Source of the DNA: Burkholderia sp. 9120
GTDB lineage: Bacteria; Pseudomonadota; Gammaproteobacteria; Burkholderiales; Burkholderiaceae
Length of the DNA stretch: 64,000 bases
Assembly: GCF_000745015.1 (NCBI RefSeq)
Contig: NZ_JQNA01000002.1
Coordinates: forward strand, 3,968,001 to 4,032,000
Direction of reading: 5' to 3'
The notes under the pieces are model-generated. The model had not been told where the DNA came from and made no database searches. It was given only the letters and a program-made list of their open reading frames with translations. A program made the translations under genes and the position numbers. This document shows positions 1-64,000 of this stretch, piece by piece; position 1 is the first letter of the stretch, and every line of letters begins with the position of its first letter.

Positions 1-611
1 TGGACGGCTCGCGCACGCGTCGCTTTGAAGGGGCGGGCATGGGGCTGACCATCGTGCAGGGGCTGGTGAAACTGTTCGGCGGCACCGTCGACGTGGCGAG
101 CACGGTCGGCGAGGGCACCACCTTCACCGTGACGATTCCGGTCGCGGCGGTGGCCGTGGCCGGGCCGCCGGGCGTGCCGGCGCACACCGAGCCGGGCGGC
201 GCGCGCCCCTGCGTGCTGATCGTCGACGACAATCGGCTGATCCGCGAATCGCTCAGCGAAATGGTCGCGCATATGGAGTTCGACGCGCACGCGGTCGGCA
301 ACGCCGACGCCGCGCTCGCCTGGCTCGACGCGCGCCGCTGCGACGTGGTGCTACTCGATCTGCATATGCCGGAGCGCGACGGCTACACGTTTCTGGCGGA
401 CTTCGCCGGGAGGAACGGGCCGTCGTCGGGCGTGCCGGTGATCGTGGTCAGCGCGTATGCGCCGGAGCCGGAAGCAACAGGAAAAGCCGGAGACGAAACA
501 GAGAGAGAAGCCGGCGCGCAGCCGTTCTTCGAAGCGTTATTAAAGCCGGTACATTACGAAGATCTGCGCAACGCGTTGCAGCGTGCGTTGGCGTCGCGGC
601 ATACGGTGTAA
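1..611 (+). CDS. Hybrid sensor histidine kinase, C-terminal part (cut by window start)
   Basis: The reading frame is open from base 3, so the gene begins before the window. The first residues are the end of a HATPase_c domain: the G-box [19 protein letters not shown] is the ATP-lid motif of histidine kinases. A short linker leads to a C-terminal receiver domain with the acidic pair in VLIVDDN, the phospho-acceptor Asp in [13 protein letters not shown] and the conserved Lys in LLKPV. This is therefore the kinase/receiver end of a hybrid sensor kinase. It converges on a BetR-type gene with its own receiver domain (701-1555), so the two could form a phosphorelay; that is inference from position only. 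The sensory input domain is not visible. Confidence 0.88.
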
Positions 612-700
612 AGCGGCGCTGCCGGCGCGCGAAGTAGAGATGGGCTCAACCTGAGCACGCACCTTCAGCCCGCTGGCGGCGCGTTCGGCGCTACGGGCGG

Positions 701-1555
701 TTACGGACGATTAAGCCGCTTGGAGAGGTCGGCGACCAGGATCGCCATGCGCGCGGGCTTTTCGTAGCACGCGACGTCGTAATTGCGGATCACCTGGCTG
801 ATCTCCGATTCGCTGGCCTTGCCGGTCAGCAGCTCGCCGGTCAGCACGAAGATCGGCGCGTCCGGATTTTCCGACGCGCGTATCGCGCGAATCGCCGCCG
901 CCGAAGTCTGCGAGCCGAACAGCCAGTCGATCACCACGCCGTCGAACACCTGCGTTTGCAGTTGCTCGGTGAAGGCCGCGAGTCCGTAGATCGCAACCGC
1001 CGTGAAGCCGCTACGCTCCAGATAGTCGCGCAGGTTGTCGGCGCTGGCCTGATCGTCGTCGACCACCGCGATGGCCGGTTTGTCGGTTTCGGCGCGGCGC
1101 GGATAGATCTCGATCTTGTGGACTTCGTACGCGCTTTGATACAGCGTGCCGTCGTGCCGCGCTACGCGCCATTGGCCGAGCCGCGAATAGGCGACGAATT
1201 CCGGCCGGCTGCCCGCTTCGAGCGCGGCGCCCACCCAGGCGGTGCACGCCAGTTCGATCGCGCCGATGCTGAAGATGGCTTCCTGGGCGATCGCGCCGAC
1301 CATGCCCGGATCGAGCGATTGCGCGCCGAACAGTTGCGCGGCCGGTTCGCCGTATACCTCGGCGACTTTCTTGATCTGCGACAAGGTCCAGGGACTGTTG
1401 CCGCGCAGCTTGCGGTGCCCCTGGGAAAAACTCAGATCGAGAATCCGGCATAGCTCCGTGGTTTGCTGGCGCTTGCCGATTCCGTGACGGCTCATCAACT
1501 CGCGCACGCGCTCGGCGACTGCGATGGAGTCAGGTGAGTGTGTTTCGTTGGCCAT
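701..1555 (-). CDS. BetR-type HTH regulator with C-terminal receiver domain
   Basis: This is a 284-residue protein if it starts at MANETHS (ATG at 1553-1555). A longer frame to 1627 would run through a perfect inverted repeat and is less likely. The N-terminal 80 residues resemble the BetR helix-turn-helix domain (SRHGIGKRQQTTELCRILDL, then SFSQGHRKLRGNSPWTLSQI). The C-terminal 120 residues are a receiver domain with the acidic cluster VVDDD, acceptor Asp in GVVIDW, Thr in FVLTG and Lys in YEKPA. The domain order is the reverse of OmpR/NarL regulators, with DNA binding in front and receiver behind. It converges with a hybrid kinase, a possible partner. The BetR assignment is by recognition of the N-terminal pattern and is not certain. 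Confidence 0.72.
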   Translation of the reverse strand: MANETHSPDSIAVAERVRELMSRHGIGKRQQTTELCRILDLSFSQGHRKLRGNSPWTLSQIKKVAEVYGEPAAQLFGAQSLDPGMVGAIAQEAIFSIGAIELACTAWVGAALEAGSRPEFVAYSRLGQWRVARHDGTLYQSAYEVHKIEIYPRRAETDKPAIAVVDDDQASADNLRDYLERSGFTAVAIYGLAAFTEQLQTQVFDGVVIDWLFGSQTSAAAIRAIRASENPDAPIFVLTGELLTGKASESEISQVIRNYDVACYEKPARMAILVADLSKRLNRP

Positions 1556-1613
1556 ACTGCGTGAGAATCCCCGTCTTGAAGGGTGCTGTGGAGTGCGGCC
1601 CGACAGGTGCAAG

Positions 1614-1644
1614 GGGCCCATGCACATTCAGTGTGCATGGGCCC
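1614..1644. promoter_or_regulatory. Perfect 13-bp inverted repeat upstream of the BetR-type gene
   Basis: GGGCCCATGCACA (1614-1626), a 5-base spacer and TGTGCATGGGCCC (1632-1644) are exact reverse complements. The element lies 59-89 bp upstream of the chosen start of the regulator gene, where an operator or a 5'-UTR hairpin would be expected. There is no T-run on either side, so it is not an ordinary intrinsic terminator. Autoregulation by the BetR-type protein is an inference. Confidence 0.6.
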
Positions 1645-1974
1645 GTCCACTTGAGGGACAGCAAATGTACCGTAAAAAGTTTCGCGGTCTGTGTTTTTGT
1701 GTGGCCGCCACCAGGTCCGTCTTTGCGCGAGTCGAAACGGATCGGTACAACGGCTTTTTATGCAATTTGAATCAAGTTCATTTTACCGATTAAACCGTTC
1801 CGCATCCTTAGAGAAATAACTCGGATACCTCTTTTGCCGCGGCATTGGCGTGATCTGAATGTGATAGGCGGGACAAAACTCGCGTGGCGGCATCTGGTGT
1901 GCCAGCACAGGGCACGCCCGCCACTTCGCGCCAATTTATGCCAACTCGCGCCGCACGGACAGCGTCCCACTTAT
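1645..1974. other. Intergenic region between the BetR-type gene and hipA
   Basis: About 330 bp with lower GC than the flanking genes. It should carry the promoter of the leftward BetR-type gene and the 3' end of the hipBA transcript. I found no convincing ORF, RNA gene, terminator hairpin with T-run, or repeat here. Confidence 0.5.
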
Positions 1975-3315
1975 TTATGTCGCCGACATTTTCTCGAGCT
2001 TGGTCACCGAGCTTTTCAGGCCTTTGAAAATCCGTTCGGCGACCTTGGCTGGAAAGCGCTCGGGCAATTCGGCCGAGACCCGCTCGATGACCTCGGGCGT
2101 CTGCGCGATCAGGCGCTGGATCAGCGGCTCGGCGTTCGCCCCGTACGAGCATTTCAGCGCCATGGTGTTGAAGTGGCGCCGCTGCACGTCGCGAAACGCG
2201 TCGTGTTTGTTGCGCGACCACATGGCCATGGCGAGCCTGGCCTTGTACCACGACCACTGGTTCGGGCCGCTGCCTTCCACCGGCCAGATCGACATCACGT
2301 CGTAAAGCGGCGTCAGACGGTACTGGCCGCCGGCCAGCAGGCGAATGCTGAAGTTCTTGGCGTGGCCGTCCGGCGCGGCCAGCATCCAGAACAGAATCTG
2401 GCTGGCGAGCAGCGTTTCGATGTCCTGCGAAGGCGTGACCGATTGCTGCAGAATTCGCGCGAGGTCGAGCACACCCGGACCGCCGTCGTTTTCGTACTTG
2501 CGATGCGACGGCAAGCCGTAGACCTGGCAAAAGTCCTCCTGCGGCAGGCGCAGCAGCCATTGCCCGCTCGAATGCGGCTGGCGGTCGAAACGTTCGACGC
2601 TCAGCACCCGCTGCTTGCCGAAGGTCATGATTTCCGTGTTTGCGACCGGCAGTCCGTAGGCACGCAGAATCCGCAAACAGAGCCATTCGTTTTCCACCGA
2701 CGTGCTGAGGTCGGCGAGCTTGTTGCCGACCAGTCCGAGCGGCAGCTTGAAAATGTGCGTGGTGGGCGTGGCGCCGTGCGGGCGCTGCCATTTGCCGTCG
2801 TGCCAGAGCAGGGCGGTTTTCTCCTGCGCGCCGGCGAGCGAGATGCGGAAGTCGTCGGTTTCGTCGGCGGCGCCGGGCGCGGGGTTGCTCACCGTGCGCG
2901 CCAGCATGGCCTCGATCTCGGCGTCCGACAACGGCGTGCCCTCGATCCGCTCGACGCCGGCGGGCGTGTCGTCTTCGGCGAGCAACTGGACGGCGCCCAC
3001 GCAATCGCGGCCGATGGCTTGCAGCAGGTCGAACGCGTCCAGCGTGTCGGTTCGATAGCGCTGGGCGATCCGCTTTCTGATCGCCTCGCTGTCGGGCAAC
3101 AGGTTGTCGAAATAGTTGAGGACGCGCGGGCCTTTGAGCGGCAGATTGCCGGGCAGGAACAGGAGCGACAACGACAGCGGGCGGCCAGCGGGCGAGGCGA
3201 CCCACGCCGGGTCGTACTCGAACTCCATCGGGCCGCGCGTGGGCAGGCGCCAGACGCCGACCCGCTCGCCATTGGCCCACACGGACAACGCGCGTGTATA
3301 GGTTGGACGGCCCAT
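1975..3315 (-). CDS. hipA: HipA-family Ser/Thr kinase toxin
   Basis: A 446-residue HipA-like kinase, the toxin of a type II toxin-antitoxin pair; in E. coli HipA phosphorylates glutamyl-tRNA synthetase and triggers persistence. The N-terminal HipA_N region contains RPLSLSLLFLP. The C-terminal kinase part contains FRISLAGAQEKTALL, VENEWLCLRILRAYGLPVAN, the catalytic-loop motif APDGHAKNFSIRL and the metal-binding Asp in PLYDVMS. All kinase landmarks look intact, so the toxin is probably active. The start is ATG at 3313-3315 (MGRPTYTRAL), two bases after the hipB stop, giving a tight antitoxin-first operon. A longer open frame upstream overlaps hipB out of frame and is not the gene. Confidence 0.92.
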   Translation of the reverse strand: MGRPTYTRALSVWANGERVGVWRLPTRGPMEFEYDPAWVASPAGRPLSLSLLFLPGNLPLKGPRVLNYFDNLLPDSEAIRKRIAQRYRTDTLDAFDLLQAIGRDCVGAVQLLAEDDTPAGVERIEGTPLSDAEIEAMLARTVSNPAPGAADETDDFRISLAGAQEKTALLWHDGKWQRPHGATPTTHIFKLPLGLVGNKLADLSTSVENEWLCLRILRAYGLPVANTEIMTFGKQRVLSVERFDRQPHSSGQWLLRLPQEDFCQVYGLPSHRKYENDGGPGVLDLARILQQSVTPSQDIETLLASQILFWMLAAPDGHAKNFSIRLLAGGQYRLTPLYDVMSIWPVEGSGPNQWSWYKARLAMAMWSRNKHDAFRDVQRRHFNTMALKCSYGANAEPLIQRLIAQTPEVIERVSAELPERFPAKVAERIFKGLKSSVTKLEKMSAT

Positions 3316-3317
3316 GC

Positions 3318-3572
3318 TCACCACTCGATCAGCGGCGCCGGCTCGAACGCCGGCGGGGTTTTGTCGCTGAGTTGCAATTGCAGACCATAGACGCCGCATA
3401 GCGCCAGCAATTGTTCGAGGGTGAGCGCGGCGGCGTCGGTTTCCAATGCCGAGAGGCGGCTCTGGCTGATGCCGACGCGCGCCGCCGCCTCGGCCTGCGT
3501 GAGGCCGGCTTGCCGCCGGCTGGCGGCGAGCAGGTGGGCCATCTGGTCGGGTTTGGCGATGAAATGGAGCAT
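3318..3572 (-). CDS. hipB: HipB-family XRE antitoxin/repressor
   Basis: An 84-residue protein with a single Cro/C1-type helix-turn-helix: MAHLLAASRRQAGLTQAEA, followed by ARVGISQSRLSALE as the recognition part. It has the size and the position directly upstream of hipA expected for HipB, which neutralises HipA and represses the operon by binding operators near the promoter. A dense array of palindromic and direct repeats begins 12 bp upstream of its start, which fits autoregulation. The ATG is at 3570-3572. Confidence 0.88.
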   Translation of the reverse strand: MLHFIAKPDQMAHLLAASRRQAGLTQAEAAARVGISQSRLSALETDAAALTLEQLLALCGVYGLQLQLSDKTPPAFEPAPLIEW

Positions 3573-3583
3573 GGCAAATTATC

Positions 3584-3703
3584 CGTGAGACGAATAAATG
3601 TAGTTTATGCGTCTCACGAATATTTGGCAAATATGCGTGAGACGAATATTTGCCAAATATCTGTCTAGCGAATAAAAGCCAAATATCTGTCTGGCGAATA
3701 AAC
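3584..3703. promoter_or_regulatory. hipBA operator array
   Basis: Immediately upstream of hipB, CGTGAGACG (3584-3592), CGTCTCACG (3610-3618) and CGTGAGACG (3636-3644) form two overlapping palindromes that share the middle copy. Upstream of these, a 25-bp direct repeat occurs at 3652-3676 and 3679-3703 with one or two differences, each beginning GCCAAATATCTGTCT. The region is strikingly AT-rich against the surrounding sequence. Multiple operators with 25-27 bp spacing are typical of cooperative HipB or HipA-HipB binding; the assignment to HipB is inference from position. Confidence 0.72.
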
Positions 3704-3822
3704 GTCGCGTGCGGTCAGTGCGGTTTCCCATGCCGGGCGGCCGGCCGCTCGACGGCGCGCGCCATGATCGGGCCCGTTTTCTGCTGAGAGCGTTTCACCG
3801 ACCTTTGCGATACGGATCTGAC

Positions 3823-4106
3823 ATGATGAATCGAAACCACGCCCCGCGCATCACCGCCGCTCGACTCTACGCCCTGTTCGCCGCCGGCTTTTGGCCGTCG
3901 CGGCCGCCGCCCCGGCGAACGCCGCCAGCCGCGACGAACAGAGCAAGGCCTGTCGCGGCGACGCCATGCATTTCTGCGCCGCCGAGATTCCCAACGAAGA
4001 CAAGATCACCGCCTGCATGAAGCAGCACGTCGACGAACTCAGCCCGGCCTGCCGCGCGATGTTCAAGGGCGGCAAGAAGAGCGGCGCGAAAGACACCACG
4101 CAGTGA
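3823..4106 (+). pseudogene. Small secreted Cys-rich-repeat protein, apparently frameshifted in its signal peptide
   Basis: From an ATG pair at 3823/3826 the frame reads MNRNHAPRITAARLYALFAAG, a typical start of a signal peptide. It then leaves frame at a TTTT run near 3888-3891. The next frame continues LAVAAAAPANA and a mature part of about 60 residues with four Cys (KACRGDAMHFCAAEI, ACMKQHVDELSPACRAMF). This resembles one Cys_rich_FGFR (GLG1-type) repeat, found in small periplasmic proteins of Burkholderiales. One extra T would restore a complete signal peptide and a protein of about 94 residues. The alternative is a TTG start at 3891, which would leave the protein without a proper signal peptide. 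Sequencing error or a genuine mutation are both possible. Confidence 0.6.
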
Positions 4107-4232
4107 CGCCGCGGCGCTGCGGCGCTGCGGCGGCAAGTCTTTGCCGCTCGCCCCCGCGTTCGCCCGCGATCCGTCCCCAGCGCGCACCGGGGCATCGTAG
4201 AATCGTTCGTTCTCGATTCCCGGAGCCGCCGC

Positions 4233-5336
4233 GTGCCCGCCCAGCCGAACCCGCCGCCACGTCAGCCGCGCTTTCGCCTGCCTCGCCGTGCTCGCACGCC
4301 CTGGCAGGCGCCGCGCGCCCGCACGCTGTTCACGCGACCCGCCGCCTCGCCGCAGCGCGTGCTGCTGCAACGTATCTATCTCGTCGCCGGTCTGTGCGTG
4401 CTGGCCTTCGCCGTGCTCTATCTCGACCGCGACGGCCTGCGCGACGCCAACCGCAAAGTGCTCGGCATCGTCGATCTGATGTACTTCACGATGGTCACCG
4501 TCGCGACCGTCGGCTATGGCGACATCGTGCCGGTGACCGCTCGCGCGCGACTCATCGACGCGTTTTTTATCGTGCCGATCCGCATCGTCATCTGGTTCGT
4601 GTTTCTCGGCACCGCCTATCAGTTCGTCATTCAACGCGTCATCGAGGAATTCCGTATGAAACGCCTGCAAAAACAACTGAACGACCACGTCGTGATCTGC
4701 GGCTACGGGTTGAGCGGTTCGGTCGCGGTGCGCGAGTTGCTGGAAAGCGGTTTTGCGGCGGAATCGATCGTCGTGATCGACCCGCAGCAGGCGGCGCTCG
4801 AGGCGGCTACGGCGTTGGGGGTGGCGGGACTGCTCGGCGATCCGTCGCGCGAGGATCTGTTGCAGCAGGCGCAGGTACGGCGCGCCAAGGCGGTCATCAT
4901 TGCCGTCGCCGACGACGCCATCGCGATCCTGCTCACGCTGACCGTGCGCAGCATCGCGCCGCAGACGAAGATCGTCGCGCGTATCCAGGAGCAGACCTAT
5001 CAGCGTCAATTGCGCCAGGCCGGCGCGGACGTGATCGTGTCGTCGACCAAGATCGGCGGCCTGCTGCTGGCCGACGCGGTGGCCAGCGACTACATCGTGC
5101 CGTTCATCAACGACCTGCTGTCCACGCGCGGCCGCGTCAATCTGCTTGAGCGGGAGGCGACCACGCAGGAAGTCGGCCGCTGGAGCAACGCGCTGCCGGG
5201 CGCGGTGGTGGTCGGCCTGGTGCGCGCCGGCCGCGTGCTGTCGTTCTACGAAGACGAACCTTGTCCGATCGAGGCCGGTGACCTGCTGATGGTGATCCAG
5301 TCGTCGCGTCATCCGGGCGAAGCGGCCGCCTGCTAA
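4233..5336 (+). CDS. Potassium channel with RCK (TrkA-N/TrkA-C) domain
   Basis: A 367-residue two-TM potassium channel. After a basic, Pro/Arg-rich cytoplasmic N-terminus, TM1 (IYLVAGLCVLAFAVLYL) is followed by a pore helix and the exact selectivity filter TVGYGD near residue 92. TM2 is DAFFIVPIRIVIWFVFLG. The cytoplasmic half is an RCK/TrkA-N domain with the Rossmann motif VVICGYGLSGSVAV near residue 155, followed by a TrkA-C-like end (GDLLMVIQSS). Such proteins are ligand-gated K+ channels of the Kch/MthK type; the ligand cannot be told from sequence. The start codon is GTG at 4233. The gene stands alone, without a K+ uptake operon around it. Confidence 0.9.
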   Translation: MPAQPNPPPRQPRFRLPRRARTPWQAPRARTLFTRPAASPQRVLLQRIYLVAGLCVLAFAVLYLDRDGLRDANRKVLGIVDLMYFTMVTVATVGYGDIVPVTARARLIDAFFIVPIRIVIWFVFLGTAYQFVIQRVIEEFRMKRLQKQLNDHVVICGYGLSGSVAVRELLESGFAAESIVVIDPQQAALEAATALGVAGLLGDPSREDLLQQAQVRRAKAVIIAVADDAIAILLTLTVRSIAPQTKIVARIQEQTYQRQLRQAGADVIVSSTKIGGLLLADAVASDYIVPFINDLLSTRGRVNLLEREATTQEVGRWSNALPGAVVVGLVRAGRVLSFYEDEPCPIEAGDLLMVIQSSRHPGEAAAC

Positions 5337-5475
5337 CCGGACTGGGCGGTGGCGCGGCACGCAGGTTTATGGCCGGGCACACTGGAGCCGTTGCCGAACC
5401 CGCTGCACCGATTGACGGTTTTCTGTTGCGCCGAATCCGGATTCACACTTTCGCAAGGATTGGAACCACCCGCTC

Positions 5476-6438
5476 ATGACCCGCCCGACCACGCAGATTT
5501 TCGACGCCGCCGCCACCGCGCAACTGATTCCCTACGCCACCCTCGTCGACGCTTTGAAGCACGCGAGCCTCGACTACACGCAGCAGCGAATCGTGAGCCC
5601 CGAACGGCTCGTCGTGCCGCTCAACGAAGGCGGCATCATGCTGTCGATGCCGGCCACCGCACCCGATCTCGCGATTCATAAACTGGTCAACGTGTGCGCG
5701 AGCAACCGCTCGCGCGAGTTGCCGACGATCCACGGCCAGGTGATGGCTTTCGACGCCGATACCGGCGAAACGCTGTTTATTCTCGACGGCCCGACGGTGA
5801 CCGGACGCCGCACGGCGGCGATGTCGATGCTGGGCGTCGAGACGTTCGCCGCGAGCACGCCGCGCGAATTCCTGCTGATCGGCACGGGCACGCAGGCACT
5901 CAACCATCTGGAGGCGATCGGTCAGCTTTATCCGGACGCGCGCGTCTGGGTGAAGGGCAGCGCACCGGCGCGCGCCGCAGCGTTTTGCGCGGCGTATGGC
6001 GAGACGACGCGCGGCAACCTGCAGGGCAAGGTCCGCGAGTTGCAACCGTTGTTGACGGAACCCACCGCACCGATTCCCGCTTCGATCGATGTCGTGATCG
6101 CGCTGACCACCAGCAAGCAGGCGGTCTACGACGAACCCGCGCGCGCTGGACGGCTGGTGATCGGCGTCGGCGCCTTTACGCCGGCCATGGTCGAGATCGG
6201 CGCGCACACGCTGGCGGGCAGCGCGCTCTACGTCGACGATCCGGCCGGCGCGAAGCACGAAGCCGGCGATTTCATCCAGGCGGGCGTGGATTGGGCGGCG
6301 GTGCGCGGGATCGCTTCGGTGCTGGACGAGTCGGCGTCAAGCTCAGCGGAAAAGCCGGTGGTTTTCAAAACAGTCGGCTGCGCGGCCTGGGATCTCGCGG
6401 CCTGCCGCGTGGCGCGCGCGGCGTTGTCCGGCGTTTAA
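5476..6438 (+). CDS. Ornithine cyclodeaminase/mu-crystallin family reductase (probable Pyr2C/Pip2C reductase)
   Basis: A 320-residue NAD(P)-binding protein of the OCD/mu-crystallin family. An N-terminal substrate domain (SPERLVVPLNEGGIMLSMPA, IHKLVNV, NRSRELPTIHG) is followed by a Rossmann domain with LLIGTGTQALNHLEA near residue 140. The close family pattern (LDGPTVTGRRTAAMSMLGVE) matches the bacterial bifunctional delta1-pyrroline-2-carboxylate/delta1-piperideine-2-carboxylate reductases (LhpI type), which act in trans-hydroxyproline/D-proline or D-lysine use. Ornithine or alanine activity cannot be excluded from sequence. AAGGA lies about 20 bp upstream of the ATG. No catabolic partners are adjacent. 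Confidence 0.82.
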   Translation: MTRPTTQIFDAAATAQLIPYATLVDALKHASLDYTQQRIVSPERLVVPLNEGGIMLSMPATAPDLAIHKLVNVCASNRSRELPTIHGQVMAFDADTGETLFILDGPTVTGRRTAAMSMLGVETFAASTPREFLLIGTGTQALNHLEAIGQLYPDARVWVKGSAPARAAAFCAAYGETTRGNLQGKVRELQPLLTEPTAPIPASIDVVIALTTSKQAVYDEPARAGRLVIGVGAFTPAMVEIGAHTLAGSALYVDDPAGAKHEAGDFIQAGVDWAAVRGIASVLDESASSSAEKPVVFKTVGCAAWDLAACRVARAALSGV

Positions 6439-6687
6439 AGCACAAAAGCACGCCGGCAAAAATTCCTGAAAACGCGAAAAAAGACCTGAAAAACAGGCCT
6501 TTAACGCGCGGGGTTGGCATATTGCGCCAAGCTGAGGCAGATGTTGCCGTGCAAACAATCTCAAAACGTTGCACCATAGGCGTTTGCCAGAAAAAAGTGC
6601 CGGTCCGCCGGTGCTCGCAGTTCGCCTCAGGCTTTTTTCTGCCCCTTGACCGACGCCTCATCCCTCTCTCCACGCTGCGACCGCGCT

Positions 6688-8169
6688 ATGACGACCCACC
6701 ACGCTACTGCCACTCCTGACTTGCCGCTCGACATGATCATCTTCGGCGGCACCGGCGACCTGTCGTTCCGCAAGCTGCTGCCCGCGCTCTACATGGCGCA
6801 TCTGCACTGCAATCTGCCGCCGGAAACGCGCATCCTCACGATCGGCCGCAAGCCCTGGTCGCGCGAGGAGTACATCAACGAATTCATGGAGTTGAAGGCT
6901 AAACCGTTCATCGAAAAGAAAGCCTTCGACGCCGCCGCCTGGGACAAATTCCTCGCGCTGTTCGAGTACGTGCGCATGGACGTCGACTCGGCCGAAGACT
7001 ATCAGCGTCTGAAAGAAAGCTCGCGCGAAGGCGTGCGCCGCGTGTTCTATCTCGCGACCTCGCCGGATCTGTTCACGAACATCTGCGACAACCTGGCCAC
7101 GGCCGGGCTGATCGACGGTAACTCGCGCGTCGTGCTCGAAAAACCGCTGGGCCACGATCTGGCGTCCGCGCAGGAAATCAACACGGCGGTCGGCAATCAT
7201 TTCAACGAAGCGCAGATTTACCGGATCGACCACTACCTCGGCAAGGAAACGGTGCAGAACCTGATGGTGCTGCGCTTCGGCAATCCGATTTTCGGGCCGC
7301 TGTGGCAGGCGCCGTACATCAAGAGCGTGCAGATCACGGTGGCGGAGACGGTCGGCGTGGGCACGCGCGCGGGCTTCTATGACAAGACCGGCGCGCTGCG
7401 CGACATGGTGCAGAACCACCTGCTGCAACTGCTGTGCATCGTCGCAATGGAACCGCCGGTCTCGCTCGACCCGGACGCGGTCCGCGACGAAAAACTCAAG
7501 GTGCTGCGCTCGCTGCGTCCCATGACCGCCGAAGATATCGCCCGCGACACCGTGCGCGGCCAATACACCGCAGGCGCGGTGGATGGCGAAGCGGTGAAGG
7601 GCTATCTCGAGGAAGAAAACGTGCCGGCCGGCAGCCGCGCCGAAACCTTCGTCGCGTTGCGCGCGCATATCAACAACTGGCGCTGGGCTCACGTGCCGTT
7701 CTTCTTGCGCACCGGCAAACGGATGCAGAAGAAGGTGTCGGAGATCGTGATCGAGTTCTCCGAGCTGCCGTTCTCGATCTTTCCGAGCGGCGGCCGTAAC
7801 TACGGCAACAAACTCGTGATCCAGTTGCAGCCGGAAGAGTCGATCCAGTTGCAGGTGCTCGCGAAAGAACCGGGCAGCGGCATGCACATGCTGCCGGTGA
7901 ATCTGAATCTGGATTTGCAGCAGGCCTTTACCGAGCGCCGCGCGGAAGCGTATGAGCGTTTGCTGATCGACGTGATTCGCGGCCGCCTCACGCACTTCAT
8001 GCGGCGCGACGAACTGGAAGCCGCATGGGCCTGGGCCGAGCCGATTCTGGAAGGCTGGGGCAAGTCGGGCGAAAAGCCGCGCTCTTATACCGCGGGCACG
8101 TTCGGACCGTCCGCTTCGACCGCGCTGATGGCGCGCGAAAATGGCCTGTGGGCGGAGGAGTCGCAGTAA
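6688..8169 (+). CDS. zwf: Glucose-6-phosphate 1-dehydrogenase
   Basis: A 493-residue enzyme converting glucose 6-phosphate and NAD(P)+ to 6-phosphogluconolactone at the head of the pentose phosphate and Entner-Doudoroff routes. The N-terminal nucleotide-binding motif IIFGGTGDLSFRKLLPALY and the active-site signature RIDHYLGKETVQNL are both intact, and the length is normal for Zwf. The start at ATG 6688 (MTTHHATATP) is preferred over an in-frame TTG at 6646. The 250-bp upstream gap holds no ORF. A strong intrinsic terminator follows 30 bp after the stop, so zwf is probably monocistronic. Confidence 0.96.
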   Translation: MTTHHATATPDLPLDMIIFGGTGDLSFRKLLPALYMAHLHCNLPPETRILTIGRKPWSREEYINEFMELKAKPFIEKKAFDAAAWDKFLALFEYVRMDVDSAEDYQRLKESSREGVRRVFYLATSPDLFTNICDNLATAGLIDGNSRVVLEKPLGHDLASAQEINTAVGNHFNEAQIYRIDHYLGKETVQNLMVLRFGNPIFGPLWQAPYIKSVQITVAETVGVGTRAGFYDKTGALRDMVQNHLLQLLCIVAMEPPVSLDPDAVRDEKLKVLRSLRPMTAEDIARDTVRGQYTAGAVDGEAVKGYLEEENVPAGSRAETFVALRAHINNWRWAHVPFFLRTGKRMQKKVSEIVIEFSELPFSIFPSGGRNYGNKLVIQLQPEESIQLQVLAKEPGSGMHMLPVNLNLDLQQAFTERRAEAYERLLIDVIRGRLTHFMRRDELEAAWAWAEPILEGWGKSGEKPRSYTAGTFGPSASTALMARENGLWAEESQ

Positions 8170-8199
8170 GCGGTTTTCCGGTCTTCTCGCGCAACATGG

Positions 8200-8237
8200 A
8201 AAAACGGCCCGCATGATGAATGCGGGCCGTTTTTTTA
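8200..8237 (+). terminator. Rho-independent terminator of zwf
   Basis: Stem AAAAACGGCCCGCA (8200-8213) pairs with TGCGGGCCGTTTTT (8221-8234) around a 7-base loop and runs straight into a T-tract. The stem also carries A-runs on its 5' side, so it may also stop transcripts coming from the tssL side. Confidence 0.93.
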
Positions 8238-8291
8238 TTGCCGGTAGCGGATGCAGTCGTGCGCGTCTATGACGACCACAGCCGCTACACC

Positions 8292-9071
8292 TTAAGGCAG
8301 CGAAATCGTCAACGTAGCCGATTGCGGGCCGAGCTTGACCACTTGCGAATACGGCGCGAGCGAACGCAACGTCTGATCGCGCAAATACGTGTTCAGCCCC
8401 AGATAAGCCAGCAACCCCACCAGCGCGAACACCGCGCCAATCGACCACAGCGGCACCTCGCGCTTGAGCCGGTGCGCGACCTGATCGGGCAGCGGCCAAT
8501 GCGGCGCGAACGGCGCGCGTTTGCCCTTCATATGCGCGATTTCGTCGCCGATACGAGCGGTCAGATACGCGAGCTTCTCGGGCCCTTCGAGCAGGTACTT
8601 GCCCTGAAAACCGAGCAGCAGGCACATGTGAAACACCTCGAGCGACTGCAGGCGCGGCGCGCCTTGCGCGCGGCATTCCTCGAGATAGTGGAAGAACTTC
8701 TCGCCCGCCAACTGTTCGCCGAACAGCGTCAGTTGCAGCGGCCGGCGTTCCCACTCGGTGCGGATCTTGAAGGTGGACGACAACACCGATTCGTCGATCG
8801 CCGCGCAGAACGCAAACTTCGACGCATAGACGTCTTCCGCCGACGCGTTGAGCTTCTTCGCGCCGCGCTCGAAGTCGCCGAGGAATTGCTGGATGCGCTG
8901 GCTGAACTCATGCGCTTCGCCCGGTTCGCGGCCGTTCTTCAGCAGGAACAGCATGAAGAAGCCGTCGTACAGTAGATCGAGCAGCGAGCGAACCTGATAG
9001 CTCGGCTCGCTGGCGGGGGCGGGCGTTGCGGCAGGTGTGCTGCCGCCAAACAGGGAGGGCGCGTAGCTCAT
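8292..9071 (-). CDS. tssL: T6SS inner-membrane protein TssL (DotU/IcmH)
   Basis: A 259-residue DotU-family protein, part of the TssJLM membrane complex that anchors the type VI secretion machine. It is mostly cytoplasmic (LLDLLYDGFFMLFLLKNG, CAAIDESVLSS, EEFFHY-like segment EKFFHYLEE). One C-terminal transmembrane helix, LWSIGAVFALVGLLAYLGL, leaves a short periplasmic tail, so there is no OmpA-like peptidoglycan-binding extension; a separate OmpA-family gene in this locus (23859-24851) may supply that function. The start overlaps the tssK stop by 4 bp (ATGA), indicating translational coupling. Confidence 0.94.
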   Translation of the reverse strand: MSYAPSLFGGSTPAATPAPASEPSYQVRSLLDLLYDGFFMLFLLKNGREPGEAHEFSQRIQQFLGDFERGAKKLNASAEDVYASKFAFCAAIDESVLSSTFKIRTEWERRPLQLTLFGEQLAGEKFFHYLEECRAQGAPRLQSLEVFHMCLLLGFQGKYLLEGPEKLAYLTARIGDEIAHMKGKRAPFAPHWPLPDQVAHRLKREVPLWSIGAVFALVGLLAYLGLNTYLRDQTLRSLAPYSQVVKLGPQSATLTISLP

Positions 9072-10414
9072 GAGGTGACGGCGATCAGTTCGAGTTGAAG
9101 ATCGTTGATGCCCGACGGCGCGTAGATCATTGCCGATTGGGCTTGCAACATGCGGTCATACAGCGCACCGCGCGATTCGAAGGAGAAGTAGCACGCGCCC
9201 GGGCGCACCGGAATGGCGGGCGGCACCTGCGGCGTGTAGACGAGCCGCACGCCCGGCATGGCCGAGAGCACCAGCTTGTCGACGTCGTCCGGCGCGCCGA
9301 CCTTGAAGCGCGCGGGCACGGCTTCGACGAGTTCGGCGGTCGGCATGTCGGCCGACACGGCGATGTAGAACTGGGTTTTGTCGTCGATCTTGCCCGAGTC
9401 GAGACGGCCCGCATGGAACGACGGGCGGACTTCTTCGAGCGAGATCGCGAAGTAGCGCGTGGAGATCACGGTTTCGAGCAGATCGCGCAGGATCGTGTCG
9501 AGACGCGCGAACGACGGGCCCGGATCGTCATGCCGGTACGCCGGCAGATCGGACAGCGCGTAGCCCTTCGAAAACGTCATCAACTGACCGGCGAGGCGCA
9601 GCAATTCCTGGAACAGCCGCTCCGGATGCAGTGCCGAATGCTGGTAAAGATGCGCAAGCGACGCGAATGCCGCGCTCGCCGTATGCAGCAGCCAGAACGA
9701 CGCGATGTCGCCGGAACGGAATTCGATGATGTTCTTGGTCGGCTCGCGGTGAAAGCCGTACAGCGCGTTGACCTTGGCCTGCAACGCGTCGATCAGTTGA
9801 CGCAGCCGCTGATGCAGCACCGGCGACGCGTCGATCGCGAGGCAGGGCGGCACGAAGCTGTCGTCGAATTCGAAACCCGAGGTGGCCGTGCGGCGCACGC
9901 GCACGAGCGGCACCGACAGCAACTGGTCGCGCGGCTCGCTATGCGCAATGAGTTTGACGCTGGTCTTCAGGAAGGTGATGTCGGCTTCGGCGGCGTCGGT
10001 GAAATGATCGGCCACCGGCGTCTGCTCGCTCACGTAACGCGACACGAAGCCCGCGTTCCTGTCTTGCGAGTAGTTCGCGCCGGTTTCGCGCAGCGGATGC
10101 AGCGCGAGATAAAACGTGAATTCGTTGATGCCGTCGGGCAACGTGTCCAGCGCGATGGGCGGCGGCAACTCGTCGGCTTGCGGCGCCGAGTAGAGCGCGC
10201 CGTCCGGAAACACCAGCGACAGTTCGCTCAGGCGCAGCACGTTGCTGCCGATCGCGTCGCGGTCGAAGCGCGCCGAACGCACGCCCCAGTTGTACGGCTG
10301 GATCGCCTGGATCGATTCGAACAGGCGCGCCTCGTGATAGGCGTCCTGACGCTGAAAATGCTGAGGCCTCAGAAACAGGCCTTCCCCCCAAAGCACTTTT
10401 GCGGAATAACTCAT
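9068..10414 (-). CDS. tssK: T6SS baseplate protein TssK
   Basis: A 448-residue TssK. It connects the baseplate wedge (TssEFG) to the membrane complex. The N-terminal signature KVLWGEGLFLRPQHFQRQDAYHE is diagnostic, and the protein has the usual family length. It lies in a leftward unit tssJ-tssK-tssL, with a 108-bp gap after tssJ and a 4-bp overlap into tssL. No missing region is apparent. Confidence 0.96.
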   Translation of the reverse strand: MSYSAKVLWGEGLFLRPQHFQRQDAYHEARLFESIQAIQPYNWGVRSARFDRDAIGSNVLRLSELSLVFPDGALYSAPQADELPPPIALDTLPDGINEFTFYLALHPLRETGANYSQDRNAGFVSRYVSEQTPVADHFTDAAEADITFLKTSVKLIAHSEPRDQLLSVPLVRVRRTATSGFEFDDSFVPPCLAIDASPVLHQRLRQLIDALQAKVNALYGFHREPTKNIIEFRSGDIASFWLLHTASAAFASLAHLYQHSALHPERLFQELLRLAGQLMTFSKGYALSDLPAYRHDDPGPSFARLDTILRDLLETVISTRYFAISLEEVRPSFHAGRLDSGKIDDKTQFYIAVSADMPTAELVEAVPARFKVGAPDDVDKLVLSAMPGVRLVYTPQVPPAIPVRPGACYFSFESRGALYDRMLQAQSAMIYAPSGINDLQLELIAVTS

Positions 10415-10522
10415 CTCAAACCTGTTATATGCGTTCAGCGTGTGGCGTGCCCGGACATTACCGATTCGAGCGCCGCATTGTTAATTGTGTAGAAACTGTT
10501 AAATCGTATTTGCACGGCATCT

Positions 10523-11155
10523 TTATCCGCAACTCACCGAAGAAAGCATATTCAGCGGCTGCGCGGGCAATCCCTGTTCCGGCGGGATCACGGTGCCGTT
10601 GGTCACGGTCATTGCACAGTTATGCAGGCCGATCATTATGCCGGATTTCTCCGACTTCGCCGGGTCGAAGGCGAATTTCCAGCGTTGCATGGCCGGATCG
10701 CGGAATAGAGCGACGATACCGAATGCCTGCGCTTCACGCGAGACTTTTTCGGTAACGGTGTAGCGCTGCCCCGGGATCAGTGTTACTTCACGCACGCCCA
10801 GCAAATCGCCGCCGAGCGTAGTCTTTTCCTTACTCGGATCGGTAAATGCGTCAAATGGCGCCTGCTGGAATGAGGTGGGGTCTTTCAGCACATAAAGCCG
10901 CACGACCAGCGCCAATGGCCGGTTGTCGGTCGCGGCATTCAGATTCGGCGCGGCGTATAAGGTCAGGCCGACATTGCGCGGCGGCTTCTGCGCGTCAGGC
11001 AGTTCCGGCTTGCCGAGGCCGCTGGCCTGCAGCACCGCGTTGGCGGCCGCGCCCAGCACCGGCACAGCGGCCGCGCAACCGCCCAGAAGCGCGCAGGCGG
11101 CGGCGCTCGCAATCAATAACGATGCATGGCGAACAAAACCCGAATTCATATACAT
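10523..11155 (-). CDS. tssJ: T6SS outer-membrane lipoprotein TssJ
   Basis: A 210-residue lipoprotein with a signal peptide ending in the lipobox LLGGC (lipidated Cys27). The mature part has the TssJ pattern LTLYAAPNLNAATDNRPLAL, VVRLYVLKD and the loop before GDLLGVREVTLIPGQ, the region that contacts TssM in the periplasm. It is the first gene of the leftward tssJKL unit and is divergent from the tssB unit. Two nearby ATGs (11155 and 11149) are possible starts. The start-side flank is notably AT-rich. Confidence 0.9.
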   Translation of the reverse strand: MYMNSGFVRHASLLIASAAACALLGGCAAAVPVLGAAANAVLQASGLGKPELPDAQKPPRNVGLTLYAAPNLNAATDNRPLALVVRLYVLKDPTSFQQAPFDAFTDPSKEKTTLGGDLLGVREVTLIPGQRYTVTEKVSREAQAFGIVALFRDPAMQRWKFAFDPAKSEKSGIMIGLHNCAMTVTNGTVIPPEQGLPAQPLNMLSSVSCG

Positions 11156-11511
11156 CGACCGGCTTGGCGCCGCCCCCCGTCAATACATCAATAACGAAAT
11201 CAATCCGGCTATTTGCAACAACGCGAATCCACGCATTGCCGCTTTATGCAAACTGCATGTGTTGCCGGTTGGTAGCTTGTTTGCCGCCAGCCAGTGGAAA
11301 TTTTTTCCGCTTTCGACAATAACGCTATTGCACCAGGAAACAATTTCTGCATGTTTCGTTTAAATGATCCGTATGCATTTTTTTTGTGCAATGCTTCTTC
11401 ACACGAAAGTTGAATTATCGAAAATTGGCCTGTACTATACCCGCGCACTTGAAGCAAAGCAAAACTCCGGTTTCTCCTTGAATTAAAAAATTCGCACGTC
11501 GGTGAAAAACG
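11156..11511. other. Divergent T6SS promoter region (tssJ unit / tssB unit)
   Basis: About 356 bp, clearly AT-richer than the flanking genes, between divergent halves of the T6SS locus. It must hold promoters for both directions; a candidate rightward promoter is at 11410-11438. A small frame in the region shows no family resemblance and is probably chance. AT-rich islands like this are common binding sites for H-NS-type silencers, but no specific site can be named. Confidence 0.5.
11410..11438 (+). promoter_or_regulatory. Candidate sigma70 promoter for the tssB unit
   Basis: TTGAAT (11410-11415) and TACTAT (11433-11438) are separated by exactly 17 bp, about 73 bp before the first gene of the rightward T6SS unit. 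The sequence around it is AT-rich. It is a pattern match only; a sigma54-type site was looked for and not found. Confidence 0.45.
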
Positions 11512-12192
11512 ATGAATGAGCGTCTGTTAGTAAAACTATCTGGGGTTGTGTTGGCATGCGGCGTGATGGCCGGTTGCGCGACACAGGGCGACAACGTGGC
11601 GGCCACACCCGAGGCTTTTAATAAGCAACTCGCGGACGCCGATACGGTCGCGAAGGGTGGCGATCAGGATCGCGCCATCCTGCTTTATCAGCAATTGTCC
11701 AAATCCGATCCGACGCGTGAAGAACCGTGGTCGCGCATTGCGCAGATCCAGTTCACGCAAGGTCATTACGGTCAGGCGATCGTCGCCGCGCAGGAAGCGC
11801 TCCAGCGCGACCAGACCGACCGTCAGGCGAAGAGCGTGCTGGCGGTGGCCGGCTTGCGCGTCGCCACGCAATCGCTCGGCGAATTGCGTCAGGACGCGTC
11901 GCTCGCGGGCGACGCGAAGTCCGACGCGCAGGCGCTCGCCAAGCAACTGCGCGACACGCTCGGCGAGGCCACGCTGTTCCCGCCCGATCCGAACGACAAG
12001 CCGGTCGTGAAGAAGAAAAAGTACGTTCGCCATGTGCCGAAGGGCAAGCCGGCGGAAGCGGCCGAAGCGAACAACAGCGCCGCGGCTCCGGCCGCCACGC
12101 CGGCGGCGCCTGCCGCTCCGGCAGCGCCGGCAGCACCCGCCAAAGCCGCACAAAGCGGCGGCGCGTCCGACCCGTTCAGCGCGTTGCGTTGA
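11512..12192 (+). CDS. T6SS-associated TPR lipoprotein
   Basis: A 226-residue lipoprotein: signal peptide and lipobox VMAGC (Cys22), then TPR-like helices (AILLYQQLSKSDPTREEPWSRIAQ, IAQIQFTQGHYGQAIVAAQEAL). A basic stretch (KKKKYVRH) and a low-complexity Ala/Pro tail made of AAP repeats follow. It is the first gene of the rightward T6SS unit, 36 bp before tssB. Burkholderia T6SS loci often carry such a TPR lipoprotein at this place (a TagM-type accessory gene), but I do not assign the name. A role as an envelope scaffold for the membrane complex is inference. Confidence 0.75.
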   Translation: MNERLLVKLSGVVLACGVMAGCATQGDNVAATPEAFNKQLADADTVAKGGDQDRAILLYQQLSKSDPTREEPWSRIAQIQFTQGHYGQAIVAAQEALQRDQTDRQAKSVLAVAGLRVATQSLGELRQDASLAGDAKSDAQALAKQLRDTLGEATLFPPDPNDKPVVKKKKYVRHVPKGKPAEAAEANNSAAAPAATPAAPAAPAAPAAPAKAAQSGGASDPFSALR

Positions 12193-12227
12193 ACGTAGCC
12201 TGATCCATTCGCATCCGGGAGCCGACG

Positions 12228-12755
12228 ATGGCGAAGAAAGAGAGCATTCAGAAACGCTTGCAAAAAGTGCGGCCGCCGCGCGTTCAATTGACCTATGAGG
12301 TCGAACGCGGCGATGCGATCGAAATCAAGGAACTGCCGTTCGTCGTCGGCGTGGTTGCCGATCTGGCCGGTCAGTCCGAAGTCGAGCAGCCGAAGCTGCG
12401 CGACCGCAAGTTCGTCAACATCGATCGCGATAATTTCGACGACGTGATGAAGGCGATCGAGCCGCGCGCCGCGTTCCAGGTTGAAAACCGCCTGAGCGAA
12501 ACGGGCGGCAAGTTCGCTGTCGACCTGCGTTTCAAGTCGATGGCCGACTTCAATCCGGACGAAGTGGTATCGCAGATCGAGCCGCTGCGCCGCCTGCTCG
12601 AAGCACGTTCGAAGCTGGCCGACCTGCGCAACAAGCTGGCCGGCAACGACAAGCTCGAAGATCTGCTGAGCGAAGTGCTCAACAACACGCAGCAGTTGCA
12701 AACCCTTGCGAAAGACCAGGGCGACGCGGCAGACCACGACAAGCAGGGCGAATAA
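12228..12755 (+). CDS. tssB: T6SS contractile sheath small subunit TssB (VipA)
   Basis: A 175-residue TssB. It forms the contractile sheath with TssC around the Hcp tube. The pattern ESIQKRLQKVRPPRVQLTYE at the N-terminus, ELPFVVGVVADLAG, and DRKFVNIDRDNFDDVMKAI are hallmarks of the family. It is followed 19 bp later by tssC, as in nearly all T6SS loci. Confidence 0.97.
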   Translation: MAKKESIQKRLQKVRPPRVQLTYEVERGDAIEIKELPFVVGVVADLAGQSEVEQPKLRDRKFVNIDRDNFDDVMKAIEPRAAFQVENRLSETGGKFAVDLRFKSMADFNPDEVVSQIEPLRRLLEARSKLADLRNKLAGNDKLEDLLSEVLNNTQQLQTLAKDQGDAADHDKQGE

Positions 12756-12773
12756 GTACGTACGGGGTGTGAG

Positions 12774-14264
12774 ATGAACCAGCAAACGGCAGCAGCCCAA
12801 CTCGCCACCGCACAAGGCGGCACGGAATCCACGCTGCTCGACCAGATCGTCGAGAAAAGCCGCGTGGCGAAGTCCGAGTCCGAACACGCGCGGGCGAAAG
12901 ACCTGATCGGCGAACTCGTGCGCGAAGTGCTCGACGGCACGGTGGTGGTGTCCGACAACCTGTCGGCCACGATCGACGCGCGCGTCGCGGAACTCGATCG
13001 CCTGATTTCCACGCAGCTGAGCGCGGTGATGCACGCGCCGCAATTCCAGCGCATGGAAAGCACGTGGCGCGGTCTCGACTACCTGTGCAAGGAAAGCAAC
13101 ACCGGCAACACGGTCAAGATCAAGGCGCTGCATGCGCCCAAGCGCGATCTGGTGCGCGACTTCAAGACTGCGATCGAATTCGATCAGAGCGCGCTCTTCA
13201 AGAAGGTCTACGAAGAAGAATTCGGCACCTTCGGCGGTTCGCCGTTCGGCACGATCATCGGCGACTTCGAAGTAACACGTCAGCCGGAAGACATGTACTT
13301 CATCGAGCAGATGTCGCACGTCGCGGCGGCCGCGCATGCACCGTTCATCGCGTCGGCGTCGCCCGAACTGATGGGTCTCGAAAGCTTCGCCGATCTCGGC
13401 AAGCCGCGCGACCTCGGCAAGGTGTTCGACACGGTCGAATACGCCAAGTGGAAATCGTTCCGCGACGCTGAAGACTCGCGCTACGTCGGTCTGACGTTGC
13501 CGCGTTTTCTCGGCCGTCTGCCGTTCAATCCGAAAGACGGCGCCACGGCGGAAGGCTTCAACTTCGTCGAGGAAGTGGACGGCACCGATCACAGCAAGTA
13601 CCTCTGGTGTAACGCGGCATGGGCGTTCGCTGCCCGCCTGACCGCGGCATTCGACGACTTCGGCTGGTGCGCGGCGATTCGCGGCGTGGAAGGCGGCGGT
13701 CTGGTCGAAGATCTGCCCACTCACACGTTCAAGACCGACGACGGCGAAGTCGCGCTGAAATGCCCGACCGAAATCGCGATTACCGATCGCCGTGAAAAAG
13801 AACTGAGCGACCTCGGTTTCATTCCGCTCGTGCACTGCAAGAACTCGGACTACGCCGCGTTCTTCGCCGCGCAATCGGTGCAGAAGCCGAAGAAGTACAG
13901 CACCGACAGCGCCAACGCGAATGCCGTGCTGTCCGCGCAGTTGCAATACATCTTCTCGGTGTCGCGCGTCGCGCATTACCTGAAGGCGATGATGCGCGAC
14001 AAGATCGGCAGTTTCGCGTCGGCGCAGAACGTCGAAGTTTTCCTGAACCGTTGGATCTCGCAATACGTGCTGCTCGACGATAACGCGACCCAGGAACAGA
14101 AGGCGCAGTTCCCGCTGCGCGAGGCATCGATTCAGGTCTCGGAGATTCCGGGCAAGCCTGGTGTGTATCGTTCGGTCGCGTTCCTGCGTCCGCACTTTCA
14201 ACTGGACGAGCTGTCGATCTCTTTGCGGCTTGTCGCTGACCTGCCGAAACCGGCAAATTCATAA
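12774..14264 (+). CDS. tssC: T6SS contractile sheath large subunit TssC (VipB)
   Basis: A 496-residue TssC, the large sheath protein. Recognisable blocks are MHAPQFQRMESTWRGLDYL, EFGTFGGSPFGTIIGDFEV, LGLTLPRFLGRLPF-like segment VGLTLPRFLGRLPF, and the C-terminal PHFQLDELSISLRLVADLP. It has full family length. It is followed by a 9-bp-stem hairpin and then hcp, suggesting differential expression of hcp within the operon. Confidence 0.97.
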   Translation: MNQQTAAAQLATAQGGTESTLLDQIVEKSRVAKSESEHARAKDLIGELVREVLDGTVVVSDNLSATIDARVAELDRLISTQLSAVMHAPQFQRMESTWRGLDYLCKESNTGNTVKIKALHAPKRDLVRDFKTAIEFDQSALFKKVYEEEFGTFGGSPFGTIIGDFEVTRQPEDMYFIEQMSHVAAAAHAPFIASASPELMGLESFADLGKPRDLGKVFDTVEYAKWKSFRDAEDSRYVGLTLPRFLGRLPFNPKDGATAEGFNFVEEVDGTDHSKYLWCNAAWAFAARLTAAFDDFGWCAAIRGVEGGGLVEDLPTHTFKTDDGEVALKCPTEIAITDRREKELSDLGFIPLVHCKNSDYAAFFAAQSVQKPKKYSTDSANANAVLSAQLQYIFSVSRVAHYLKAMMRDKIGSFASAQNVEVFLNRWISQYVLLDDNATQEQKAQFPLREASIQVSEIPGKPGVYRSVAFLRPHFQLDELSISLRLVADLPKPANS

Positions 14265-14278
14265 ACGAAAGTCCAGAA

Positions 14279-14301
14279 AACCCGTGCGGGCCGCACGGGT
14301 T
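14279..14301 (+). promoter_or_regulatory. Hairpin between tssC and hcp
   Basis: AACCCGTGC (14279-14287), spacer GGGCC and GCACGGGTT (14293-14301) form a 9-bp perfect stem with a 5-base loop, 15 bp after the tssC stop and 38 bp before hcp. There is no T-run after it, so it is more likely an mRNA processing or stabilising element at the 5' side of hcp than a full terminator. Confidence 0.65.
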
Positions 14302-14338
14302 AGCTGTTAAAACCACCTCTTTGGGGAGTCGATGAGTT

Positions 14339-14842
14339 ATGAAGGATATCTATTTAAAATTCGGCAATCCGGCGATCAAAGGCGAGTCCGCCGATAAAGA
14401 TCACGCTGGTTGGATCGAAATTGATTCGTGGAGCCACTCGATTACGCAACCGCGTTCGGCGACGGCTTCCACGGCCGGTGGTCACACGTCCGAGCGTTGC
14501 GAGCATTCGGACATGCAGTTCACGAAAGACATCGACGTGGTCAGCCCGTTGATCTATCAACACGCATCGGGCGGCACGACGTTCGACGAAGTCACGATCG
14601 ACTTCATGCGTTCGGATGGTGAAGGCAACCGCATCAAGTACCTGGAAGTGAAACTCAAGTACGTGATCATTTCGAGCGCCACGCCGAGCGTGGTGGGCGA
14701 AGGCCTGCCGACCGAACAGTTCTCGCTGAAGTACGCTGCCGTGCAGTGGAAGTACACGCAGCAAAAGATCGGCGGCAACCAGGGCGGCAACGCGCAAGGC
14801 GCGTGGAGCCTGACGAAGAACGACAAGACGTACGCGGTCTGA
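14339..14842 (+). CDS. hcp: T6SS tube protein Hcp (TssD)
   Basis: A 167-residue Hcp that stacks as hexameric rings to form the inner tube and is itself secreted. The N-terminal MKDIYLKFGNPAIKGES, the SWSHSITQPRS strand and the C-terminal EQFSLKYAAVQWKY are typical. A strong ribosome site (GGGGAG) precedes the ATG. The gene is bracketed by hairpins at 14279-14301 and 14852-14896, an arrangement that would favour high, separate accumulation of hcp mRNA. Confidence 0.97.
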   Translation: MKDIYLKFGNPAIKGESADKDHAGWIEIDSWSHSITQPRSATASTAGGHTSERCEHSDMQFTKDIDVVSPLIYQHASGGTTFDEVTIDFMRSDGEGNRIKYLEVKLKYVIISSATPSVVGEGLPTEQFSLKYAAVQWKYTQQKIGGNQGGNAQGAWSLTKNDKTYAV

Positions 14843-14851
14843 TGTCGCGGT

Positions 14852-14896
14852 GCGGGCGGCATGCCCGGCGTGAAAACGCCGGCGTGCGCCGCCCGC
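14852..14896 (+). promoter_or_regulatory. Two-tier stem-loop downstream of hcp
   Basis: An outer stem GCGGGCGGC (14852-14860) / GCCGCCCGC (14888-14896) encloses an inner stem CCGGCGT (14865-14871) / ACGCCGG (14876-14882) closed by a GAAA tetraloop. It starts 10 bp after the hcp stop and ends 31 bp before tssE. It lacks a U-tract, so partial attenuation or 3'-end protection of hcp mRNA is more likely than full termination. Confidence 0.72.
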
Positions 14897-14927
14897 GCCT
14901 CGCATCGGCCGGATTCTTCGGACTCTG

Positions 14928-15407
14928 ATGAAACGCTTCGAACCCAGCTTTCTCGACAAGCTGTTCGACGACGAACCGCATCTGCCGGCGTCCCCGGCGA
15001 TGCGGCAATTGTCGTTGGAAGAATTGAAAAGCACCGTCGCACGCGACGTGGAAGCGATTCTGAACACACGGATCGCGCTGACCGAGCACGAGCTCGCGGC
15101 GCTGCCGGAATGTCAGCAGTCGGTGCTCACGTACGGGCTGAACGATTTCGCGGGCCTGAGTCTCGCGAGCCATTACGACCGCACGTTTATTTGCAAATCG
15201 ATTCAACAGGCCATCGCGCGGCATGAGCCGCGCCTGCAGCAGGTGGTGGTCTCGCTCGAATTGAACGAACAATCCACCAATGCGCTGAACTTTGCGATTC
15301 AGGCGCTGCTGGTGGTGCACCCGGCGGAAGAACCGGTGAGTTTCGACGCCATGTTGCAGCCGTCCACCTTGCAGTACTCGGTGACGCGCGCTCGCGCGAA
15401 GCTGTAG
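14928..15407 (+). CDS. tssE: T6SS baseplate protein TssE (gp25-like)
   Basis: A 159-residue gp25-like baseplate protein that initiates sheath polymerisation. It carries FEPSFLDKLFDDEP, the DVEAILNTR motif, QSVLTYGLNDFAGLSLAS and the lysozyme-like gp25 fold end EPVSFDAMLQPSTLQYSV. The ATG at 14928 follows the hcp hairpin by 31 bp. About 150 bp separate it from tssF, with a small 7-bp inverted repeat (GCACACG/CGTGTGC) at 15433-15452. Confidence 0.93.
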   Translation: MKRFEPSFLDKLFDDEPHLPASPAMRQLSLEELKSTVARDVEAILNTRIALTEHELAALPECQQSVLTYGLNDFAGLSLASHYDRTFICKSIQQAIARHEPRLQQVVVSLELNEQSTNALNFAIQALLVVHPAEEPVSFDAMLQPSTLQYSVTRARAKL

Positions 15408-15556
15408 CGGCGGCACATGGCAGCACGCGGCAGCACACGGCTGCACGTGTGCCGTATGAGTGTTTAGCAGTATCTTGAGTAGCGCCTCGCCGCCGCCGTT
15501 ACGCGCAACGGCACGATGAGACGGGGCGCGGAAGGTTCAGGTCCGGGGATAGATCG

Positions 15557-17392
15557 ATGGAAGAATTGCTGCCGTATTACGAGCGCGAATTATCATTTCT
15601 GCGGCGCTATTCGCGCGATTTCGCCGAGCGCTATCCGAAGATCGCGGCGCGTCTGGCCATGTCCGGCGAGCACTGCGAAGACCCGCACGTCGAGCGGATG
15701 ATCGAGTCGTTCGCGCTGCTCGGCGCGCGCATCAACAAGAAACTCGACGACGATTACCCCGAATTCACCGAAGCGCTGCTGGAAGTGCTGTACCCGCACT
15801 ACCTGCGGCCGTTTCCGTCGTGTTCGATCGCGCAGTTGGGCACCTCGGCGGCACTCAGCCATCTGACCGAGCCGGTGCTGATCGAACGCGGCACCGAACT
15901 GAAGTCGCGCCCCATTCGCGGCGTGCAATGCCGGTTCCGCACCGCTTACGACGTCACGCTCGCGCCGATCCGCATCTCGGAGGCGAAGTACACGTCGGTA
16001 GCCATGGCGCCGAGCGCGACCGTGCTGCCGGGCAACGCCACGGCGATCGTGTCGATCACGTTCGAATCCACCGCGCCGCTCGATCTGTCGGCGTTGAAGC
16101 TGGGCACGCTGCGTGCGCATCTGCACGGCGAGCAGTCGTTTATCGCGGCGCTGTCGGACTGCCTGTTCGTCAACGCGATGGCCACGTATGTGGAAGCCGA
16201 CCGGCGCGGCGTGTGGACCCCGCTGCGCGTGTCGCCGCTCGTCCAGGCGGGCTTCGACGAAGACGACGCGCTAATCGACTATCCGGCCAAATCGCATCCG
16301 GCCTACCGGTTGCTGACCGAATACTTCGCGTTTCCCGAGAAATTCAATTTCGCGGACTTCGATCTGGCCGCGATGACGCGCGCCAGCGGCCGCTGCCAGC
16401 GTCTGACGCTGCATGTGGTGCTCAAGGAAGTGCGCAGCGATTCGCACATGGCGCGCCTGCTCGATTCGTTGTCCGCGCATCATTTCCGGTTGTTCTGTTC
16501 GCCGGTGGTGAATCTGTTCGAACAGCACGGCGAGCCGATCCGGATCAGCCATCAGGCGATTTCGTATCCGGTGATCGCGGAATCGCGCCGCGCCTTCGCC
16601 TACGAGGTCTATTCGATCGACTCGGTGAAACTCGTCAGGCAGCAGGCGCATGAGGAGTCGGTGATCGAGTTCCGGCCGTTCTACTCGCTGCATCACGGCG
16701 AAGCGGCGCGCGCCGGTCACTACTGGTTCGCGCGTCGCAACGACTGGGTCGCGCAGAAAAGCCCCGGCTACGAGACGGAAATCTCGATTGTCGATATCGA
16801 CTTCGAACCCGCCGCGCCGCAAACGGATACCTTGAGTCTCGATCTGACCTGCACGAATCGCGACTTGCCCGCCGGCCTCGCGGTCGGGCTGGAAGGCGGC
16901 GATCTGTATCTCGAAGGCGGCTCGTTGACCGGCAGCATTTCGATGCTGCGCCGGCCCACGCCGAGCGTGCGTTTCGAGCGCGGGCGCGCGTCGCATTGGC
17001 GGCTGATTTCGCATCTGGCGTTGAATCATGTGTCGCTGGCCAATAGCGGTCTGTCGGCGCTGAAGGAAATGCTGGTGCTCTACGATTTGCGGCGCACGGC
17101 GGTGTCGGCGCGGCATATCGACGGACTGGTCGGCATTGAACAGCGCGCGGCGGTGCAGTGGCTGCCGGGCAAGCCGTTCGCCACCTTCGTGCGCGGTATC
17201 GAGATTCGTTTGACGATCAACGAAGAGCATTTCGTCGGCACGAGTCTCGCTTCGTTCGTGCGGGTCATCGATACTTTTTTTGGGCTGTACGTGCATCTGA
17301 ACAGCTTTGTGCAACTGGTCGTCGTGTCGAAGCGCACGGGCGAGGAGATTCTGCGATGCAAACCGCGCAGCGGCGAGTCGATCCTGGCGTAA
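15557..17392 (+). CDS. tssF: T6SS baseplate protein TssF (VasA)
   Basis: A 611-residue TssF, the major baseplate wedge subunit. The N-terminal signature MEELLPYYERELSFLRRYSRDFAERYPKI-type start (here EELLPYYERELSFLRRYS), followed by PHVERMIESFALLGARI and YPHYLRPFPSCSI, is diagnostic. The C-terminus (GEEILRCKPRSGESILA) overlaps the start of tssG by 37 bp in another frame, giving coupled translation. Confidence 0.96.
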   Translation: MEELLPYYERELSFLRRYSRDFAERYPKIAARLAMSGEHCEDPHVERMIESFALLGARINKKLDDDYPEFTEALLEVLYPHYLRPFPSCSIAQLGTSAALSHLTEPVLIERGTELKSRPIRGVQCRFRTAYDVTLAPIRISEAKYTSVAMAPSATVLPGNATAIVSITFESTAPLDLSALKLGTLRAHLHGEQSFIAALSDCLFVNAMATYVEADRRGVWTPLRVSPLVQAGFDEDDALIDYPAKSHPAYRLLTEYFAFPEKFNFADFDLAAMTRASGRCQRLTLHVVLKEVRSDSHMARLLDSLSAHHFRLFCSPVVNLFEQHGEPIRISHQAISYPVIAESRRAFAYEVYSIDSVKLVRQQAHEESVIEFRPFYSLHHGEAARAGHYWFARRNDWVAQKSPGYETEISIVDIDFEPAAPQTDTLSLDLTCTNRDLPAGLAVGLEGGDLYLEGGSLTGSISMLRRPTPSVRFERGRASHWRLISHLALNHVSLANSGLSALKEMLVLYDLRRTAVSARHIDGLVGIEQRAAVQWLPGKPFATFVRGIEIRLTINEEHFVGTSLASFVRVIDTFFGLYVHLNSFVQLVVVSKRTGEEILRCKPRSGESILA

Positions 17393-18465
17393 TCGAGCAA
17401 CTGCTCGACGAGCCGCATCGCTTCGAATTTTTTCAGGCGGTGCGGATCCTCGAGAAGTGGTTCGCACAACAGGCGCCGTCAAACAATGGGCATTCGGGCA
17501 ACCGGCGGCCCGGCGAAATCGTCGCGCAGCGCATTGCGTTTCGCAACACGCTGTCCATGTCGTTTCCGCCGAGCGAGATTCACAGCGCGCAGTCTTACGG
17601 CGACGAAGGCGCGCCGCTGAAAGACAAGGCGCAGCGCAGCGCGGCGCTCGCGGATGGTTCGCTGGAGAAGGTGGATATCACGCCGGCGTTCTTCGGGCTG
17701 CTCGGCGGGCAGGGCGCGTTGCCGCTGCATTACACCGAGCAGATCGTGGCGCGCGAGCATATCAAGCGGGACCGCGCCGCGCGTGAATTCTTCGACGTGT
17801 TCTCGAACCGCGCGACCGCGCTGTTCTACGCGGCATGGAAGAAGTATCGCCTGCCGTTTCACTACGAGCTGGATCGCGACGAACGCTATCTGCCGCTGTT
17901 GCTGGCGCTGGCCGGCGTCGCCGACGACGACACGCGCAACAGCCTGCAAAGCGGCGACGGCGCGCTGTTCGACGAAGCGATTGCCGGCTACGCGCTGGCC
18001 GCGCGGCATCGGCCGGTGTCGGCGGCGTATTTGCAGCGCACGCTGTCGGAGTACTTCAAGGTGCGGGTGCGGGTCGAGCAGTTCATCGGCAAATGGTACG
18101 ACGTGCCGCCCGATCAACTGACCGTGCTCGGCAGCGTCAACGCAACGCTCGGCGCCACCGCGCTGGCGGGCGAACGCGTCTGGCAGCGCGACATGCGGGC
18201 TCGTCTCGTGATCGGGCCGCTCGACAAGGCCGATTACGAAGCCTTCCTGCCCGGCGCCGACCGCGCCGTTGCGCTGGAGCGCATGCTGACGTTGCTGGCC
18301 GGCGTCACGCTCGAATACGAAGTCTCGCTGGTGCTGCGCCGCAAGGAAGTGGGGCCGAGCCAGTTGAGCAAGGGCGCGCGTCTCGGTTGGGACGCGTTCC
18401 TGTGCACGCGGGAAGCCGACCGTGACCGGGCGGACGCCCGCTACGAATTGCACGTGATTCACTGA
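17356..18465 (+). CDS. tssG: T6SS baseplate protein TssG (VasB)
   Basis: A 369-residue TssG that joins two TssF copies in each baseplate wedge. Family marks are EQLLDEPHRFEFFQAVRILE, RIAFRNTLSMSFPPSEI, DITPAFFGLLGGQGALPLHYTE and FFDVFSNRATALFYAAWKKY. I take ATG at 17356 (MQTAQRRVDPGV) as the start; the open frame continues further upstream inside tssF, but nothing there looks like TssG. The ORF ends 35 bp before tssH. Confidence 0.94.
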   Translation: MQTAQRRVDPGVIEQLLDEPHRFEFFQAVRILEKWFAQQAPSNNGHSGNRRPGEIVAQRIAFRNTLSMSFPPSEIHSAQSYGDEGAPLKDKAQRSAALADGSLEKVDITPAFFGLLGGQGALPLHYTEQIVAREHIKRDRAAREFFDVFSNRATALFYAAWKKYRLPFHYELDRDERYLPLLLALAGVADDDTRNSLQSGDGALFDEAIAGYALAARHRPVSAAYLQRTLSEYFKVRVRVEQFIGKWYDVPPDQLTVLGSVNATLGATALAGERVWQRDMRARLVIGPLDKADYEAFLPGADRAVALERMLTLLAGVTLEYEVSLVLRRKEVGPSQLSKGARLGWDAFLCTREADRDRADARYELHVIH

Positions 18466-18500
18466 CCACAACGATAGAACCTGGACCCGGATCGCACGAC

Positions 18501-21194
18501 ATGAGCACGTCCCTCAATACCCTGATCGCCAAACTGAATCCGACCTGCCGGCAAGCGGCTTTGCTGGCGGCGAACAACTGTCTCGCGCGCGGTCACTACG
18601 AGGTCGACCTCGAGCATCTGCTGCTGGCGCTGCTGGATGAATCGGCGAGCGACGTCGCGCTCGTGCTGCGGGCGAGCAGGATCGACCCGCATGCGTTGCG
18701 CGCCGATCTCGAACGCGAATTGCAGCGGCTGAAAACCGGTAATACGCGCACGCCGGTGTTCTCGAAGCATCTGATCGACCTGCTCGAACAGGCGTGGCTG
18801 ATTGCGTCGCTCGATTCGCAGATTGGCCGGATCCGCTCGGGGCATTTGTTGCTGGCGCTGCTGAGCGCGCCGGATCTCGCGCAGTTTGCCGAGCGCATGT
18901 CGCCGTTGCTGCGCGACGTGCGCGTGACCGATCTGAAGCACAAGTTCGACGAACTCACCGCGGGCTCGCGCGAAGCGGAACGCAGCAGCGCGGCCGACAG
19001 CGCCAGTGACGACGCGAGCGATATCGCGGCGAACGAAGCCGTGCCCGGCGCACCGTCGAAGACGCCCGCGCTCGACACCTACACCAGCAATCTCACGCAG
19101 CGCGCGCGGGACGGCAAGATCGATCCGGTGATCGGCCGCGAAGCCGAAATTCGCCAGACCATCGACATTCTGATGCGTCGTCGCCAGAACAACCCGATCA
19201 TGACCGGCGAGGCGGGCGTCGGCAAAACGGCCGTGGTGGAAGGTCTCGCGCTGCGCATCGCCGCCGACGACGTGCCCGTGCCGCTCAAAGGCGTGGCGTT
19301 GCACGTGCTCGACATGGGTCTGCTGCAAGCCGGAGCAAGCGTGAAGGGCGAGTTTGAAAACCGCCTGAAGAACGTGATCGACGAGGTCAAGAAGAGCCCG
19401 CATCCGATCATTCTGTTTATCGACGAGGCGCATACGATCATCGGCGCCGGCGGCCAGGCGGGTCAGAACGACGCGGCCAATCTGCTGAAACCGGCCTTGG
19501 CGCGCGGCGAATTGCGCACGATCGCGGCGACCACGTGGAGCGAGTACAAGAAGTACTTCGAGAAAGACGCGGCGCTGGCGCGGCGCTTCCAGGTCGTGAA
19601 GATCGAGGAGCCGAACGAGGCGCTGGCCGCGGCGATGCTGCGCGGCATGGCGGCGCTGATGGAAAAGCACTTCAACGTGCGCGTGCTCGACGACGCGATC
19701 ACCGAGGCGGTGCGCCTGTCGCATCGCTACATTAGCGGCCGGCAACTGCCGGACAAGGCGATCAGCGTGCTCGACACGGCTTGCGCGAAGGTGGCGCTCG
19801 CACACAGCTCGACACCGGCCGCGATCGACGACACGAAGAAAAGCCTCGAACGGATCGACGTCGAAATCGCCGCGCTGGAACGCGAAGTGGTGAGCGGCGC
19901 GGTGCATGACGAGCGGCTGGCGGAACTGCGCGAACTGCGCGAGGAAGACGTCAAGGCGCTTGCGGAAGACGAAGCCCGCTACGACAAGGAACGCGCGCTG
20001 GTCACGGAGATCGTCGGCTTGCGCGCCGAGCTCGACGCGGCCCGCGTGAGCAACGCGAACGGCGAGCACGCTGAACACACTGACAAAGCGGGCAACGCAC
20101 AAGCCGCACGCGGAACACTCGCCGCACGCGTCGCCGAACTGCACGCGCTGCAAGGCAGCCAGCCGATGGTGCCGCTGCAGGTGGATGGCCACGTGGTCGC
20201 CGAAATCGTCGCGTCATGGACCGGCATTCCGCTCGGCCGCATGATCAAGGACGAAATCCAGACCGTGCTGAACTTGCAGCCGCTGCTGGCCGCGCGCGTG
20301 ATCGGCCAGGACCACGCACTCGACGCGATCGCGCAGCGCGTGCGCACCGCCAGTGCCAGTCTCGAAGACCCGAACAAGCCGCGCGGCGTGTTCATGTTCG
20401 TGGGCCCGTCGGGCGTCGGCAAGACCGAGACCGCGCTGGCGCTGGCCGACGTGCTGTACGGCGGCGAGCGCAAGATGGTCACGATCAACATGAGTGAGTA
20501 TCAGGAGGCGCACAGCGTCTCCGGTCTGAAAGGCTCGCCGCCGGGCTACGTGGGTTATGGCGAGGGCGGCGTGCTGACCGAGGCGGTGCGGCGCAATCCG
20601 TATTCGGTGGTGCTGCTCGACGAAGTCGAAAAGGCCCACCCCGACGTGCTCGAAATGTTCTTCCAGGTGTTCGACAAGGGCACGATGGACGACGCCGAAG
20701 GCCGCGAGATCGACTTCCGCAATACGCTGATCATTCTGACCTCGAACGTCGGCTCGCAGGCGATCATGCAGGCCTGTCTGAACAAAAGCGCGGAAGAACT
20801 GCCGGACGCGGACGAACTCGCGGAGACGTTGCGCCCGCAACTGTACAAAACGTTCAAACCGGCCTTTCTCGGCCGCATGAAAGTGGTGCCGTACTACCCG
20901 ATTTCCGACGACGTGCTCGCCGAAATCATCGAACTGAAACTGGAGCGGATTCGCCGCCGCATCGAAGCGAATCACAAGGCCGTATTCGAGTGGGACGAGT
21001 CGCTGGTCGACGCCGTGCTCGCGCGTTGCACCGAGGTGGATTCGGGGGCGCGCAACGTCGACCATATTCTGAACGGCACGCTGTTGCCCGAGGTCGCGCA
21101 GCAGGTGCTGGAGCGCATTGCGAACGGCGCCGCGATCGAACGCATTGCGGTGCGCGCGAGCGAAGCCGGCGAGTTCGACTACACGGTCGTGTAA
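18501..21194 (+). CDS. tssH: T6SS ATPase TssH (ClpV)
   Basis: An 897-residue Clp/Hsp100 AAA+ ATPase that disassembles contracted sheaths for reuse. An N-terminal ClpN domain ([32 protein letters not shown]) precedes two AAA+ modules with Walker A motifs GEAGVGKTA near residue 236 and GPSGVGKTE near residue 635. Walker B motifs are ILFIDEAHT and [12 protein letters not shown]. The middle coiled-coil region lies at about residues 440-530. The C-terminal D2-small domain is complete. Confidence 0.97.
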
Positions 21195-21275
21195 CGAGCC
21201 GCAGCCACCCCGCGGCGCGCTCACACGTTCGCCAATCTGTTTAAATGCCGTACCGGACACTTATTGCATTCTGTC

Positions 21276-22382
21276 ATGCCGACTAATCTGGACACCCTGC
21301 TGGCGCCGCTCAGCGAGACCTCGCCGTGCGGCGACGATCTGCTGTTTTCCGCCGACTTCGACGCGATCCAGCACGCGCGCCGTTTCGAAGATCCCTCGCT
21401 CGATCAGGGCGAGTGGGTCACGGACATCAAGGAGGCCGACTGGCCGTTCGTGGTGGAGCGCACGAGCGCGTTGCTGCAAACGCAGACCAAAGACCTGCGG
21501 CTCGCCGTCTGGCTCACGGAGGCGCTCGCGCTCGAAGAGGGCATGGACGGTCTCACGCGGGGCTATACGCTGCTGACCGGGCTGTGCGAGCGCTACTGGG
21601 ACACCGTGCATCCGCTGCCGGAAGGCGACGACACCGAGTATCGACTCGGCAATGTCGCGTGGCTGGTGGGTCGCACCGGCGAACTGCTGCGTGCCATGCC
21701 GCTGACCTCGTCGCAAGGTAATGCGTACAGCACGATCGATTGGGACGTGGCGACGCACGTCGCGCAAGCCGTCAAGCGCGATCCCGATCACGCGGACGAA
21801 ATCGCGCGCGGCAAGCCGTCCATCGAGCAGATCGAAGCGTCGAAGCGCGCCACGCCGCCGGCGTTCTACACGGCGCTGCTGGCCGATCTGAAAGCGTTCG
21901 AGGCGGCCATGCTCGCGCTCGAACAGGAACTCGACCGCCGCGCGGCCGACGCCGCGCCGAGTTTCCGTCAGGCGAAAGACGCGTATGAGAACGTCTTCCG
22001 TCTGGCCGAACGGTTTGCGCGCGAACTGGGCGTGAACGCGGAAACGTCGCCGCCCAAAGCCCCCGCGCCGACCGAGCACGAACGCGCCGAGCCCACCTTC
22101 AAGACTTCACCGCAACGCGAGGAACCCGTGTTGACGACCACGCCGACCAGCCCGATTGCAGGAATCCAGAGCCGTGCGCAAGCCGTCGCGCAGTTGCGCG
22201 CGGTGGCGCGGTTCTTTCGCGGCACCGAGCCGCACAATCCGGCGGCTTACTTCGCCGAGAAAGCCGCTGAGGCCGCGGATATGCCGTTGCATCAATGGCT
22301 GTCCACGGTGGTGAAAGACGACGGCTCGCTTGCGCATATCCGCGAGTTGCTGGGCGTGAAGCCCGACGATCAGAAAAGCTAG
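21276..22382 (+). CDS. tssA: T6SS cap/priming protein TssA
   Basis: A 368-residue TssA with an N-terminal ImpA_N domain (LLAPLSETSPCGDDLLFSAD, GEWVTDIKEADWPFVVE, LTRGYTLLTGLCERYW). After a charged linker comes a C-terminal segment (SRAQAVAQLRAVARFFRGTE, then HNPAAYFAEKAAEAADMPLH) that resembles the short TssA class. TssA primes and caps tube-sheath polymerisation. The ATG at 21276 (MPTNLDTLL) is preferred over an in-frame TTG at 21264. It is the last gene of the rightward T6SS unit and converges with an AraC-type gene 4 bp away. Confidence 0.93.
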   Translation: MPTNLDTLLAPLSETSPCGDDLLFSADFDAIQHARRFEDPSLDQGEWVTDIKEADWPFVVERTSALLQTQTKDLRLAVWLTEALALEEGMDGLTRGYTLLTGLCERYWDTVHPLPEGDDTEYRLGNVAWLVGRTGELLRAMPLTSSQGNAYSTIDWDVATHVAQAVKRDPDHADEIARGKPSIEQIEASKRATPPAFYTALLADLKAFEAAMLALEQELDRRAADAAPSFRQAKDAYENVFRLAERFARELGVNAETSPPKAPAPTEHERAEPTFKTSPQREEPVLTTTPTSPIAGIQSRAQAVAQLRAVARFFRGTEPHNPAAYFAEKAAEAADMPLHQWLSTVVKDDGSLAHIRELLGVKPDDQKS

Positions 22383-22386
22383 CCGA

Positions 22387-23346
22387 TCACGCGCCTCTGA
22401 TCTCGCGTATGCCCTTACGCAACCGACGGCGCAGCAACGTGCGCAACGTGACGCCGTCGGCGTAGCCCACCATGTCGGCAATCCTGTCGACGCTGTTGCT
22501 GCTGGTCTTCAGCAGATGCACGGCACGCTCGATGCGCAGGTCCTGCACATGCGAGACCGGCGTCTTGCCCAGCACGTCGCGAACGCGCCGCGCCAGCGTG
22601 CGCTTGCTGGTCGCCAGCTCACTGGCGGCGGCATCCAGATTGAAACCCTTGTCGAGATGCGCGCGCGCCCAGCGGTCGAAACGCTCGACCAGCGGATCGG
22701 CGTGAGAAAGGTGATCCGAAATGATGTACGCCGACTGCGACGGCCGCGAGTCGACCACCAGGTAATTCGCCACCAGCGTGGCCAGTTCGGGACTGGTCTG
22801 GCGAATCAGCCATAGCGTCATGTCGATGTGGCTGAACGCGGCGCCCGCCGTCACGAACTGTCCGGAGTTGACGAGCATATGGCTCGTGTCGAGACGCACG
22901 GACGGATAGCGTTGACGAAACAGCGGCGCCAGCCACCAGGTGGTGGTGGCGTTGTGCTGCGCCAGCAAGCCGCTTTCAGCCAGCACGAACGTACCGACGC
23001 ACGCCGCGGCGATGCGCACGCCCGTCTCCGCCCAGCCACGCAGTGCCACGGCGGCTTCGGCCACGTCCGCGCGCGCCAGCGCCGCCTGCAGCGACTCGGG
23101 CATCTTGTAGCCGAGCGCCGGCACGATCACCAGATCCGGCGCCGGGCAGTCCGCCAGCGGCCGCACGGGAACGCTCAGGCCTTGCGCGCTTTTGACCTTG
23201 CGACGCACGCCGGCGACCGAAACCTGAAACGGTTCACCCGGCCACGCCTGCAATGCGGAGAGTTCGTTCGCCGTGGTCAACGCATCCAGCACGATGGCGA
23301 GTCCCGTGTCGAATACGCCTTCCAGCGCCAGCACCGTGATATTCAT
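22387..23346 (-). CDS. GlxA-type transcriptional regulator (DJ-1/PfpI domain + AraC HTH)
   Basis: A 319-residue regulator. The N-terminal two thirds form a DJ-1/PfpI-like (GATase1) domain (ITVLALEGVFDTGLAIVLDA, DLVIVPALG, AAACVGTFVLAESGLL). The last 100 residues form an AraC helix-turn-helix pair (LDAAASELATSKRTLARRVR, IADMVGYADGVTLRTLLRRR). The start at 23346 (MNITVLALEG) is chosen because it begins the DJ-1 fold. It is divergent from a small monooxygenase gene 112 bp away, its likely target. It interrupts the T6SS gene order between tssA and the ompA-tagF-tssM unit, but nothing directly shows that it controls secretion. Confidence 0.88.
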   Translation of the reverse strand: MNITVLALEGVFDTGLAIVLDALTTANELSALQAWPGEPFQVSVAGVRRKVKSAQGLSVPVRPLADCPAPDLVIVPALGYKMPESLQAALARADVAEAAVALRGWAETGVRIAAACVGTFVLAESGLLAQHNATTTWWLAPLFRQRYPSVRLDTSHMLVNSGQFVTAGAAFSHIDMTLWLIRQTSPELATLVANYLVVDSRPSQSAYIISDHLSHADPLVERFDRWARAHLDKGFNLDAAASELATSKRTLARRVRDVLGKTPVSHVQDLRIERAVHLLKTSSNSVDRIADMVGYADGVTLRTLLRRRLRKGIREIRGA

Positions 23347-23458
23347 GGCTCGATCGATACCAAAGATGTCAATCGTGCCAGCATCCCAGATGCCTTCCGC
23401 GCTGTAAAGTGGGATCGGTCGCAAGCGTTGCGATCCCACTCACTCGGAGAGACTCATC

Positions 23459-23764
23459 ATGATCAAGTACGCACTGTTCGCGCGCTTTGAAGCGAAGCCC
23501 GGCAAGGAAGCAGACGTGGCGGCTTTTCTGGAAAAAGGGCTGGAGCTGGCGAATCAGGAAACCACCACGCCGATCTGGTTTGCGTTGAAATTGTCGGATC
23601 GTGTGTTCGGTGTGTTCGACGCGTTCCAGGACGAAGCGGGCCGCGACGCGCATCTGAGTGGGCCGATCGCCAAGGCGTTGATGGGCAGCGCCGACGAGTT
23701 GTTCGTGGCGCCGCCGGAGATCGCGAAGATCGAGGTGCTTGGGCTGAAGAATCAGGCGGTGTAA
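23459..23764 (+). CDS. Antibiotic biosynthesis monooxygenase (ABM) domain protein
   Basis: A 101-residue single-domain dimeric alpha-beta barrel protein of the ABM/YgiN type: IKYALFARFEAKPGKEADVA, then FDAFQDEAGRDAHLSGPIAK and a final LGLKNQAV. Such proteins are cofactor-free quinol monooxygenases or small stress proteins. A GGAGAG ribosome site lies 7 bp before the ATG. The divergent GlxA-type regulator is the probable controller. A role in the surrounding T6SS locus is not suggested by sequence. Confidence 0.8.
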   Translation: MIKYALFARFEAKPGKEADVAAFLEKGLELANQETTTPIWFALKLSDRVFGVFDAFQDEAGRDAHLSGPIAKALMGSADELFVAPPEIAKIEVLGLKNQAV

Positions 23765-23858
23765 ACCTGCGTCACGCCGCGCCCGAAACCGGGCGGGGCG
23801 GATTGGCCCGCCCAGTGTGGATACGCGGCGATGCCGCCACGCCACACACACTGCACTG

Positions 23859-24851
23859 TTACGACCCGGCGCGGAACTCGATGCGCCGGTTCCTTGCGCG
23901 CCCATCCGTCGAATCGTTCGACGCGATCGGCTGATCCGGACCGACGCCGGTGGTCGTCATCTGCTGCGGGGAGATGCCCTTGGCGACCAGATAGCCCTTC
24001 ACCGCATCCGCGCGCGCCTGGCTCAGCGCGATATTCGACGAGCGATTACCCGAGTTGTCGGTGTGACCGATGATCGCCACGGTTCGGGTCGTCATCTTCT
24101 GCATGGCGGCTGCCATCTGATCGAGAATCAGCCGGCCTTGCGGCGTGAGCGTCGCGCTGCCGGTTTCGAATTCGATCGTGCGGTTGGCCAGCGTCTGATC
24201 GAGCAGCCCCTGTTCGGACGCGCTCACGCGCAGTCCGTTCTTGATCGTGTAGGTCGGGTTCAGCGCATTCGCCATGTCGCTCGCGAGTTGCTGGCGCTGC
24301 GATTCGTTATGCACTTCGCCCTTTACGTCGATCTGCGTGCCGTCGATCTTCAACTGGCCTTTGCTGATCTGCTTCAACTGCGGGCCGATCAGTTTTTGCA
24401 CGTTGGCCGACCAGTTGGGCGGCGTCGCGACGTCGGCCACTTCGATCTGATCGACCACATTGGCCGCGCCATACGTGTCGCGCAGTTTCGCGAGCACGGC
24501 GGCCTTGGTCGCTTCGTCGGGCACCTTGCCGCCGACCACCACCTGACCCGGCGTTGCATTGGCGGGCGGCGGCGCAGCGGTGATCGCGCCGGTGCCGGCG
24601 CCGGTCGTGCCGCTGGCGAGGCCCGCGGTGGTGACTGCGGGACCGGCGGTGCCCGTTTGCGCGGACGCCGTGCCCGGCAGCACCGTAGTGTGAATCGCCA
24701 TGCCGTTGTTGTCGACCGGCGTGACGCGCGCCGGGCCGTCGTTGTCGGCCTGCGCGGCGGCGCTGAGCAGCAGCCCCGCGAGCAGCGCGGCCATGCGAAT
24801 GCGTGGGCTGCCTGAGGTACGGGAGGTGCTTGAGGTACGTGGGTTCAGCAT
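23859..24851 (-). CDS. OmpA-family peptidoglycan-binding protein with BON-like repeats, T6SS-associated
   Basis: A 330-residue exported protein. The signal peptide RMAALLAGLLLSAAAQA is followed by a low-complexity linker and two BON-like segments (VVVGGKVPDEATKAAVLAKL, LKIDGTQIDVKGEVHNESQR). The C-terminal OmpA domain has the peptidoglycan-binding signature VAIIGHTDNSGNRSSNIALS and RARNRRIEFR. It is the last gene of the leftward tssM-tagF-ompA unit, 4 bp after tagF. TssL here lacks its own OmpA domain, so this protein probably anchors the membrane complex to the cell wall; that is inference. ATG at 24851 is chosen because it gives a complete signal peptide. Confidence 0.87.
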   Translation of the reverse strand: MLNPRTSSTSRTSGSPRIRMAALLAGLLLSAAAQADNDGPARVTPVDNNGMAIHTTVLPGTASAQTGTAGPAVTTAGLASGTTGAGTGAITAAPPPANATPGQVVVGGKVPDEATKAAVLAKLRDTYGAANVVDQIEVADVATPPNWSANVQKLIGPQLKQISKGQLKIDGTQIDVKGEVHNESQRQQLASDMANALNPTYTIKNGLRVSASEQGLLDQTLANRTIEFETGSATLTPQGRLILDQMAAAMQKMTTRTVAIIGHTDNSGNRSSNIALSQARADAVKGYLVAKGISPQQMTTTGVGPDQPIASNDSTDGRARNRRIEFRAGS

Positions 24852-24855
24852 CGTG

Positions 24856-25848
24856 TCACGCTCCCGTGAAGGCTTCGCGGAACGTGTCGATGCTGACGCG
24901 CAGCGACAGTTGCGGTTGGTCGAGGTAACTGACGAGCTTGCTGATGCCATGATCGTTTTGTGCGTGTTCGTCGATCCACTCGGGATCGTCGATATCGATG
25001 TTATGTGCCGCATACGACTGCGGGTCGACCACGCTGTGCAGCGTTTTGGCCGAAGCGCCGTTAAAGCCGATGATGAGCCGCTCGCGCTCGGCAATCGTGC
25101 CGATGAAAATGGCCAGTTCGAAATCCGCCTGGGCGACGAACGGCGCGATCAGTTCGAGCCAGAACGCGGCCACCAGACTGCGGTAGAACGGGTCGTTCGG
25201 CAGCGGCAAGGTGAGCCCGCGTTCGAGATGCGACGAGCCGCTTTGCATCACCGGACGCAGCAGCGAGCCGAGCGCCAGCATCGCGCCGCGCAGACGCACC
25301 GGGTGGCCGCTCGCGAGCAGCATCTGTTCGAGACCGGCGAGCGTCTGATGCTCGACGAAGTCGTTGAACGTGCCGTCGTGCGGATTGCCGGGACCGCCGC
25401 CAATCTCGATCGGCACCATCGTCTCGCCGAGCGCCTGCAGCGCGCCGGCCGGCTCGCTCGCGCCGAGCAGCGGCTTCATTTGCGAAGCGATGCGCGACCA
25501 TAGGCGCGCGAACGCGAGCGGGCTGTGCGCGAGGAAGGTCAGCGGCTTTTCGACTTCGAGCGCCGTGGCGGCGAGAAACGGAAAGCGCCGCGACGACTGA
25601 TCGTGGCTCGCCACCATGTGGCCGGCGATGGCCAGCTTGCTGCGCGAACCGAGGAACGCGAAGTGCATCGGCTTGGCGTTTTCGTAGACGATCTTCCAGC
25701 GCGGATCGTCGGTAAGCAGTTCCATGGCTTCCGCGATCCAGCGGTCGAGCGTGGCCAGCAACTGCGGGTTATGCGCGCTCTTCACGAAGTCGCCGCGCGA
25801 CGGAATCTTGCCGAAATAGGCGATTTGCGCCTGGACGGTCTGCGTCAT
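24856..25848 (-). CDS. tagF: T6SS accessory protein TagF (ImpM family)
   Basis: A 330-residue protein with an N-terminal TagF/ImpM domain (AQIAYFGKIPSRGDFVKSAHNPQ) and the conserved SRRFPFLAAT. In Pseudomonas and Agrobacterium TagF represses T6SS post-translationally, in some systems by binding Fha. No Fha, PpkA or PppA gene is present here, so TagF would act independently of the threonine phosphorylation pathway or with partners elsewhere. The start overlaps the tssM stop by 4 bp. The C-terminal half (about residues 170-330) is the usual less conserved extension. Confidence 0.9.
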   Translation of the reverse strand: MTQTVQAQIAYFGKIPSRGDFVKSAHNPQLLATLDRWIAEAMELLTDDPRWKIVYENAKPMHFAFLGSRSKLAIAGHMVASHDQSSRRFPFLAATALEVEKPLTFLAHSPLAFARLWSRIASQMKPLLGASEPAGALQALGETMVPIEIGGGPGNPHDGTFNDFVEHQTLAGLEQMLLASGHPVRLRGAMLALGSLLRPVMQSGSSHLERGLTLPLPNDPFYRSLVAAFWLELIAPFVAQADFELAIFIGTIAERERLIIGFNGASAKTLHSVVDPQSYAAHNIDIDDPEWIDEHAQNDHGISKLVSYLDQPQLSLRVSIDTFREAFTGA

Positions 25849-28800
25849 TGCGCACTCCCTGTGTTCGAAACCGCGGCAGCGGCGGTCGCCGGCGCGTTGA
25901 CGGGCGCGGGGCTGGGCGCGGCGCCCGGGCCACCCGCAGCCGTTGCATTGACCGAATTGGCCGCCGCGCTCACGTCCGCCACCGACGACGGCAGACGCAG
26001 GCCGCGCAGGCTTTGTTGTTGCGGCGCGTCGCTGCTGGCGCTCGAGGCCTGCGACGTGCTGATGATGCGCATGCTGACCGCCACCGTGATATTGCCTTGG
26101 GTCCACGTCAGGTCGAAGGTGCCGTCCGGACGACGCTTGCGTTGCGCCGAGTTGATCAGCTTCTCCAGACCGTAGCGGCCCGGCTCGTTCACCAGTTGCA
26201 GCGTGCGGCCGTCGAAGGTCGTGGCGTTCAGCGTCGCGCCCGGCGAACCCGACGGATTCGGCCACACGAAGTTGGTCCACTGCGGCGGCGTATTGCGGTA
26301 ACGCATCTGCTGACCGTCGATCGCGAGCGTGTATTCCGTGGTGCCGCTGCTAGGCTGCGGCAGGATCTGGAACACGGTCTGCGGTTCGGCCGAACCTTGC
26401 GCTCCCGCGCCACCACCCGCCGCACCGCCGGCAAGCGGCGCCACCCAGCGCGCGAAGCCGCTGGTGAAGTCCGGTGTCAGCGCGAGACCCATGTCGCCCC
26501 ATGTGCGTGCCGTCAGCGTGTCGCCACGGCGCACCGCGAGCGGCCCGAGGGTCGTGCCGACGAACTTGGCGATCGCGCCGTCCGGCCCGAACACCTGGGC
26601 GATTTCACTCGCACCGGCTTCGACCTTGGCGTCGCCCGCGAACGGGTACTTGGTCGCCAGCGATCCCTGGAAGGTCTGATAGACCTGGGCGTTCCACACC
26701 TTGTTGACTTCGACGCTGGCCGGCTGGATCACCACCGCGTAGGCGGCCATCAGCGGACGCACCAGCAGCGGACGCAGCGCCTTGCGTTGCGAGTCGGTGA
26801 GGCCGGTGAGCATCTGCTCGTCGACGTACTTCAGCGAATCGGCCAGTTCGGAACCGCTGCCGTCGAGCGTCTGTTGCATCAACTGACGCGCGCCCGGTCC
26901 CGGATCGCCCTGGTTCTTGATCACGTTGAAGCGCGTGCGGACCTTGGACAGCGTGTCCATATAGCCCTTGAGCATCGAGCCGTTGTCGCCGGTCTGGACG
27001 ATGCGGCCCAGCGCCGAGAACTCCTGGCCGATCGGGCCCATCGGCATTTCGACCGGATTGCCGTTGATGTCGATGTTGGCGTTCAACTGACCGGTCGGCG
27101 CCCGCGAGAACAGGTTCTTGAACCAGCTGGTGGCGCCCGATTGCGCGCGCTTCAGGTTCGCGTTGAACAGCGACGGGTTATCCCACGAAGTCTGGTCGTA
27201 CGCGGTTTCGAGCACCTTGCGGATCGGCGAGTCCTGCGGATCGCCGAGACGGTTCATCGCGTCCACCGCCTGGCCGAAGCTGCCGAAGTTCTGCACAGCG
27301 ATGCCTTGCATGAACTTCTGCCAGTGCATGGCGTAGTCGGTCTTGTACATCGTGACGAGCGCCTTCTGGATCTGCTCGGGGCTGCCTTCCAGCGTCAGAT
27401 CGTCGTGCGCGGAGGTGTTGAGCACCCAGTCTTTCGCCTGCAGTTCCTTGGTGGCGGCGTCGCGAATCGCGGGCTGCACGTACTGGAACCACGCCTCACG
27501 CGTGAAGGTGCCGGGGATCGCGTAGCTGCCCGCGACCAGCGCTGTATTGTTGTCGCCGACAATGCGGGCGATCGTCATGGGCGCGAAACGGGTCGACGCA
27601 CGCGCCTTGATTTCCTCGTAGACGCGCTGACGGGCCGGCATGCCGCGCACCACGCGGCGCAGGTTTTCACGGGTCTGGTCGACCAGACCGAGGTTCTCGT
27701 CGATCATCGGCCAGTCGTCGTCGGACACGCGCGACAGGTAGAACGTGATCATGCGTTCGGCGCTGCGGATCATCTCGTCGCGCGGCATGTTGCCGCGATT
27801 CGTTTCGAGCCAGCCGCGCCAGAAGCGGGCCACCTGATCGGTCAGGTGAGCCGTTTCCACGTGACGCTTGTCGCTCAGCATCAGGTAGGTCTTGAGCGCG
27901 TTGTACGCGTCTTCCACGTTGGTCGGCGAAGCGTCGCTATACAGGCCGCCCTGGCTGTTCGCGGCCATTGCCGCATGCGCGGACACCGGCACCGCGGCCG
28001 CGTCCGGCGTGCGGTTCAGCGGCGCGAGCTGATCAGGATGCGCGTTGACGTCTTTCAGGAACGACGCGAGATTCTGCGAGACCGGGTCGAGCAGGATCTG
28101 CCGCACGCCGTTGTAGTACTCGGTGAGCAGACGCTGTTCGAGACGGTCGCCCTGATACAGACCGAGCGACACCGCGAGCGGCCGGTCGCGGCGGAACTGC
28201 TCGAGCTGGTCGATGCGGTCTTCGAGCACGTCCATGGCCTGCATGCGCGACTGCAGATCGTTACGGTTCTGCTGCAGACGCACCACGTTGTCGAGGTCGG
28301 CCTGCACGTTCGCGGTGAGCTGTTCGTTGTTCACCGTGGACCACGTCCAGCCGCCGAGCGCCAGCGCCAGCACGGCCACGAAGCCGAAGAACGTCGCATA
28401 GCGCATGCGCGTTTTGGCGGGGCTCGCGAATTGCCGGACCGTCTGACGGTCGGCGAAGATCACTTTCGAGAACAGGTCGCGCAGGAAGAAGCCGTTCTTC
28501 GAGAACGCGCTATGCGGCTTGGGCAGGCTGTCGGCGCTCAGGCCGAAACGGGTGGCGATGCGGGTGGCTGCCGCGCTGTTGGTTTCGCCTTCCTGCAAGG
28601 CGCTGGTGAAGTAGAAGCCGCGGAAAATCGGCTTGTATTGGAACGGGTTGGTTTCGAACAGCGTGGCGAGGAACGCGCGCAACGCGGGCTTGATGGTCGA
28701 GAATTCGAGCGGGAAGCTCAACTGACCGGGCGACAGCTTGTTGCCGCGATTGATCGACATCTGCGCGACGCTGATTTCTTTCAGGCCGTCGTACAGCTCT

Positions 28801-29723
28801 TCGAAATGCTCGTCGAACAGGCCGACCACGTCGCGCTTCTCGTCGGGCTGGTAGGGCAGGGTGGCGCCCCACACGCGGTCGTATTCGTGACGCTCGCTGC
28901 CGCTGAAAAATTCGGTGAAGCCGGTAATCAGGTCGGCCTTGGTGAACATCACGTACACCGGCGCGAACACTTCGAGCTTCTCGGTCAATTCCTGCACGCG
29001 CTGGCGCAGGTTCTTCGCGAGGTTGATCGCGAATTCGGGCTTACTGTTCGTCAGCTCGGCAATGCTCGCCGTGACGATGATGCCGTTGATCGGCGCCTTC
29101 GGCCGGAACCGCTTGAGCAGGCCGAGGAAGCCGAGCCATTCGGTGCGGTCTTCGTCGTGTACGGAATAGCGGCCGGCGGTGTCGAGCAGAATGCCTTCGG
29201 TCGTGAAGAACCAGTCGCAGTTACGCGTGCCGCCAATGCCGTGAATCACCGCGTTGTTCTTGTCGGCGAACGGGAATTGCAAACCCGAGTTCAGCACCGC
29301 GCTGCTCTTGCCGGCCGCCGGGTTGCCGATCACGATGTACCACGGCAGTTCGTACAGCGCCGAGCCGCCCGAAACCTGGCCGATCTTCGAGGTCTTGATG
29401 GTCTTTACCGCGTCGACGAGGCGCGTGCGCAGCACGTCGAGTTCCGCCTGGCGCGCGGGCGTGGGCGCCGGACCGGGCTCGGTCTGCTTCTCCGCCTGCT
29501 GCTCGAGCATTTCGCCGAGCTTGCGGTTGGCGCGCCGCGCGAGCAGGCGGCGGATCACCCAGACCAGCACGATCAGCGCGAGCACCGCGCCGAACGCGAG
29601 AGCCGGCCACATCAGGTCGACCTGCAGGGTTTCCGCGCCGACGAATAAAACAGCGGCGAGCGCGAGCAGGCCGATGATCGAGAGCGTGCGTGTATGGGTC
29701 AACACGTTGAGAATGCGTCGCAT
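25845..29723 (-). CDS. tssM: T6SS inner-membrane protein TssM (IcmF)
   Basis: A 1292-residue TssM, the central TssJLM component that spans the inner membrane and reaches TssJ in the periplasm. Two N-terminal TM helices (LSIIGLLALAAVLFVG, ALAFGAVLALIVLVWVI) precede a cytoplasmic NTPase domain with an intact Walker A, GNPAAGKSS, near residue 131. A third TM helix (FFGFVAVLALALGGWTW) near residue 440 is followed by the large periplasmic IcmF and DUF1215-type region. The protein ends in an Ala/Pro/Ser-rich tail. Codon use and length are ordinary for Burkholderia T6SS. Confidence 0.97.
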   Translation of the reverse strand: MRRILNVLTHTRTLSIIGLLALAAVLFVGAETLQVDLMWPALAFGAVLALIVLVWVIRRLLARRANRKLGEMLEQQAEKQTEPGPAPTPARQAELDVLRTRLVDAVKTIKTSKIGQVSGGSALYELPWYIVIGNPAAGKSSAVLNSGLQFPFADKNNAVIHGIGGTRNCDWFFTTEGILLDTAGRYSVHDEDRTEWLGFLGLLKRFRPKAPINGIIVTASIAELTNSKPEFAINLAKNLRQRVQELTEKLEVFAPVYVMFTKADLITGFTEFFSGSERHEYDRVWGATLPYQPDEKRDVVGLFDEHFEELYDGLKEISVAQMSINRGNKLSPGQLSFPLEFSTIKPALRAFLATLFETNPFQYKPIFRGFYFTSALQEGETNSAAATRIATRFGLSADSLPKPHSAFSKNGFFLRDLFSKVIFADRQTVRQFASPAKTRMRYATFFGFVAVLALALGGWTWSTVNNEQLTANVQADLDNVVRLQQNRNDLQSRMQAMDVLEDRIDQLEQFRRDRPLAVSLGLYQGDRLEQRLLTEYYNGVRQILLDPVSQNLASFLKDVNAHPDQLAPLNRTPDAAAVPVSAHAAMAANSQGGLYSDASPTNVEDAYNALKTYLMLSDKRHVETAHLTDQVARFWRGWLETNRGNMPRDEMIRSAERMITFYLSRVSDDDWPMIDENLGLVDQTRENLRRVVRGMPARQRVYEEIKARASTRFAPMTIARIVGDNNTALVAGSYAIPGTFTREAWFQYVQPAIRDAATKELQAKDWVLNTSAHDDLTLEGSPEQIQKALVTMYKTDYAMHWQKFMQGIAVQNFGSFGQAVDAMNRLGDPQDSPIRKVLETAYDQTSWDNPSLFNANLKRAQSGATSWFKNLFSRAPTGQLNANIDINGNPVEMPMGPIGQEFSALGRIVQTGDNGSMLKGYMDTLSKVRTRFNVIKNQGDPGPGARQLMQQTLDGSGSELADSLKYVDEQMLTGLTDSQRKALRPLLVRPLMAAYAVVIQPASVEVNKVWNAQVYQTFQGSLATKYPFAGDAKVEAGASEIAQVFGPDGAIAKFVGTTLGPLAVRRGDTLTARTWGDMGLALTPDFTSGFARWVAPLAGGAAGGGAGAQGSAEPQTVFQILPQPSSGTTEYTLAIDGQQMRYRNTPPQWTNFVWPNPSGSPGATLNATTFDGRTLQLVNEPGRYGLEKLINSAQRKRRPDGTFDLTWTQGNITVAVSMRIISTSQASSASSDAPQQQSLRGLRLPSSVADVSAAANSVNATAAGGPGAAPSPAPVNAPATAAAAVSNTGSAQ

Positions 29724-29973
29724 AAGCCGGTCAGGTCTTGTTGATGTGTGTTATGGCGCGGGGTGTGGCGATCAGCCAGGCGCGCGTGCGGCGTTTGAAA
29801 TAAAACGAAAGCATATTCAGGCGAAAGCGATGGTGGCGGGATTGTTAAATTCAGATGGGCAGGCACCGAAAAAAGCGCATGGCGCAATGCCGTTATGCAA
29901 CTGGCATTGCCGCGTTTTGCCGGAAAAATTGATTGAACGCCCCATTGTCAACCTCTTTATTACCCGCTTCACC
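29724..29973. other. Intergenic region upstream of tssM
   Basis: 250 bp, AT-richer than its surroundings, between tssM (leftward) and the end of the tagX-like gene (also leftward). It probably holds a promoter for tssM-tagF-ompA. No hairpin terminator with T-run and no convincing ORF was seen. Confidence 0.4.
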
Positions 29974-30819
29974 TTAATGACCCCGCCCAAGGACGAAGCC
30001 GGGTTTGTGATATTCGACGTGTCCGAGATCCATCATTTTCCAGCGACCACCCCACGTCAGGCCGACCTGTTCGGCGGTCTGCCCGTATAACTGATAGCCT
30101 CGCATAGCCCAGGGATCTTTTTCTGAAATGACGAGCTTGCCGTCGCGCAAAAAAGCGTTGTCCGCGGCAAGACCGTATTGGTGATAGCTCTGAAACGCTG
30201 CGGCATTGGTGACGTTGCCCCCCATTTGCGCCAGCCGGTTTTGCCGCTCCGGACTGCGATAACCTTCCAGCAAAGCCATTTCATACCCGTATTGCTCGTG
30301 CATGATTTTATACACGAGCAATAAGCGTGTTCGGAAGTCTGCATCGAGCAAATTCCAGTCGCGGCTCGCGTCTTTGAGCGCGGGCCGAATCTGTTCGACT
30401 TCCTGCGTGGCGAATACCTCCGGCGGCAGTGGCGGCGGGGGCACGAGCTGTTCGCCGTTCAATAACGCGGCAATTTTCTCGTCCGGTACTCGCGCAGTGT
30501 CATCGAATTGGAATAATTGCCGGCCGCGTAAAGCCAATGCCACCAATGGCGGCGTCGCAAGAATACCTGTCGTGGTAAAAATCAGCAAGCGCCGCTTTAC
30601 CAGTAACTTTTGCATATCAACTGCGGTGGATTGCGAAATTTTTGCCGAGCGTACTAATTGACCGCGAGCATGCGTTGCACCGCGCGATGCCCCGCGCATA
30701 ACGCGGCCATGAATGGCGAGTGCAACGCCTAATAAAGAGGCGCGCACTGCCGGCAATAGCAGCATTGCGGCGATCAGGACGGCGATGGCGAAATAGGCGA
30801 GAAGTACTACGGCAATCAA
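29974..30819 (-). CDS. tagX: TagX-like inner-membrane M15 peptidase of the T6SS locus
   Basis: This gene encodes about 281 residues if it starts at a TTG at 30817-30819. The frame stays open to 30933, but that would leave only 11 bp to the divergent gene. Two membrane helices (LIAVVLLAYFAIAVLIAAML and LIFTTTGILATPPLVALAL) precede a periplasmic VanY/M15_C peptidase domain. The metal ligands are suggested by YRSPERQNRLA, SYHQYGLAADNAFL and the terminal DLGHVEYHKPG. In Acinetobacter the M15 enzyme TagX is a cell-wall L,D-endopeptidase that opens peptidoglycan for T6SS assembly; the same role is likely here. The gene symbol is given by analogy of domain, topology and position. The start is uncertain. 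Confidence 0.75.
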   Translation of the reverse strand: MIAVVLLAYFAIAVLIAAMLLLPAVRASLLGVALAIHGRVMRGASRGATHARGQLVRSAKISQSTAVDMQKLLVKRRLLIFTTTGILATPPLVALALRGRQLFQFDDTARVPDEKIAALLNGEQLVPPPPLPPEVFATQEVEQIRPALKDASRDWNLLDADFRTRLLLVYKIMHEQYGYEMALLEGYRSPERQNRLAQMGGNVTNAAAFQSYHQYGLAADNAFLRDGKLVISEKDPWAMRGYQLYGQTAEQVGLTWGGRWKMMDLGHVEYHKPGFVLGRGH

Positions 30820-30944
30820 AGGCGACCCCGGAAATTGGAAACAATTGTATTTTGTAATGCTTGCTCTTAGAATCAGGCCTGCTCGGAGACGAGCCGGAAC
30901 GGTATTATCACGGCGAATTAAACCAGGATTCAATGAGACAGTGA

Positions 30945-31910
30945 ATGAGTGCGCCGGAAAGTTCGAATTCCAAAGCCCCGCCTAGCCTGTTATCCGATAA
31001 GGCTAAAGGCGCTGATGCCAATGGTTCGCGAATTCTCGCGAACCTGGAAGGCCGCGTTGCGCCGCCTACCGAAAAACCGCGCCGGTCCAGGGCGCCACTT
31101 CTGCTCGTTGCGCTGCTGGTGATCGCGGCCGGCGGTTGGGGCGCATGGCATATGCAGCAGCGTCAGCATGATGAGACGCTGGCATCGGCTACGTCAGCTT
31201 CGCCGGGCGAAGCGGAGAAGCCTGCCGCGACCGCGGCTGTGCCTGCCTCTGCATCGTCGCCGGGCGCCGCGCAGGTCGTCGCGAAAGTGCCGGCGGCGCC
31301 GCTGCCGGCTTCGTCGCAAGCGGCCACCATCATCGCCGACGACAGCGACAGCAAAGCCGCCGCCGCGTCAGCACCTGCACCTGCCAGCGGCGCCGACCGC
31401 CTGTCGCGTGCGCTGGCCGACGGCGCGGAGCCGAGCAGCGCGCCGACGCCGGTGGCGTCCGCGACATCCGCTTCGGCGGTGCCGGTGCCCGCGGCCAAGC
31501 ATGGCAAGAGTGCAACCGCGCTCGCCGGCAATAGCAAGCATGAAGCGGCGCACGGCAAGAAGGAAAGCGCGACCGCCAGTGCGGGCAACCGTCATGCGAG
31601 CATGCCGACCGCCGTCGCGCAGTCGAAGAAGCAGCGCCCGAACGGCACGGCGTCGAAAGACGATACGGATGCCGATCTATTGGCGGCGCTGGTTGCGCGA
31701 ACCAAGCCGGCCGACACGAGGCCAGCGGGCGGCAGTGCCACGACCAAAGTGAGCGCCACGCCCGCCAGTGCGAAGCTCGCGGAGCGCGTGAAAGAGTGCG
31801 GGCAGCGTGGCTTCTTTGAAGACCAGTTGTGCCGCTGGCGCGTGTGCGACGGTCATTGGGGTAAAGATCCGGCATGTCCGGGTGCGTCGCCGCAAGCCCA
31901 TCAGCCGTAA
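30945..31910 (+). CDS. Single-TM, Ala/Ser/Pro-rich protein with Cys-rich C-terminal motif, unknown function
   Basis: A 321-residue protein not assigned to any family. It has a charged cytoplasmic N-terminus of about 45 residues, one TM helix (APLLLVALLVIAAGGWGAW) and about 200 residues of low-complexity Ala/Ser/Pro/Lys. A compact C-terminal motif, KECGQRGFFEDQLCRWRVCD plus GHWGKDPACPG, carries four Cys. The layout (inner-membrane anchor, long flexible periplasmic stalk, small disulfide-bonded head) suggests an envelope-spanning reach. It is divergent from the tagX-like gene, so probably part of the T6SS locus. The function is unknown. Confidence 0.7.
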   Translation: MSAPESSNSKAPPSLLSDKAKGADANGSRILANLEGRVAPPTEKPRRSRAPLLLVALLVIAAGGWGAWHMQQRQHDETLASATSASPGEAEKPAATAAVPASASSPGAAQVVAKVPAAPLPASSQAATIIADDSDSKAAAASAPAPASGADRLSRALADGAEPSSAPTPVASATSASAVPVPAAKHGKSATALAGNSKHEAAHGKKESATASAGNRHASMPTAVAQSKKQRPNGTASKDDTDADLLAALVARTKPADTRPAGGSATTKVSATPASAKLAERVKECGQRGFFEDQLCRWRVCDGHWGKDPACPGASPQAHQP

Positions 31911-31973
31911 TTCGGGTCGCGCGCGTCGCGCCTTTACCGTGACGCGCCGCTAACCCCTCGTCGAGTTTCACCT

Positions 31974-32001
31974 GCCGCCACGGAGTGTGTGCCGTGGCGG
32001 C
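31974..32001. promoter_or_regulatory. Perfect 10-bp inverted repeat between the Cys-tailed gene and the nucleoside hydrolase
   Basis: GCCGCCACGG (31974-31983), an 8-base loop and CCGTGGCGGC (31992-32001) are exact complements. It lies 63 bp after the previous stop and about 154 bp before the next gene. No T-run follows, so it is either a Rho-dependent boundary hairpin or an operator. Confidence 0.5.
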
Positions 32002-32154
32002 GGCATCGACCGCCATGCGCGTCAGGCGACGCGCATGCGCTTCCACAAAAAATCCAGCTACGCGCGTCACCGTGCGGGGACCTGTTCGTCCTCGCCGGGG
32101 CGGCATTGTTGCCGCCGGCTCGCGCAATGTTGCGATCAAAAATAAGAGACATCA

Positions 32155-33300
32155 ATGAAAAGACTTCTTGTAGCAATGACGTGCGTGGCAAGCGTGACGG
32201 CCGTTCTGGCCGTTTCCGCGTGCGGCGGCAACAGCCTGACTGCATCCAGCGCTGCACCGAAAGTGATTATCGATAGCGACTACAACACCCTGAGCGATGA
32301 CGGTCAGCTCGGCGTGATGGCGGCGCAACTGCAGGCGCAGGGTTCGCTGAACGTGCTGGGCATTACGGTCGTGTCCGGCAATCAATGGTTGAAGCAGGGC
32401 GTTGCCGACGCGTTGAAATCGGTCGAGCGTCTGGGTGTCGAGAAACAGATCGGCGTGTATGCCGGCGCCAATTACGCGCTGTCGCACGACTTCGCGACCA
32501 TTCAGGCCGAGCAGAAGCAATTCCCCGGTGGCGACGGCTATCTCGGCGCGTGGAATAACCCCGAGCCGAAATCGGACAGCGACCTTGTCGCGCCGCCGGA
32601 CGGCTTCGCGACGCACACCAAAGTGCAGAGCAAAAGCGCGGTTGATTTCATTGTCGATTCGGTCAGGCAGAACCCGGGCGAAGTGACGATTCTGGCGATC
32701 GGCCCGCTGACCAATATCGCGCTGGCTACGCGGCAGCATCCCGAGATCGTGCCGCTGATCAAGCAGATCATCTACATGGGCGGTGCGATCGACGTACCGG
32801 GTAATACCACGCCCACGGCGGAATTCAACTGGTGGTTCGATCCGGAAGCGGCGAAGGCCGTGTTGCATTTGCCGATCAAACAGGTGGTGATTCCGCTCGA
32901 CGTGACGGACACCGTGAAGATGGACAAGGCGCTATACGATCGTGTCGCGCATGATCCGGCGAAGCAGACCATCATCACGCAATTGTTCAAGACGTTGAAC
33001 GGCTATGGTTACGATGGCAAGAACGGCTTCGAGACGAATCCGAACTACACCACGAACATCTGGGACACGTTGACGCTCGCGTATCTGATGAATCCTTCGT
33101 TCGCCACGCAAACCGTGGATGAATGGGTGGATGTGGATATGAGCTTCGGCGCCAATGACGGCAAGGCTACGGGTTATACGAGTTTGCCGCCGGCGGGCTT
33201 GCAGAAGATGACGGTCGTCAAGCGCTTCGACAATCCGGGCTTTTTCAATTTCTACGTGGATCTGTTGACGCGGCCGGTGCCGCTGACGCTGCCGAACTGA
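32155..33300 (+). CDS. Nucleoside hydrolase-family lipoprotein
   Basis: A 381-residue member of the inosine/uridine-preferring nucleoside hydrolase family, which cleaves N-ribosidic bonds using a Ca2+-binding Asp cluster. The cluster is present but stretched: DSDYNTLSDDG in place of the usual DTDxGxDD. Other family blocks are LAIGPLTNIALATRQ, YMGGAIDVPGNTTPTAEFN and the late NIWDTLTLAYL. A signal peptide ends in VSAC (lipid Cys23), so the enzyme should sit in the periplasm or outer membrane rather than the cytosol. It would serve extracellular nucleoside salvage or act on unusual nucleosides. No transporter is adjacent. Confidence 0.85.
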   Translation: MKRLLVAMTCVASVTAVLAVSACGGNSLTASSAAPKVIIDSDYNTLSDDGQLGVMAAQLQAQGSLNVLGITVVSGNQWLKQGVADALKSVERLGVEKQIGVYAGANYALSHDFATIQAEQKQFPGGDGYLGAWNNPEPKSDSDLVAPPDGFATHTKVQSKSAVDFIVDSVRQNPGEVTILAIGPLTNIALATRQHPEIVPLIKQIIYMGGAIDVPGNTTPTAEFNWWFDPEAAKAVLHLPIKQVVIPLDVTDTVKMDKALYDRVAHDPAKQTIITQLFKTLNGYGYDGKNGFETNPNYTTNIWDTLTLAYLMNPSFATQTVDEWVDVDMSFGANDGKATGYTSLPPAGLQKMTVVKRFDNPGFFNFYVDLLTRPVPLTLPN

Positions 33301-33360
33301 TCGATTGTTGAGTGTGTTACGTGTTGTTGCGTGCCGCTGCGGACCTGCATCGACACCGCC

Positions 33361-34317
33361 TCAGGCGGGATGCAGGCCGCGCAGCAATTGTCGTACGCGG
33401 GTGAGGTCCTGGTCGACGTGTTCGGCCTGTTCGAACAACTCCGCGAGCCAGTCGACGAAGGCGCGCACGCGCCGCGACACGCGGCGATTTTTCACATAGG
33501 CGACGGCGACCGGCATCGGCACCGGTTGCCATTGCGGCAGGACTTCGCGCAACAGGCCTGAGTCGAGGTAGGGTTGCGCCGCGATCCGCGCGGGCTGGAT
33601 CAGGCCGAGGCCTTGCAGTCCGCAGATGAGGTAGGCCTGTTCGTCGCTGACTTTGACGAAGCCTTTCACCTTGACCTGTTGCGCTTCGCCGTCCACTTCG
33701 AAATCGAAATCCACTTCACGGCCGTTATGCGGCGACATGCAGTTGACCGCGACGTGTCCGCGCAGATCGTCGAGATCGGTGGGTGTGCCGTAGCGGGCGA
33801 GGTACGCGGGGCTGGCGCAGGTGACGTGTTCGAGCGTGCCCAGGTTACGCGCGACGAGGTTCGAGTCGGGCAATTCGCCGAGCTGGATGCTGCAGTCGAT
33901 CGCTTCCGAGATCAGGTCGACGGTGCGGTTGCTGATGCTGATGGCCAGGTCGAGATTTGGGTAACGGGTGTGGAAGTTTTCCAGTGCTGGGAGGACGATG
34001 GCGCTGGCTACCGCGCCGGGCATTTCGATGCGCAGGCGGCCGGTCAGGTTGTCCGTTGCGTGGCGGATGCTGGCTTCCATGTCGTCTATGTCGGCCAGGA
34101 TTTGTGTGCAGCGTTCGTAGTAGGCCGCGCCTTCTGGGGTCACGCTCAGGCGCCGCGTTGTGCGGGCTAGTAGGGCTGTGCCTAGCAGGGCTTCCAGGTT
34201 CTGGACTGTTGTCGTTGCTGTTGCTCGTGGGATGTTTAACGACTCCGCTGCGCGGGTGAAGCTGTTCGTGTCCACGATGCGGATGAATGTGCGCATTGCA
34301 GTTATTCTGTCGATCAT
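33361..34317 (-). CDS. LysR-family transcriptional regulator
   Basis: A 318-residue LTTR. The N-terminal winged helix is MIDRITAMRTFIRIVDTNSF, then TRAAESLNIPRATATTTVQN, with the typical LEALLGTALLARTTRRLSVT. A C-terminal periplasmic-binding-like effector domain follows (TGRLRIEMPGAVASAIVLPA, and so on). It belongs to the subgroup with IPRATATTTVQ seen in many Burkholderia single regulators. The start is ATG 34315-34317. The promoter region is unusual: a (TGCC)7 tract lies 35-62 bp upstream, and an IS element plus a repeat arm begin about 130 bp upstream. No divergent target gene remains next to it. Confidence 0.9.
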   Translation of the reverse strand: MIDRITAMRTFIRIVDTNSFTRAAESLNIPRATATTTVQNLEALLGTALLARTTRRLSVTPEGAAYYERCTQILADIDDMEASIRHATDNLTGRLRIEMPGAVASAIVLPALENFHTRYPNLDLAISISNRTVDLISEAIDCSIQLGELPDSNLVARNLGTLEHVTCASPAYLARYGTPTDLDDLRGHVAVNCMSPHNGREVDFDFEVDGEAQQVKVKGFVKVSDEQAYLICGLQGLGLIQPARIAAQPYLDSGLLREVLPQWQPVPMPVAVAYVKNRRVSRRVRAFVDWLAELFEQAEHVDQDLTRVRQLLRGLHPA

Positions 34318-34351
34318 GGTTTTTTGCTCCAGTCGGAAATGGTGGTTTTTT

Positions 34352-34379
34352 TGCCTGCCTGCCTGCCTGCCTGCCTGCC
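34352..34379. repeat. Tetranucleotide tract (TGCC)7 upstream of the LysR gene
   Basis: Seven perfect TGCC units run from 34352 to 34379, between the start of the LysR gene and the left repeat arm. Tetranucleotide tracts of this length slip easily during replication. At the mirror position beyond the right repeat arm the sequence is only a degenerate GCAAGCAAGC (36387-36393), so the tract seems to have expanded on this side. Confidence 0.85.
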
Positions 34380-34445
34380 TGGCGGGGTGGTGGGTTTTTG
34401 GTGTTGGCCTTTCCTTGTGTTCACGGTGGTCTATTAGCGTTGCCC

Positions 34446-34455
34446 CTGTGCGGGG
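34446..34455. repeat. Left target-site duplication of the IS element
   Basis: CTGTGCGGGG directly abuts the left terminal inverted repeat. The same ten bases abut the right end at 35822-35831, as expected for IS4-family insertions, which duplicate about 10-12 bp. Confidence 0.9.
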
Positions 34456-35821
34456 CAATGCTCTCAACTTAAGCCCCACTGCATCAAGCGAGTTTGTACG
34501 CGAGATGGAAGTGGGGCTTGGCTTTTCTTGGTGGTCTTGGATAAGAGCGTGACGGCTGTACCCGGCATCGGGTCAGGCGGATCACGTCCAGCACACCGGC
34601 GAGGCGGTCCAGGCAGTGTCGGACACGCAGCAGGCACCCGCCGAGGATCGGCTTGAGTGCGCCCAGTGCGTACACCCGATTAGGCCGGCTGGCGTGCCCG
34701 TCATCGTGCGGCGCATCAAGCTCGCTGAGCAATGTGCAAAGATTGTCAGCGAGGATTTTTGCGCCGAAGTCCTGCTGCAATGCCAGGTAATCGAGGCCCG
34801 TGACGGCTTCCAGTCGCAGCCGGTGTTTCAGGCGTTTGAACGCTTCTTCGACGCGCCAGCGCTGATGATAGAGCGCGCCGAACGATGCAGCCGGGTAACG
34901 CTCGCTGTCCAGCAGCGAGGTCATCAGCACACGCACTCGACCGCTTGGGGTGACGTCCCGGATCAGGCGTACGGTAGTCGGCCTGCGCATCAGTTCATAG
35001 TCGCGGGCATCCTGCTCGCCAGGCGCTTCCAGTGTCACCACATGCTCGGTTTTACCGCTGCGGGCAAAGGCGGTGACGCACTTCCAGTTACGTGCGTCGA
35101 CGCGCATGCAGAACTCAATATCGCGCTGTGCCAGCGCCGCCACCATCGTGTTGCCGATGTAGCCGCGATCGAGCAGCAGCAGATCGGTACGCGGCTGCAG
35201 CACGTCCAGCGCTTCGAACAGCATCTGCCGCTCGGCGCCGTCGGCGGGATGAAGCGCCGCGTGCAGGGTCAGCTCGGAGCCCGGCAGAAACAGTGCAAAC
35301 GCGTAGTGATCGGCGCGCAGTTCATGGCCGCGACGCGTGCCCACGCGCAGGCGGCTGCCGTCAGCGGCGACCAGCCTCAGGCCGTGCCAGCGCATCGAAT
35401 CGATATGGGGTTGAGCCAGCGAAATCAGGCGGGCGCGGGCCAGTTCGAACAGGTCGGCCGACAGTCCGCGTCGGGCCTTGCTGAACGCCTGCGCACTGAC
35501 GGCGCGGCTGCGTGCGCCGTGCTCACCCAGTGCGCCAAACAGCGCGTCGAGCTCGGTCTGCACGCTGGCACACATGCCCGACATCATCAGCGCGGCCATG
35601 CGCGGCAAGGTCAGTGTGCGATTGCGGGTAAAGGCGGTGGGAGAACGACGCACGCGATCGGCGAGCGCCGGATCGAGCAGGAAATCGGAGAACTCAGCCA
35701 GAAGCCGCGAGGACGCTGGTATTTGAGTTCATATCGTTGATTTATCAGTGAGTTATGTGATGAAGTTTACAGGGGCAATGCCTCGTTTACAAGCACTTTG
35801 GGGCTTAAGTTGAGAGCATTG
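34456..35821 (-). mobile_element. IS4-family insertion sequence, 1366 bp
   Basis: The element is bounded by perfect 23-bp terminal inverted repeats: CAATGCTCTCAACTTAAGCC plus CCA at 34456-34478 and its exact complement at 35799-35821. It is flanked by the 10-bp direct repeat CTGTGCGGGG. It carries one transposase gene on the minus strand. Removing the element and one repeat copy rejoins the left arm of the inverted repeat in a form that matches the intact right arm, so the insertion event is reconstructed directly from sequence. Perfect ends and target duplication suggest a recent insertion. Confidence 0.93.
34484..35653 (-). CDS. IS4-family DDE transposase, probably frameshifted at its N-terminus
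   Basis: The frame from GTG 35653 gives 389 residues of a DDE transposase: first Asp in RLVAADGSRLRVG, second Asp in DLLLLDRGYIGN, and the YREK signature YHQRWRVEEAFKRLK containing the catalytic Glu. Coding continues upstream of the GTG in the same frame (LLAEFSDFLLDPALADRV) but meets a TGA at 35729-35731. An ATG at 35730-35732 lies in the neighbouring frame. Deleting one base at 35702/35703 would give a smooth start MNSNTSVLAALAEFSDFLLD. The copy therefore probably carries a 1-bp insertion and may make only a shortened protein. Confidence 0.85.
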   Translation of the reverse strand: MRRSPTAFTRNRTLTLPRMAALMMSGMCASVQTELDALFGALGEHGARSRAVSAQAFSKARRGLSADLFELARARLISLAQPHIDSMRWHGLRLVAADGSRLRVGTRRGHELRADHYAFALFLPGSELTLHAALHPADGAERQMLFEALDVLQPRTDLLLLDRGYIGNTMVAALAQRDIEFCMRVDARNWKCVTAFARSGKTEHVVTLEAPGEQDARDYELMRRPTTVRLIRDVTPSGRVRVLMTSLLDSERYPAASFGALYHQRWRVEEAFKRLKHRLRLEAVTGLDYLALQQDFGAKILADNLCTLLSELDAPHDDGHASRPNRVYALGALKPILGGCLLRVRHCLDRLAGVLDVIRLTRCRVQPSRSYPRPPRKAKPHFHLAYKLA

Positions 35822-35831
35822 CTGTGCGGGG
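35822..35831. repeat. Right target-site duplication of the IS element
   Basis: Second copy of CTGTGCGGGG, directly after the right terminal inverted repeat; see the left copy at 34446-34455. Confidence 0.9.
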
Positions 35832-35992
35832 CGGCACCTACTTCTCTTTGCCGCGGCAAAGAGAAGTAGGCAAGAGAAAGCCGCTCACACCGCTAACTAT
35901 TAAGCGGGCTTCGTGGTTCACCACCGGCAGTGGTGCATCTGGAATCCGCGCTCTCGCACACTCCGCTCTCGTGACAAAGCCGTCATACATCC

Positions 35993-36155
35993 TGACTCGC
36001 GCCTTGCGCTCGTCAGAGCGGTCTGCATTGAAATCAGGGGCTTCGTTTTCGCGCGCGCGGGCCGTCGGCTTCGCCTCGGCGAGGCGCCGTAATGCGTCGG
36101 TAGACCGACGCGTGTCCCGATGTTTTTGACTTACCGTTCGGCACGCGCAGCGCTG
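35993..36155. other. Spacer between inverted repeat arms with strong palindromes
   Basis: This is the unmatched centre of the inverted repeat pair. It contains GCGTCGGT (36094-36101) AG.. ACCGACGC (36104-36111), a near-continuous 18-bp palindrome, and a GC-rich partial hairpin around 36064-36089. No ORF here has a recognisable product. With both arms it makes about 660 bp without a gene (35822-36487). Confidence 0.6.
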
Positions 36156-36372
36156 CCGGATGGATGACTGCTGTGTCACTAGCGTCGAATGCGCGAGGAC
36201 ACGGATTCCAGATGAGCCACTACCGTGGCTGCGCGGGGGACCCGCTTAAGAATTAGCGGTGTGAGCGGCTTTCTCTTGCCTACTTCTCTTTGCCGCGGCA
36301 AAGAGAAGTAGGTGCCCCCCGCACAGGGGGATCGCTAATAGACCACTAAGAAAGCAAGGAAAGGCCAACACC
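36156..36372 (-). repeat. Right arm of the inverted repeat pair (intact copy)
   Basis: Reverse-complement partner of the left arm, here uninterrupted. The outer part, from 36372 inward to about 36250, is highly similar to the left arm; the inner part to about 36156 is more diverged. The self-complementary core CTTTGCCGCGGCAAAG, flanked by CTACTTCT / AGAAGTAG, forms a long hairpin within each arm. Such units look like a dispersed non-autonomous repeat family. The copy number in the genome cannot be judged from this window. Confidence 0.78.
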
Positions 36373-36487
36373 GCAAGCACCGAGGCAAGCAAGCGCAGTG
36401 AAGTACAACAACAGAAAAAACAAACCAAACACCCGCGCCGCAGGCAAAAAAACCCCCGCGGCCACGAGCGAAAAAACCCGCAAAAAA

Positions 36488-37540
36488 TTACTTCCGCAAG
36501 GAATCCAGATCAATCACAAACCGATACTTGACATCACTCTTCAGCATCCGCTCATAAGCCTCATTAATCCCCTGCATAGCAATTACTTCGACATCGGAAG
36601 TAATCCCATGCTCACCGCAGAAGTCCAACATTTCCTGCGTCTCGGCAATCCCACCAATCAACGACCCAGCCAACCGGCGACGCTTGAAGATCAGATTGAA
36701 CACCTGCGGCGACGGATGATCGTGCTCGGGCGCACCCACCAGCGTCATCGTCCCATCCCGCTTCAGCAGATTCAAAAACGGATTCAGATCGTGCTGCGCC
36801 GCCACCGTATTCAGAATGAAATCGAAGCTGTTGGTATGCGCTTCCATCTCCTGCGCATTCTTCGAAATCACCACCTCATCCGCGCCCAACCGCTTCGCAT
36901 CTTCAATCTTCGACGGCGACGTCGTGAACAGCACCACATGCGCACCCATCGCATGCGCCAGCTTCACACCCATATGGCCCAGTCCGCCGAGGCCGACAAT
37001 CCCGACCTTCTTGCCAGGACCAGCGCCCCAGGTACGCAACGGCGAGTACGTGGTAATGCCCGCGCACAGCAACGGCGCCACACCCGCCGGGTCGAGATTC
37101 TCCGGTACCCGCAGCGTGAATTCTTCGTCGACCACGAGTTGCGTCGAATAACCGCCGTAAGTGATCTGGCCATCCACACGGTCGACACCGTTATACGTGC
37201 CCACCCAGCCGTTCTCGCAATACTGCTCGAGATCTTCCTCGCAACTCGCACACGTGCGGCACGAATCGACCAGGCAACCCACGCCAACCAGATCGCCGAC
37301 CTTGTACTTCGTGACGTCCGGACCCACCGCGCTGACGCGGCCGACAATCTCATGTCCGGGTACCACCGGGAAAACCGTGTTCTTCCATTCGTTGCGCGCC
37401 TGATGCAAGTCGGAATGGCACACGCCGCAAAACAGGACTTCCATCTGCACGTCATGGGCGCGCAGTTCGCGGCGCTGGATTTCGAACGGAGCGAGCGGCG
37501 CGGTAGCGTCGGTCGCTGCATAGGCGTAAGTCGTGCTCAT
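36488..37540 (-). CDS. NAD(P)-dependent zinc alcohol dehydrogenase (YahK/cinnamyl-alcohol type)
   Basis: A 350-residue medium-chain dehydrogenase/reductase. The catalytic zinc site is indicated by FCGVCHSDLHQARNEW and VPGHEIVGRV. The structural zinc has four Cys in CLVDSCRTCASCEEDLEQYC, and the Rossmann motif is VGIVGLGGLGHMGVKLA. It matches the YahK/AdhA subgroup of broad aldehyde reductases, usually NADPH-dependent. The start at 37540 (MSTTYAYAAT) fits the family; an upstream ATG at 37570 adds ten unlikely residues. It is divergent from an AraC-type regulator, a common pairing that suggests aldehyde-responsive control. Confidence 0.93.
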   Translation of the reverse strand: MSTTYAYAATDATAPLAPFEIQRRELRAHDVQMEVLFCGVCHSDLHQARNEWKNTVFPVVPGHEIVGRVSAVGPDVTKYKVGDLVGVGCLVDSCRTCASCEEDLEQYCENGWVGTYNGVDRVDGQITYGGYSTQLVVDEEFTLRVPENLDPAGVAPLLCAGITTYSPLRTWGAGPGKKVGIVGLGGLGHMGVKLAHAMGAHVVLFTTSPSKIEDAKRLGADEVVISKNAQEMEAHTNSFDFILNTVAAQHDLNPFLNLLKRDGTMTLVGAPEHDHPSPQVFNLIFKRRRLAGSLIGGIAETQEMLDFCGEHGITSDVEVIAMQGINEAYERMLKSDVKYRFVIDLDSLRK

Positions 37541-37859
37541 GGGTAGCTCCAGCAAAGAGGGTGATGTCACAAGGCGATGCCCTCAGGCGACGCGTGGAGT
37601 CGCCACAGACAGCCTTGTCTTGAGCCGGGATCACAGCGCCAGCGGTGGTCGACGAATTCGCCGAAGCAGTGAATTGACAACCGAGCCCAACGTGGTGCGG
37701 AAAAACTCGATCCGGCAGGGTTCCCATCTTAGGAGCCGACCCTGAACCGGGGAATACCTGAATGTCTTGAAGATTTGCCTAAAACTCCTGGCGGAGAGCG
37801 CAGTAGGTCGTTTAGTGCTAAATTTCAAGCATTATTCTCTTGAACGTCACTATACCGTC
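37541..37859. other. Divergent promoter region (alcohol dehydrogenase / AraC regulator)
   Basis: 319 bp between divergent starts. A TTGACA hexamer occurs near 37675 but without a convincing -10 at the right distance. The part nearest the AraC gene is AT-rich. I saw no clear AraC half-site pair, hairpin or ORF. Confidence 0.45.
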
Positions 37860-38852
37860 ATGTCAAGTTCCGCTTCTGGTCCCGCTTCTGATCTCGCTTC
37901 TGATCCCGTCGCCAGCATGCTCGCGGCCCCGCGCATGGTCGAACTGTTCGACCTGCTGGCGCCGACTCCAGGCTTTACGCGCTCCACGCTGGAAGGCGTC
38001 AATCTGATGCGCGCCAATAGTCCGATGCCGCGCATGCCGGTCATGTATGAGCCGAGCATCGTGATTGTTTGTCAGGGCAGAAAACGCGGTTATCTCGGCG
38101 ACCAGGTGTTCCAGTACGACGCGCAACAGTATCTGGTGCTGTCGGTGCCGCTGCCGTTCGAGTGCGAAACCGAGGCGAGTCCGGAGACACCGTTCCTCGC
38201 GATCTCGGTCCGCGTCGATCTGACCATGGTGGCCGAGTTGCTGATGGCGTTGAACGAAACGCAAGGCGCGGCGCAGAACGAACCGCTCGGCGTCTATTCG
38301 ACGTCGCTCGACCCGGCTTTGTCGAATGCGGTGCAACGCTTGATGGAAGCGCTGGCGTCGCCGCTCGACGCGCGCATTCTCGCGCCCGGTGTGGTCCGCG
38401 AAATCTGCTATCGGGTGTTGACCGGCGAGCAGGGCGATGCGATCCGCGCGGCGCTGACGCATCAGAATCATTTCGGGCGCATTGCCAAGGCGCTGCGGCG
38501 AATTCATGCCGACTACTACGGCGAGCTCGACGTGGATACGCTGGCCGCCGAAGCCGGCATGAGCCTCGCGGTGTTCCACGCGCAATTCAAAGCGGTCACC
38601 GCCACCTCGCCGATGCAATACGTGAAGACCACGCGTTTGCATCACGCGCGCTTGCTGATGGTGCAGGACGGGTTGAGCGCGGGCGCGGCCGCGGCGCGCG
38701 TCGGTTATGAAAGCGCGTCGCAATTCAGCCGCGAGTTCAAGCGGCTGTTCGGCCTGAGTCCGGTCGATGAGGTCAAACGCATGCGCACCGTCTACGATCC
38801 GCCCACGCCGCGTGTGGTGAAGCCGGTGGCACGTTACGTGACCGCCGTTTAG
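37860..38852 (+). CDS. AraC-family regulator with AraC_N (cupin-like) domain
   Basis: A 330-residue protein if read from ATG 37860 (MSSSASGPAS); the frame is open further upstream. The N-terminal AraC_N-type domain contains MPVMYEPSIVIVCQGRKRGY, then LGDQVFQYDAQQYLVLSVPLPF. The C-terminal pair of helix-turn-helices contains VDTLAAEAGMSLAVFHAQFK, then RVGYESASQFSREFKRLFG. Members of this subgroup typically activate an adjacent dehydrogenase or reductase gene, so the divergent alcohol dehydrogenase is the likely target. Confidence 0.9.
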   Translation: MSSSASGPASDLASDPVASMLAAPRMVELFDLLAPTPGFTRSTLEGVNLMRANSPMPRMPVMYEPSIVIVCQGRKRGYLGDQVFQYDAQQYLVLSVPLPFECETEASPETPFLAISVRVDLTMVAELLMALNETQGAAQNEPLGVYSTSLDPALSNAVQRLMEALASPLDARILAPGVVREICYRVLTGEQGDAIRAALTHQNHFGRIAKALRRIHADYYGELDVDTLAAEAGMSLAVFHAQFKAVTATSPMQYVKTTRLHHARLLMVQDGLSAGAAAARVGYESASQFSREFKRLFGLSPVDEVKRMRTVYDPPTPRVVKPVARYVTAV

Positions 38853-38897
38853 GCGCGTTCGTGATTTGATGGTTGCGGTTGCAACGGCTACAAACTG

Positions 38898-39671
38898 CTA
38901 CAAGCCGCTGAACCAGTTGTACCCCTGGTCTTCCCAATAGCCGCCAGGGTTCGTGTTGGTCACGAAGATCGCCGCGATGTGCTTCGGGTTCTTGAAGCCG
39001 AGTTTGGTCGGCACCCGCAGTTTCAGCGGGTAACCGTATTTCGCAGGCAACGGGGCATCGCGGAAGTCGAGCGTGAGTTGCGTTTGCGGATGCAGGGCCG
39101 TCGCCATATCTAGGCTCGAATAGTAACGGTCCGCACACTTGAAGCCGACATAGCGCGCGCTCAGATCGGCGCCGATGCGCTCCAGAAAAGTACGGAACGG
39201 CACGCCGCGCCATTGGCCGATCGCGCTCCATCCTTCAATGCAGATGTGGCGCGTGATCTGCGAAGCCTGCGGCAACGCGCGCAACTGATCGAGATTCCAG
39301 CTGCGCTTGTCCGTGACCAGGCCCGACACTTCGAGCTGATAGGTCGAGCCGTCCACATCCGGCGCATCGAACTCGGGATAGAACGCGTTGAACGGAAACG
39401 GGTCGGTGATTTCGTGCGCCGAATAGGTCGGCGCGAGCTTGTTGCGGTCGAACAGCCAGCCTTGCACGCGATCGTTCCAGCGCGACATGGCCCACAGCAC
39501 CTTGTCGACCGAATCGCCGTCCTGCATGTTGCAGCCGGACAGCATGGCGAGTGCGCCGATCGACAGCGACGAGCGCAGAAACAGGCGCCGCTGCAAACGT
39601 TCGATTTGCGGCTGATGATCGCTGAGGACGATCGGCGAGCGGCGCGCCTCGTCGGGACGGGATGCGCTCAT
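38898..39671 (-). CDS. MsrP/YedY-like molybdopterin oxidoreductase, Tat lipoprotein (copy 1)
   Basis: A 257-residue single-domain protein of the sulfite-oxidase/MsrP fold. The N-terminus combines twin arginine (RRLFLRSS, residues 28-35) with a lipobox LSGC (Cys47), so it is probably a Tat-exported lipoprotein. The Mo-ligand Cys is in RHICIEGWSAIGQW (Cys144), and the family ending KHIAAIFVTNTNPGGYWEDQ is present. E. coli MsrP repairs oxidised methionine in periplasmic proteins using electrons from the b-type cytochrome MsrQ. Here the partner is the cytochrome b gene ending 2 bp upstream (39674-40300). The substrate is unknown. A paralogue with the same layout is at 60306-61097. Confidence 0.88.
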   Translation of the reverse strand: MSASRPDEARRSPIVLSDHQPQIERLQRRLFLRSSLSIGALAMLSGCNMQDGDSVDKVLWAMSRWNDRVQGWLFDRNKLAPTYSAHEITDPFPFNAFYPEFDAPDVDGSTYQLEVSGLVTDKRSWNLDQLRALPQASQITRHICIEGWSAIGQWRGVPFRTFLERIGADLSARYVGFKCADRYYSSLDMATALHPQTQLTLDFRDAPLPAKYGYPLKLRVPTKLGFKNPKHIAAIFVTNTNPGGYWEDQGYNWFSGL

Positions 39672-39673
39672 GC

Positions 39674-40300
39674 CTAGGTTCCTTCGTGAGCAGAGGGTTT
39701 GGCGTGGCCGGTGAGCATGGGCAGCAAGGTGCGCGGCACCAGCAGCACGAGCGCCAGATGCACGACGACAAATCCGACCACGCCCGCCATGGCGACGAAA
39801 TGCACGCGCCGCGCGAAATCGAAACCGCCGAATAGCGCGGTCAACCATGAGAACTGCACCGGCTTCCAGATCGACAGTCCCGACGCCACCAGCAGCACGC
39901 CGAGCGACAGCACCAGCAGATAGAGCGCACGCTGCACCGCGTTGTAGCGGCCGGTGTCGTGCGGCAGTTTGAAGCGCAGCGCCAATGCCGCGTCATGCAC
40001 CACGTCGCGCGGATAAACCGGCAACAGCTTGCGGCGGAAATGCCCGCGTCCAATCCCATACGCCAGATACAGCAGCCCGTTCGTGCACAGCAGCCACATG
40101 GCCGCGAAATGCCACGCAATCGAACCGCCAAGCCAGCCGCCGACCGTCGCCCACGCGGGAAACCGGAACGGGAAAAACGGCGACGCGTTGTAGATAGCCC
40201 AGCCGCTCATCACCATACAGACCATCGCAAACGCGTTGATCCAATGGGTGACGCGGACGACGAGCGGGTGAACGAGTTGACGCTGGCGTGTTTCGGGCAT
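39674..40300 (-). CDS. Cytochrome b561-type membrane protein (copy 1), electron donor to the MsrP-like protein
   Basis: A 208-residue integral membrane protein with four or five TM helices and conserved His: VRVTHWINAFAMVCMVMSGW, SIAWHFAAMWLL, and RRVHFVAMAGVVGFVVVHLA. This is the Ni/Fe-hydrogenase-type cytochrome b (b561) pattern and not the MsrQ family. It likely passes quinol electrons across the inner membrane to the molybdopterin lipoprotein encoded 2 bp downstream; the same 2-bp spacing is seen in the second copy at 61100. It lies 102 bp after the DUF5666-like gene. Confidence 0.87.
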   Translation of the reverse strand: MPETRQRQLVHPLVVRVTHWINAFAMVCMVMSGWAIYNASPFFPFRFPAWATVGGWLGGSIAWHFAAMWLLCTNGLLYLAYGIGRGHFRRKLLPVYPRDVVHDAALALRFKLPHDTGRYNAVQRALYLLVLSLGVLLVASGLSIWKPVQFSWLTALFGGFDFARRVHFVAMAGVVGFVVVHLALVLLVPRTLLPMLTGHAKPSAHEGT

Positions 40301-40402
40301 GGCGCGGCAATGACGGCGATGACGGGGCGAACGGGAAACGGAAAGCCGCGTCGTGACAGGACGCGGCCGCTCAAGCAGTTGAAGCGATACGGTCGCGCCG
40401 TA

Positions 40403-41035
40403 TTACATCGGCGGCGTGACGCCGTTGACGCCCGCGGAGATGAAGTTGGCGGCCATCGAACCGTCCGCTTCCTTGTGGGCGAACAGCACGACCTTCGCGC
40501 CCGGCACCAGCAGCGAACGGTCGCCCGGTTGCAGGTTGACGATCGGCACGTCCGGCGGAATCACGATTTTCTTTTCACCGTCCTTGTACTTCACGGTGAT
40601 CGTGCGGCCGTTGCTGACCACGAGCGAGCCGACGGTGCCGTTGGTCATCGAGCTGTTGCCGCCCAGATCCCACGGGCGGTGGCCTTCGCCGCTACCGCGC
40701 ATGCTGGCCGGAAACACGTGGACTTCGAGCGCCTTCAGCGTGCCGTCGGCCTGCGGAATCGCGGCGGTGCCGACATAGCTGTCCGGCTTGATGTCGTTCA
40801 CGTTGGCGAGCGTGACGCCGCGAATCGGCGTGTCTTTGGCGAGCTTCACGTCGACGTCCTTGCCGTCGCGCGTGTGGACCTTGAGCAGGTCGCCCGACAG
40901 CGACGTGACGGTGCCGCGCACGCCGGTGGGCGCGGCGCTCTGGGCTTGCGCGGCGGGTCCGGCGGCGAGCAGCGCGGCGGCGACGAACGCCGGGGCGACG
41001 AGCACGCGCAGTGCCTTCGCGGAAACGATCTTCAT
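40403..41035 (-). CDS. Exported DUF5666-like protein (copy 1)
   Basis: A 210-residue protein with a signal peptide (FVAAALLAAGPAAQAQ) and an all-beta body. GVRGTVTSLSGDLLKVHTRD begins an OB-like module and KPDSYVGTAAIPQADG follows; a second module includes FPASMRGSGEGHRPWDLGGN and ends GVNGVTPPM. The pattern fits DUF5666, whose function is not known. It is the first gene of a leftward unit with the cytochrome b and MsrP-like genes and is divergent from a two-component system. The paralogue at 59576-60190 shares the GxGEGHxxWDLGxNxSMTN block. It could be a periplasmic partner or substrate of the oxidoreductase; that is inference. Confidence 0.75.
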   Translation of the reverse strand: MKIVSAKALRVLVAPAFVAAALLAAGPAAQAQSAAPTGVRGTVTSLSGDLLKVHTRDGKDVDVKLAKDTPIRGVTLANVNDIKPDSYVGTAAIPQADGTLKALEVHVFPASMRGSGEGHRPWDLGGNSSMTNGTVGSLVVSNGRTITVKYKDGEKKIVIPPDVPIVNLQPGDRSLLVPGAKVVLFAHKEADGSMAANFISAGVNGVTPPM

Positions 41036-41130
41036 GGAACGACTCCAGGTGGGTGAGCAAGGGAAGCCGCGACAGGCGCGGCGATGGGGGCAGATTAGGC
41101 GCGCGATCGGCTCAGCCGGGTGACCGGCGG

Positions 41131-41146
41131 ATGACAAAAACGTCAT
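41131..41146. promoter_or_regulatory. CusR/HprR/CopR-type response-regulator box
   Basis: ATGAC (41131-41135), a 6-base spacer AAAAAC and GTCAT (41142-41146) match the known layout ATGACAANNTTGTCAT of E. coli CusR-type boxes in arm sequence and spacing, with two changed bases in the spacer. It lies in the 187-bp region between the DUF5666-like gene and the response regulator gene, 76 bp before the latter, where it could serve both directions. Confidence 0.6.
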
Positions 41147-41222
41147 GAACGGGGTGGCCCGCGCCACGTAGAATGGTCGTTACCTATCTATCTGTCCGGC
41201 GTTTCCAGCGCGCGTCAGCCCT

Positions 41223-41894
41223 ATGAGCATTCTCGTCATTGAAGACGATCCGAAAACCGGCGACTACCTGAAGAAGGGTTTGCGCGAGAGCGGCTATGCG
41301 GTCGATCTCGCCCGCACCGGCACGGACGGTCTGCACATGGCCCTCGAACAGACGTATGAACTGGTGGTGCTGGACGTGATGCTGCCCGGCATCGACGGTT
41401 GGGAAATCATGCGCGCGCTGCGGGCGCGACGCGATCTGCCGGTCATTTTCCTGACCGCGCGCGACCACGTCAGCGATCGCATTCGCGGTCTCGAACTCGG
41501 CGCGGACGACTATCTGGTCAAGCCGTTTTCGTTCACCGAACTCGTACTGCGCATTCGCACGCTGCTGCGGCGCGGCGTGATCCGCGAAAGCGACGTGTTC
41601 GAGATCGCCGACCTCAAGCTCGACGTGCTGCGTCGCAAGGTGACGCGCGAAGGCGTGGAGATTGCGCTGACCAATAAGGAATTCATGCTGTTGCACCTGC
41701 TGGTGCGACGTCAGGGCGAAGCGCTGTCGCGCACGCAGATCGCCTCTGAAGTGTGGGATATGAATTTCGACAGCGATACGAATGTGGTGGACGTCGCCGT
41801 CAAACGGCTGCGCGCCAAGGTCGATCATCCGTTCGAGAAGAAGCTGATCCACACGGTGCGCAGCATCGGCTACACGTTCGGCGACGGCTCATGA
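41223..41894 (+). CDS. OmpR-family response regulator (IrlR/CusR/HprR-like)
   Basis: A 223-residue regulator: receiver domain with [20 protein letters not shown], acceptor Asp in [10 protein letters not shown], Thr in FLTAR and Lys in [13 protein letters not shown]-terminal winged helix contains VALTNKEF-like [20 protein letters not shown] and [20 protein letters not shown]. The close pattern is that of the heavy-metal subgroup (CusR, CopR, IrlR, and HprR/YedW). Its stop overlaps the kinase start by 4 bp. In E. coli, HprSR (YedVW) sits beside and controls msrPQ in response to oxidants; here the same type of pair sits beside an MsrP-like cassette. Target control is inference. Confidence 0.92.
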
Positions 41895-43291
41895 GCTGGT
41901 GGGCCGAGCGGTCACTGACGGCGCGCACCACGGTGCTGTTCGCGTCGATTGCCTGCGTGGTGATCGGCACGCTCGGCGCGTATTTCTATCACTCCGCCGA
42001 AGTATCGCTGGAGCGCCGCGCCGACGTCGTGCTGACCGGCCGTGTCGAGCACTTCAGCCGTATCGTTCAGGATATGTATTCCGTCAGCGAATTGAAGGAG
42101 CGCCCGCTACTGTTCGAAACCATGTTGGGCGGAGAGGCGGACGTGCTGCTGTTTCGCCGGCCCAACGAGACGCCGTTTATCGACGTCAATCCGGCTGGCA
42201 TCGCGGTGCCGCCGTTGCAGGCCGCGCCGTCGGGCCGCCTGCCGACCTTCGCCGAGATTCGCCGCACCGTGCTGGCGGACGGCGTGCCGGTGCATTGGGC
42301 GATCGCGACAGCCAAGGCGCGCGAGGACGGCGCCGAAGTCGAAGTGATTGCCGCGCATCCGATGACCCAGGAAGTGCGCATGCTCGCGGCGTATCGCAAC
42401 CGCATCCTGCTGGCCACGCTGTGCGGCATGCTGGCGTCCACGCTGCTCGCTTACTACGTGTTGCGCCGCGCGTTGCGGCCGGTGCGCGAGATCGCCACGC
42501 GCGCCGCGCAGATCAGTCCGGCGAGCCTCGCGGTGCGGCTCGACAGCGACGCCGCGCCGGTCGAGTTGCGCCAGCTCACGCACGCGTTCAACGCGATGCT
42601 CGACCGTCTCGCGGATGGGTATCAGCGCTTGTCGCAGTTTTCCGCCGATCTGGCGCATGAAATCCGCACGCCGATCGGCGCGCTGATCGGCCAGACCCAG
42701 GTCACACTCGCGAAACCCCGCGAGCCCGACGAGTATCAGCAGGTGCTCGAATCGAATCTGGAAGAGCTGAACCGCCTGAGTCACATTGCCGAGAACATTC
42801 TGTTTCTGGCGCACGCGGATCATGCGGCGCTGTCGGTCGATCGGGAAACGGTCGACCTGCGTGAGGAACTCGTCAGAATCGCCGACTATTTCGAAGGTCT
42901 CGCCGACGAGCGCGGCATGCGCTTCACGATCGAGGCGACCGGATCAGTCTCCGCCGATCCGATGCTGTGCCGGCGCGCGATCAACAATCTGGTCGTGAAT
43001 GCGGTGAGATATGGAGCGCCCAACACGGTGGTGCGCTTGAGCGGCGCAAACGACGAAACGGGCGCGACCGTGGTGGTGGAGAACGACGGTGCACCGATTC
43101 CGGAGGATCAGTTGCACCGGCTGTTCGATCGTTTCTACCGGGCGGATGCGGCGCGCAGCGAGTTCACCGAATCGAGCGGGCTGGGGCTCGCCATCGTCAA
43201 GGCGATCATGCATCTGCATGGCGGCGCCGCACAGGCGGCTTGTCCCGCGCCCGGCGTGGTGCGCTTCGAATTGCGCTTTCCGCGTGCCTGA
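41891..43291 (+). CDS. Heavy-metal-type sensor histidine kinase (IrlS/CusS/HprS-like)
   Basis: A 466-residue membrane kinase. TM1 ([19 protein letters not shown]), a periplasmic sensor of about 145 residues and TM2 ([19 protein letters not shown]) precede a HAMP region. The H-box is [20 protein letters not shown], the N-box [11 protein letters not shown], the F-box LFDRFYRAD and the G-box [21 protein letters not shown] 41891 overlaps the regulator stop (ATGA). The periplasmic domain shows no His/Met cluster typical of copper sensing, which leaves oxidant or redox sensing open. Confidence 0.92.
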
Positions 43292-43440
43292 TCGCGAACG
43301 GGCCAACCATCTAACGACCGCGCGGGCGTATTTCAGCGCATGGCGGGTAACGTCGATACCGGGATGATTGCGCAACTGGCTACCGCTTTCCGCTCTCGAT
43401 ACGATGGTGTGACCCATTTCCCCTATCCGGAGAGAACACC

Positions 43441-43764
43441 ATGAAGCGGTTTCACATAGCCCTTGCGGTCGCCGACCTTGACACTTCGATTGCCGACTAC
43501 AGCCTGCGTCTCGGGCAAGCGCCCACCGCGGTGGTGTCCGGTCAGTACGCCATGTGGCGTACCGATCTGCTCAACTTCTCGATCAACATGACGCCGGAAA
43601 AAGCGGGCCAATTGCGCCACATCGGCTTTGAGGACGACGCGGCCGAGGGCTTCACGAAGAGCGTCGACGTGAACGGCCTCGAATGGGAGCACTTTTCGGC
43701 GCAGGAACAGGATCGGCGTATCGAGAGTACTTATGGCCACGCGGTCCGCGCGGATCGAAGCTGA
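43441..43764 (+). CDS. Glyoxalase/VOC-family protein
   Basis: A 107-residue single-domain protein beginning MKRFHIALAVADLDTSIADY with TDLLNFSINMT and VNGLEWEHFS, the paired beta-alpha-beta-beta-beta arrangement of the vicinal oxygen chelate fold. Candidate metal ligands (His5 and Glu in EWEHF) are present, but the substrate is not predictable. AGAGAACACC precedes the ATG. The gene follows the two-component system by 150 bp on the same strand and converges with luxI. Confidence 0.72.
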   Translation: MKRFHIALAVADLDTSIADYSLRLGQAPTAVVSGQYAMWRTDLLNFSINMTPEKAGQLRHIGFEDDAAEGFTKSVDVNGLEWEHFSAQEQDRRIESTYGHAVRADRS

Positions 43765-43851
43765 GGCAGGCGGCATTGCGTTGGCCATGACCACGCGGTG
43801 ACCGCCCGGACTCAGCACTTCAAGGTCGTTCATCGCGTTGTGTCGAGAGGG

Positions 43852-44430
43852 TCAGGCCGATCGATCGCACAGCAGCGTCAATCCGGCCCGGTCCACGTCG
43901 AGAGAAAATGCCGCCAGGCTATCTCCGCGCGCCGTGTCCACTGGACCCATGGCGCGCAGCACCAGCCCTAGCCGGCGGTAGAGCCGCGTCATTCCGACCG
44001 GGGCGACGCCGATCAGGCGTTGAATTCCTAAGCAGGTCGCGTATTGAAAAACGATCCGCAGCAGTTGACGCATTCGCTCCAGGTCGATCGCCACGTCGGC
44101 ATGTAACGTGGTGAAGCGCGACATTTCCCATATGCGAGCATCGCCGGCCAGCGGTGCGGACAACAGATCGGGAAACACCTCAGCCAGCAGATAAGGCCGC
44201 GTGGTGGGCAGCAGGCGTGTGTAGCCGCAGATCTGCCGGGTCTCGGTGTACCCGATGACATGGGTGGTGTCGTTGCGGTCGAATTCATCCCACTCTTCCC
44301 TGGCCGGGTTTCCGGCGGACGGCAAATCCCATTGCATGTGTTCGACGAATACCGCATGCCGGTATCGGCCAAGCTGCCGTCTGGCGATGGGGCTGAGATT
44401 GTCCATCGTGACGATCGCAATTTCGTCCAT
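43852..44430 (-). CDS. LuxI-family N-acyl-homoserine lactone synthase
   Basis: A 192-residue AHL synthase that makes the quorum signal from S-adenosylmethionine and an acyl donor. The invariant LuxI residues can be placed: Arg, Phe and Trp in RYRHAVFVEHMQWDLP, the acidic residues in EEWDEFDRND, Arg in GYTRLLPTTRPYLL, Phe in VFPDLL, and Glu/Arg in IWEMSRF. The start is ATG 44430 (MDEIAIVTMD). It lies only 10 bp after luxR on the same strand, so the two are probably one transcript. The acyl chain length cannot be read from sequence. Confidence 0.95.
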   Translation of the reverse strand: MDEIAIVTMDNLSPIARRQLGRYRHAVFVEHMQWDLPSAGNPAREEWDEFDRNDTTHVIGYTETRQICGYTRLLPTTRPYLLAEVFPDLLSAPLAGDARIWEMSRFTTLHADVAIDLERMRQLLRIVFQYATCLGIQRLIGVAPVGMTRLYRRLGLVLRAMGPVDTARGDSLAAFSLDVDRAGLTLLCDRSA

Positions 44431-44440
44431 GACCCGCTCT

Positions 44441-45163
44441 CTATAGATAACCGTAGGCGATCGCATACGCGGCGGCCGCGACCTTGGATGACGCGTTGAG
44501 TTTTCTCATACAGTTTTTCAAATGAAAGTTCACGGTATCGGCCGAGATATCCAACGCGTTGGAGATGCTTTTGGCGGATCCGCCGTCGGCGGTCCAGCGA
44601 AGGATTTCAATTTCACGCCGGGTGAGATTGATTTCAGTTGTGTCGTCCCGCTGTCGGTCGGCAATGGTGCTCACACACGTCATCGACAGATGGCTGAGTG
44701 CGGCAAGGTACGGTCGCAGCGCTTGTATCTCGTGGCAACCGAGGGCCGGGTAATCGCGCGCGAGGGAGAACACGCCGCACCGTCCGCGCGCGTCCCAGCA
44801 AGGCTGGGAGATGCCGACTCGCAGTCCCGCGGAGCGGGCTTCGTCCCATAAGGGTTGGGCGTCGCTGAAAAGGTCGTCGTTCCAGACGGTGGGCGTCAGG
44901 TCCCTGACGTCGAGTCTCGCGATCGGATCGATCTCCAGATAGTGCTGATCGAGGTAGCGCGATACCCACGGCGTGGGATAGGAACTCTTGATCACGACGT
45001 TCCTGAAATGAAAGGGCGGGCGATTGTGATAACCGAACGCGCAATACGCAAACCCAAGGTCTTGTGATGCACGCGACAGCACGGTGAGCGCGTGGTCGAT
45101 CTGCTCGCAGTTCTGCAGTTTGAAGAAGAGATCGTTCCACCATCCGGAGGGGTCAGGGCACAT
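44441..45163 (-). CDS. LuxR-family AHL-responsive regulator
   Basis: A 240-residue quorum-sensing regulator. The autoinducer-binding domain keeps the classic residues Trp and Tyr in PTPWVSRYLDQHY, Asp-Pro in EIDPIA, Trp in TVWNDD and Gly in GLRVGISQ. The C-terminal GerE-type helix-turn-helix contains LTRREIEILRWTADGGSAKS, then ISADTVNFHLKNCMRKL. ATG 45163, with GGAG 8 bp upstream, is a better start than TTG 45181. The order luxR-luxI in tandem, with luxR first, means the signal gene depends on the luxR promoter. Confidence 0.95.
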   Translation of the reverse strand: MCPDPSGWWNDLFFKLQNCEQIDHALTVLSRASQDLGFAYCAFGYHNRPPFHFRNVVIKSSYPTPWVSRYLDQHYLEIDPIARLDVRDLTPTVWNDDLFSDAQPLWDEARSAGLRVGISQPCWDARGRCGVFSLARDYPALGCHEIQALRPYLAALSHLSMTCVSTIADRQRDDTTEINLTRREIEILRWTADGGSAKSISNALDISADTVNFHLKNCMRKLNASSKVAAAAYAIAYGYL

Positions 45164-45567
45164 CGCTAGCTCCGCTTTCAAATGTGTTTACAGACAGAAC
45201 GCATAAGAATTAGTTCGGACTCTTGACTGGGGGGCGATACGAAGCCGACCGACGCCAACGGTTCCCCCTGCACGATTACGCATAGTAAAGGCGAATGGGG
45301 ATGGATTAGCGGACAGCGGGGCGTTTCCTGCCAATTGCCGGAGCGCGACATAAGGGCGCGCTCGCGGGCGGAGTGGCGAAAGAAAGGCATGGCAATTTTC
45401 GGCGGCAACCACGCCGATTCCGCGATCGACCCTACCAAAGATGGGAGCTTTCTCAGGACCAGGTTCATGTAATTGTTTGTGCAGGCAGATCGGTCGGGAC
45501 GGGTTGTCATCCGCGCGCCATGTCGTGGCTATAGATAGCTGGCGCATTTCAAACAAAGGAGTCTGCA
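45164..45567. other. Divergent region between luxR and the ATP-grasp gene
   Basis: About 400 bp that should hold the promoters of luxRI (leftward) and of the ATP-grasp/MFS pair (rightward). TTGTCA (45504-45509), 17 bp, then GGCTAT (45527-45532) is a weak sigma70-like match for the rightward unit, and AAAGGAG is a good ribosome site before 45568. I did not find a convincing 18-20 bp lux box. Two overlapping leftward frames here show no family resemblance and are probably not genes. Confidence 0.5.
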
Positions 45568-46905
45568 ATGCTTGAATCGTTCTCAGGAAGTGGCGATTTT
45601 CCTGTTTTTGATCCCGAGAAAGACTGGATCACGTTGGGACAGGATCAATCGAAGGCCGAACTGAATCGGGCCTACGCCTACGTACAGGAACGCGCGATCC
45701 AGGACCGGTTATCGATGAGCTTCGAAGGCGATCAGTCGCGCGCTTATCCGGTCATGTCGGGTTTTTGCGCGCTTCACGCCGCGACAGAAGAAGTGCTGTC
45801 GGCGCAAATAAAAACGGTATTCGACGCGTTGCAGAAGATCGTCGCCACGTACCGGACCGACAAGAACCTCCAGCACTTTCTCGACATTCCGAAGCCGCTG
45901 AACCGCTGGATCAAGGAAGACGCGCAGCCATCGAACAACCGGATCGATCTGTGCCGTTTCGATCTGATGGGGCGCAGCCTGGCGCAGTTGAAAATCATCG
46001 AATTCAATGCGAACGCGCCGGGCGGCATCGTGTACGCCGGCATGATCAACCGCTATTGGCGGCAGGCGCCTTGGTCCGCGGAGTTGATCGAATCGTGGGG
46101 CGGCGCTCCTTCTGCGTTCGAGCGGGAAGATTGGGTCGCCGACTGGCTCTCGGCACTGGCCGACGCGCGCGGCATGGAAGCGATCGAAGGTATCGCGCTG
46201 CTGCATCCCGCGGGCGGCAATATGCTTGAATTGCCTCACCTGAAGAAGCGGCTGGAGGCGCGCGGCCTACGCGCCGCCATGCTGAGCCCGGAGCAACTAT
46301 TCGAGGACGCGGACTCCTCGTTTCGACTTGGCTACCTGAAATACGGCGTACAGCGCGCTCTTCAGGACATCGGACAATGGGACCGCTTCTGCCGAAGCGT
46401 CGTGGAAGGGCGACTGGTGATCCCATCGTCGCTAGCGGGGCGCTGGATCGGCGACAACAAACTCTGTATCGCCGTCATGTCGGACCCGCGCTTCGCCTAT
46501 CTGTTCGACGACGCCGAGCGCGCGGCGATTCATGCCCTCGTGCCGCTGAGCCGCAAACTCGGCGACGGCGTGAGCCGCGCGGACCTGCTCAACAATAAAG
46601 ACGACTTCGTCATCAAGCATCCGTACGGCACGCGCGGCGCGGCGGTCCACGTCGGGCGCGACTACGACGCGGCCACGTGGACTGACCTGATCATGCAAAC
46701 GTCTTCTTCGGGCTACGTCGTGCAACGCTTCGTCGACTCGGAATGCGAGGTCGAAGGCGAGACCTGCTTCCGGGATCTGGTGGTGACGATTGCCAGCGGC
46801 GAAATTGCCGGCTATGGATCGCGTGTCAGCCGGGCGCGCAAAGTCAACATCGCGCAGGAGGGCCGCAAGATGGCGGTGCTGAGTTCGCTGCGCGCCACGC
46901 GCTGA
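45568..46905 (+). CDS. ATP-grasp ligase-like protein (glutathionylspermidine synthase-like fold), quorum-linked, unknown product
   Basis: A 445-residue protein. The segment CRFDLMGRSLAQLKIIEFNA, then NAPGG resembles the nucleotide/metal-binding part of circularly permuted ATP-grasp and glutathionylspermidine synthase-type ligases. A later block NNKDDFVIKHPYGTRGAAVH fits a phosphate-binding loop, and CEVEGETCFRDLVVTIASGE looks like the acidic metal-binding end. Such enzymes join a carboxylate to an amine through an acyl phosphate, as in peptides or polyamine conjugates. It is divergent from luxRI and followed 9 bp later by an MFS exporter, suggesting quorum-controlled synthesis and export of a small amide. 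The substrate is unknown; the family call is by motif only. Confidence 0.65.
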   Translation: MLESFSGSGDFPVFDPEKDWITLGQDQSKAELNRAYAYVQERAIQDRLSMSFEGDQSRAYPVMSGFCALHAATEEVLSAQIKTVFDALQKIVATYRTDKNLQHFLDIPKPLNRWIKEDAQPSNNRIDLCRFDLMGRSLAQLKIIEFNANAPGGIVYAGMINRYWRQAPWSAELIESWGGAPSAFEREDWVADWLSALADARGMEAIEGIALLHPAGGNMLELPHLKKRLEARGLRAAMLSPEQLFEDADSSFRLGYLKYGVQRALQDIGQWDRFCRSVVEGRLVIPSSLAGRWIGDNKLCIAVMSDPRFAYLFDDAERAAIHALVPLSRKLGDGVSRADLLNNKDDFVIKHPYGTRGAAVHVGRDYDAATWTDLIMQTSSSGYVVQRFVDSECEVEGETCFRDLVVTIASGEIAGYGSRVSRARKVNIAQEGRKMAVLSSLRATR

Positions 46906-46914
46906 TCCGGGCGA

Positions 46915-48171
46915 GTGCGACTTTTTCCTTTACGCTGGTTCACGCAGCAGGGCAAGCGCTTCGATGCGCTTGCCTGCCGGGACTTCCGGCGCTTTACGTG
47001 CGGCAACGGCGTGTCGCTGATCGGAACATGGTTGCAGCGGGTCGGCGCCGGTTGGCTGGCGTGGGAAGCCAGCCATTCGAGCGTGTGGCTCGGCATCGTG
47101 GCGTTCGCCGATCTGTTCCCCACGCTCCTGTTCGCGCCGCTCGCGGGGGTGATGGCGGACCGCTGCGACCGGCGCAAGGTCGTGCTTTACTGCCAATGCG
47201 TCGCGATGGCCATGGCCCTCCTGCAGTGCGGTCTGTTGCTAGGCGGTGTCCAGTCGCTCGCCTGGCTGCTGGTGACGACGTCGATCTCGGGGACCGCGAA
47301 TGCGTTGTGTCAGCCCGCGCGCATGGCCTGGGTATCGGGCCTCGTGCCGAAACCGCGCCTTGCGTCGGCGGTGGCGATCAATTCGCTGTGCTTCAATCTC
47401 GCGCGTTTCGCCGGACCGGCGGTCGCGGGCGCGGTGCTGCTCGAGTTCGGCACGGCGGCGCTGTTCGGGTTGAATGCGCTCAGCTACGCGGTCTTCATCG
47501 TCGTGCTAGTGCGCATGCCGGCGGCCCCGATGCCTGCCGCCATGGCGCCGTCCGCCCGGTGGTTCGGCGACGCGCTGGACGGCTTTCGCTACCTCGCGTC
47601 GGTCGCGTATTTAAGGGGCGTTTTCGTGATCACGGCGGCGTCGGCCGTGTGCATTCGCGGCATTCCGGAGCTGGCGCCGGCCATCAGCGAACAGTTGCTG
47701 CGACAGGGGCCGCGTGGTTTCGCGTCGCTGGTTGCCGCGGCGGGCGCCGGGGCGCTGGCGGGCGGCATCTGGTTCAGCGGCCGCGACGGCGCGCGATATG
47801 TGGCGAGCCTGATCAAGCGCCACGTGCTGGCGGCGTCGCTCTGTGCGTTGGCGTTGGCGCTGACGCGCGATTTCCGGCTCGCGTTAGCGCTTTTCTTCGC
47901 GATGGGTTTTTCGATCGTCGTGACCGGTATCGGCGCGCAGACGTTGATTCACCAGTCGGTGCCGGAGCATCTGCGCGGGCGCGTGCTGGGATCGTATGGG
48001 GTGATTTTTCGCGGCGGACCGGCCCTGAGCGCGTTGTGGCTCGGGGCGGCCGCACCGCTTGGCGGACTGCGCGTGGCGCTGGGACTCGGCGGCGTGCTGT
48101 GTGTGCTGATCTGTGTCATGGCGAGCGTCCGGGTTCGCCGGGCGCCTGGCCACCTGGCGCGGTCGCGCTGA
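46915..48171 (+). CDS. MFS transporter (EntS-like exporter family)
   Basis: A 418-residue protein with about 12 TM helices of the major facilitator superfamily in the EntS/enterobactin-exporter-like branch: FRRFTCGNGVSLIGTWLQRV, the A-loop motif GVMADRCDRRKVVLYCQC, and late HLRGRVLGSYGVIFRGGPAL. The start is GTG 46915, 9 bp after the ATP-grasp gene, so the two are probably one operon. The likely role is export of the ligase product or self-protection; that is inference from context. Confidence 0.85.
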   Translation: MRLFPLRWFTQQGKRFDALACRDFRRFTCGNGVSLIGTWLQRVGAGWLAWEASHSSVWLGIVAFADLFPTLLFAPLAGVMADRCDRRKVVLYCQCVAMAMALLQCGLLLGGVQSLAWLLVTTSISGTANALCQPARMAWVSGLVPKPRLASAVAINSLCFNLARFAGPAVAGAVLLEFGTAALFGLNALSYAVFIVVLVRMPAAPMPAAMAPSARWFGDALDGFRYLASVAYLRGVFVITAASAVCIRGIPELAPAISEQLLRQGPRGFASLVAAAGAGALAGGIWFSGRDGARYVASLIKRHVLAASLCALALALTRDFRLALALFFAMGFSIVVTGIGAQTLIHQSVPEHLRGRVLGSYGVIFRGGPALSALWLGAAAPLGGLRVALGLGGVLCVLICVMASVRVRRAPGHLARSR

Positions 48172-48194
48172 ACGTGCCACCGCGCCTCCCTACG

Positions 48195-49724
48195 TCACTC
48201 GCCCAGCGTGCCCGCTTCCTGCTGGTTCTGGTAGTGCGCGCGTTTTTCCTCGTACATCAGCAGATCCGCGCGCTGCACGCCCGCTTCGAGTCGGTCGCCG
48301 CGCTGGCAGGTCGCGGCGCCCATTGAAAAGCTCAGCGGCGCGCCCGGATAAAACTGGTTGTTCATCTCCACCAGTTGTCGGATCGCCTCGATCATCGCCG
48401 CGCCGCCGCGTTCGTCGGTGTCCGGCATCAGGACCGCGAATTCGTCGCCGCCAATTCGCGCCGCGTGAAACGGGATATCCATCGCCTTGGCGAGCACTTC
48501 GCCGGCGCGCCGCAACAGCGCGTCGCCGGCGGCATGGCCGAGCTGGTCGTTGACGCGTTTGAGGCCGTTCAGGTCGGCCATGATGATGGTCACCGGCCAC
48601 GGACCTTTACGCTCCAACCGGTTCAGTTCATCGACATAGAACGAACGGTTGCGCAGCTTGGTCAGCACGTCGTGCTTGCCGAGGAATTCCAGGTAGGCCT
48701 CGGCCTTCTTGCGCGCCGTGATGTCGGTCAGCGCCACCAGCACCAGGTCCCAGTTTTTCTCGTGTCCCGGCAGCACGGAGAATTGCAGATGCACATGCAC
48801 TTCGCTGCCGTCGAGCGAATAGTTGAGCACCTCGCGCTGCTGGAACAGCTTGTTGTCCCACAGGTCGATCAACTGCTCGCGGAAATGCGGCCGCATGTCG
48901 TCGCGGAATACGTCGGCGAGCCGCGCCAGCAGCGTGGGTTTGTCTTTCGCGGCGAACATGTCGAGCGTGTGCTGGTTCACGTCGAGCACATGGATTTCCT
49001 GCATGCAGCGCTCGACGAACTCGGGGTGCACGTCGGTGAACACGCGAAAATCGCTGATGCCGGCCGCCCGCGCGTCGTCGAGCAGACGCTTGACCGCGCT
49101 GAAGTCTTCCACCCACAGCGACACCGGCGAATGCTCGAACAACCCGCGCACGTATTGTTCGGCGAGCGTCACGCGATGCCGGGCGCCTTCCAGTTCCGTG
49201 ATGTCCTCGACCGACACCAGCACGCGGTCCCAGTTCGCTTCGTGGCCTGGCAGCACGGCGCCCTTGAGCAGCACGTCGAGGCGGCGGCCGCCGAGCGTGT
49301 AGTTGACCGTGTGGCTCGTGAATTGCGAATGCCCCGCCCACAACTGGCACAGCTCTTCGAGGTGGGTCTTGAGCATGTCGTCGCGGAACACCGCGGCGAG
49401 GTTGCCGGTAAGCGCGTCGAAATCGGCGGCTTCGAACTGCGTCAGCGTCTTCTGATTGACCTTGATCACGCGGATGCTGTGCGCGCAGTCGGCGACCCGG
49501 CTCGGCTCCGCGGCGAAATGCGCGCGCAGATCCGTGACGCCTTCGGCACGCCACGCGTCGAACAGCGCGCGCACGCCGCTGAAGTCTTCGAGCCAGAGCG
49601 AGACCGGCGCGAGTTCGAACATTTCGAAATCGTCGCCCGATGCGTCGCGGGGATTTGCTTCGGGGCGGCTGATTTGCCGGGCGGCGGGGGCGGAGGCGGG
49701 GTCGTGCGGGAGCATATCCAGCAT
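48195..49724 (-). CDS. Diguanylate cyclase with two related PAS-like sensor modules
   Basis: A 509-residue, apparently soluble protein. Two PAS-like modules of about 150 residues each share a pattern: APVSLWLEDFSGVRALFD and SPVSLWVEDFSAVKRLLD, each ending in an NWDxVLVxxxDIT segment, so the N-terminus arose by internal duplication. The C-terminal GGDEF domain has the active-site motif RIGGDEFAVLMPD near residue 427 and DLNGLKRVNDQLGHAAGD. No RxxD inhibitory site lies five residues before GGDEF, so product inhibition at the usual I-site is unlikely. It makes cyclic di-GMP. It converges with the MFS gene 24 bp away. Confidence 0.93.
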   Translation of the reverse strand: MLDMLPHDPASAPAARQISRPEANPRDASGDDFEMFELAPVSLWLEDFSGVRALFDAWRAEGVTDLRAHFAAEPSRVADCAHSIRVIKVNQKTLTQFEAADFDALTGNLAAVFRDDMLKTHLEELCQLWAGHSQFTSHTVNYTLGGRRLDVLLKGAVLPGHEANWDRVLVSVEDITELEGARHRVTLAEQYVRGLFEHSPVSLWVEDFSAVKRLLDDARAAGISDFRVFTDVHPEFVERCMQEIHVLDVNQHTLDMFAAKDKPTLLARLADVFRDDMRPHFREQLIDLWDNKLFQQREVLNYSLDGSEVHVHLQFSVLPGHEKNWDLVLVALTDITARKKAEAYLEFLGKHDVLTKLRNRSFYVDELNRLERKGPWPVTIIMADLNGLKRVNDQLGHAAGDALLRRAGEVLAKAMDIPFHAARIGGDEFAVLMPDTDERGGAAMIEAIRQLVEMNNQFYPGAPLSFSMGAATCQRGDRLEAGVQRADLLMYEEKRAHYQNQQEAGTLGE

Positions 49725-49939
49725 GGGATTCTCGGGGTCGGAGTAGCCGCTATTCTAAGACGGATAGGCGTTGGGTAAAAACAAACGCGTACGAGGCATC
49801 GATTTTGCGCAGGCCGTTCGGCAAGCTACCGGCGCGGAGCCACTTCAGGCGTGGCCGTCCGGCAGCGCGTCTTTGAGTGCCTTGCTACACTGATCCGCTG
49901 TCGATTCCGTCCGCCAACCCGGTTAAAAAACGTCCCGTC

Positions 49940-50872
49940 ATGAAGCCATCCCTGCTGGTTCTGATTTCCCTGAACGACACTAGCCGCGCCAGTATCGACG
50001 CGGCGTTCGAGGCCGTTCACGCCCCCGACAGCGCTCAGCGCGCCGCCGCGATCGCCGCGCACGGCGCGACGTTTCGCGCGGTGCTGACCAACGGCACGAC
50101 CGGCCTGAACGCCGCGGAAATCGATCAGATGCCGCAACTCGAATTGCTCAGCGCACTGGGCGCGGGCTACGAAAACCTCGCCGTCGACCATGCCCGCTCG
50201 CGCGGGATCGTGGTCGTCAACGGCGCGGGCACCAACGATCATTGCGTGGCTGATCATGCGTTCGCGCTGCTGCTCGCGGTGGTGCGCGACGTGCCGCAAC
50301 TCGACCAGGCGACTCGCGTGGGCGTCTGGCGCGACACTTTGCCCATGCGCCCGAACGTCTCCGGCAAGCGAATCGGCATTGTCGGTCTCGGCAATATCGG
50401 CGCGAAGGTCGCACGCCGGGGCGGCGGCTTCGACATGGAAGTCGGTTATCACAATCGCACGCCGCGTGAAGGTTCGCCGCTGCGTTACTTCGACAGCGTG
50501 ACGGCGCTCGCGCAGTGGAGCGATTTCCTGGTGGTGGCGACGCCCGGCGGAGCGGGCACGCGTCATCTGATCGACGCCAAGGTGCTCGACGCGCTGGGTC
50601 CGCAAGGCTTCGTGGTCAACGTGTCGCGCGGCAGCGTGCTCGACACGGCGGCGCTCGCGCAGGCGCTGAGCGTGGGGACGATTGCCGGCGCGGCGCTCGA
50701 CGTCTACGAAGGCGAGCCGCATCCGCCCGAGGCGTTGCTGGCGTTGCGCAACGTGGTGCTGACGCCGCATGTGGGCGGCCGGTCGCCGGAAGCGATCACG
50801 GCTTCGGTCGACAATTTCCTGAGCAACGCCAAACGGCATTTCGCGGGCGAGCCGGTGCTGACGCCGATCTGA
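49940..50872 (+). CDS. D-2-hydroxyacid dehydrogenase (glyoxylate/hydroxypyruvate reductase type)
   Basis: A 310-residue NAD(P)-dependent reductase. The Rossmann motif IGIVGLGNIGAKVARRG and the catalytic triad Arg (NVSRGSVLD), Glu (YEGEPHPPEALL) and His (LTPHVGGRSPEA) are all present. The cofactor loop YHNRTPRE has Asn-Arg-Thr in place of an acidic residue, which favours NADPH. The start is ATG 49940 (MKPSLLVLIS). Likely substrates are glyoxylate, hydroxypyruvate or other 2-keto acids. It stands alone upstream of the molybdoenzyme operon. Confidence 0.92.
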   Translation: MKPSLLVLISLNDTSRASIDAAFEAVHAPDSAQRAAAIAAHGATFRAVLTNGTTGLNAAEIDQMPQLELLSALGAGYENLAVDHARSRGIVVVNGAGTNDHCVADHAFALLLAVVRDVPQLDQATRVGVWRDTLPMRPNVSGKRIGIVGLGNIGAKVARRGGGFDMEVGYHNRTPREGSPLRYFDSVTALAQWSDFLVVATPGGAGTRHLIDAKVLDALGPQGFVVNVSRGSVLDTAALAQALSVGTIAGAALDVYEGEPHPPEALLALRNVVLTPHVGGRSPEAITASVDNFLSNAKRHFAGEPVLTPI

Positions 50873-50896
50873 ACGCAGGCTGCAATCGGCGCGAAA

Positions 50897-50937
50897 TCAA
50901 TCTGAAGCCGATCCGCAGTCAATCTGAAGCCGATCCG
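50897..50937. repeat. 19-bp direct repeat, two copies
   Basis: TCAATCTGAAGCCGATCCG occurs at 50897-50915 and again at 50919-50937, 22 bp apart, in the 224-bp gap before the molybdoenzyme operon. Spacing of about two helical turns would fit a pair of same-face protein sites, but a simple local duplication is as likely. Confidence 0.6.
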
Positions 50938-51096
50938 ACAGCTCAGCCGCATCATTGAAAGCCAAACCGAAACTATCGGCGCCGCGGATAGTTTCTCTCA
51001 CGAATAGCGATTTCCCTTGTGGGGCCGCGGCGCATAGGATGGTCGATATTGGATCATCAGCGCTTCGATCATTCGAAGCCGCGACGGAGGCCCCGC

Positions 51097-54018
51097 ATGG
51101 AACACCACGCCCGCACGCAGGACGAACGGCTCGAGATCAAGACCACCACCTGCTACATGTGCGCGTGCCGCTGCGGCATCCGCGTGCATCTGCGCGAAGG
51201 CGAGGTGCGCTACATCGACGGTAATCCCGAGCATCCGCTCAACCAGGGCGTGATCTGCGCGAAGGGCGCCTCGGGCATCATGAAGCAGTATTCCCCCGCG
51301 CGCCTGACCCAGCCGCTGATGCGCAAACCCGGCGCGGAGCGCGGCAGCGCGCAGTTCGAGCCGGTCACGTGGGAGCACGCGTTCGAGGTCCTCGAAAAGC
51401 GCCTCGGCGCGATTCGCGCCACCGACCCGAAGAAGTTCGCGCTCTTCACCGGCCGCGACCAGATGCAGGCGCTGACCGGCCTGTTCGCCAAGCAGTTCGG
51501 CACGCCCAATTATGCGGCGCACGGCGGCTTCTGCTCGTCCAACATGGCGGCCGGCATGATCTATACGATCGGCGGCTCGTTCTGGGAATTCGGCGGCCCG
51601 GATCTGGACAGCGCGAAGCTGTTCTTCATGATCGGCACCGCCGAAGACCATCATTCGAATCCGCTCAAGATCGCCATTTCGAAGTTCAAGCGTGCGGGCG
51701 GCCGCTTTATCGCGATCAATCCGATCCGCACCGGCTACGCCGCGATCGCCGACGAATGGGTGCCGATCAAACCCGGCACCGACGGCGCGTTGTTCATGGC
51801 GTTCCTGCACGAACTGATCGCCGCCGACGCCTGGGATCACGAGTTCGTGCAGCGCTACACCAACGCGGCCGAACTCGTCGACCTCGACGAAAGCAGCGCC
51901 AACTTCGGCCTGTTCGTGCGCGATCCGCAGCGGCCGGCCGGCAATCCGCTGTTTCCGCAGAATCATCTGTGGTGGGACGCCGCTGCCGGGCGCGCGGTGC
52001 CGCATCACGCGCCGGGTGTGACGCCCGCGCTCGACGGCCGTTACACGCTCGAGGACGGCACGCCGGTCACGCCGTCGTTCGCGTTGCTGCGCGAACGCGT
52101 GGCCGCCTGCACGCCGGAATGGGCTGCTGGTATTACGGGCATCGCGGCGGACACGATTCGCCGTCTCGCCGGCGAGATGATCCAGGTGAGCCGCGACCAT
52201 CGCATCACGCTGCCGATCCGCTGGACCGACGCCTGGGGCGAAACGCACGAAACGGTCACCGGCAACCCGGTCGCTTTTCACGCCATGCGCGGGCTCGCGG
52301 CGCATTCGAACGGCTTCCAGTCGATCCGCGCGCTGGCCGTGCTGATGTCGCTGCTCGGTACGATCGACCGGCCCGGCGGTTTTCGCCACAAGTCGCCGTT
52401 TCCGCGCGCGGTGCCGCCGTCCGCGAAACCGCCGAACAGCCCCGACGCCGTCAAGCCGAATACGCCGCTCGCCACGGGTCCACTCGGCTGGCCGGCCGCG
52501 CCCGAAGACCTGTTTATCGACGAGCAGGGCGGCCCGGTGCGGATCGACAAGGCGTTCTCGTGGGAATACCCGCTCGCCGTGCATGGCCTGATGCATAGCG
52601 TGATCACCAACGCGTGGCGCGGCGACCCGTATCCGATCGACACGCTGATGATTTTCATGGCCAACATGGCGTGGAATTCGTCGATGAATACGATGAAAGT
52701 GCGCGAGATGCTGGTCGACAAGCACGCGGACGGCGAGTACAAGATTCCGTTTTTGGTGGTGTGCGACGCGTTCCAGTCGGAGATGACCGCGTTCGCCGAT
52801 CTGATCCTGCCGGACACGACCTATCTGGAACGCCACGACGCGATGTCGATGCTTGACCGGCCGATCTCCGAATTCGATGGTCCGGTGGATTCGGTACGCG
52901 TACCGGTCGTGCCGCCAACCGGCGAGTGCAAACCGTTCCAGGAAGTGCTGATCGAACTCGCTTCACGCCTGAAATTTCCGGCTTTTACGAGTGCCGACGG
53001 CACGCGGCGGTTTCGCGACTATCCCGACTTCGTGGTCAATTTCACGACCACGCCGGAGTCCGGCGTCGGCTTTCTGATCGGCTGGCGCGGCAAGGACGGC
53101 GACAAGGCGCTGGTGGGCGAGCCGAATCCGAACCAATGGGAGCAGTACGCGAAGAACAACTGCGTGTTCCATTACCGCTTGCCCGAAGACATGCAGTACA
53201 TGCGCAACTGCAATGGACCGTATCTCGACTGGGCCGTGAAGAAGGGCTTCCGCAAATTCAACGAGCCGATCCTGATCCAGTTGTACTCCGACGTGATGCA
53301 GAAATTCCGGCTCGCCGCCCAAGGCCGCACGAGCGGCCGGCAGCCACCGGACCATCTGCGCGCGCGCGTCGAAACGTATTTCGATCCGCTGCCGTTCTGG
53401 TACGCGCCGCTGGAAAGCGCCGCGACGGATCTCGAACGTTTCCCGCTGGCCGCCGTGACGCAGCGTCCCATGGCGATGTACCACTCGTGGGATTCGCAGA
53501 ACGCCTGGCTGCGGCAGATTCATGGCGAGAACTATCTGTACATGAATCCGCTGATGGCCGCCGAAAACGGTATTACCGACGGTAGCTGGATCTACGCCGA
53601 GTCGCAGTGGGGCCGCGTGCGCTGCATGGCGCGTTTTAGCGAAACGGTCGAGCCGGGCACCGTGTGGACGTGGAATGCGATCGGCAAGGCGGCGGGCGCG
53701 TGGAATCTTTCTGCCGACGCGAACGAATCGCAGCGCGGCTTCCTGCTCAATCACCTGATCACCGATGAATTGCCGGCTGGCGACGACACCGCCTCACGCT
53801 TCTCGAACTCGGATCCGATCACGGGGCAGGCCGCCTGGTACGACGTGCGGGTGCGGCTTTATCCGGCGGAAGCGGATGCGCGACACACGCTGCCGCAATT
53901 CGCGACGATGCCGCCGTTGCCCGGTTCGAACGGCGTGATTTCACGCATCGTGCAGACCTATTTCGCGGGACGCGGGGAGTTCGCGGCGCGATTGCGCGGA
54001 GCGAACGGACGGAAGTGA
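51097..54018 (+). CDS. soeA: Molybdopterin oxidoreductase catalytic subunit, SoeA-like
   Basis: A 973-residue member of the DMSO-reductase superfamily. The N-terminal [4Fe-4S] motif is TCYMCACRCGIRVH with the last Cys in GVICAKG. Molybdopterin-binding blocks follow (HGGFCSSNMAAGMIY, NPIRTGYAAIADEW), with the C-terminal MopB domain at about residue 790 onward. There is no Tat signal, so it should face the cytoplasm. With the downstream ferredoxin and DmsC-like anchor it forms an ABC complex of the kind described as the sulfite-oxidising SoeABC; a formate or other substrate remains possible. The symbol is tentative. GGAGG lies 7 bp before the ATG at 51097. Confidence 0.78.
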   Translation: MEHHARTQDERLEIKTTTCYMCACRCGIRVHLREGEVRYIDGNPEHPLNQGVICAKGASGIMKQYSPARLTQPLMRKPGAERGSAQFEPVTWEHAFEVLEKRLGAIRATDPKKFALFTGRDQMQALTGLFAKQFGTPNYAAHGGFCSSNMAAGMIYTIGGSFWEFGGPDLDSAKLFFMIGTAEDHHSNPLKIAISKFKRAGGRFIAINPIRTGYAAIADEWVPIKPGTDGALFMAFLHELIAADAWDHEFVQRYTNAAELVDLDESSANFGLFVRDPQRPAGNPLFPQNHLWWDAAAGRAVPHHAPGVTPALDGRYTLEDGTPVTPSFALLRERVAACTPEWAAGITGIAADTIRRLAGEMIQVSRDHRITLPIRWTDAWGETHETVTGNPVAFHAMRGLAAHSNGFQSIRALAVLMSLLGTIDRPGGFRHKSPFPRAVPPSAKPPNSPDAVKPNTPLATGPLGWPAAPEDLFIDEQGGPVRIDKAFSWEYPLAVHGLMHSVITNAWRGDPYPIDTLMIFMANMAWNSSMNTMKVREMLVDKHADGEYKIPFLVVCDAFQSEMTAFADLILPDTTYLERHDAMSMLDRPISEFDGPVDSVRVPVVPPTGECKPFQEVLIELASRLKFPAFTSADGTRRFRDYPDFVVNFTTTPESGVGFLIGWRGKDGDKALVGEPNPNQWEQYAKNNCVFHYRLPEDMQYMRNCNGPYLDWAVKKGFRKFNEPILIQLYSDVMQKFRLAAQGRTSGRQPPDHLRARVETYFDPLPFWYAPLESAATDLERFPLAAVTQRPMAMYHSWDSQNAWLRQIHGENYLYMNPLMAAENGITDGSWIYAESQWGRVRCMARFSETVEPGTVWTWNAIGKAAGAWNLSADANESQRGFLLNHLITDELPAGDDTASRFSNSDPITGQAAWYDVRVRLYPAEADARHTLPQFATMPPLPGSNGVISRIVQTYFAGRGEFAARLRGANGRK

Positions 54019-54130
54019 CCGGCCGCTAGTAATCCGCGCGGCTGGCGAGGAGCGCGGGAGCGGACCGGCAAGCAGCGGAATACAAGCAGCGAAAGACGAG
54101 CAGCGAAAGACAGCAGCGAAGGAGCCTTTG

Positions 54131-54895
54131 ATGACACAGATGGCATTGGTGATCGACCTGAACGTCTGCGTGGGTTGCCACGCTTGCGTGACGAGTTGCA
54201 AGGAGTGGAACACGTCGGGCGAATCGGGCAGTCTCGCGGATCTGAATCCGTACGACTCGGACCCGTCCGGCACCTTCTTCAACCGGGTCCAGAGCTTCGA
54301 GGCGGGCAGCTTTCCGAACGCCGAGACGATCCATTTTCCGAAGTCGTGCCTGCACTGCGAGGACCCGCCCTGCGTGCCGGTCTGTCCGACCGGTGCGAGC
54401 TATAAGCGTAAGGAAGACGGGCTCGTGCTGGTGGACTTCGACCGCTGTATCGGCTGCAAGTACTGCGCGTGGGCGTGTCCGTACGGCGCGCGTGAACTCG
54501 ACGAATCGCGCAAGGAGATGACCAAGTGCACGCTGTGCGTCGATCGGATTCACGACGAGAATCTCTCCGAACGCGATCGTCAGCCGGCTTGTGTGCTGGC
54601 TTGCCCGACCTCCGCGCGGCTGTTCGGCGACATTCACGACCCGGAGTCGGTGGTGTCGAAAGCGATCGAGGAACGCGGCGGCTATCAGTTGATGCCCGAG
54701 TGGAACACGCGGCCCGCAAATCACTATTTGCCGCGCGTGCCGACCGAGGCCGCCGGCTGCGGCAGCGGCGCGTGCTCGTGCAAATCGACGGGATCGGCGA
54801 CGGACTCGACGGACGCCACGCAGGCGCCGGCTTCGCTCGACGCGCAACTCGAGCGCGGTGAATTGCATCTCGCGTCGATGGCGACGCGCATCTAA
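54131..54895 (+). CDS. soeB: Four-cluster ferredoxin subunit, SoeB/DmsB-like
   Basis: A 254-residue iron-sulfur subunit with four Cys groups for four [4Fe-4S] clusters: CVGCHACVTSCKEW, SCLHCEDPPCVPVCPTGA, CIGCKYCAWACPYGA, and CTLCVDR with PACVLACPTSA. A short Cys-containing tail (GCGSGACSCKS) is unusual. It carries electrons between the molybdoenzyme and the membrane anchor. ATG 54131 is used; a TTG 3 bp upstream is in frame. The 112-bp gap before it contains imperfect AGCAGCGAAAGAC repeats of no clear meaning. Confidence 0.85.
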   Translation: MTQMALVIDLNVCVGCHACVTSCKEWNTSGESGSLADLNPYDSDPSGTFFNRVQSFEAGSFPNAETIHFPKSCLHCEDPPCVPVCPTGASYKRKEDGLVLVDFDRCIGCKYCAWACPYGARELDESRKEMTKCTLCVDRIHDENLSERDRQPACVLACPTSARLFGDIHDPESVVSKAIEERGGYQLMPEWNTRPANHYLPRVPTEAAGCGSGACSCKSTGSATDSTDATQAPASLDAQLERGELHLASMATRI

Positions 54896-54915
54896 AAATC
54901 CAAGGGGACCTCGCG

Positions 54916-55866
54916 ATGAATCCGGCTTTCTCTGTCGTCTTCCTCACCACCTTGAGCGGCGCGGCTCAAGGGCTGCTGATCGCACTCGTCGGCGTGGAGA
55001 GCGCCGCGCAACTGGGGCTGATCGCGTCGCCCGGCGCGGCGTTCTATATCACCGGCGCGGGCGTGTCGGTGATGCTCGGGGGGCTTGGGCTGATCGCGTC
55101 GTTTTTCCATCTGGGGCATCCGGAACGCGCCTGGCGTGCGATCGCGATGTGGCGCACCTCGTGGCTGTCGCGTGAATGTTTGTGCCTGCCGGCGTTTCTC
55201 GCCTGCGTGTTTTTCTACGGCGTCGCGCATTGGCTGGGCTCGCCGTGGTCGCTCGCGATCGGTTGGCTCGGCGTGCTGGCGAGCGCCGCGCTGTTCGTCT
55301 GCACGGCGATGATTTACGCATGTCTGCGCTTTCTGCAGGAGTGGGCCACGCCGCTCACGTTGGTCAATTTCGCGTTGCTGGGGTGCGCGTCCGGCTTCAC
55401 GCTGGCTACCGCGTTGAGCGCGTGGTTCGTGCCGGCGCCGACCGGTGGGCTCGCGTTGTGTGCCTGCGTGCTGACGCTGGCCGGTTGTGCGAGCCGCTCG
55501 GCGTCGCTGGTGCGCAATGCGCGCTTGCGGCCAAAGTCGACGGTGCAGAGCGCTACGGGCATTCACAATCCGAAGCTGGTGCAGGTGTCGCGTGGCTTCA
55601 CCGCCGGCGCGTTCAATCTGCGTGAGTTTTTCCACGGCAAATCGGCGGGCACGTTGCGCGGAATCAAATGGGGTTTTCTGGCGACGGCGTTCGTCGCGCC
55701 GGTCGTGTTGATCGCGTTGGGTGCGAGCTTGCGTTCGATCGGCGGGTCGCTGAGTCTGCTGGCCGCCGCGTGTCTGGTGCAGTACGCGGGGCTGGTCGCG
55801 GAACGCTGGTTTTTCTTCGCCGAAGCGAAGCATCCGCAGAATCTGTATTACGCGCGGGTGGGGTGA
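54916..55866 (+). CDS. soeC: Membrane anchor subunit, SoeC/DmsC-like
   Basis: A 316-residue integral membrane protein with about eight TM helices in the DmsC family: MNPAFSVVFLTTLSGAAQGL, LIASFFHLGHPERAWRAIAM, SWLSRECLCLPAFLACVFFY, and the final VAERWFFFAEAKHPQNLYY. It anchors the AB subunits to the inner membrane and exchanges electrons with quinone. It is 20 bp after the ferredoxin gene and completes the operon. It converges with an XRE-cupin regulator, which is not obviously its controller. Confidence 0.85.
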   Translation: MNPAFSVVFLTTLSGAAQGLLIALVGVESAAQLGLIASPGAAFYITGAGVSVMLGGLGLIASFFHLGHPERAWRAIAMWRTSWLSRECLCLPAFLACVFFYGVAHWLGSPWSLAIGWLGVLASAALFVCTAMIYACLRFLQEWATPLTLVNFALLGCASGFTLATALSAWFVPAPTGGLALCACVLTLAGCASRSASLVRNARLRPKSTVQSATGIHNPKLVQVSRGFTAGAFNLREFFHGKSAGTLRGIKWGFLATAFVAPVVLIALGASLRSIGGSLSLLAAACLVQYAGLVAERWFFFAEAKHPQNLYYARVG

Positions 55867-55909
55867 GCGGGGAGCCGCGCAGCTACGACACGCCAGCCAG
55901 GCGACGCGT

Positions 55910-56623
55910 TTACTTCCCGGCGCGCGCTGTTCGACGGCGCGGCGCAGCCACGGTCTTCGCGGCGGTAGATGCCGCAGCAACTGGCGCGGCCGGCACCTTT
56001 GCCTTTTTGGCCGCCCGGACCGGTTTCGTACTCGCACTATTGGCCAGCGACACGAACACCGAATGGTCGTCGTCGAACAACTGAAGCGTGCCGACCGAAA
56101 TCAGCTCCGCGACACCGTCGCCGAGGTTGGTCACGCGATGCTGCTGCTGCGCGTCGAAATGCAGCGAGTCGCCTGAGCCCAGCAGATATTCCTTCTTGCC
56201 GACCGCATAGCTCACCTGTCCCGAGAGCACAAAGACGAACTCGTCGCCGCCATGCGCGACCCATTCGGAGCGGTATCCCTCCAGCAACTGCACCTTGACG
56301 GCGTTCAGCAGGCTGCCATTGAAGGTGGTGGAGAGTCGTTCGTAGCGCTGCTGGGTGTCGTCGAGCGAATAGGATTCGCGGGCGCCCTGATGCGAATCCG
56401 GCTGCTCCTGACGCGGTTGATCGACCAGCACGCCGAGCGGCACGTTCAGCGCCTTGGCGACATTGACGAGCGACGAAATCGAAATCCCCGTCAGATTGCG
56501 CTCGACCTGCGACATGAAGCCGATCGACAGGTTCGCTGCCGACGCCACTTCCAGAAGCGTCATTCTGGCTTCCCGGCGCAAGCGGCGAATGCGCTGGCCG
56601 ATGTGCATGATGTCGGAATCCAT
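55910..56623 (-). CDS. XRE-family regulator with C-terminal cupin domain
   Basis: A 237-residue regulator: Cro/C1 helix-turn-helix (IGQRIRRLRREARMTLLEVA, then AANLSIGFMSQVERNLTGIS), then a cupin_2 domain (VAHGGDEFVFVLSGQVSYAV, GSGDSLHFDAQQQHRVTN). The C-terminal 40 residues are Ala/Lys/Arg-rich and probably disordered. This architecture (PuuR/SutR-like) senses small molecules from amine, amino-acid or sulfur metabolism. It is divergent from an Xaa-Pro aminopeptidase gene with 410 bp between, a likely target by position. Confidence 0.9.
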   Translation of the reverse strand: MDSDIMHIGQRIRRLRREARMTLLEVASAANLSIGFMSQVERNLTGISISSLVNVAKALNVPLGVLVDQPRQEQPDSHQGARESYSLDDTQQRYERLSTTFNGSLLNAVKVQLLEGYRSEWVAHGGDEFVFVLSGQVSYAVGKKEYLLGSGDSLHFDAQQQHRVTNLGDGVAELISVGTLQLFDDDHSVFVSLANSASTKPVRAAKKAKVPAAPVAAASTAAKTVAAPRRRTARAGK

Positions 56624-57033
56624 GAAGCTCCTTCAAAGCGGCGATATAGACAAAGCATGCGGAAAATGTCGCGGCGTCGCCGGCGTTTCACTTCCGGGAA
56701 ATCGCACGAAGCACAACCGTCCGGTCGACAATGCAGGCCGCATTGTAGCGCGCCGAATTCGCCGTTTCGTCCGACAATGCCAGCGGTGTGGCGGTTTCCA
56801 ACCGCCTGCCAGGCGGGGCAGCAGCGCAATTTCACCTTAACCGCAATGCGTGACACTGCCTGAATTCCAGCATGGGCGCGCCTTTCCGCTTCCTTTCGCT
56901 TAATCCCAGGTTCGTTTGAGAATTTTAGTAGGAGTAAAATTTAAGCTTGACGCAATTTTTAGCTCAAGGTAATTTTGAAAAGCGGTCCCGGCCGTTGCGT
57001 GCGCCTGATCGATAAACAAAACATGGGCATCCG
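56624..57033. promoter_or_regulatory. Divergent promoter region with AT-rich inverted repeat
   Basis: 410 bp between the XRE-cupin gene and the aminopeptidase gene. The last 130 bp are AT-rich. AATTTTA (56921-56927), a 7-base spacer and TAAAATT (56935-56941) form a 7-bp inverted repeat about 93 bp before the aminopeptidase start, a candidate operator. No ORF of interest lies in the region. Confidence 0.5.
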
Positions 57034-58881
57034 ATGATAGATCGACTGAAATACAGCTTCTCCAGCCTCGCGCGCTATGACGCCGCCGTCGCCGATACGC
57101 ACGCCGGGCTCTCGCGACTCATGCAGCAGCGCGGCCTCGATGCGCTGCTGGTCACGTCGCAGGACGAATTCGTCAGCGAGTATTTGCCGCGCTGTAACGA
57201 CCCGCGTTACGCGCTGTCCGCGTTCGACGGTTCGACCGGCAACGGCGTGTTTCTGTCGGAAGCGGTCGCGCTCGAACTCGGTCTGCCGCAATTCCTGTTG
57301 TTCGTCGATGGCCGCTACCATCTGCAGGCCGATCTGCAATGCGATCCGCAACGGGTGCAGGTGCAGAAGCTGGCGTTGGGCGTGTCGATGTGGAATGCCA
57401 TCGCCGACTGGCTGATCGCGCATTCGGCACGCGTCAACGCCGTGGGCTACGACGCGCTGCGGATGAGCGTCGCGCAACGCGAAGGCATGCTCGAAGCGAC
57501 CGCGCAGGCCAATCTCGTGTGGACCGGCCTGACCGGCCGCGAAGTGGACAGCGCGATCGATTTGCCCGGCTGGAAGGTGGATCGTCCGATCTTCGAGTTG
57601 CCGCAGTCGATGACCGGATCGAGCGTCGCGCAAAACATCGCGACGCTGAATCAGCGCGTTCACGCGCGGTTAGGTGGAGCGCAGCCAGCCACCTGCTTCC
57701 TGACCTGCGTGGCGGACGACATCAGCTTTCTGCTGAACAGCCGCGGCTATCACCTGCCTAATGCGTCGTCGCATCTGGGTTTTCTGTTCGTGATCGGCGA
57801 GCACGTCGTGCTGTTTCTGCCGGAAGGATGCGATCAGTGTCCGGTGGAATTGCGCACGTATCCGTCGCTGCGTGTGGTCCGTCGCGATCGGGACGAACTG
57901 GCGCGCGTGTTGGGCGAGTTCGAGGTACAGCAGGTGTGCTACAGCGCCGAGGCGGTCAACTGCGCGCTGCCCGACGCGGTGCGCCGTATCTGGCCGGCGG
58001 CCACGCATACGGATTTCAGCCCGGTCGAATCGATGCGGGTCGGCAAGACGCCCGAAGTGCTGGACCAGTTCCGCGACGCGTTCGCGCGCAGTTCGGCGGC
58101 GATTGCCGAGACCATGCGGTGGACCAAGTCGGGCGATGGACAACGCCGCTCCGAATACGACCTCGCGCGCACGATCAACGACGCTTATGGTGCGCGTGGC
58201 GCCGTCGGGCTGTCGTTCACGTCGATCGCGGCGAACGGCGCGAACAGCGCGTCGGCGCATTACTCGGCGGCCAGCGCCGAGGTCGATCTGCAGGAGGGCG
58301 AGTTGGTGCTGCTGGATAGCGGCGCGTACTACGAAAGCGGCTTCGCGACCGATTGCACGCGCGTCGTATTGCGCAAAACCGATCCGCAGACCCGGGCGCG
58401 ACCGTGGCAGAAAGAGATCTACACGGTCGCGTTGAAGGCGTGCATCAAAGGTCTGGTCACGCAGTTTCCCGCCGACACGACCGGCGCGGAAGTCGACGCC
58501 GCCGTGCGCGCGGTCTGTCAGCAGCACGGCTACGATTTCGGGCACGGCACCGGGCACGGCGTCGGCATTCACGTTCATGAAAGCGGCGTGCGCTTCGCGC
58601 CTGGGGCGACGTACGGTCTCGTGCCCGGCGCCGTGATTTCGGTCGAACCGGGCATCTATCTGCCGGGCAAGGGCGGCGTCCGGATCGAGAACATCGTGAT
58701 CATTCATCCGAGCGCTACGCAAGCCGGCAAGATGGAATTCGAGAACATCGTGGCCGTCGGTTACGACTGGGATTTGATCGACCTCGATCTGCTCGACGAA
58801 AGCGAGCGGGACTATCTGCGTGACTATGAGCGGCTGTGTGCCGAGCGCGGCACGAGTGTCACGGCGTGCCCGTTGCTGTAG
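57034..58881 (+). CDS. Xaa-Pro aminopeptidase (peptidase family M24B)
   Basis: A 615-residue three-domain aminopeptidase P of the large (eukaryotic-like XPNPEP) type. Two N-terminal creatinase-like domains (LDALLVTSQDEFVSEYLPRC, FLLFVDGRYHLQAD; VADDISFLLNSRG) precede the pita-bread catalytic domain. The dinuclear metal ligands are visible: both Asp in LLDSGAYYESGFATDCTR, His in HGTGHGVGIHVHE, Glu in SVEPGIYLPG and Glu in KMEFENIV. It removes N-terminal residues before proline in the cytosol. The start is ATG 57034. It is divergent from an XRE-cupin gene. Confidence 0.94.
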   Translation: MIDRLKYSFSSLARYDAAVADTHAGLSRLMQQRGLDALLVTSQDEFVSEYLPRCNDPRYALSAFDGSTGNGVFLSEAVALELGLPQFLLFVDGRYHLQADLQCDPQRVQVQKLALGVSMWNAIADWLIAHSARVNAVGYDALRMSVAQREGMLEATAQANLVWTGLTGREVDSAIDLPGWKVDRPIFELPQSMTGSSVAQNIATLNQRVHARLGGAQPATCFLTCVADDISFLLNSRGYHLPNASSHLGFLFVIGEHVVLFLPEGCDQCPVELRTYPSLRVVRRDRDELARVLGEFEVQQVCYSAEAVNCALPDAVRRIWPAATHTDFSPVESMRVGKTPEVLDQFRDAFARSSAAIAETMRWTKSGDGQRRSEYDLARTINDAYGARGAVGLSFTSIAANGANSASAHYSAASAEVDLQEGELVLLDSGAYYESGFATDCTRVVLRKTDPQTRARPWQKEIYTVALKACIKGLVTQFPADTTGAEVDAAVRAVCQQHGYDFGHGTGHGVGIHVHESGVRFAPGATYGLVPGAVISVEPGIYLPGKGGVRIENIVIIHPSATQAGKMEFENIVAVGYDWDLIDLDLLDESERDYLRDYERLCAERGTSVTACPLL

Positions 58882-58890
58882 GCCAGTCTT

Positions 58891-59466
58891 TCAGGCGGCC
58901 TTGCGTCGCATTTGGCCGACGGACAGCCACAGCGCGGACACCAGAAAATAGATCGCGCCCACCGCCGCGTACGCCGCCACTCTGGAGATAACCGGCGGCG
59001 TGGCCGTGTGAGCTTGCACGATAAAGAACGTGCCTGCGATCGCCGACTGCGCGCCGCTCAAAATCATGGCCCACTGCGCGCCGAATTGTTTCCAGCGGCG
59101 CGCTGCCGTGCCGAGTTGAAGCAGTCCGGCAAGTATCGCCCAAATCCCAAACACGCCCAGCACCCAGCTCGTGTCGACGCTCAAGGCAACGACCACCGCG
59201 GTCGTCGTCAGGATACTGATGACGACATTGATTGCCTGAGTACGGCTTTCGGCCATTCCGCCCGTGCGCGACATGTCGATGTAATTAGCCAGCGCATCCC
59301 ATGCCGGATAGACGACCAGCAGCGCGGCGACGGCCTCCGGGGAATGCTGTCCGAGGGAGAAAGCAAGCGCGACCCAGGCAACGGAAAACGCTGCCCGAAT
59401 GAAGTAATACTGCGTGAGCCACCGTTCTTCGCGAGCACGTGTGGGATCGGTGCGGCGATCGTTCAT
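58891..59466 (-). CDS. Small multi-pass membrane protein (DUF308/HdeD-like)
   Basis: A 191-residue protein with about six hydrophobic helices (RAAFSVAWVALAFSLG, VVISILTTTAVVVALSV, LGVFGIWAILAGLLQL, AMILSGAQSAIAGTFFIV, AVGAIYFLVSALWLSV) in the short paired pattern of HdeD/DUF308 proteins. AAGGAG lies 7 bp before ATG 59466, so this start is favoured over longer frames. It lies 109 bp downstream of the second DUF5666-like gene on the same strand and may be in the same unit. The function is unknown. Confidence 0.75.
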   Translation of the reverse strand: MNDRRTDPTRAREERWLTQYYFIRAAFSVAWVALAFSLGQHSPEAVAALLVVYPAWDALANYIDMSRTGGMAESRTQAINVVISILTTTAVVVALSVDTSWVLGVFGIWAILAGLLQLGTAARRWKQFGAQWAMILSGAQSAIAGTFFIVQAHTATPPVISRVAAYAAVGAIYFLVSALWLSVGQMRRKAA

Positions 59467-59575
59467 TGCAACTCCTTCTGGATTGTCGACGACCGGAGTC
59501 GTCGATAGATTCTGGGCGCCTGGTCGGCCGACAACGCCAGGCGGTTGCCCGCGCAGCGTGCGTCGGCCGCATGAC

Positions 59576-60190
59576 TTACATCGGGGGCGCGACGCCGTCC
59601 TTTTCGACGACGACGAAGTTACCGTCGTAAGCGCCGTCTTTCCCATGAATCGCCACCACGAAGACCTGCTTGCCTGCCTTCAGATCGTCGCGCGTTGCGG
59701 GAATGAGCGTGACGACCGGCGCGTTGGCCGGCACGTTGATGACGTTGGTGCCGCCCTTGTACGACAGTTTCAGATCGCGGCCGCTGGTGCCTTGCACCAC
59801 GGTGTCGACGTTGGCGTTTGTCATCGACGTGTTGGCGCCGAGGTCCCAGGCATAGTGTCCCTCTCCCGTACCGCGCGCGGCTTCGGGGAACACCAGCACC
59901 TCTTTGGCGACCAGCTTGCCGTCCGGTCCGGGCGTTGCGGCGGCGCCGACGTAGGAGCCGGGCTTGATGTCCGAAAGCTGGACGGCCTTCACGGCGTTCA
60001 GGTGCGTCGAGTCCTTCATCTGGATCGTGACGGTGTCGCCGCTGCGGCGGTGTACCTGCAGCGTGTTGCCCGAGAACGACTCGATCGCGCCTCGGATCCG
60101 TTCGGGCTTGTCGGTGGACGATTGAGCGAAGGCCGTTCCGGCGAGCGTCAGCGCCAGGGTGGAAATAGCGAGTTTGAGGCGAATCGACAT
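59576..60190 (-). CDS. Exported DUF5666-like protein (copy 2)
   Basis: A 204-residue paralogue of the protein at 40403-41035. The signal peptide ISTLALTLAGTAFAQ is followed by RGAIESFSGNTLQVHRRSGD, IKPGSYVGAAATPGPDGKL, FPEAARGTGEGHYAWDLGAN and the ending KDGVAPPM; the two copies align over their full length. In this locus the gene is last, after the cytochrome b and MsrP-like genes, whereas in copy 1 it is first. A 13-bp tandem repeat occupies the gap between it and the MsrP-like gene. The function is unknown. Confidence 0.75.
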   Translation of the reverse strand: MSIRLKLAISTLALTLAGTAFAQSSTDKPERIRGAIESFSGNTLQVHRRSGDTVTIQMKDSTHLNAVKAVQLSDIKPGSYVGAAATPGPDGKLVAKEVLVFPEAARGTGEGHYAWDLGANTSMTNANVDTVVQGTSGRDLKLSYKGGTNVINVPANAPVVTLIPATRDDLKAGKQVFVVAIHGKDGAYDGNFVVVEKDGVAPPM

Positions 60191-60219
60191 GAATGCTCCG
60201 TGTGTGCAGTAGTGGTGTG

Positions 60220-60284
60220 AAACTTGAGGTTGAAGCTGGACGTTGAGGCTTGACGTTGAATCTTGATGTTGAAGCTTGGCGTGA
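60220..60284. repeat. 13-bp tandem repeat, five degenerate units
   Basis: Units AAACTTGAGGTTG, AAGCTGGACGTTG, AGGCTTGACGTTG, AATCTTGATGTTG and AAGCTTGGCGTGA follow each other without gaps from 60220 to 60284. They fill the untranslated gap between the MsrP-like stop (60306) and the DUF5666-like start (60190). The unit length is not a multiple of three, so it is not part of a coding repeat. Confidence 0.82.
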
Positions 60285-60305
60285 GTGAAAACTTGCGGCG
60301 CCGGC

Positions 60306-61097
60306 TCAGGAACCTCCGAACCAGTTGTACCCCTGGTTTTCCCAATATCCGCCGGGAAACTCGTTGGTGATCGTGATCGCCACGATGTGTTTCGGGTTCT
60401 TGTAGCCGAGCTTGGTCGGCATCCGAAGCTTCATCGGGAAGCCATAGCGCGCGGGCAGAATGTTGCCGTCGTAGGTCAACGTGAGCTGGGTCTGCGGATG
60501 CAGTGCCGTGGGCATGTCGATGCTGGTCCAGTAGTCGTCGGCGCAATGCAAGGCGACATACTTCGCCGTCGTATCCGCTTCGACCAGCGCGAGGAAATCG
60601 GAAAATCGCACGCCGCCCCATTTCCCTATGGCGCTCCAGCCTTCAATGCAGATGTGCCGGGTGACCTGGCTTTGTTGCGGCAACGCGCGCAGTTCGGCGA
60701 GCGTCCAGCGAGCTTTGCCTTTGACCCGTCCTTTCAACTCGAGACGATAGGCCTGAGGATCGACGACCGGCACCTGATCGATGTCGTAGTACGCGTTGAA
60801 TGGAAATGGCCGCGTGATCATCGACTCGGGGTAAGTCGGCGCGAGCTCGCGCGGGTCGAACAGGCGTGCCTGGGCGTCGTCGTTGAAGGCGGAGACTCTG
60901 CGCAGCATCGTCTCGACCGATTTGTCGGTCTTCAGGTCGCAACCCGACAGCAGCATCAAACCGCCGAGCGTGAGGATTCTTTTACCCAGCAAGCGTCGTG
61001 CGGAGGATTGAAGTTCACCTCGTGCATCCTTGACGATGGAAGCCGCGTCGGGTCGATATGCCGGAGCGGGCATAGCGCCGCGTTTTGGGGAGTTCAT
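60306..61097 (-). CDS. MsrP/YedY-like molybdopterin oxidoreductase lipoprotein (copy 2)
   Basis: A 263-residue paralogue of the protein at 38898-39671. The N-terminus has an Arg pair (RRLLGKR, from residue 34) and a lipobox LLSGC (Cys53), consistent with a Tat lipoprotein. The Mo-ligand Cys is in RHICIEGWSAIGKW (Cys150), and the ending KHIVAITITNEFPGGYWENQ is nearly the same as in copy 1. It follows the cytochrome b gene by 2 bp, as in copy 1. Its clear divergence from copy 1 in the N-terminal third suggests an old duplication or separate acquisition. The substrate is unknown. Confidence 0.87.
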   Translation of the reverse strand: MNSPKRGAMPAPAYRPDAASIVKDARGELQSSARRLLGKRILTLGGLMLLSGCDLKTDKSVETMLRRVSAFNDDAQARLFDPRELAPTYPESMITRPFPFNAYYDIDQVPVVDPQAYRLELKGRVKGKARWTLAELRALPQQSQVTRHICIEGWSAIGKWGGVRFSDFLALVEADTTAKYVALHCADDYWTSIDMPTALHPQTQLTLTYDGNILPARYGFPMKLRMPTKLGYKNPKHIVAITITNEFPGGYWENQGYNWFGGS

Positions 61098-61099
61098 GT

Positions 61100-61708
61100 T
61101 TAGCGGCCTCGAATGATCGTCAGCAAGGAACGTGGAACGAGGGCGACCATGGTTACGTGCACGATCAGAAATCCGACGAGTCCGCTCATGGCGACAAAAT
61201 GGACGACGCGCGCGTTATCGAAGCCACCCATCAGCGTGCGCAGAAGCGGGAATTGCACGGGTTTCCATACCGTCAGACCCGACAGAACGACAAGTGCGAT
61301 GTCGGCAAGCACGGCAAGGTAAGCCAACTTCTGGACGGCGTTGTACTGGGTCGGATCAGCGTGCGCCAGCTTGCCTCGCATGGCGGCAAGCAGATCCGAG
61401 CCGACGGCGCGAAGCGTGACCGGAAACAGCTTCGTGCGCAGGCGTCCCGTCGCGATGCTCAGCCCCAGATACGCAACAAAGTTAATGACGAGGATCCACA
61501 TGATCGCGAAGTGCCAGAGCAGCGCACCTCCTAGCCAACTGCCCAGCGTGATGGCGGCGGGAAACCTGAGGCTCGGGAAAATTGGCGACGCGTTGTAGAT
61601 CTGCCAGCCGCTCATGCACATCGCAATCACGGAGGCGGCATTGAGCCAGTGAAAAATGCGGACGTAAGCGGGATGGGCAAGCGTGCTGTTCATGGGAGCA
61701 TTGGGCAT
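61100..61708 (-). CDS. Cytochrome b561-type membrane protein (copy 2)
   Basis: A 202-residue paralogue of the protein at 39674-40300: VRIFHWLNAASVIAMCMSGW, ALLWHFAIMWILVINFVAYL, YNAVQKLAYLAVLADIALVV and ARVVHFVAMSGLVGFLIVHV keep the same His positions. ATG 61708 (MPNAPMNSTLAHP) is chosen because it gives the same N-terminal length as copy 1; ATG 61693 is also possible. It is the first gene of this unit and the probable electron donor to the MsrP-like protein encoded 2 bp downstream. Confidence 0.85.
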   Translation of the reverse strand: MPNAPMNSTLAHPAYVRIFHWLNAASVIAMCMSGWQIYNASPIFPSLRFPAAITLGSWLGGALLWHFAIMWILVINFVAYLGLSIATGRLRTKLFPVTLRAVGSDLLAAMRGKLAHADPTQYNAVQKLAYLAVLADIALVVLSGLTVWKPVQFPLLRTLMGGFDNARVVHFVAMSGLVGFLIVHVTMVALVPRSLLTIIRGR

Positions 61709-62054
61709 CGGGTTGTCCGCGTGACGGCGTGTTGGCGCAGGAAGGAGGCCGTCTCGGGCGACTCGATCGATGGGCTTCGGTTCGGTGTGAGAATCGCATC
61801 CGGCGCAGGTTGACGCCATCGGTCGAATGACCGATCCCCGGGGTAGGGAGGTGGTGAGGTGGGGTTTCGGTTTGTTGCGCCCGCTGCGTCACTGGCGTGC
61901 CGCAGGGCTTCGGCGAGCGGCTTGCGCTGACTGGGATCAGCGCTGCCGGTCGTTTTATCTGATAACTACCGCGCAACAACCGCGCGATGCGTCACGCAGC
62001 ATTGCGCGGCCGCTGCCGTCAACTTCGAATGGCGCGCGGCCGCATGGCCCGCTT
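61709..62054. promoter_or_regulatory. Region upstream of cytochrome b copy 2, with 18-bp palindrome
   Basis: 346 bp between the leftward cytochrome b gene and the leftward end of nrdJ. ATCGGTC (61818-61824) GAAT GACCGAT (61829-61835) is a perfect palindrome with a 4-base centre, about 110 bp before the cytochrome b start, and is a candidate operator. It does not resemble the CusR-type box of copy 1, so the two cassettes are probably regulated differently. No ORF or terminator is evident in the rest. Confidence 0.55.
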
Positions 62055-64000
62055 TCACCCGCACGCGCCGACCTCGCCGCAGGCCGTGCAAAAGTCGCAG
62101 CCGTCCTTGCGAATCACCGCATTCGCGCCGCACGACCCGCATTTGCGTCCGAGCATGGTCTGCAGTCCGAGCACGCCGCCGGCCTGCGCCGACGTGGCGG
62201 CATCATCGCCATCGTCGGGATTCGGCCGGATGCCGAAGTCCGCCGACAGCGCCGTCTCCGCCTTCATCTGCCCGCGCGGCAAACGCGCCAGCCTACGCGA
62301 CGGCACCTGATTGCCCTCGGCGTCGAGAAAGCCGCGTCGGTGCAGAATCTGCTGGATCGCGAACGCGAGCGCGGCCACTTCCGAATCGTGCCAGCGCGGC
62401 GTGCGATGACCGTCGAGCCGCTGCACGTCGCCGAGCCGCACCTGTCCGCGATCCCACGACACCTTGCGCATATCCTGCAGATTGCGCGCGACGAACCCGC
62501 CGCGCGCGGCGAGCGACAGCGAGCGCATGGTCGCCGTGATCCATTGCTGCGATTCGTCGCGCTGGCCGGTCGGAATAAAGAACTCAATCGGACGCTCGAT
62601 GCTGACCTCTTCGCCGCCCAGCCGCCCCGTGACTTCGATAAACGACACCGCCACATACAGCGATTTCTTGCCGGCCTGGGTCAGATATTCGACCTTCTCG
62701 ATGATCGCCGGCAGTTCGCCTTTGGGCCGATGATCGATCGCGATTCGCAGCGGATCCTGATCGTTGTCGGCCAGCGAGTCTTCCGCTTGCGCCGGCGGCG
62801 GGCTCACGCTGAGCACCGCGCCGAGCGTTTCGTTCGGGCGATACGTGGCGAGGCCTTTTAGGCCGTTTTTCCAGGCGTCGAAATAGAGGCTTTCGAACGC
62901 GTCGAACGGATAGTCGGCGGGCACGTTGACGGTCTTCGAGATCGAGGTATCCACATACGGTTGCACGGCCGCCATCATGTCGAGATGGTCGCGCGCCGAC
63001 ATCTCGAGCGCGCTGACGAAGTAATCCGGCAGCTTGCCGACATCGCCGCCCAACTCGCGATACAGCCGGTACGCGTAGTCTTCCACGTCGAACGATTCAC
63101 GGCCGCCGTCGGCCATCACCTTCATGCGCGTGTAGGTCCACGAGAAGGCCGGCTCGATGCCGTTCGACGCGTTGTCCGCGAACGCGAGGCTCACCGTGCC
63201 GGTCGGCGCGATGGACAGCAGATGGCTGTTGCGGATGCCGTCGCGGCGAATCGCCGCCTTGAGGTCGTCGGGCAGGCGCGACGCGAAAGTGCCCGCTTCC
63301 AGATAGCGGCCGGCGTCAAACAGCGGAAACGCGCCGCGCTCGCGCGCCAGTTCCACCGACGCGCGATACGCTTCGTCGCGCATCAGCCGCGCGATCCGCA
63401 CCGCGAAGTCGCGGCCGGCCTGCGAGTTGTAGCGCAGGCCGAGCATCACGAGCGTGTCGCCGAGACCGGTGAAGCCGACGCCGATGCGCCGCTTCGCGTG
63501 CGACTCGTCGTATTGCTGCGGCAGCGGCCACAGCGTGACGTCGAGCACGTCGTCGAGAAAGCGCACCTGAGTGCGGGTGCGCTGGGCGAGGCCGTCCCAG
63601 TCGAACGACGGCGCGCCGCCTTTCATCTGCGCGAACGGCTCGATCACGAAGCGCGTCAGGTTGAGCGGCCCGAGGTTGCAGCAGCCGTACGCGGGCAACG
63701 GTTGTTCGCCGCACGGATTGGTCGCGCGGATGGTTTCGACCGCGCGCAGGTTGTTGTCCTCGTTCATCCGCGAAATGAACACGATGCCGGGTTCCGCGAC
63801 GTCGTACGTGGAGCGCATGATGCGCTCCCAGATCGCGCGCGCCGGGCGTTCGCTGTAGACCCACAGGCCGTCGTCGCGCTGCCGCATGTCGTTGGCCGCG
63901 CGTAGCGCCGGCGACGGTTCGCCGCGATGCACGAGCTGCCAGGGCTGATCGGCTTCGACCGCGCGCATGAAGGCGTCGGTGACGCCGACCGACACGTTGA
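62055..64000 (-). CDS. nrdJ: Adenosylcobalamin-dependent ribonucleotide reductase, C-terminal part (cut by window end)
   Basis: The frame is open to the window edge (first residues [14 protein letters not shown]), so only about the last 648 residues are visible. Class II reductase marks are [20 protein letters not shown] with the thiyl-radical/redox Cys region, [16 protein letters not shown] and the finger-loop [20 protein letters not shown]. The C-terminal tail ends [20 protein letters not shown], then CGEVGACG, a Cys-rich end typical of NrdJ and needed for reductant transfer or metal binding. The enzyme makes deoxyribonucleotides with vitamin B12 and without oxygen. Confidence 0.93.

What the first reader, a model, noticed from the sequence alone, without database searches (positions are those of the whole stretch)
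43852..48171. Quorum-sensing pair divergent from an ATP-grasp ligase-like gene and an MFS exporter
A luxR-luxI tandem with all canonical residues faces a two-gene unit encoding an unassigned ATP-grasp/glutathionylspermidine synthase-like protein and an EntS-type exporter with 9-bp spacing. This looks like a minimal quorum-controlled synthesis-and-export locus for an amide-linked small molecule. I do not recognise it as a described pathway.
Basis: partly seen in the sequence, partly recalled or inferred. Interest (0 to 1): 0.75.

Follow-up and report, generated by a model that had tools for sequence, protein, structure and literature searches.

The report
Quorum-sensing-controlled ligase and exporter cassette
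A few Paraburkholderia species carry a small portable gene set in which a bacterial crowd-sensing switch appears to turn on one amide-bond-forming enzyme and its exporter, which suggests an undescribed secreted small molecule made with very few genes.

Summary
A complete luxR-luxI pair faces a two-gene unit: a 445-aa PF03738 (glutathionylspermidine-synthase type ATP-grasp) protein and, 9 bp on, an MFS_3 exporter. New evidence: (1) of 144 genomes of the genus, 7 have the ligase; all 7 have exporter and luxR beside it, 6 a close luxI. An eighth keeps luxI, luxR and exporter but only about 24 ligase codons. (2) The luxR-ligase gap holds a lux-box-like dyad, CTACCA-N6-GG(A/G)G, in 8 of 8 carriers, with a conserved -10-like element placing it near -41; none in 15 non-carrier loci. 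(3) A GNAT-like gene follows luxI in 3 of 8 carriers and was found in none of the other 141 genomes. (4) The ligase-exporter pair recurs without lux genes in a small-genome relative. Best reading: an AHL-controlled, NRPS-independent cassette making and exporting an amide-linked small molecule. Quorum control is well supported by sequence; ligase chemistry rests on family membership with weak links to characterised enzymes; product, substrates and cargo are inferred. Structure prediction failed. Five paper searches found no description.

The parts
43852..44430 (-). luxI-type AHL synthase (192 aa from the likely ATG at 44430; longest ORF to 44466)
   Evidence: Pfam Autoind_synth 59.9 bits; best PDB match 3p2f AHL synthase E 1.8e-32
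44441..45163 (-). luxR-type receptor/regulator (240 aa from the likely ATG at 45163; longest ORF to 45181), upstream of luxI, apparently one operon
   Evidence: Autoind_bind plus GerE; RhlR-variant, RhlR and SdiA structures, best E 1.4e-48
45328..45343 (.). possible second, weaker lux-box-like site CTGCCAATTGCCGGAG (candidate for luxR-luxI autoinduction); tentative
   Evidence: aligned stretch in 7 carriers, CT[A/G]CC in 6 of 7 (read by eye); part of a conserved patch once G165 is left out; G165, which lacks luxI, lacks this stretch
45432..45447 (.). lux-box-like operator CTACCAAAGATGGGAG
   Evidence: CTACCA-N6-GG[A/G]G once in each of 8 carrier loci, always before the ligase gene; 0 in 15 non-carrier loci; 9 of 16 columns invariant in 8 genomes; rank 1 of 389 windows for dyad symmetry with 8 or 7 genomes, rank 3 with the 4 most divergent
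45468..45473 (+). probable -10 element TGTAAT; box centre at about -40.5 (or -42.5 if TAATTG 45470-45475 is the hexamer)
   Evidence: conserved block around TGTAATT(G)T; no sigma-70 consensus promoter found in 45100-45700, as expected for an activator-dependent promoter
45568..46905 (+). ATP-grasp ligase of the PF03738 (GSP_synth / YgiC) type, 445 aa
   Evidence: dN/dS 0.12-0.17
46915..48171 (+). MFS_3-family exporter, 418 aa from GTG (true start may be slightly downstream), co-transcribed by position
   Evidence: Pfam MFS_3 171 bits, MFS_1 106.7 bits; next to the ligase in the 7 ligase-bearing genomes and in G616

Best explanation
This is a compact, sporadically distributed biosynthetic cassette under acyl-homoserine-lactone quorum control. 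LuxI makes an AHL; LuxR bound to it sits on the dyad at 45432-45447, just upstream of a -10 element, and activates the ligase-exporter transcript. The ATP-grasp ligase phosphorylates the carboxylate of a building block that the cassette itself does not make and joins it to an amine, giving an amide (pseudo-dipeptide or peptide/acid-amine conjugate), which the MFS_3 protein exports. In some carriers a GNAT-like protein encoded after luxI acetylates the product, as tailoring or self-protection. Shown by sequence: the gene set, its conserved linkage, the conserved dyad and its position, selection on the genes, the PF03738 match. Inferred: that LuxR binds the dyad and activates, the AHL, substrates, product, direction of transport, role of the GNAT-like protein.
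For: Genus census (144 genomes, own included): ligase 7, exporter at E<=1e-60 8, luxI of 59% identity or more 7; all 8 carrier loci hold luxR at 66% identity or more. Dyad in 8 of 8 carriers and 0 of 15 non-carrier loci; rank 1 of 389 windows by symmetry with 8 or 7 genomes; LuxR-type boxes are usually 20-bp palindromes centred at -42.5 (passage read in PMC4471428). Ligase: 23 of 25 aligned members, own included, match PF03738 at E<=0.01; profiles reach YgiC at E 0.0013 and 3e-4; collinear profile alignment with YgiC over 322 columns, E 0.00096, and with the GspS synthetase part over 96 columns, E 0.00044, against 12 columns at E 0.52 for TolC, the one control; R130, D132, E145, N147, N297, K298, K350, Q386, R419, N427 invariant in 25 and in 32 sequences. 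RefSeq names YgiC 'peptide--spermidine ligase'. The pair recurs adjacent in G616 with no lux match in the stretch. Distant rhizobial relatives (25-26%): one lies beside an L-amino-acid-ligase-type ATP-grasp and an MFS_3 protein, another about 2 kb from an autoinducer-binding LuxR protein.
Against: Only two catalytic/transport genes; no precursor gene seen in the cassette. Links to characterised ligases are weak: hhalign probabilities 22% and 33%; YjfC and GspS structures come at E 0.28 and 1.2 with A1 and 0.016 and 0.54 with A2, while unrelated flagellin chains score 0.24-0.28; no structure was obtained. With only the 4 most divergent carriers the dyad falls to rank 3, and the lead over the next window is small (0.547 against 0.500). 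G165 lacks luxI; G136 lacks most of the ligase yet keeps exporter and dyad. The two other exact box matches in the genome lie inside ORFs, so no wider regulon was seen. Cargo and direction of transport are unknown.
Confidence: 0.62

Rival explanations
1. YgiC-like housekeeping chemistry: the ligase joins a common peptide or acid to a polyamine (for example a peptide with spermidine) for stress tolerance or polyamine balance, and the MFS protein exports polyamines or conjugates; quorum control merely times it.
For: The best-scoring solved relative is YgiC, with YjfC and GspS behind; RefSeq name of YgiC.
Against: Sporadic distribution, 7 of 144 genomes, and absence at the same interval in 10 of 15 non-carrier stretches examined look like an accessory trait; by pairwise BLAST the protein is related to a rhizobial one that lies beside a peptide-ligase-type ATP-grasp (26%, E 2e-24), while YgiC is reached only by profile.
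Confidence: 0.2
2. Self-defence or detoxification: the ligase inactivates a toxic compound by conjugation and the MFS pump expels it, with quorum sensing anticipating self-made or competitor antibiotics.
For: The exporter shows matches to drug-efflux models such as Tet(V) and Mef, all far under cut-off; GNAT-like neighbour in 3 of 8 carriers; G616 has NRPS-like ORFs beside the pair (by reading).
Against: I recall no resistance enzyme of this ligase family (recalled, not searched). The carriers' flanks were not annotated systematically, so an antibiotic cluster nearby was not ruled out.
Confidence: 0.1
3. The ligase makes or modifies a second signal, or acts on the AHL or a homoserine-derived acid, so the locus is a signalling module and not a metabolite pathway.
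For: In the window the ligase and exporter share the locus only with regulatory genes; the exporter could move a signal.
Against: The pair occurs in G616 in a 19.5-kb stretch with no lux match at E<=1e-3.
Confidence: 0.05
4. The two gene pairs are neighbours by chance at an insertion hot spot and LuxR does not control the ligase.
For: The flank order differs among carriers and the interval is empty in relatives.
Against: Linkage with luxR in 7 of 7 ligase-bearing genomes and a dyad among the most conserved stretches of the gap.
Confidence: 0.03

Closest known systems
E. coli YgiC / YjfC (peptide-spermidine ligases) and GspS synthetase domain, PF03738
   Same: GSP_synth family; collinear with YgiC over 322 columns; R-x-D, E-x-N, N-K, K, Q and R positions line up
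   Different: 19% identity to YgiC over aligned columns; no amidase part as in GspS (445 against 619 aa); operon with an exporter and a quorum pair; sporadic distribution
luxR homologue-linked biosynthetic gene clusters (PMC5872303, passages read)
   Same: LuxR/LuxI pair next to biosynthesis genes; [quoted passage not shown]
   Different: those clusters came from antiSMASH classes, and clusters whose only biosynthetic gene was luxI were filtered out; a stand-alone ATP-grasp with an exporter may have been missed (inference)
NRPS-independent amide-ligase pathways with ATP-grasp enzymes (E-64 Cp1B, dapdiamide DdaF; PMC12568646, passages read)
   Same: stand-alone ATP-grasp enzyme makes an amide-linked small molecule; nearest structural relatives of Cp1B are said to include YgiC and YjfC
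   Different: E-64 and dapdiamide use a second amide-forming enzyme, and E-64 a warhead enzyme; none was seen in this cassette, and control here appears to be by AHL quorum sensing
Rhizobial GSP-like plasmid loci (Sinorhizobium fredii GR64, Mesorhizobium amorphae)
   Same: RefSeq 'glutathionylspermidine synthase family protein' near an MFS_3 protein (GR64) or near an autoinducer-binding LuxR protein (M. amorphae)
   Different: 25-26% identity; the M. amorphae protein itself hit no Pfam family at E<=0.001; extra LAL_C2-type ligase in GR64; different architecture

Membership tests
LuxI AHL synthase (PF00765) | domain match over the curated cut-off | tested here: met
   59.9 bits against 24; the narrower NCBIfam TraI equivalog is not met, 53.9 against 250
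LuxR quorum receptor | autoinducer-binding domain plus GerE HTH | tested here: met
   108.2 and 71.1 bits over cut-offs 23 and 23.5; the narrower SdiA equivalog is not met, 148.9 against 350
LuxR quorum receptor | lux-box-like dyad upstream of the target, centred near -42.5 | tested here: met
   8 of 8 carriers, symmetry rank 1 of 389 with 8 or 7 genomes, 3 with 4; start site predicted, not mapped; binding not tested
GSP_synth ATP-grasp (PF03738) | whole-protein score over gathering cut-off | tested here: met
   36.8 against 29.3 bits, residues 50-167 only; 23 of 25 members match at E<=0.01; P0014 matches over residues 106-426 but at 27.7 bits, and the G616 protein at 28.5, both under the cut-off; P0017 had no match
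GSP_synth ATP-grasp (PF03738) | ATP-grasp fold | tested here: inconclusive
GSP_synth ATP-grasp (PF03738) | ATP-dependent carboxylate-amine ligation | not testable with these tools
   needs purified enzyme
Bifunctional glutathionylspermidine synthetase/amidase (GspS) | N-terminal amidase domain | tested here: not met
   445 aa; PF03738 is the only Pfam match at E<=0.1; aligns only with the synthetase part of GspS
EntS enterobactin exporter | NCBIfam equivalog cut-off | tested here: not met
   100.4 against 324 bits
luxR-linked biosynthetic cluster | conserved physical linkage of lux genes with the biosynthetic gene | tested here: met
   luxR 7 of 7 and close luxI 6 of 7 ligase-bearing genomes of the genus; not so in G616
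luxR-linked biosynthetic cluster | AHL-dependent product | not testable with these tools
   needs mutants and metabolomics

The most novel reading that the evidence does not exclude
A new family of quorum-controlled, NRPS-independent small molecules whose whole dedicated pathway is one PF03738-type ligase plus an exporter, with a cassette-specific GNAT-like protein family (5 protein clusters found in a search of a 5.8-billion-sequence collection) acting as tailoring or immunity factor; the ligase-exporter core was joined at least once to a lux pair and spreads as a 4-5 gene cassette into one chromosomal interval.
Probability: 0.35. Interest if true: 0.68.

Novelty: new variant of a known kind. 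Interest (0 to 1): 0.52.

Why it matters
If right, this is about the smallest quorum-controlled biosynthetic locus one could work with: one switch, one bond-forming enzyme, one exporter, with natural variants lacking the AHL synthase (G165), the ligase (G136) or the GNAT-like gene (5 of 8 carriers). It gives a clean test of what stand-alone PF03738 ligases make outside glutathione-spermidine chemistry. By my inference such loci fall outside common cluster-detection rules, so similar ones may be overlooked.

Tried and rejected
Wider regulon: an exact search of the own genome for CTACCANNNNNGGGAG gave 3 matches (backwards control 1); the other two lie inside ORFs, so no regulon is claimed. In the window a symmetric pattern, CTRCCANNNNTGGYAG with one mismatch, also matched at 56806-56821, which I did not follow. 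EntS-like siderophore export: under cut-off. PDB sequence searches with the single ligase and with P0014: only chance-level matches. Viral contigs: none. Phylum sample: only the own genome, 1 of 398. Relatives P0015-P0024 (actinobacterial by my guess) could not be placed in context. Paper searches (listings) gave no description of this locus; passages of PMC10979984 and PMC10197875 gave nothing that I use. A stop in the aligned G112 exporter stretch is at residue 2 of that stretch, probably upstream of its true start, so I do not call it a pseudogene.

Footprint caveat: G165 lacks the middle of the gap, so no column there can be invariant in 8 genomes; I therefore repeated the count without G165 and with 4 divergent genomes and report all three.

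Structure prediction was asked, accepted at 87, polled at 89, 91, 94, 98, 101, 104, 107, 109, 111, 114, 116, 117, 120, 122, 124, and had failed at 128; no fold result is used. A second job, for the GNAT-like protein, was never accepted (112, 118).
Full report
What is there. The window is one stretch of an 8.46-Mb, two-contig genome (G000:C2:3968001-4032000). Two named close records are Paraburkholderia: P. bryophila LMG 23644 (L003) and Paraburkholderia sp. BL21I4N1 (L004). The four genes of the finding are real and complete. luxR and luxI are on the minus strand, luxR first. The ligase and the exporter are on the plus strand, 9 bp apart. The ligase is the only PF03738 match found in the genome.

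Distribution. In 144 genomes of the genus (own included) the ligase is found in 7, the exporter at E<=1e-60 in 8 and luxI at 59% identity or more in 7. 139 of 144 have some LuxI-like match at E<=0.001, many at about 30% identity; the own genome has a second one at C2:5546286 (29%). Six genomes have ligase, exporter and close luxI. G165 has ligase, exporter and luxR; its only LuxI-like match in the genome is 31% identical and elsewhere. G136 has luxI, luxR and exporter, but only about the first 24 codons of the ligase match. All 8 carrier loci hold luxR at 66% identity or more. A family sample found the ligase in 5 of 398 genomes, one of them outside the genus; a phylum sample in 1 of 398, the own. 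The first look of these searches limits the candidates scored.

Site. In 5 of 8 carriers the cassette lies between a response-regulator/histidine-kinase pair and a GGDEF gene. In the other three (G148, G108, G112) GGDEF is on the right but no kinase match was found in the fetched left flank. I fetched 15 non-carrier stretches, out of 113 non-carrier genomes with the GGDEF hit (121 less 8 carriers): 10 have kinase and GGDEF near each other, 5 lack a close kinase in the stretch, and none of the 15 has a match to luxI, luxR, ligase or exporter at E<=1e-10. The VOC-like gene is left of the cassette in three carriers (G000, G022, G165) and right of it in two (G112, G136). Synonymous divergence of the cassette genes exceeds that of the GGDEF gene in every genus-level comparison that gave a value (for example 0.86 for the ligase against 0.44 in G165), which fits exchange independent of the backbone, although other causes are possible.

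Operator. An alignment of the luxR-ligase gap from 8 carriers (404 positions on the own genome) has 31 invariant columns: 9 near luxR (45181-45214), 11 at 45432-45451, 7 at 45465-45476 and 4 beyond. G165 lacks the middle of the gap, so no column there can count; without G165 there are 63 invariant columns, 21 of them in that middle part. The 45432-45447 stretch is CTACCA-N6-GG(A/G)G; its halves are nearly invariant and its spacer varies, as expected for a dimeric regulator. For dyad symmetry, a measure that does not use the motif, it ranks 1 of 389 windows with all 8 genomes (0.547, next 0.500), 1 with 7, and 3 with the four most divergent. By conservation alone it is third with 8 genomes, behind windows over the -10-like block, and seventh and sixth in the two smaller sets. 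The pattern occurs exactly once in each of 8 carrier loci (138,007 bp in all) and not in 193,190 bp of 15 non-carrier loci. In the 64-kb window a form of it is unique with one mismatch allowed (0.23 expected; 17 of 100 shuffles have at least one), so conservation and not the single match carries the argument. The conserved TGTAATT downstream gives a predicted centre of -40.5 or -42.5; LuxR boxes usually lie at -42.5 (passages read in PMC4471428 and PMC7585371). A second, weaker site at 45328-45343 is aligned in seven carriers and missing in G165, which also lacks luxI; it could be the autoinduction site, tentatively.

Ligase. Pfam places it in PF03738 (36.8 against 29.3 bits, residues 50-167). 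23 of 25 aligned members, own included, match this family at E<=0.01, though several relatives fall under its cut-off. Profiles reach YgiC at E 0.0013 (A1) and 3e-4 (A2); YjfC (0.28, 0.016), GspS (1.2, 0.54) and trypanothione synthetase (0.43, A2) are not significant, and unrelated flagellin chains score 0.24-0.28. A profile alignment to YgiC is collinear over 322 columns (E 0.00096, probability 22%) and one to GspS covers 96 columns (E 0.00044, probability 33%); TolC as the one control gave 12 columns at E 0.52. Invariant residues include R130, D132, E145, N147, N297, K298, K350, Q386, R419 and N427; that several correspond to ATP/Mg ligands of GspS is recalled. dN/dS of 0.12-0.17 in six comparisons shows constraint. 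No predicted structure was obtained.

Partners. In G616, a 2.25-Mb genome of the same family (1 of 3 genomes of its genus), ligase (54%) and exporter (48%) are adjacent with a 2-bp gap; no lux gene matched in the 19.5-kb stretch at E<=1e-3. A PF13302 acetyltransferase gene follows, and NRPS- and PKS-like ORFs (by reading, not by a family search) lie nearby. I take the pair to be the core and quorum control an added layer. In three carriers (G148, G108, G112) a GNAT-like protein of 285-306 aa is encoded directly after luxI; only one sub-threshold Acetyltransf_9 match in one of two proteins scanned suggests the fold. It occurs in 3 of 144 genomes, all carriers, and in 5 protein clusters of the large collection, 3 of them named Paraburkholderia and 2 unnamed; two bear locus tags 15 and 3 numbers from a ligase tag (NDK50_29960/29975, R69927_05447/05450), which fits three genes' distance if the first series counts in fives. 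Distant rhizobial relatives (25-26%) sit beside an LAL_C2-type L-amino-acid ligase and an MFS_3 protein in one plasmid and about 2 kb from an autoinducer-binding LuxR protein in another; the latter relative hit no Pfam family itself.

Interpretation. The linkage, the operator and the family assignments make AHL control of an ATP-grasp ligase with its exporter the best reading. The substrate does not appear to be made by the cassette, so it is probably a common metabolite or peptide (inference). The closest working analogues are stand-alone ATP-grasp pathways such as E-64, whose enzyme's nearest structural relatives include YgiC and YjfC (PMC12568646, passages read). Membership in GspS proper (no amidase part) and EntS (under cut-off) was tested and not met.

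Novelty. Paper searches (listings) and passages of PMC5872303 showed no description; the library holds open-licence papers only. The kind, a luxR-linked biosynthetic locus, is known; the minimal ligase-exporter form with a cassette-specific GNAT-like protein is a new variant.

Noticed in passing
L012 5225-6082(-), L013 5255-6109(-), L016 4885-5805(-): GNAT-like protein family found only next to this cassette (3 of 144 genomes; 5 protein clusters in the large collection); no match in the window's genome.
   Followed up: yes
L056 9052-9123 (G136): Ligase match reduced to about its first 24 codons while luxI, luxR, the dyad and the exporter remain: a natural ligase-less variant.
   Followed up: partly
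L014 8634-9595 (G165): luxI missing between luxR and the VOC gene; luxR, dyad, ligase and exporter kept: a natural LuxR-solo variant, also missing the second box-like site.
   Followed up: partly
L083 (G616) 9013-12514: Ligase-exporter-acetyltransferase set with no lux match, beside large NRPS- and PKS-like ORFs (by reading), in a 2.25-Mb genome.
   Followed up: partly
L059 6603-11671; L058 7104-11278: Rhizobial plasmid loci with a distant GSP-like ATP-grasp near an L-amino-acid-ligase-type ATP-grasp and MFS_3 protein, or near an autoinducer-binding LuxR protein.
   Followed up: partly
window 41223-49724 and loci L062-L076: The kinase-GGDEF interval appears to be a variable site; the VOC gene lies on different sides of the cassette in different carriers.
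   Followed up: partly
window 43852-48171: Synonymous divergence of cassette genes is higher than that of the adjacent GGDEF gene in the genus-level comparisons that gave a value.
   Followed up: no
window 56806-56821: A second one-mismatch match to a symmetric lux-box-like pattern in the window, context not examined.
   Followed up: no
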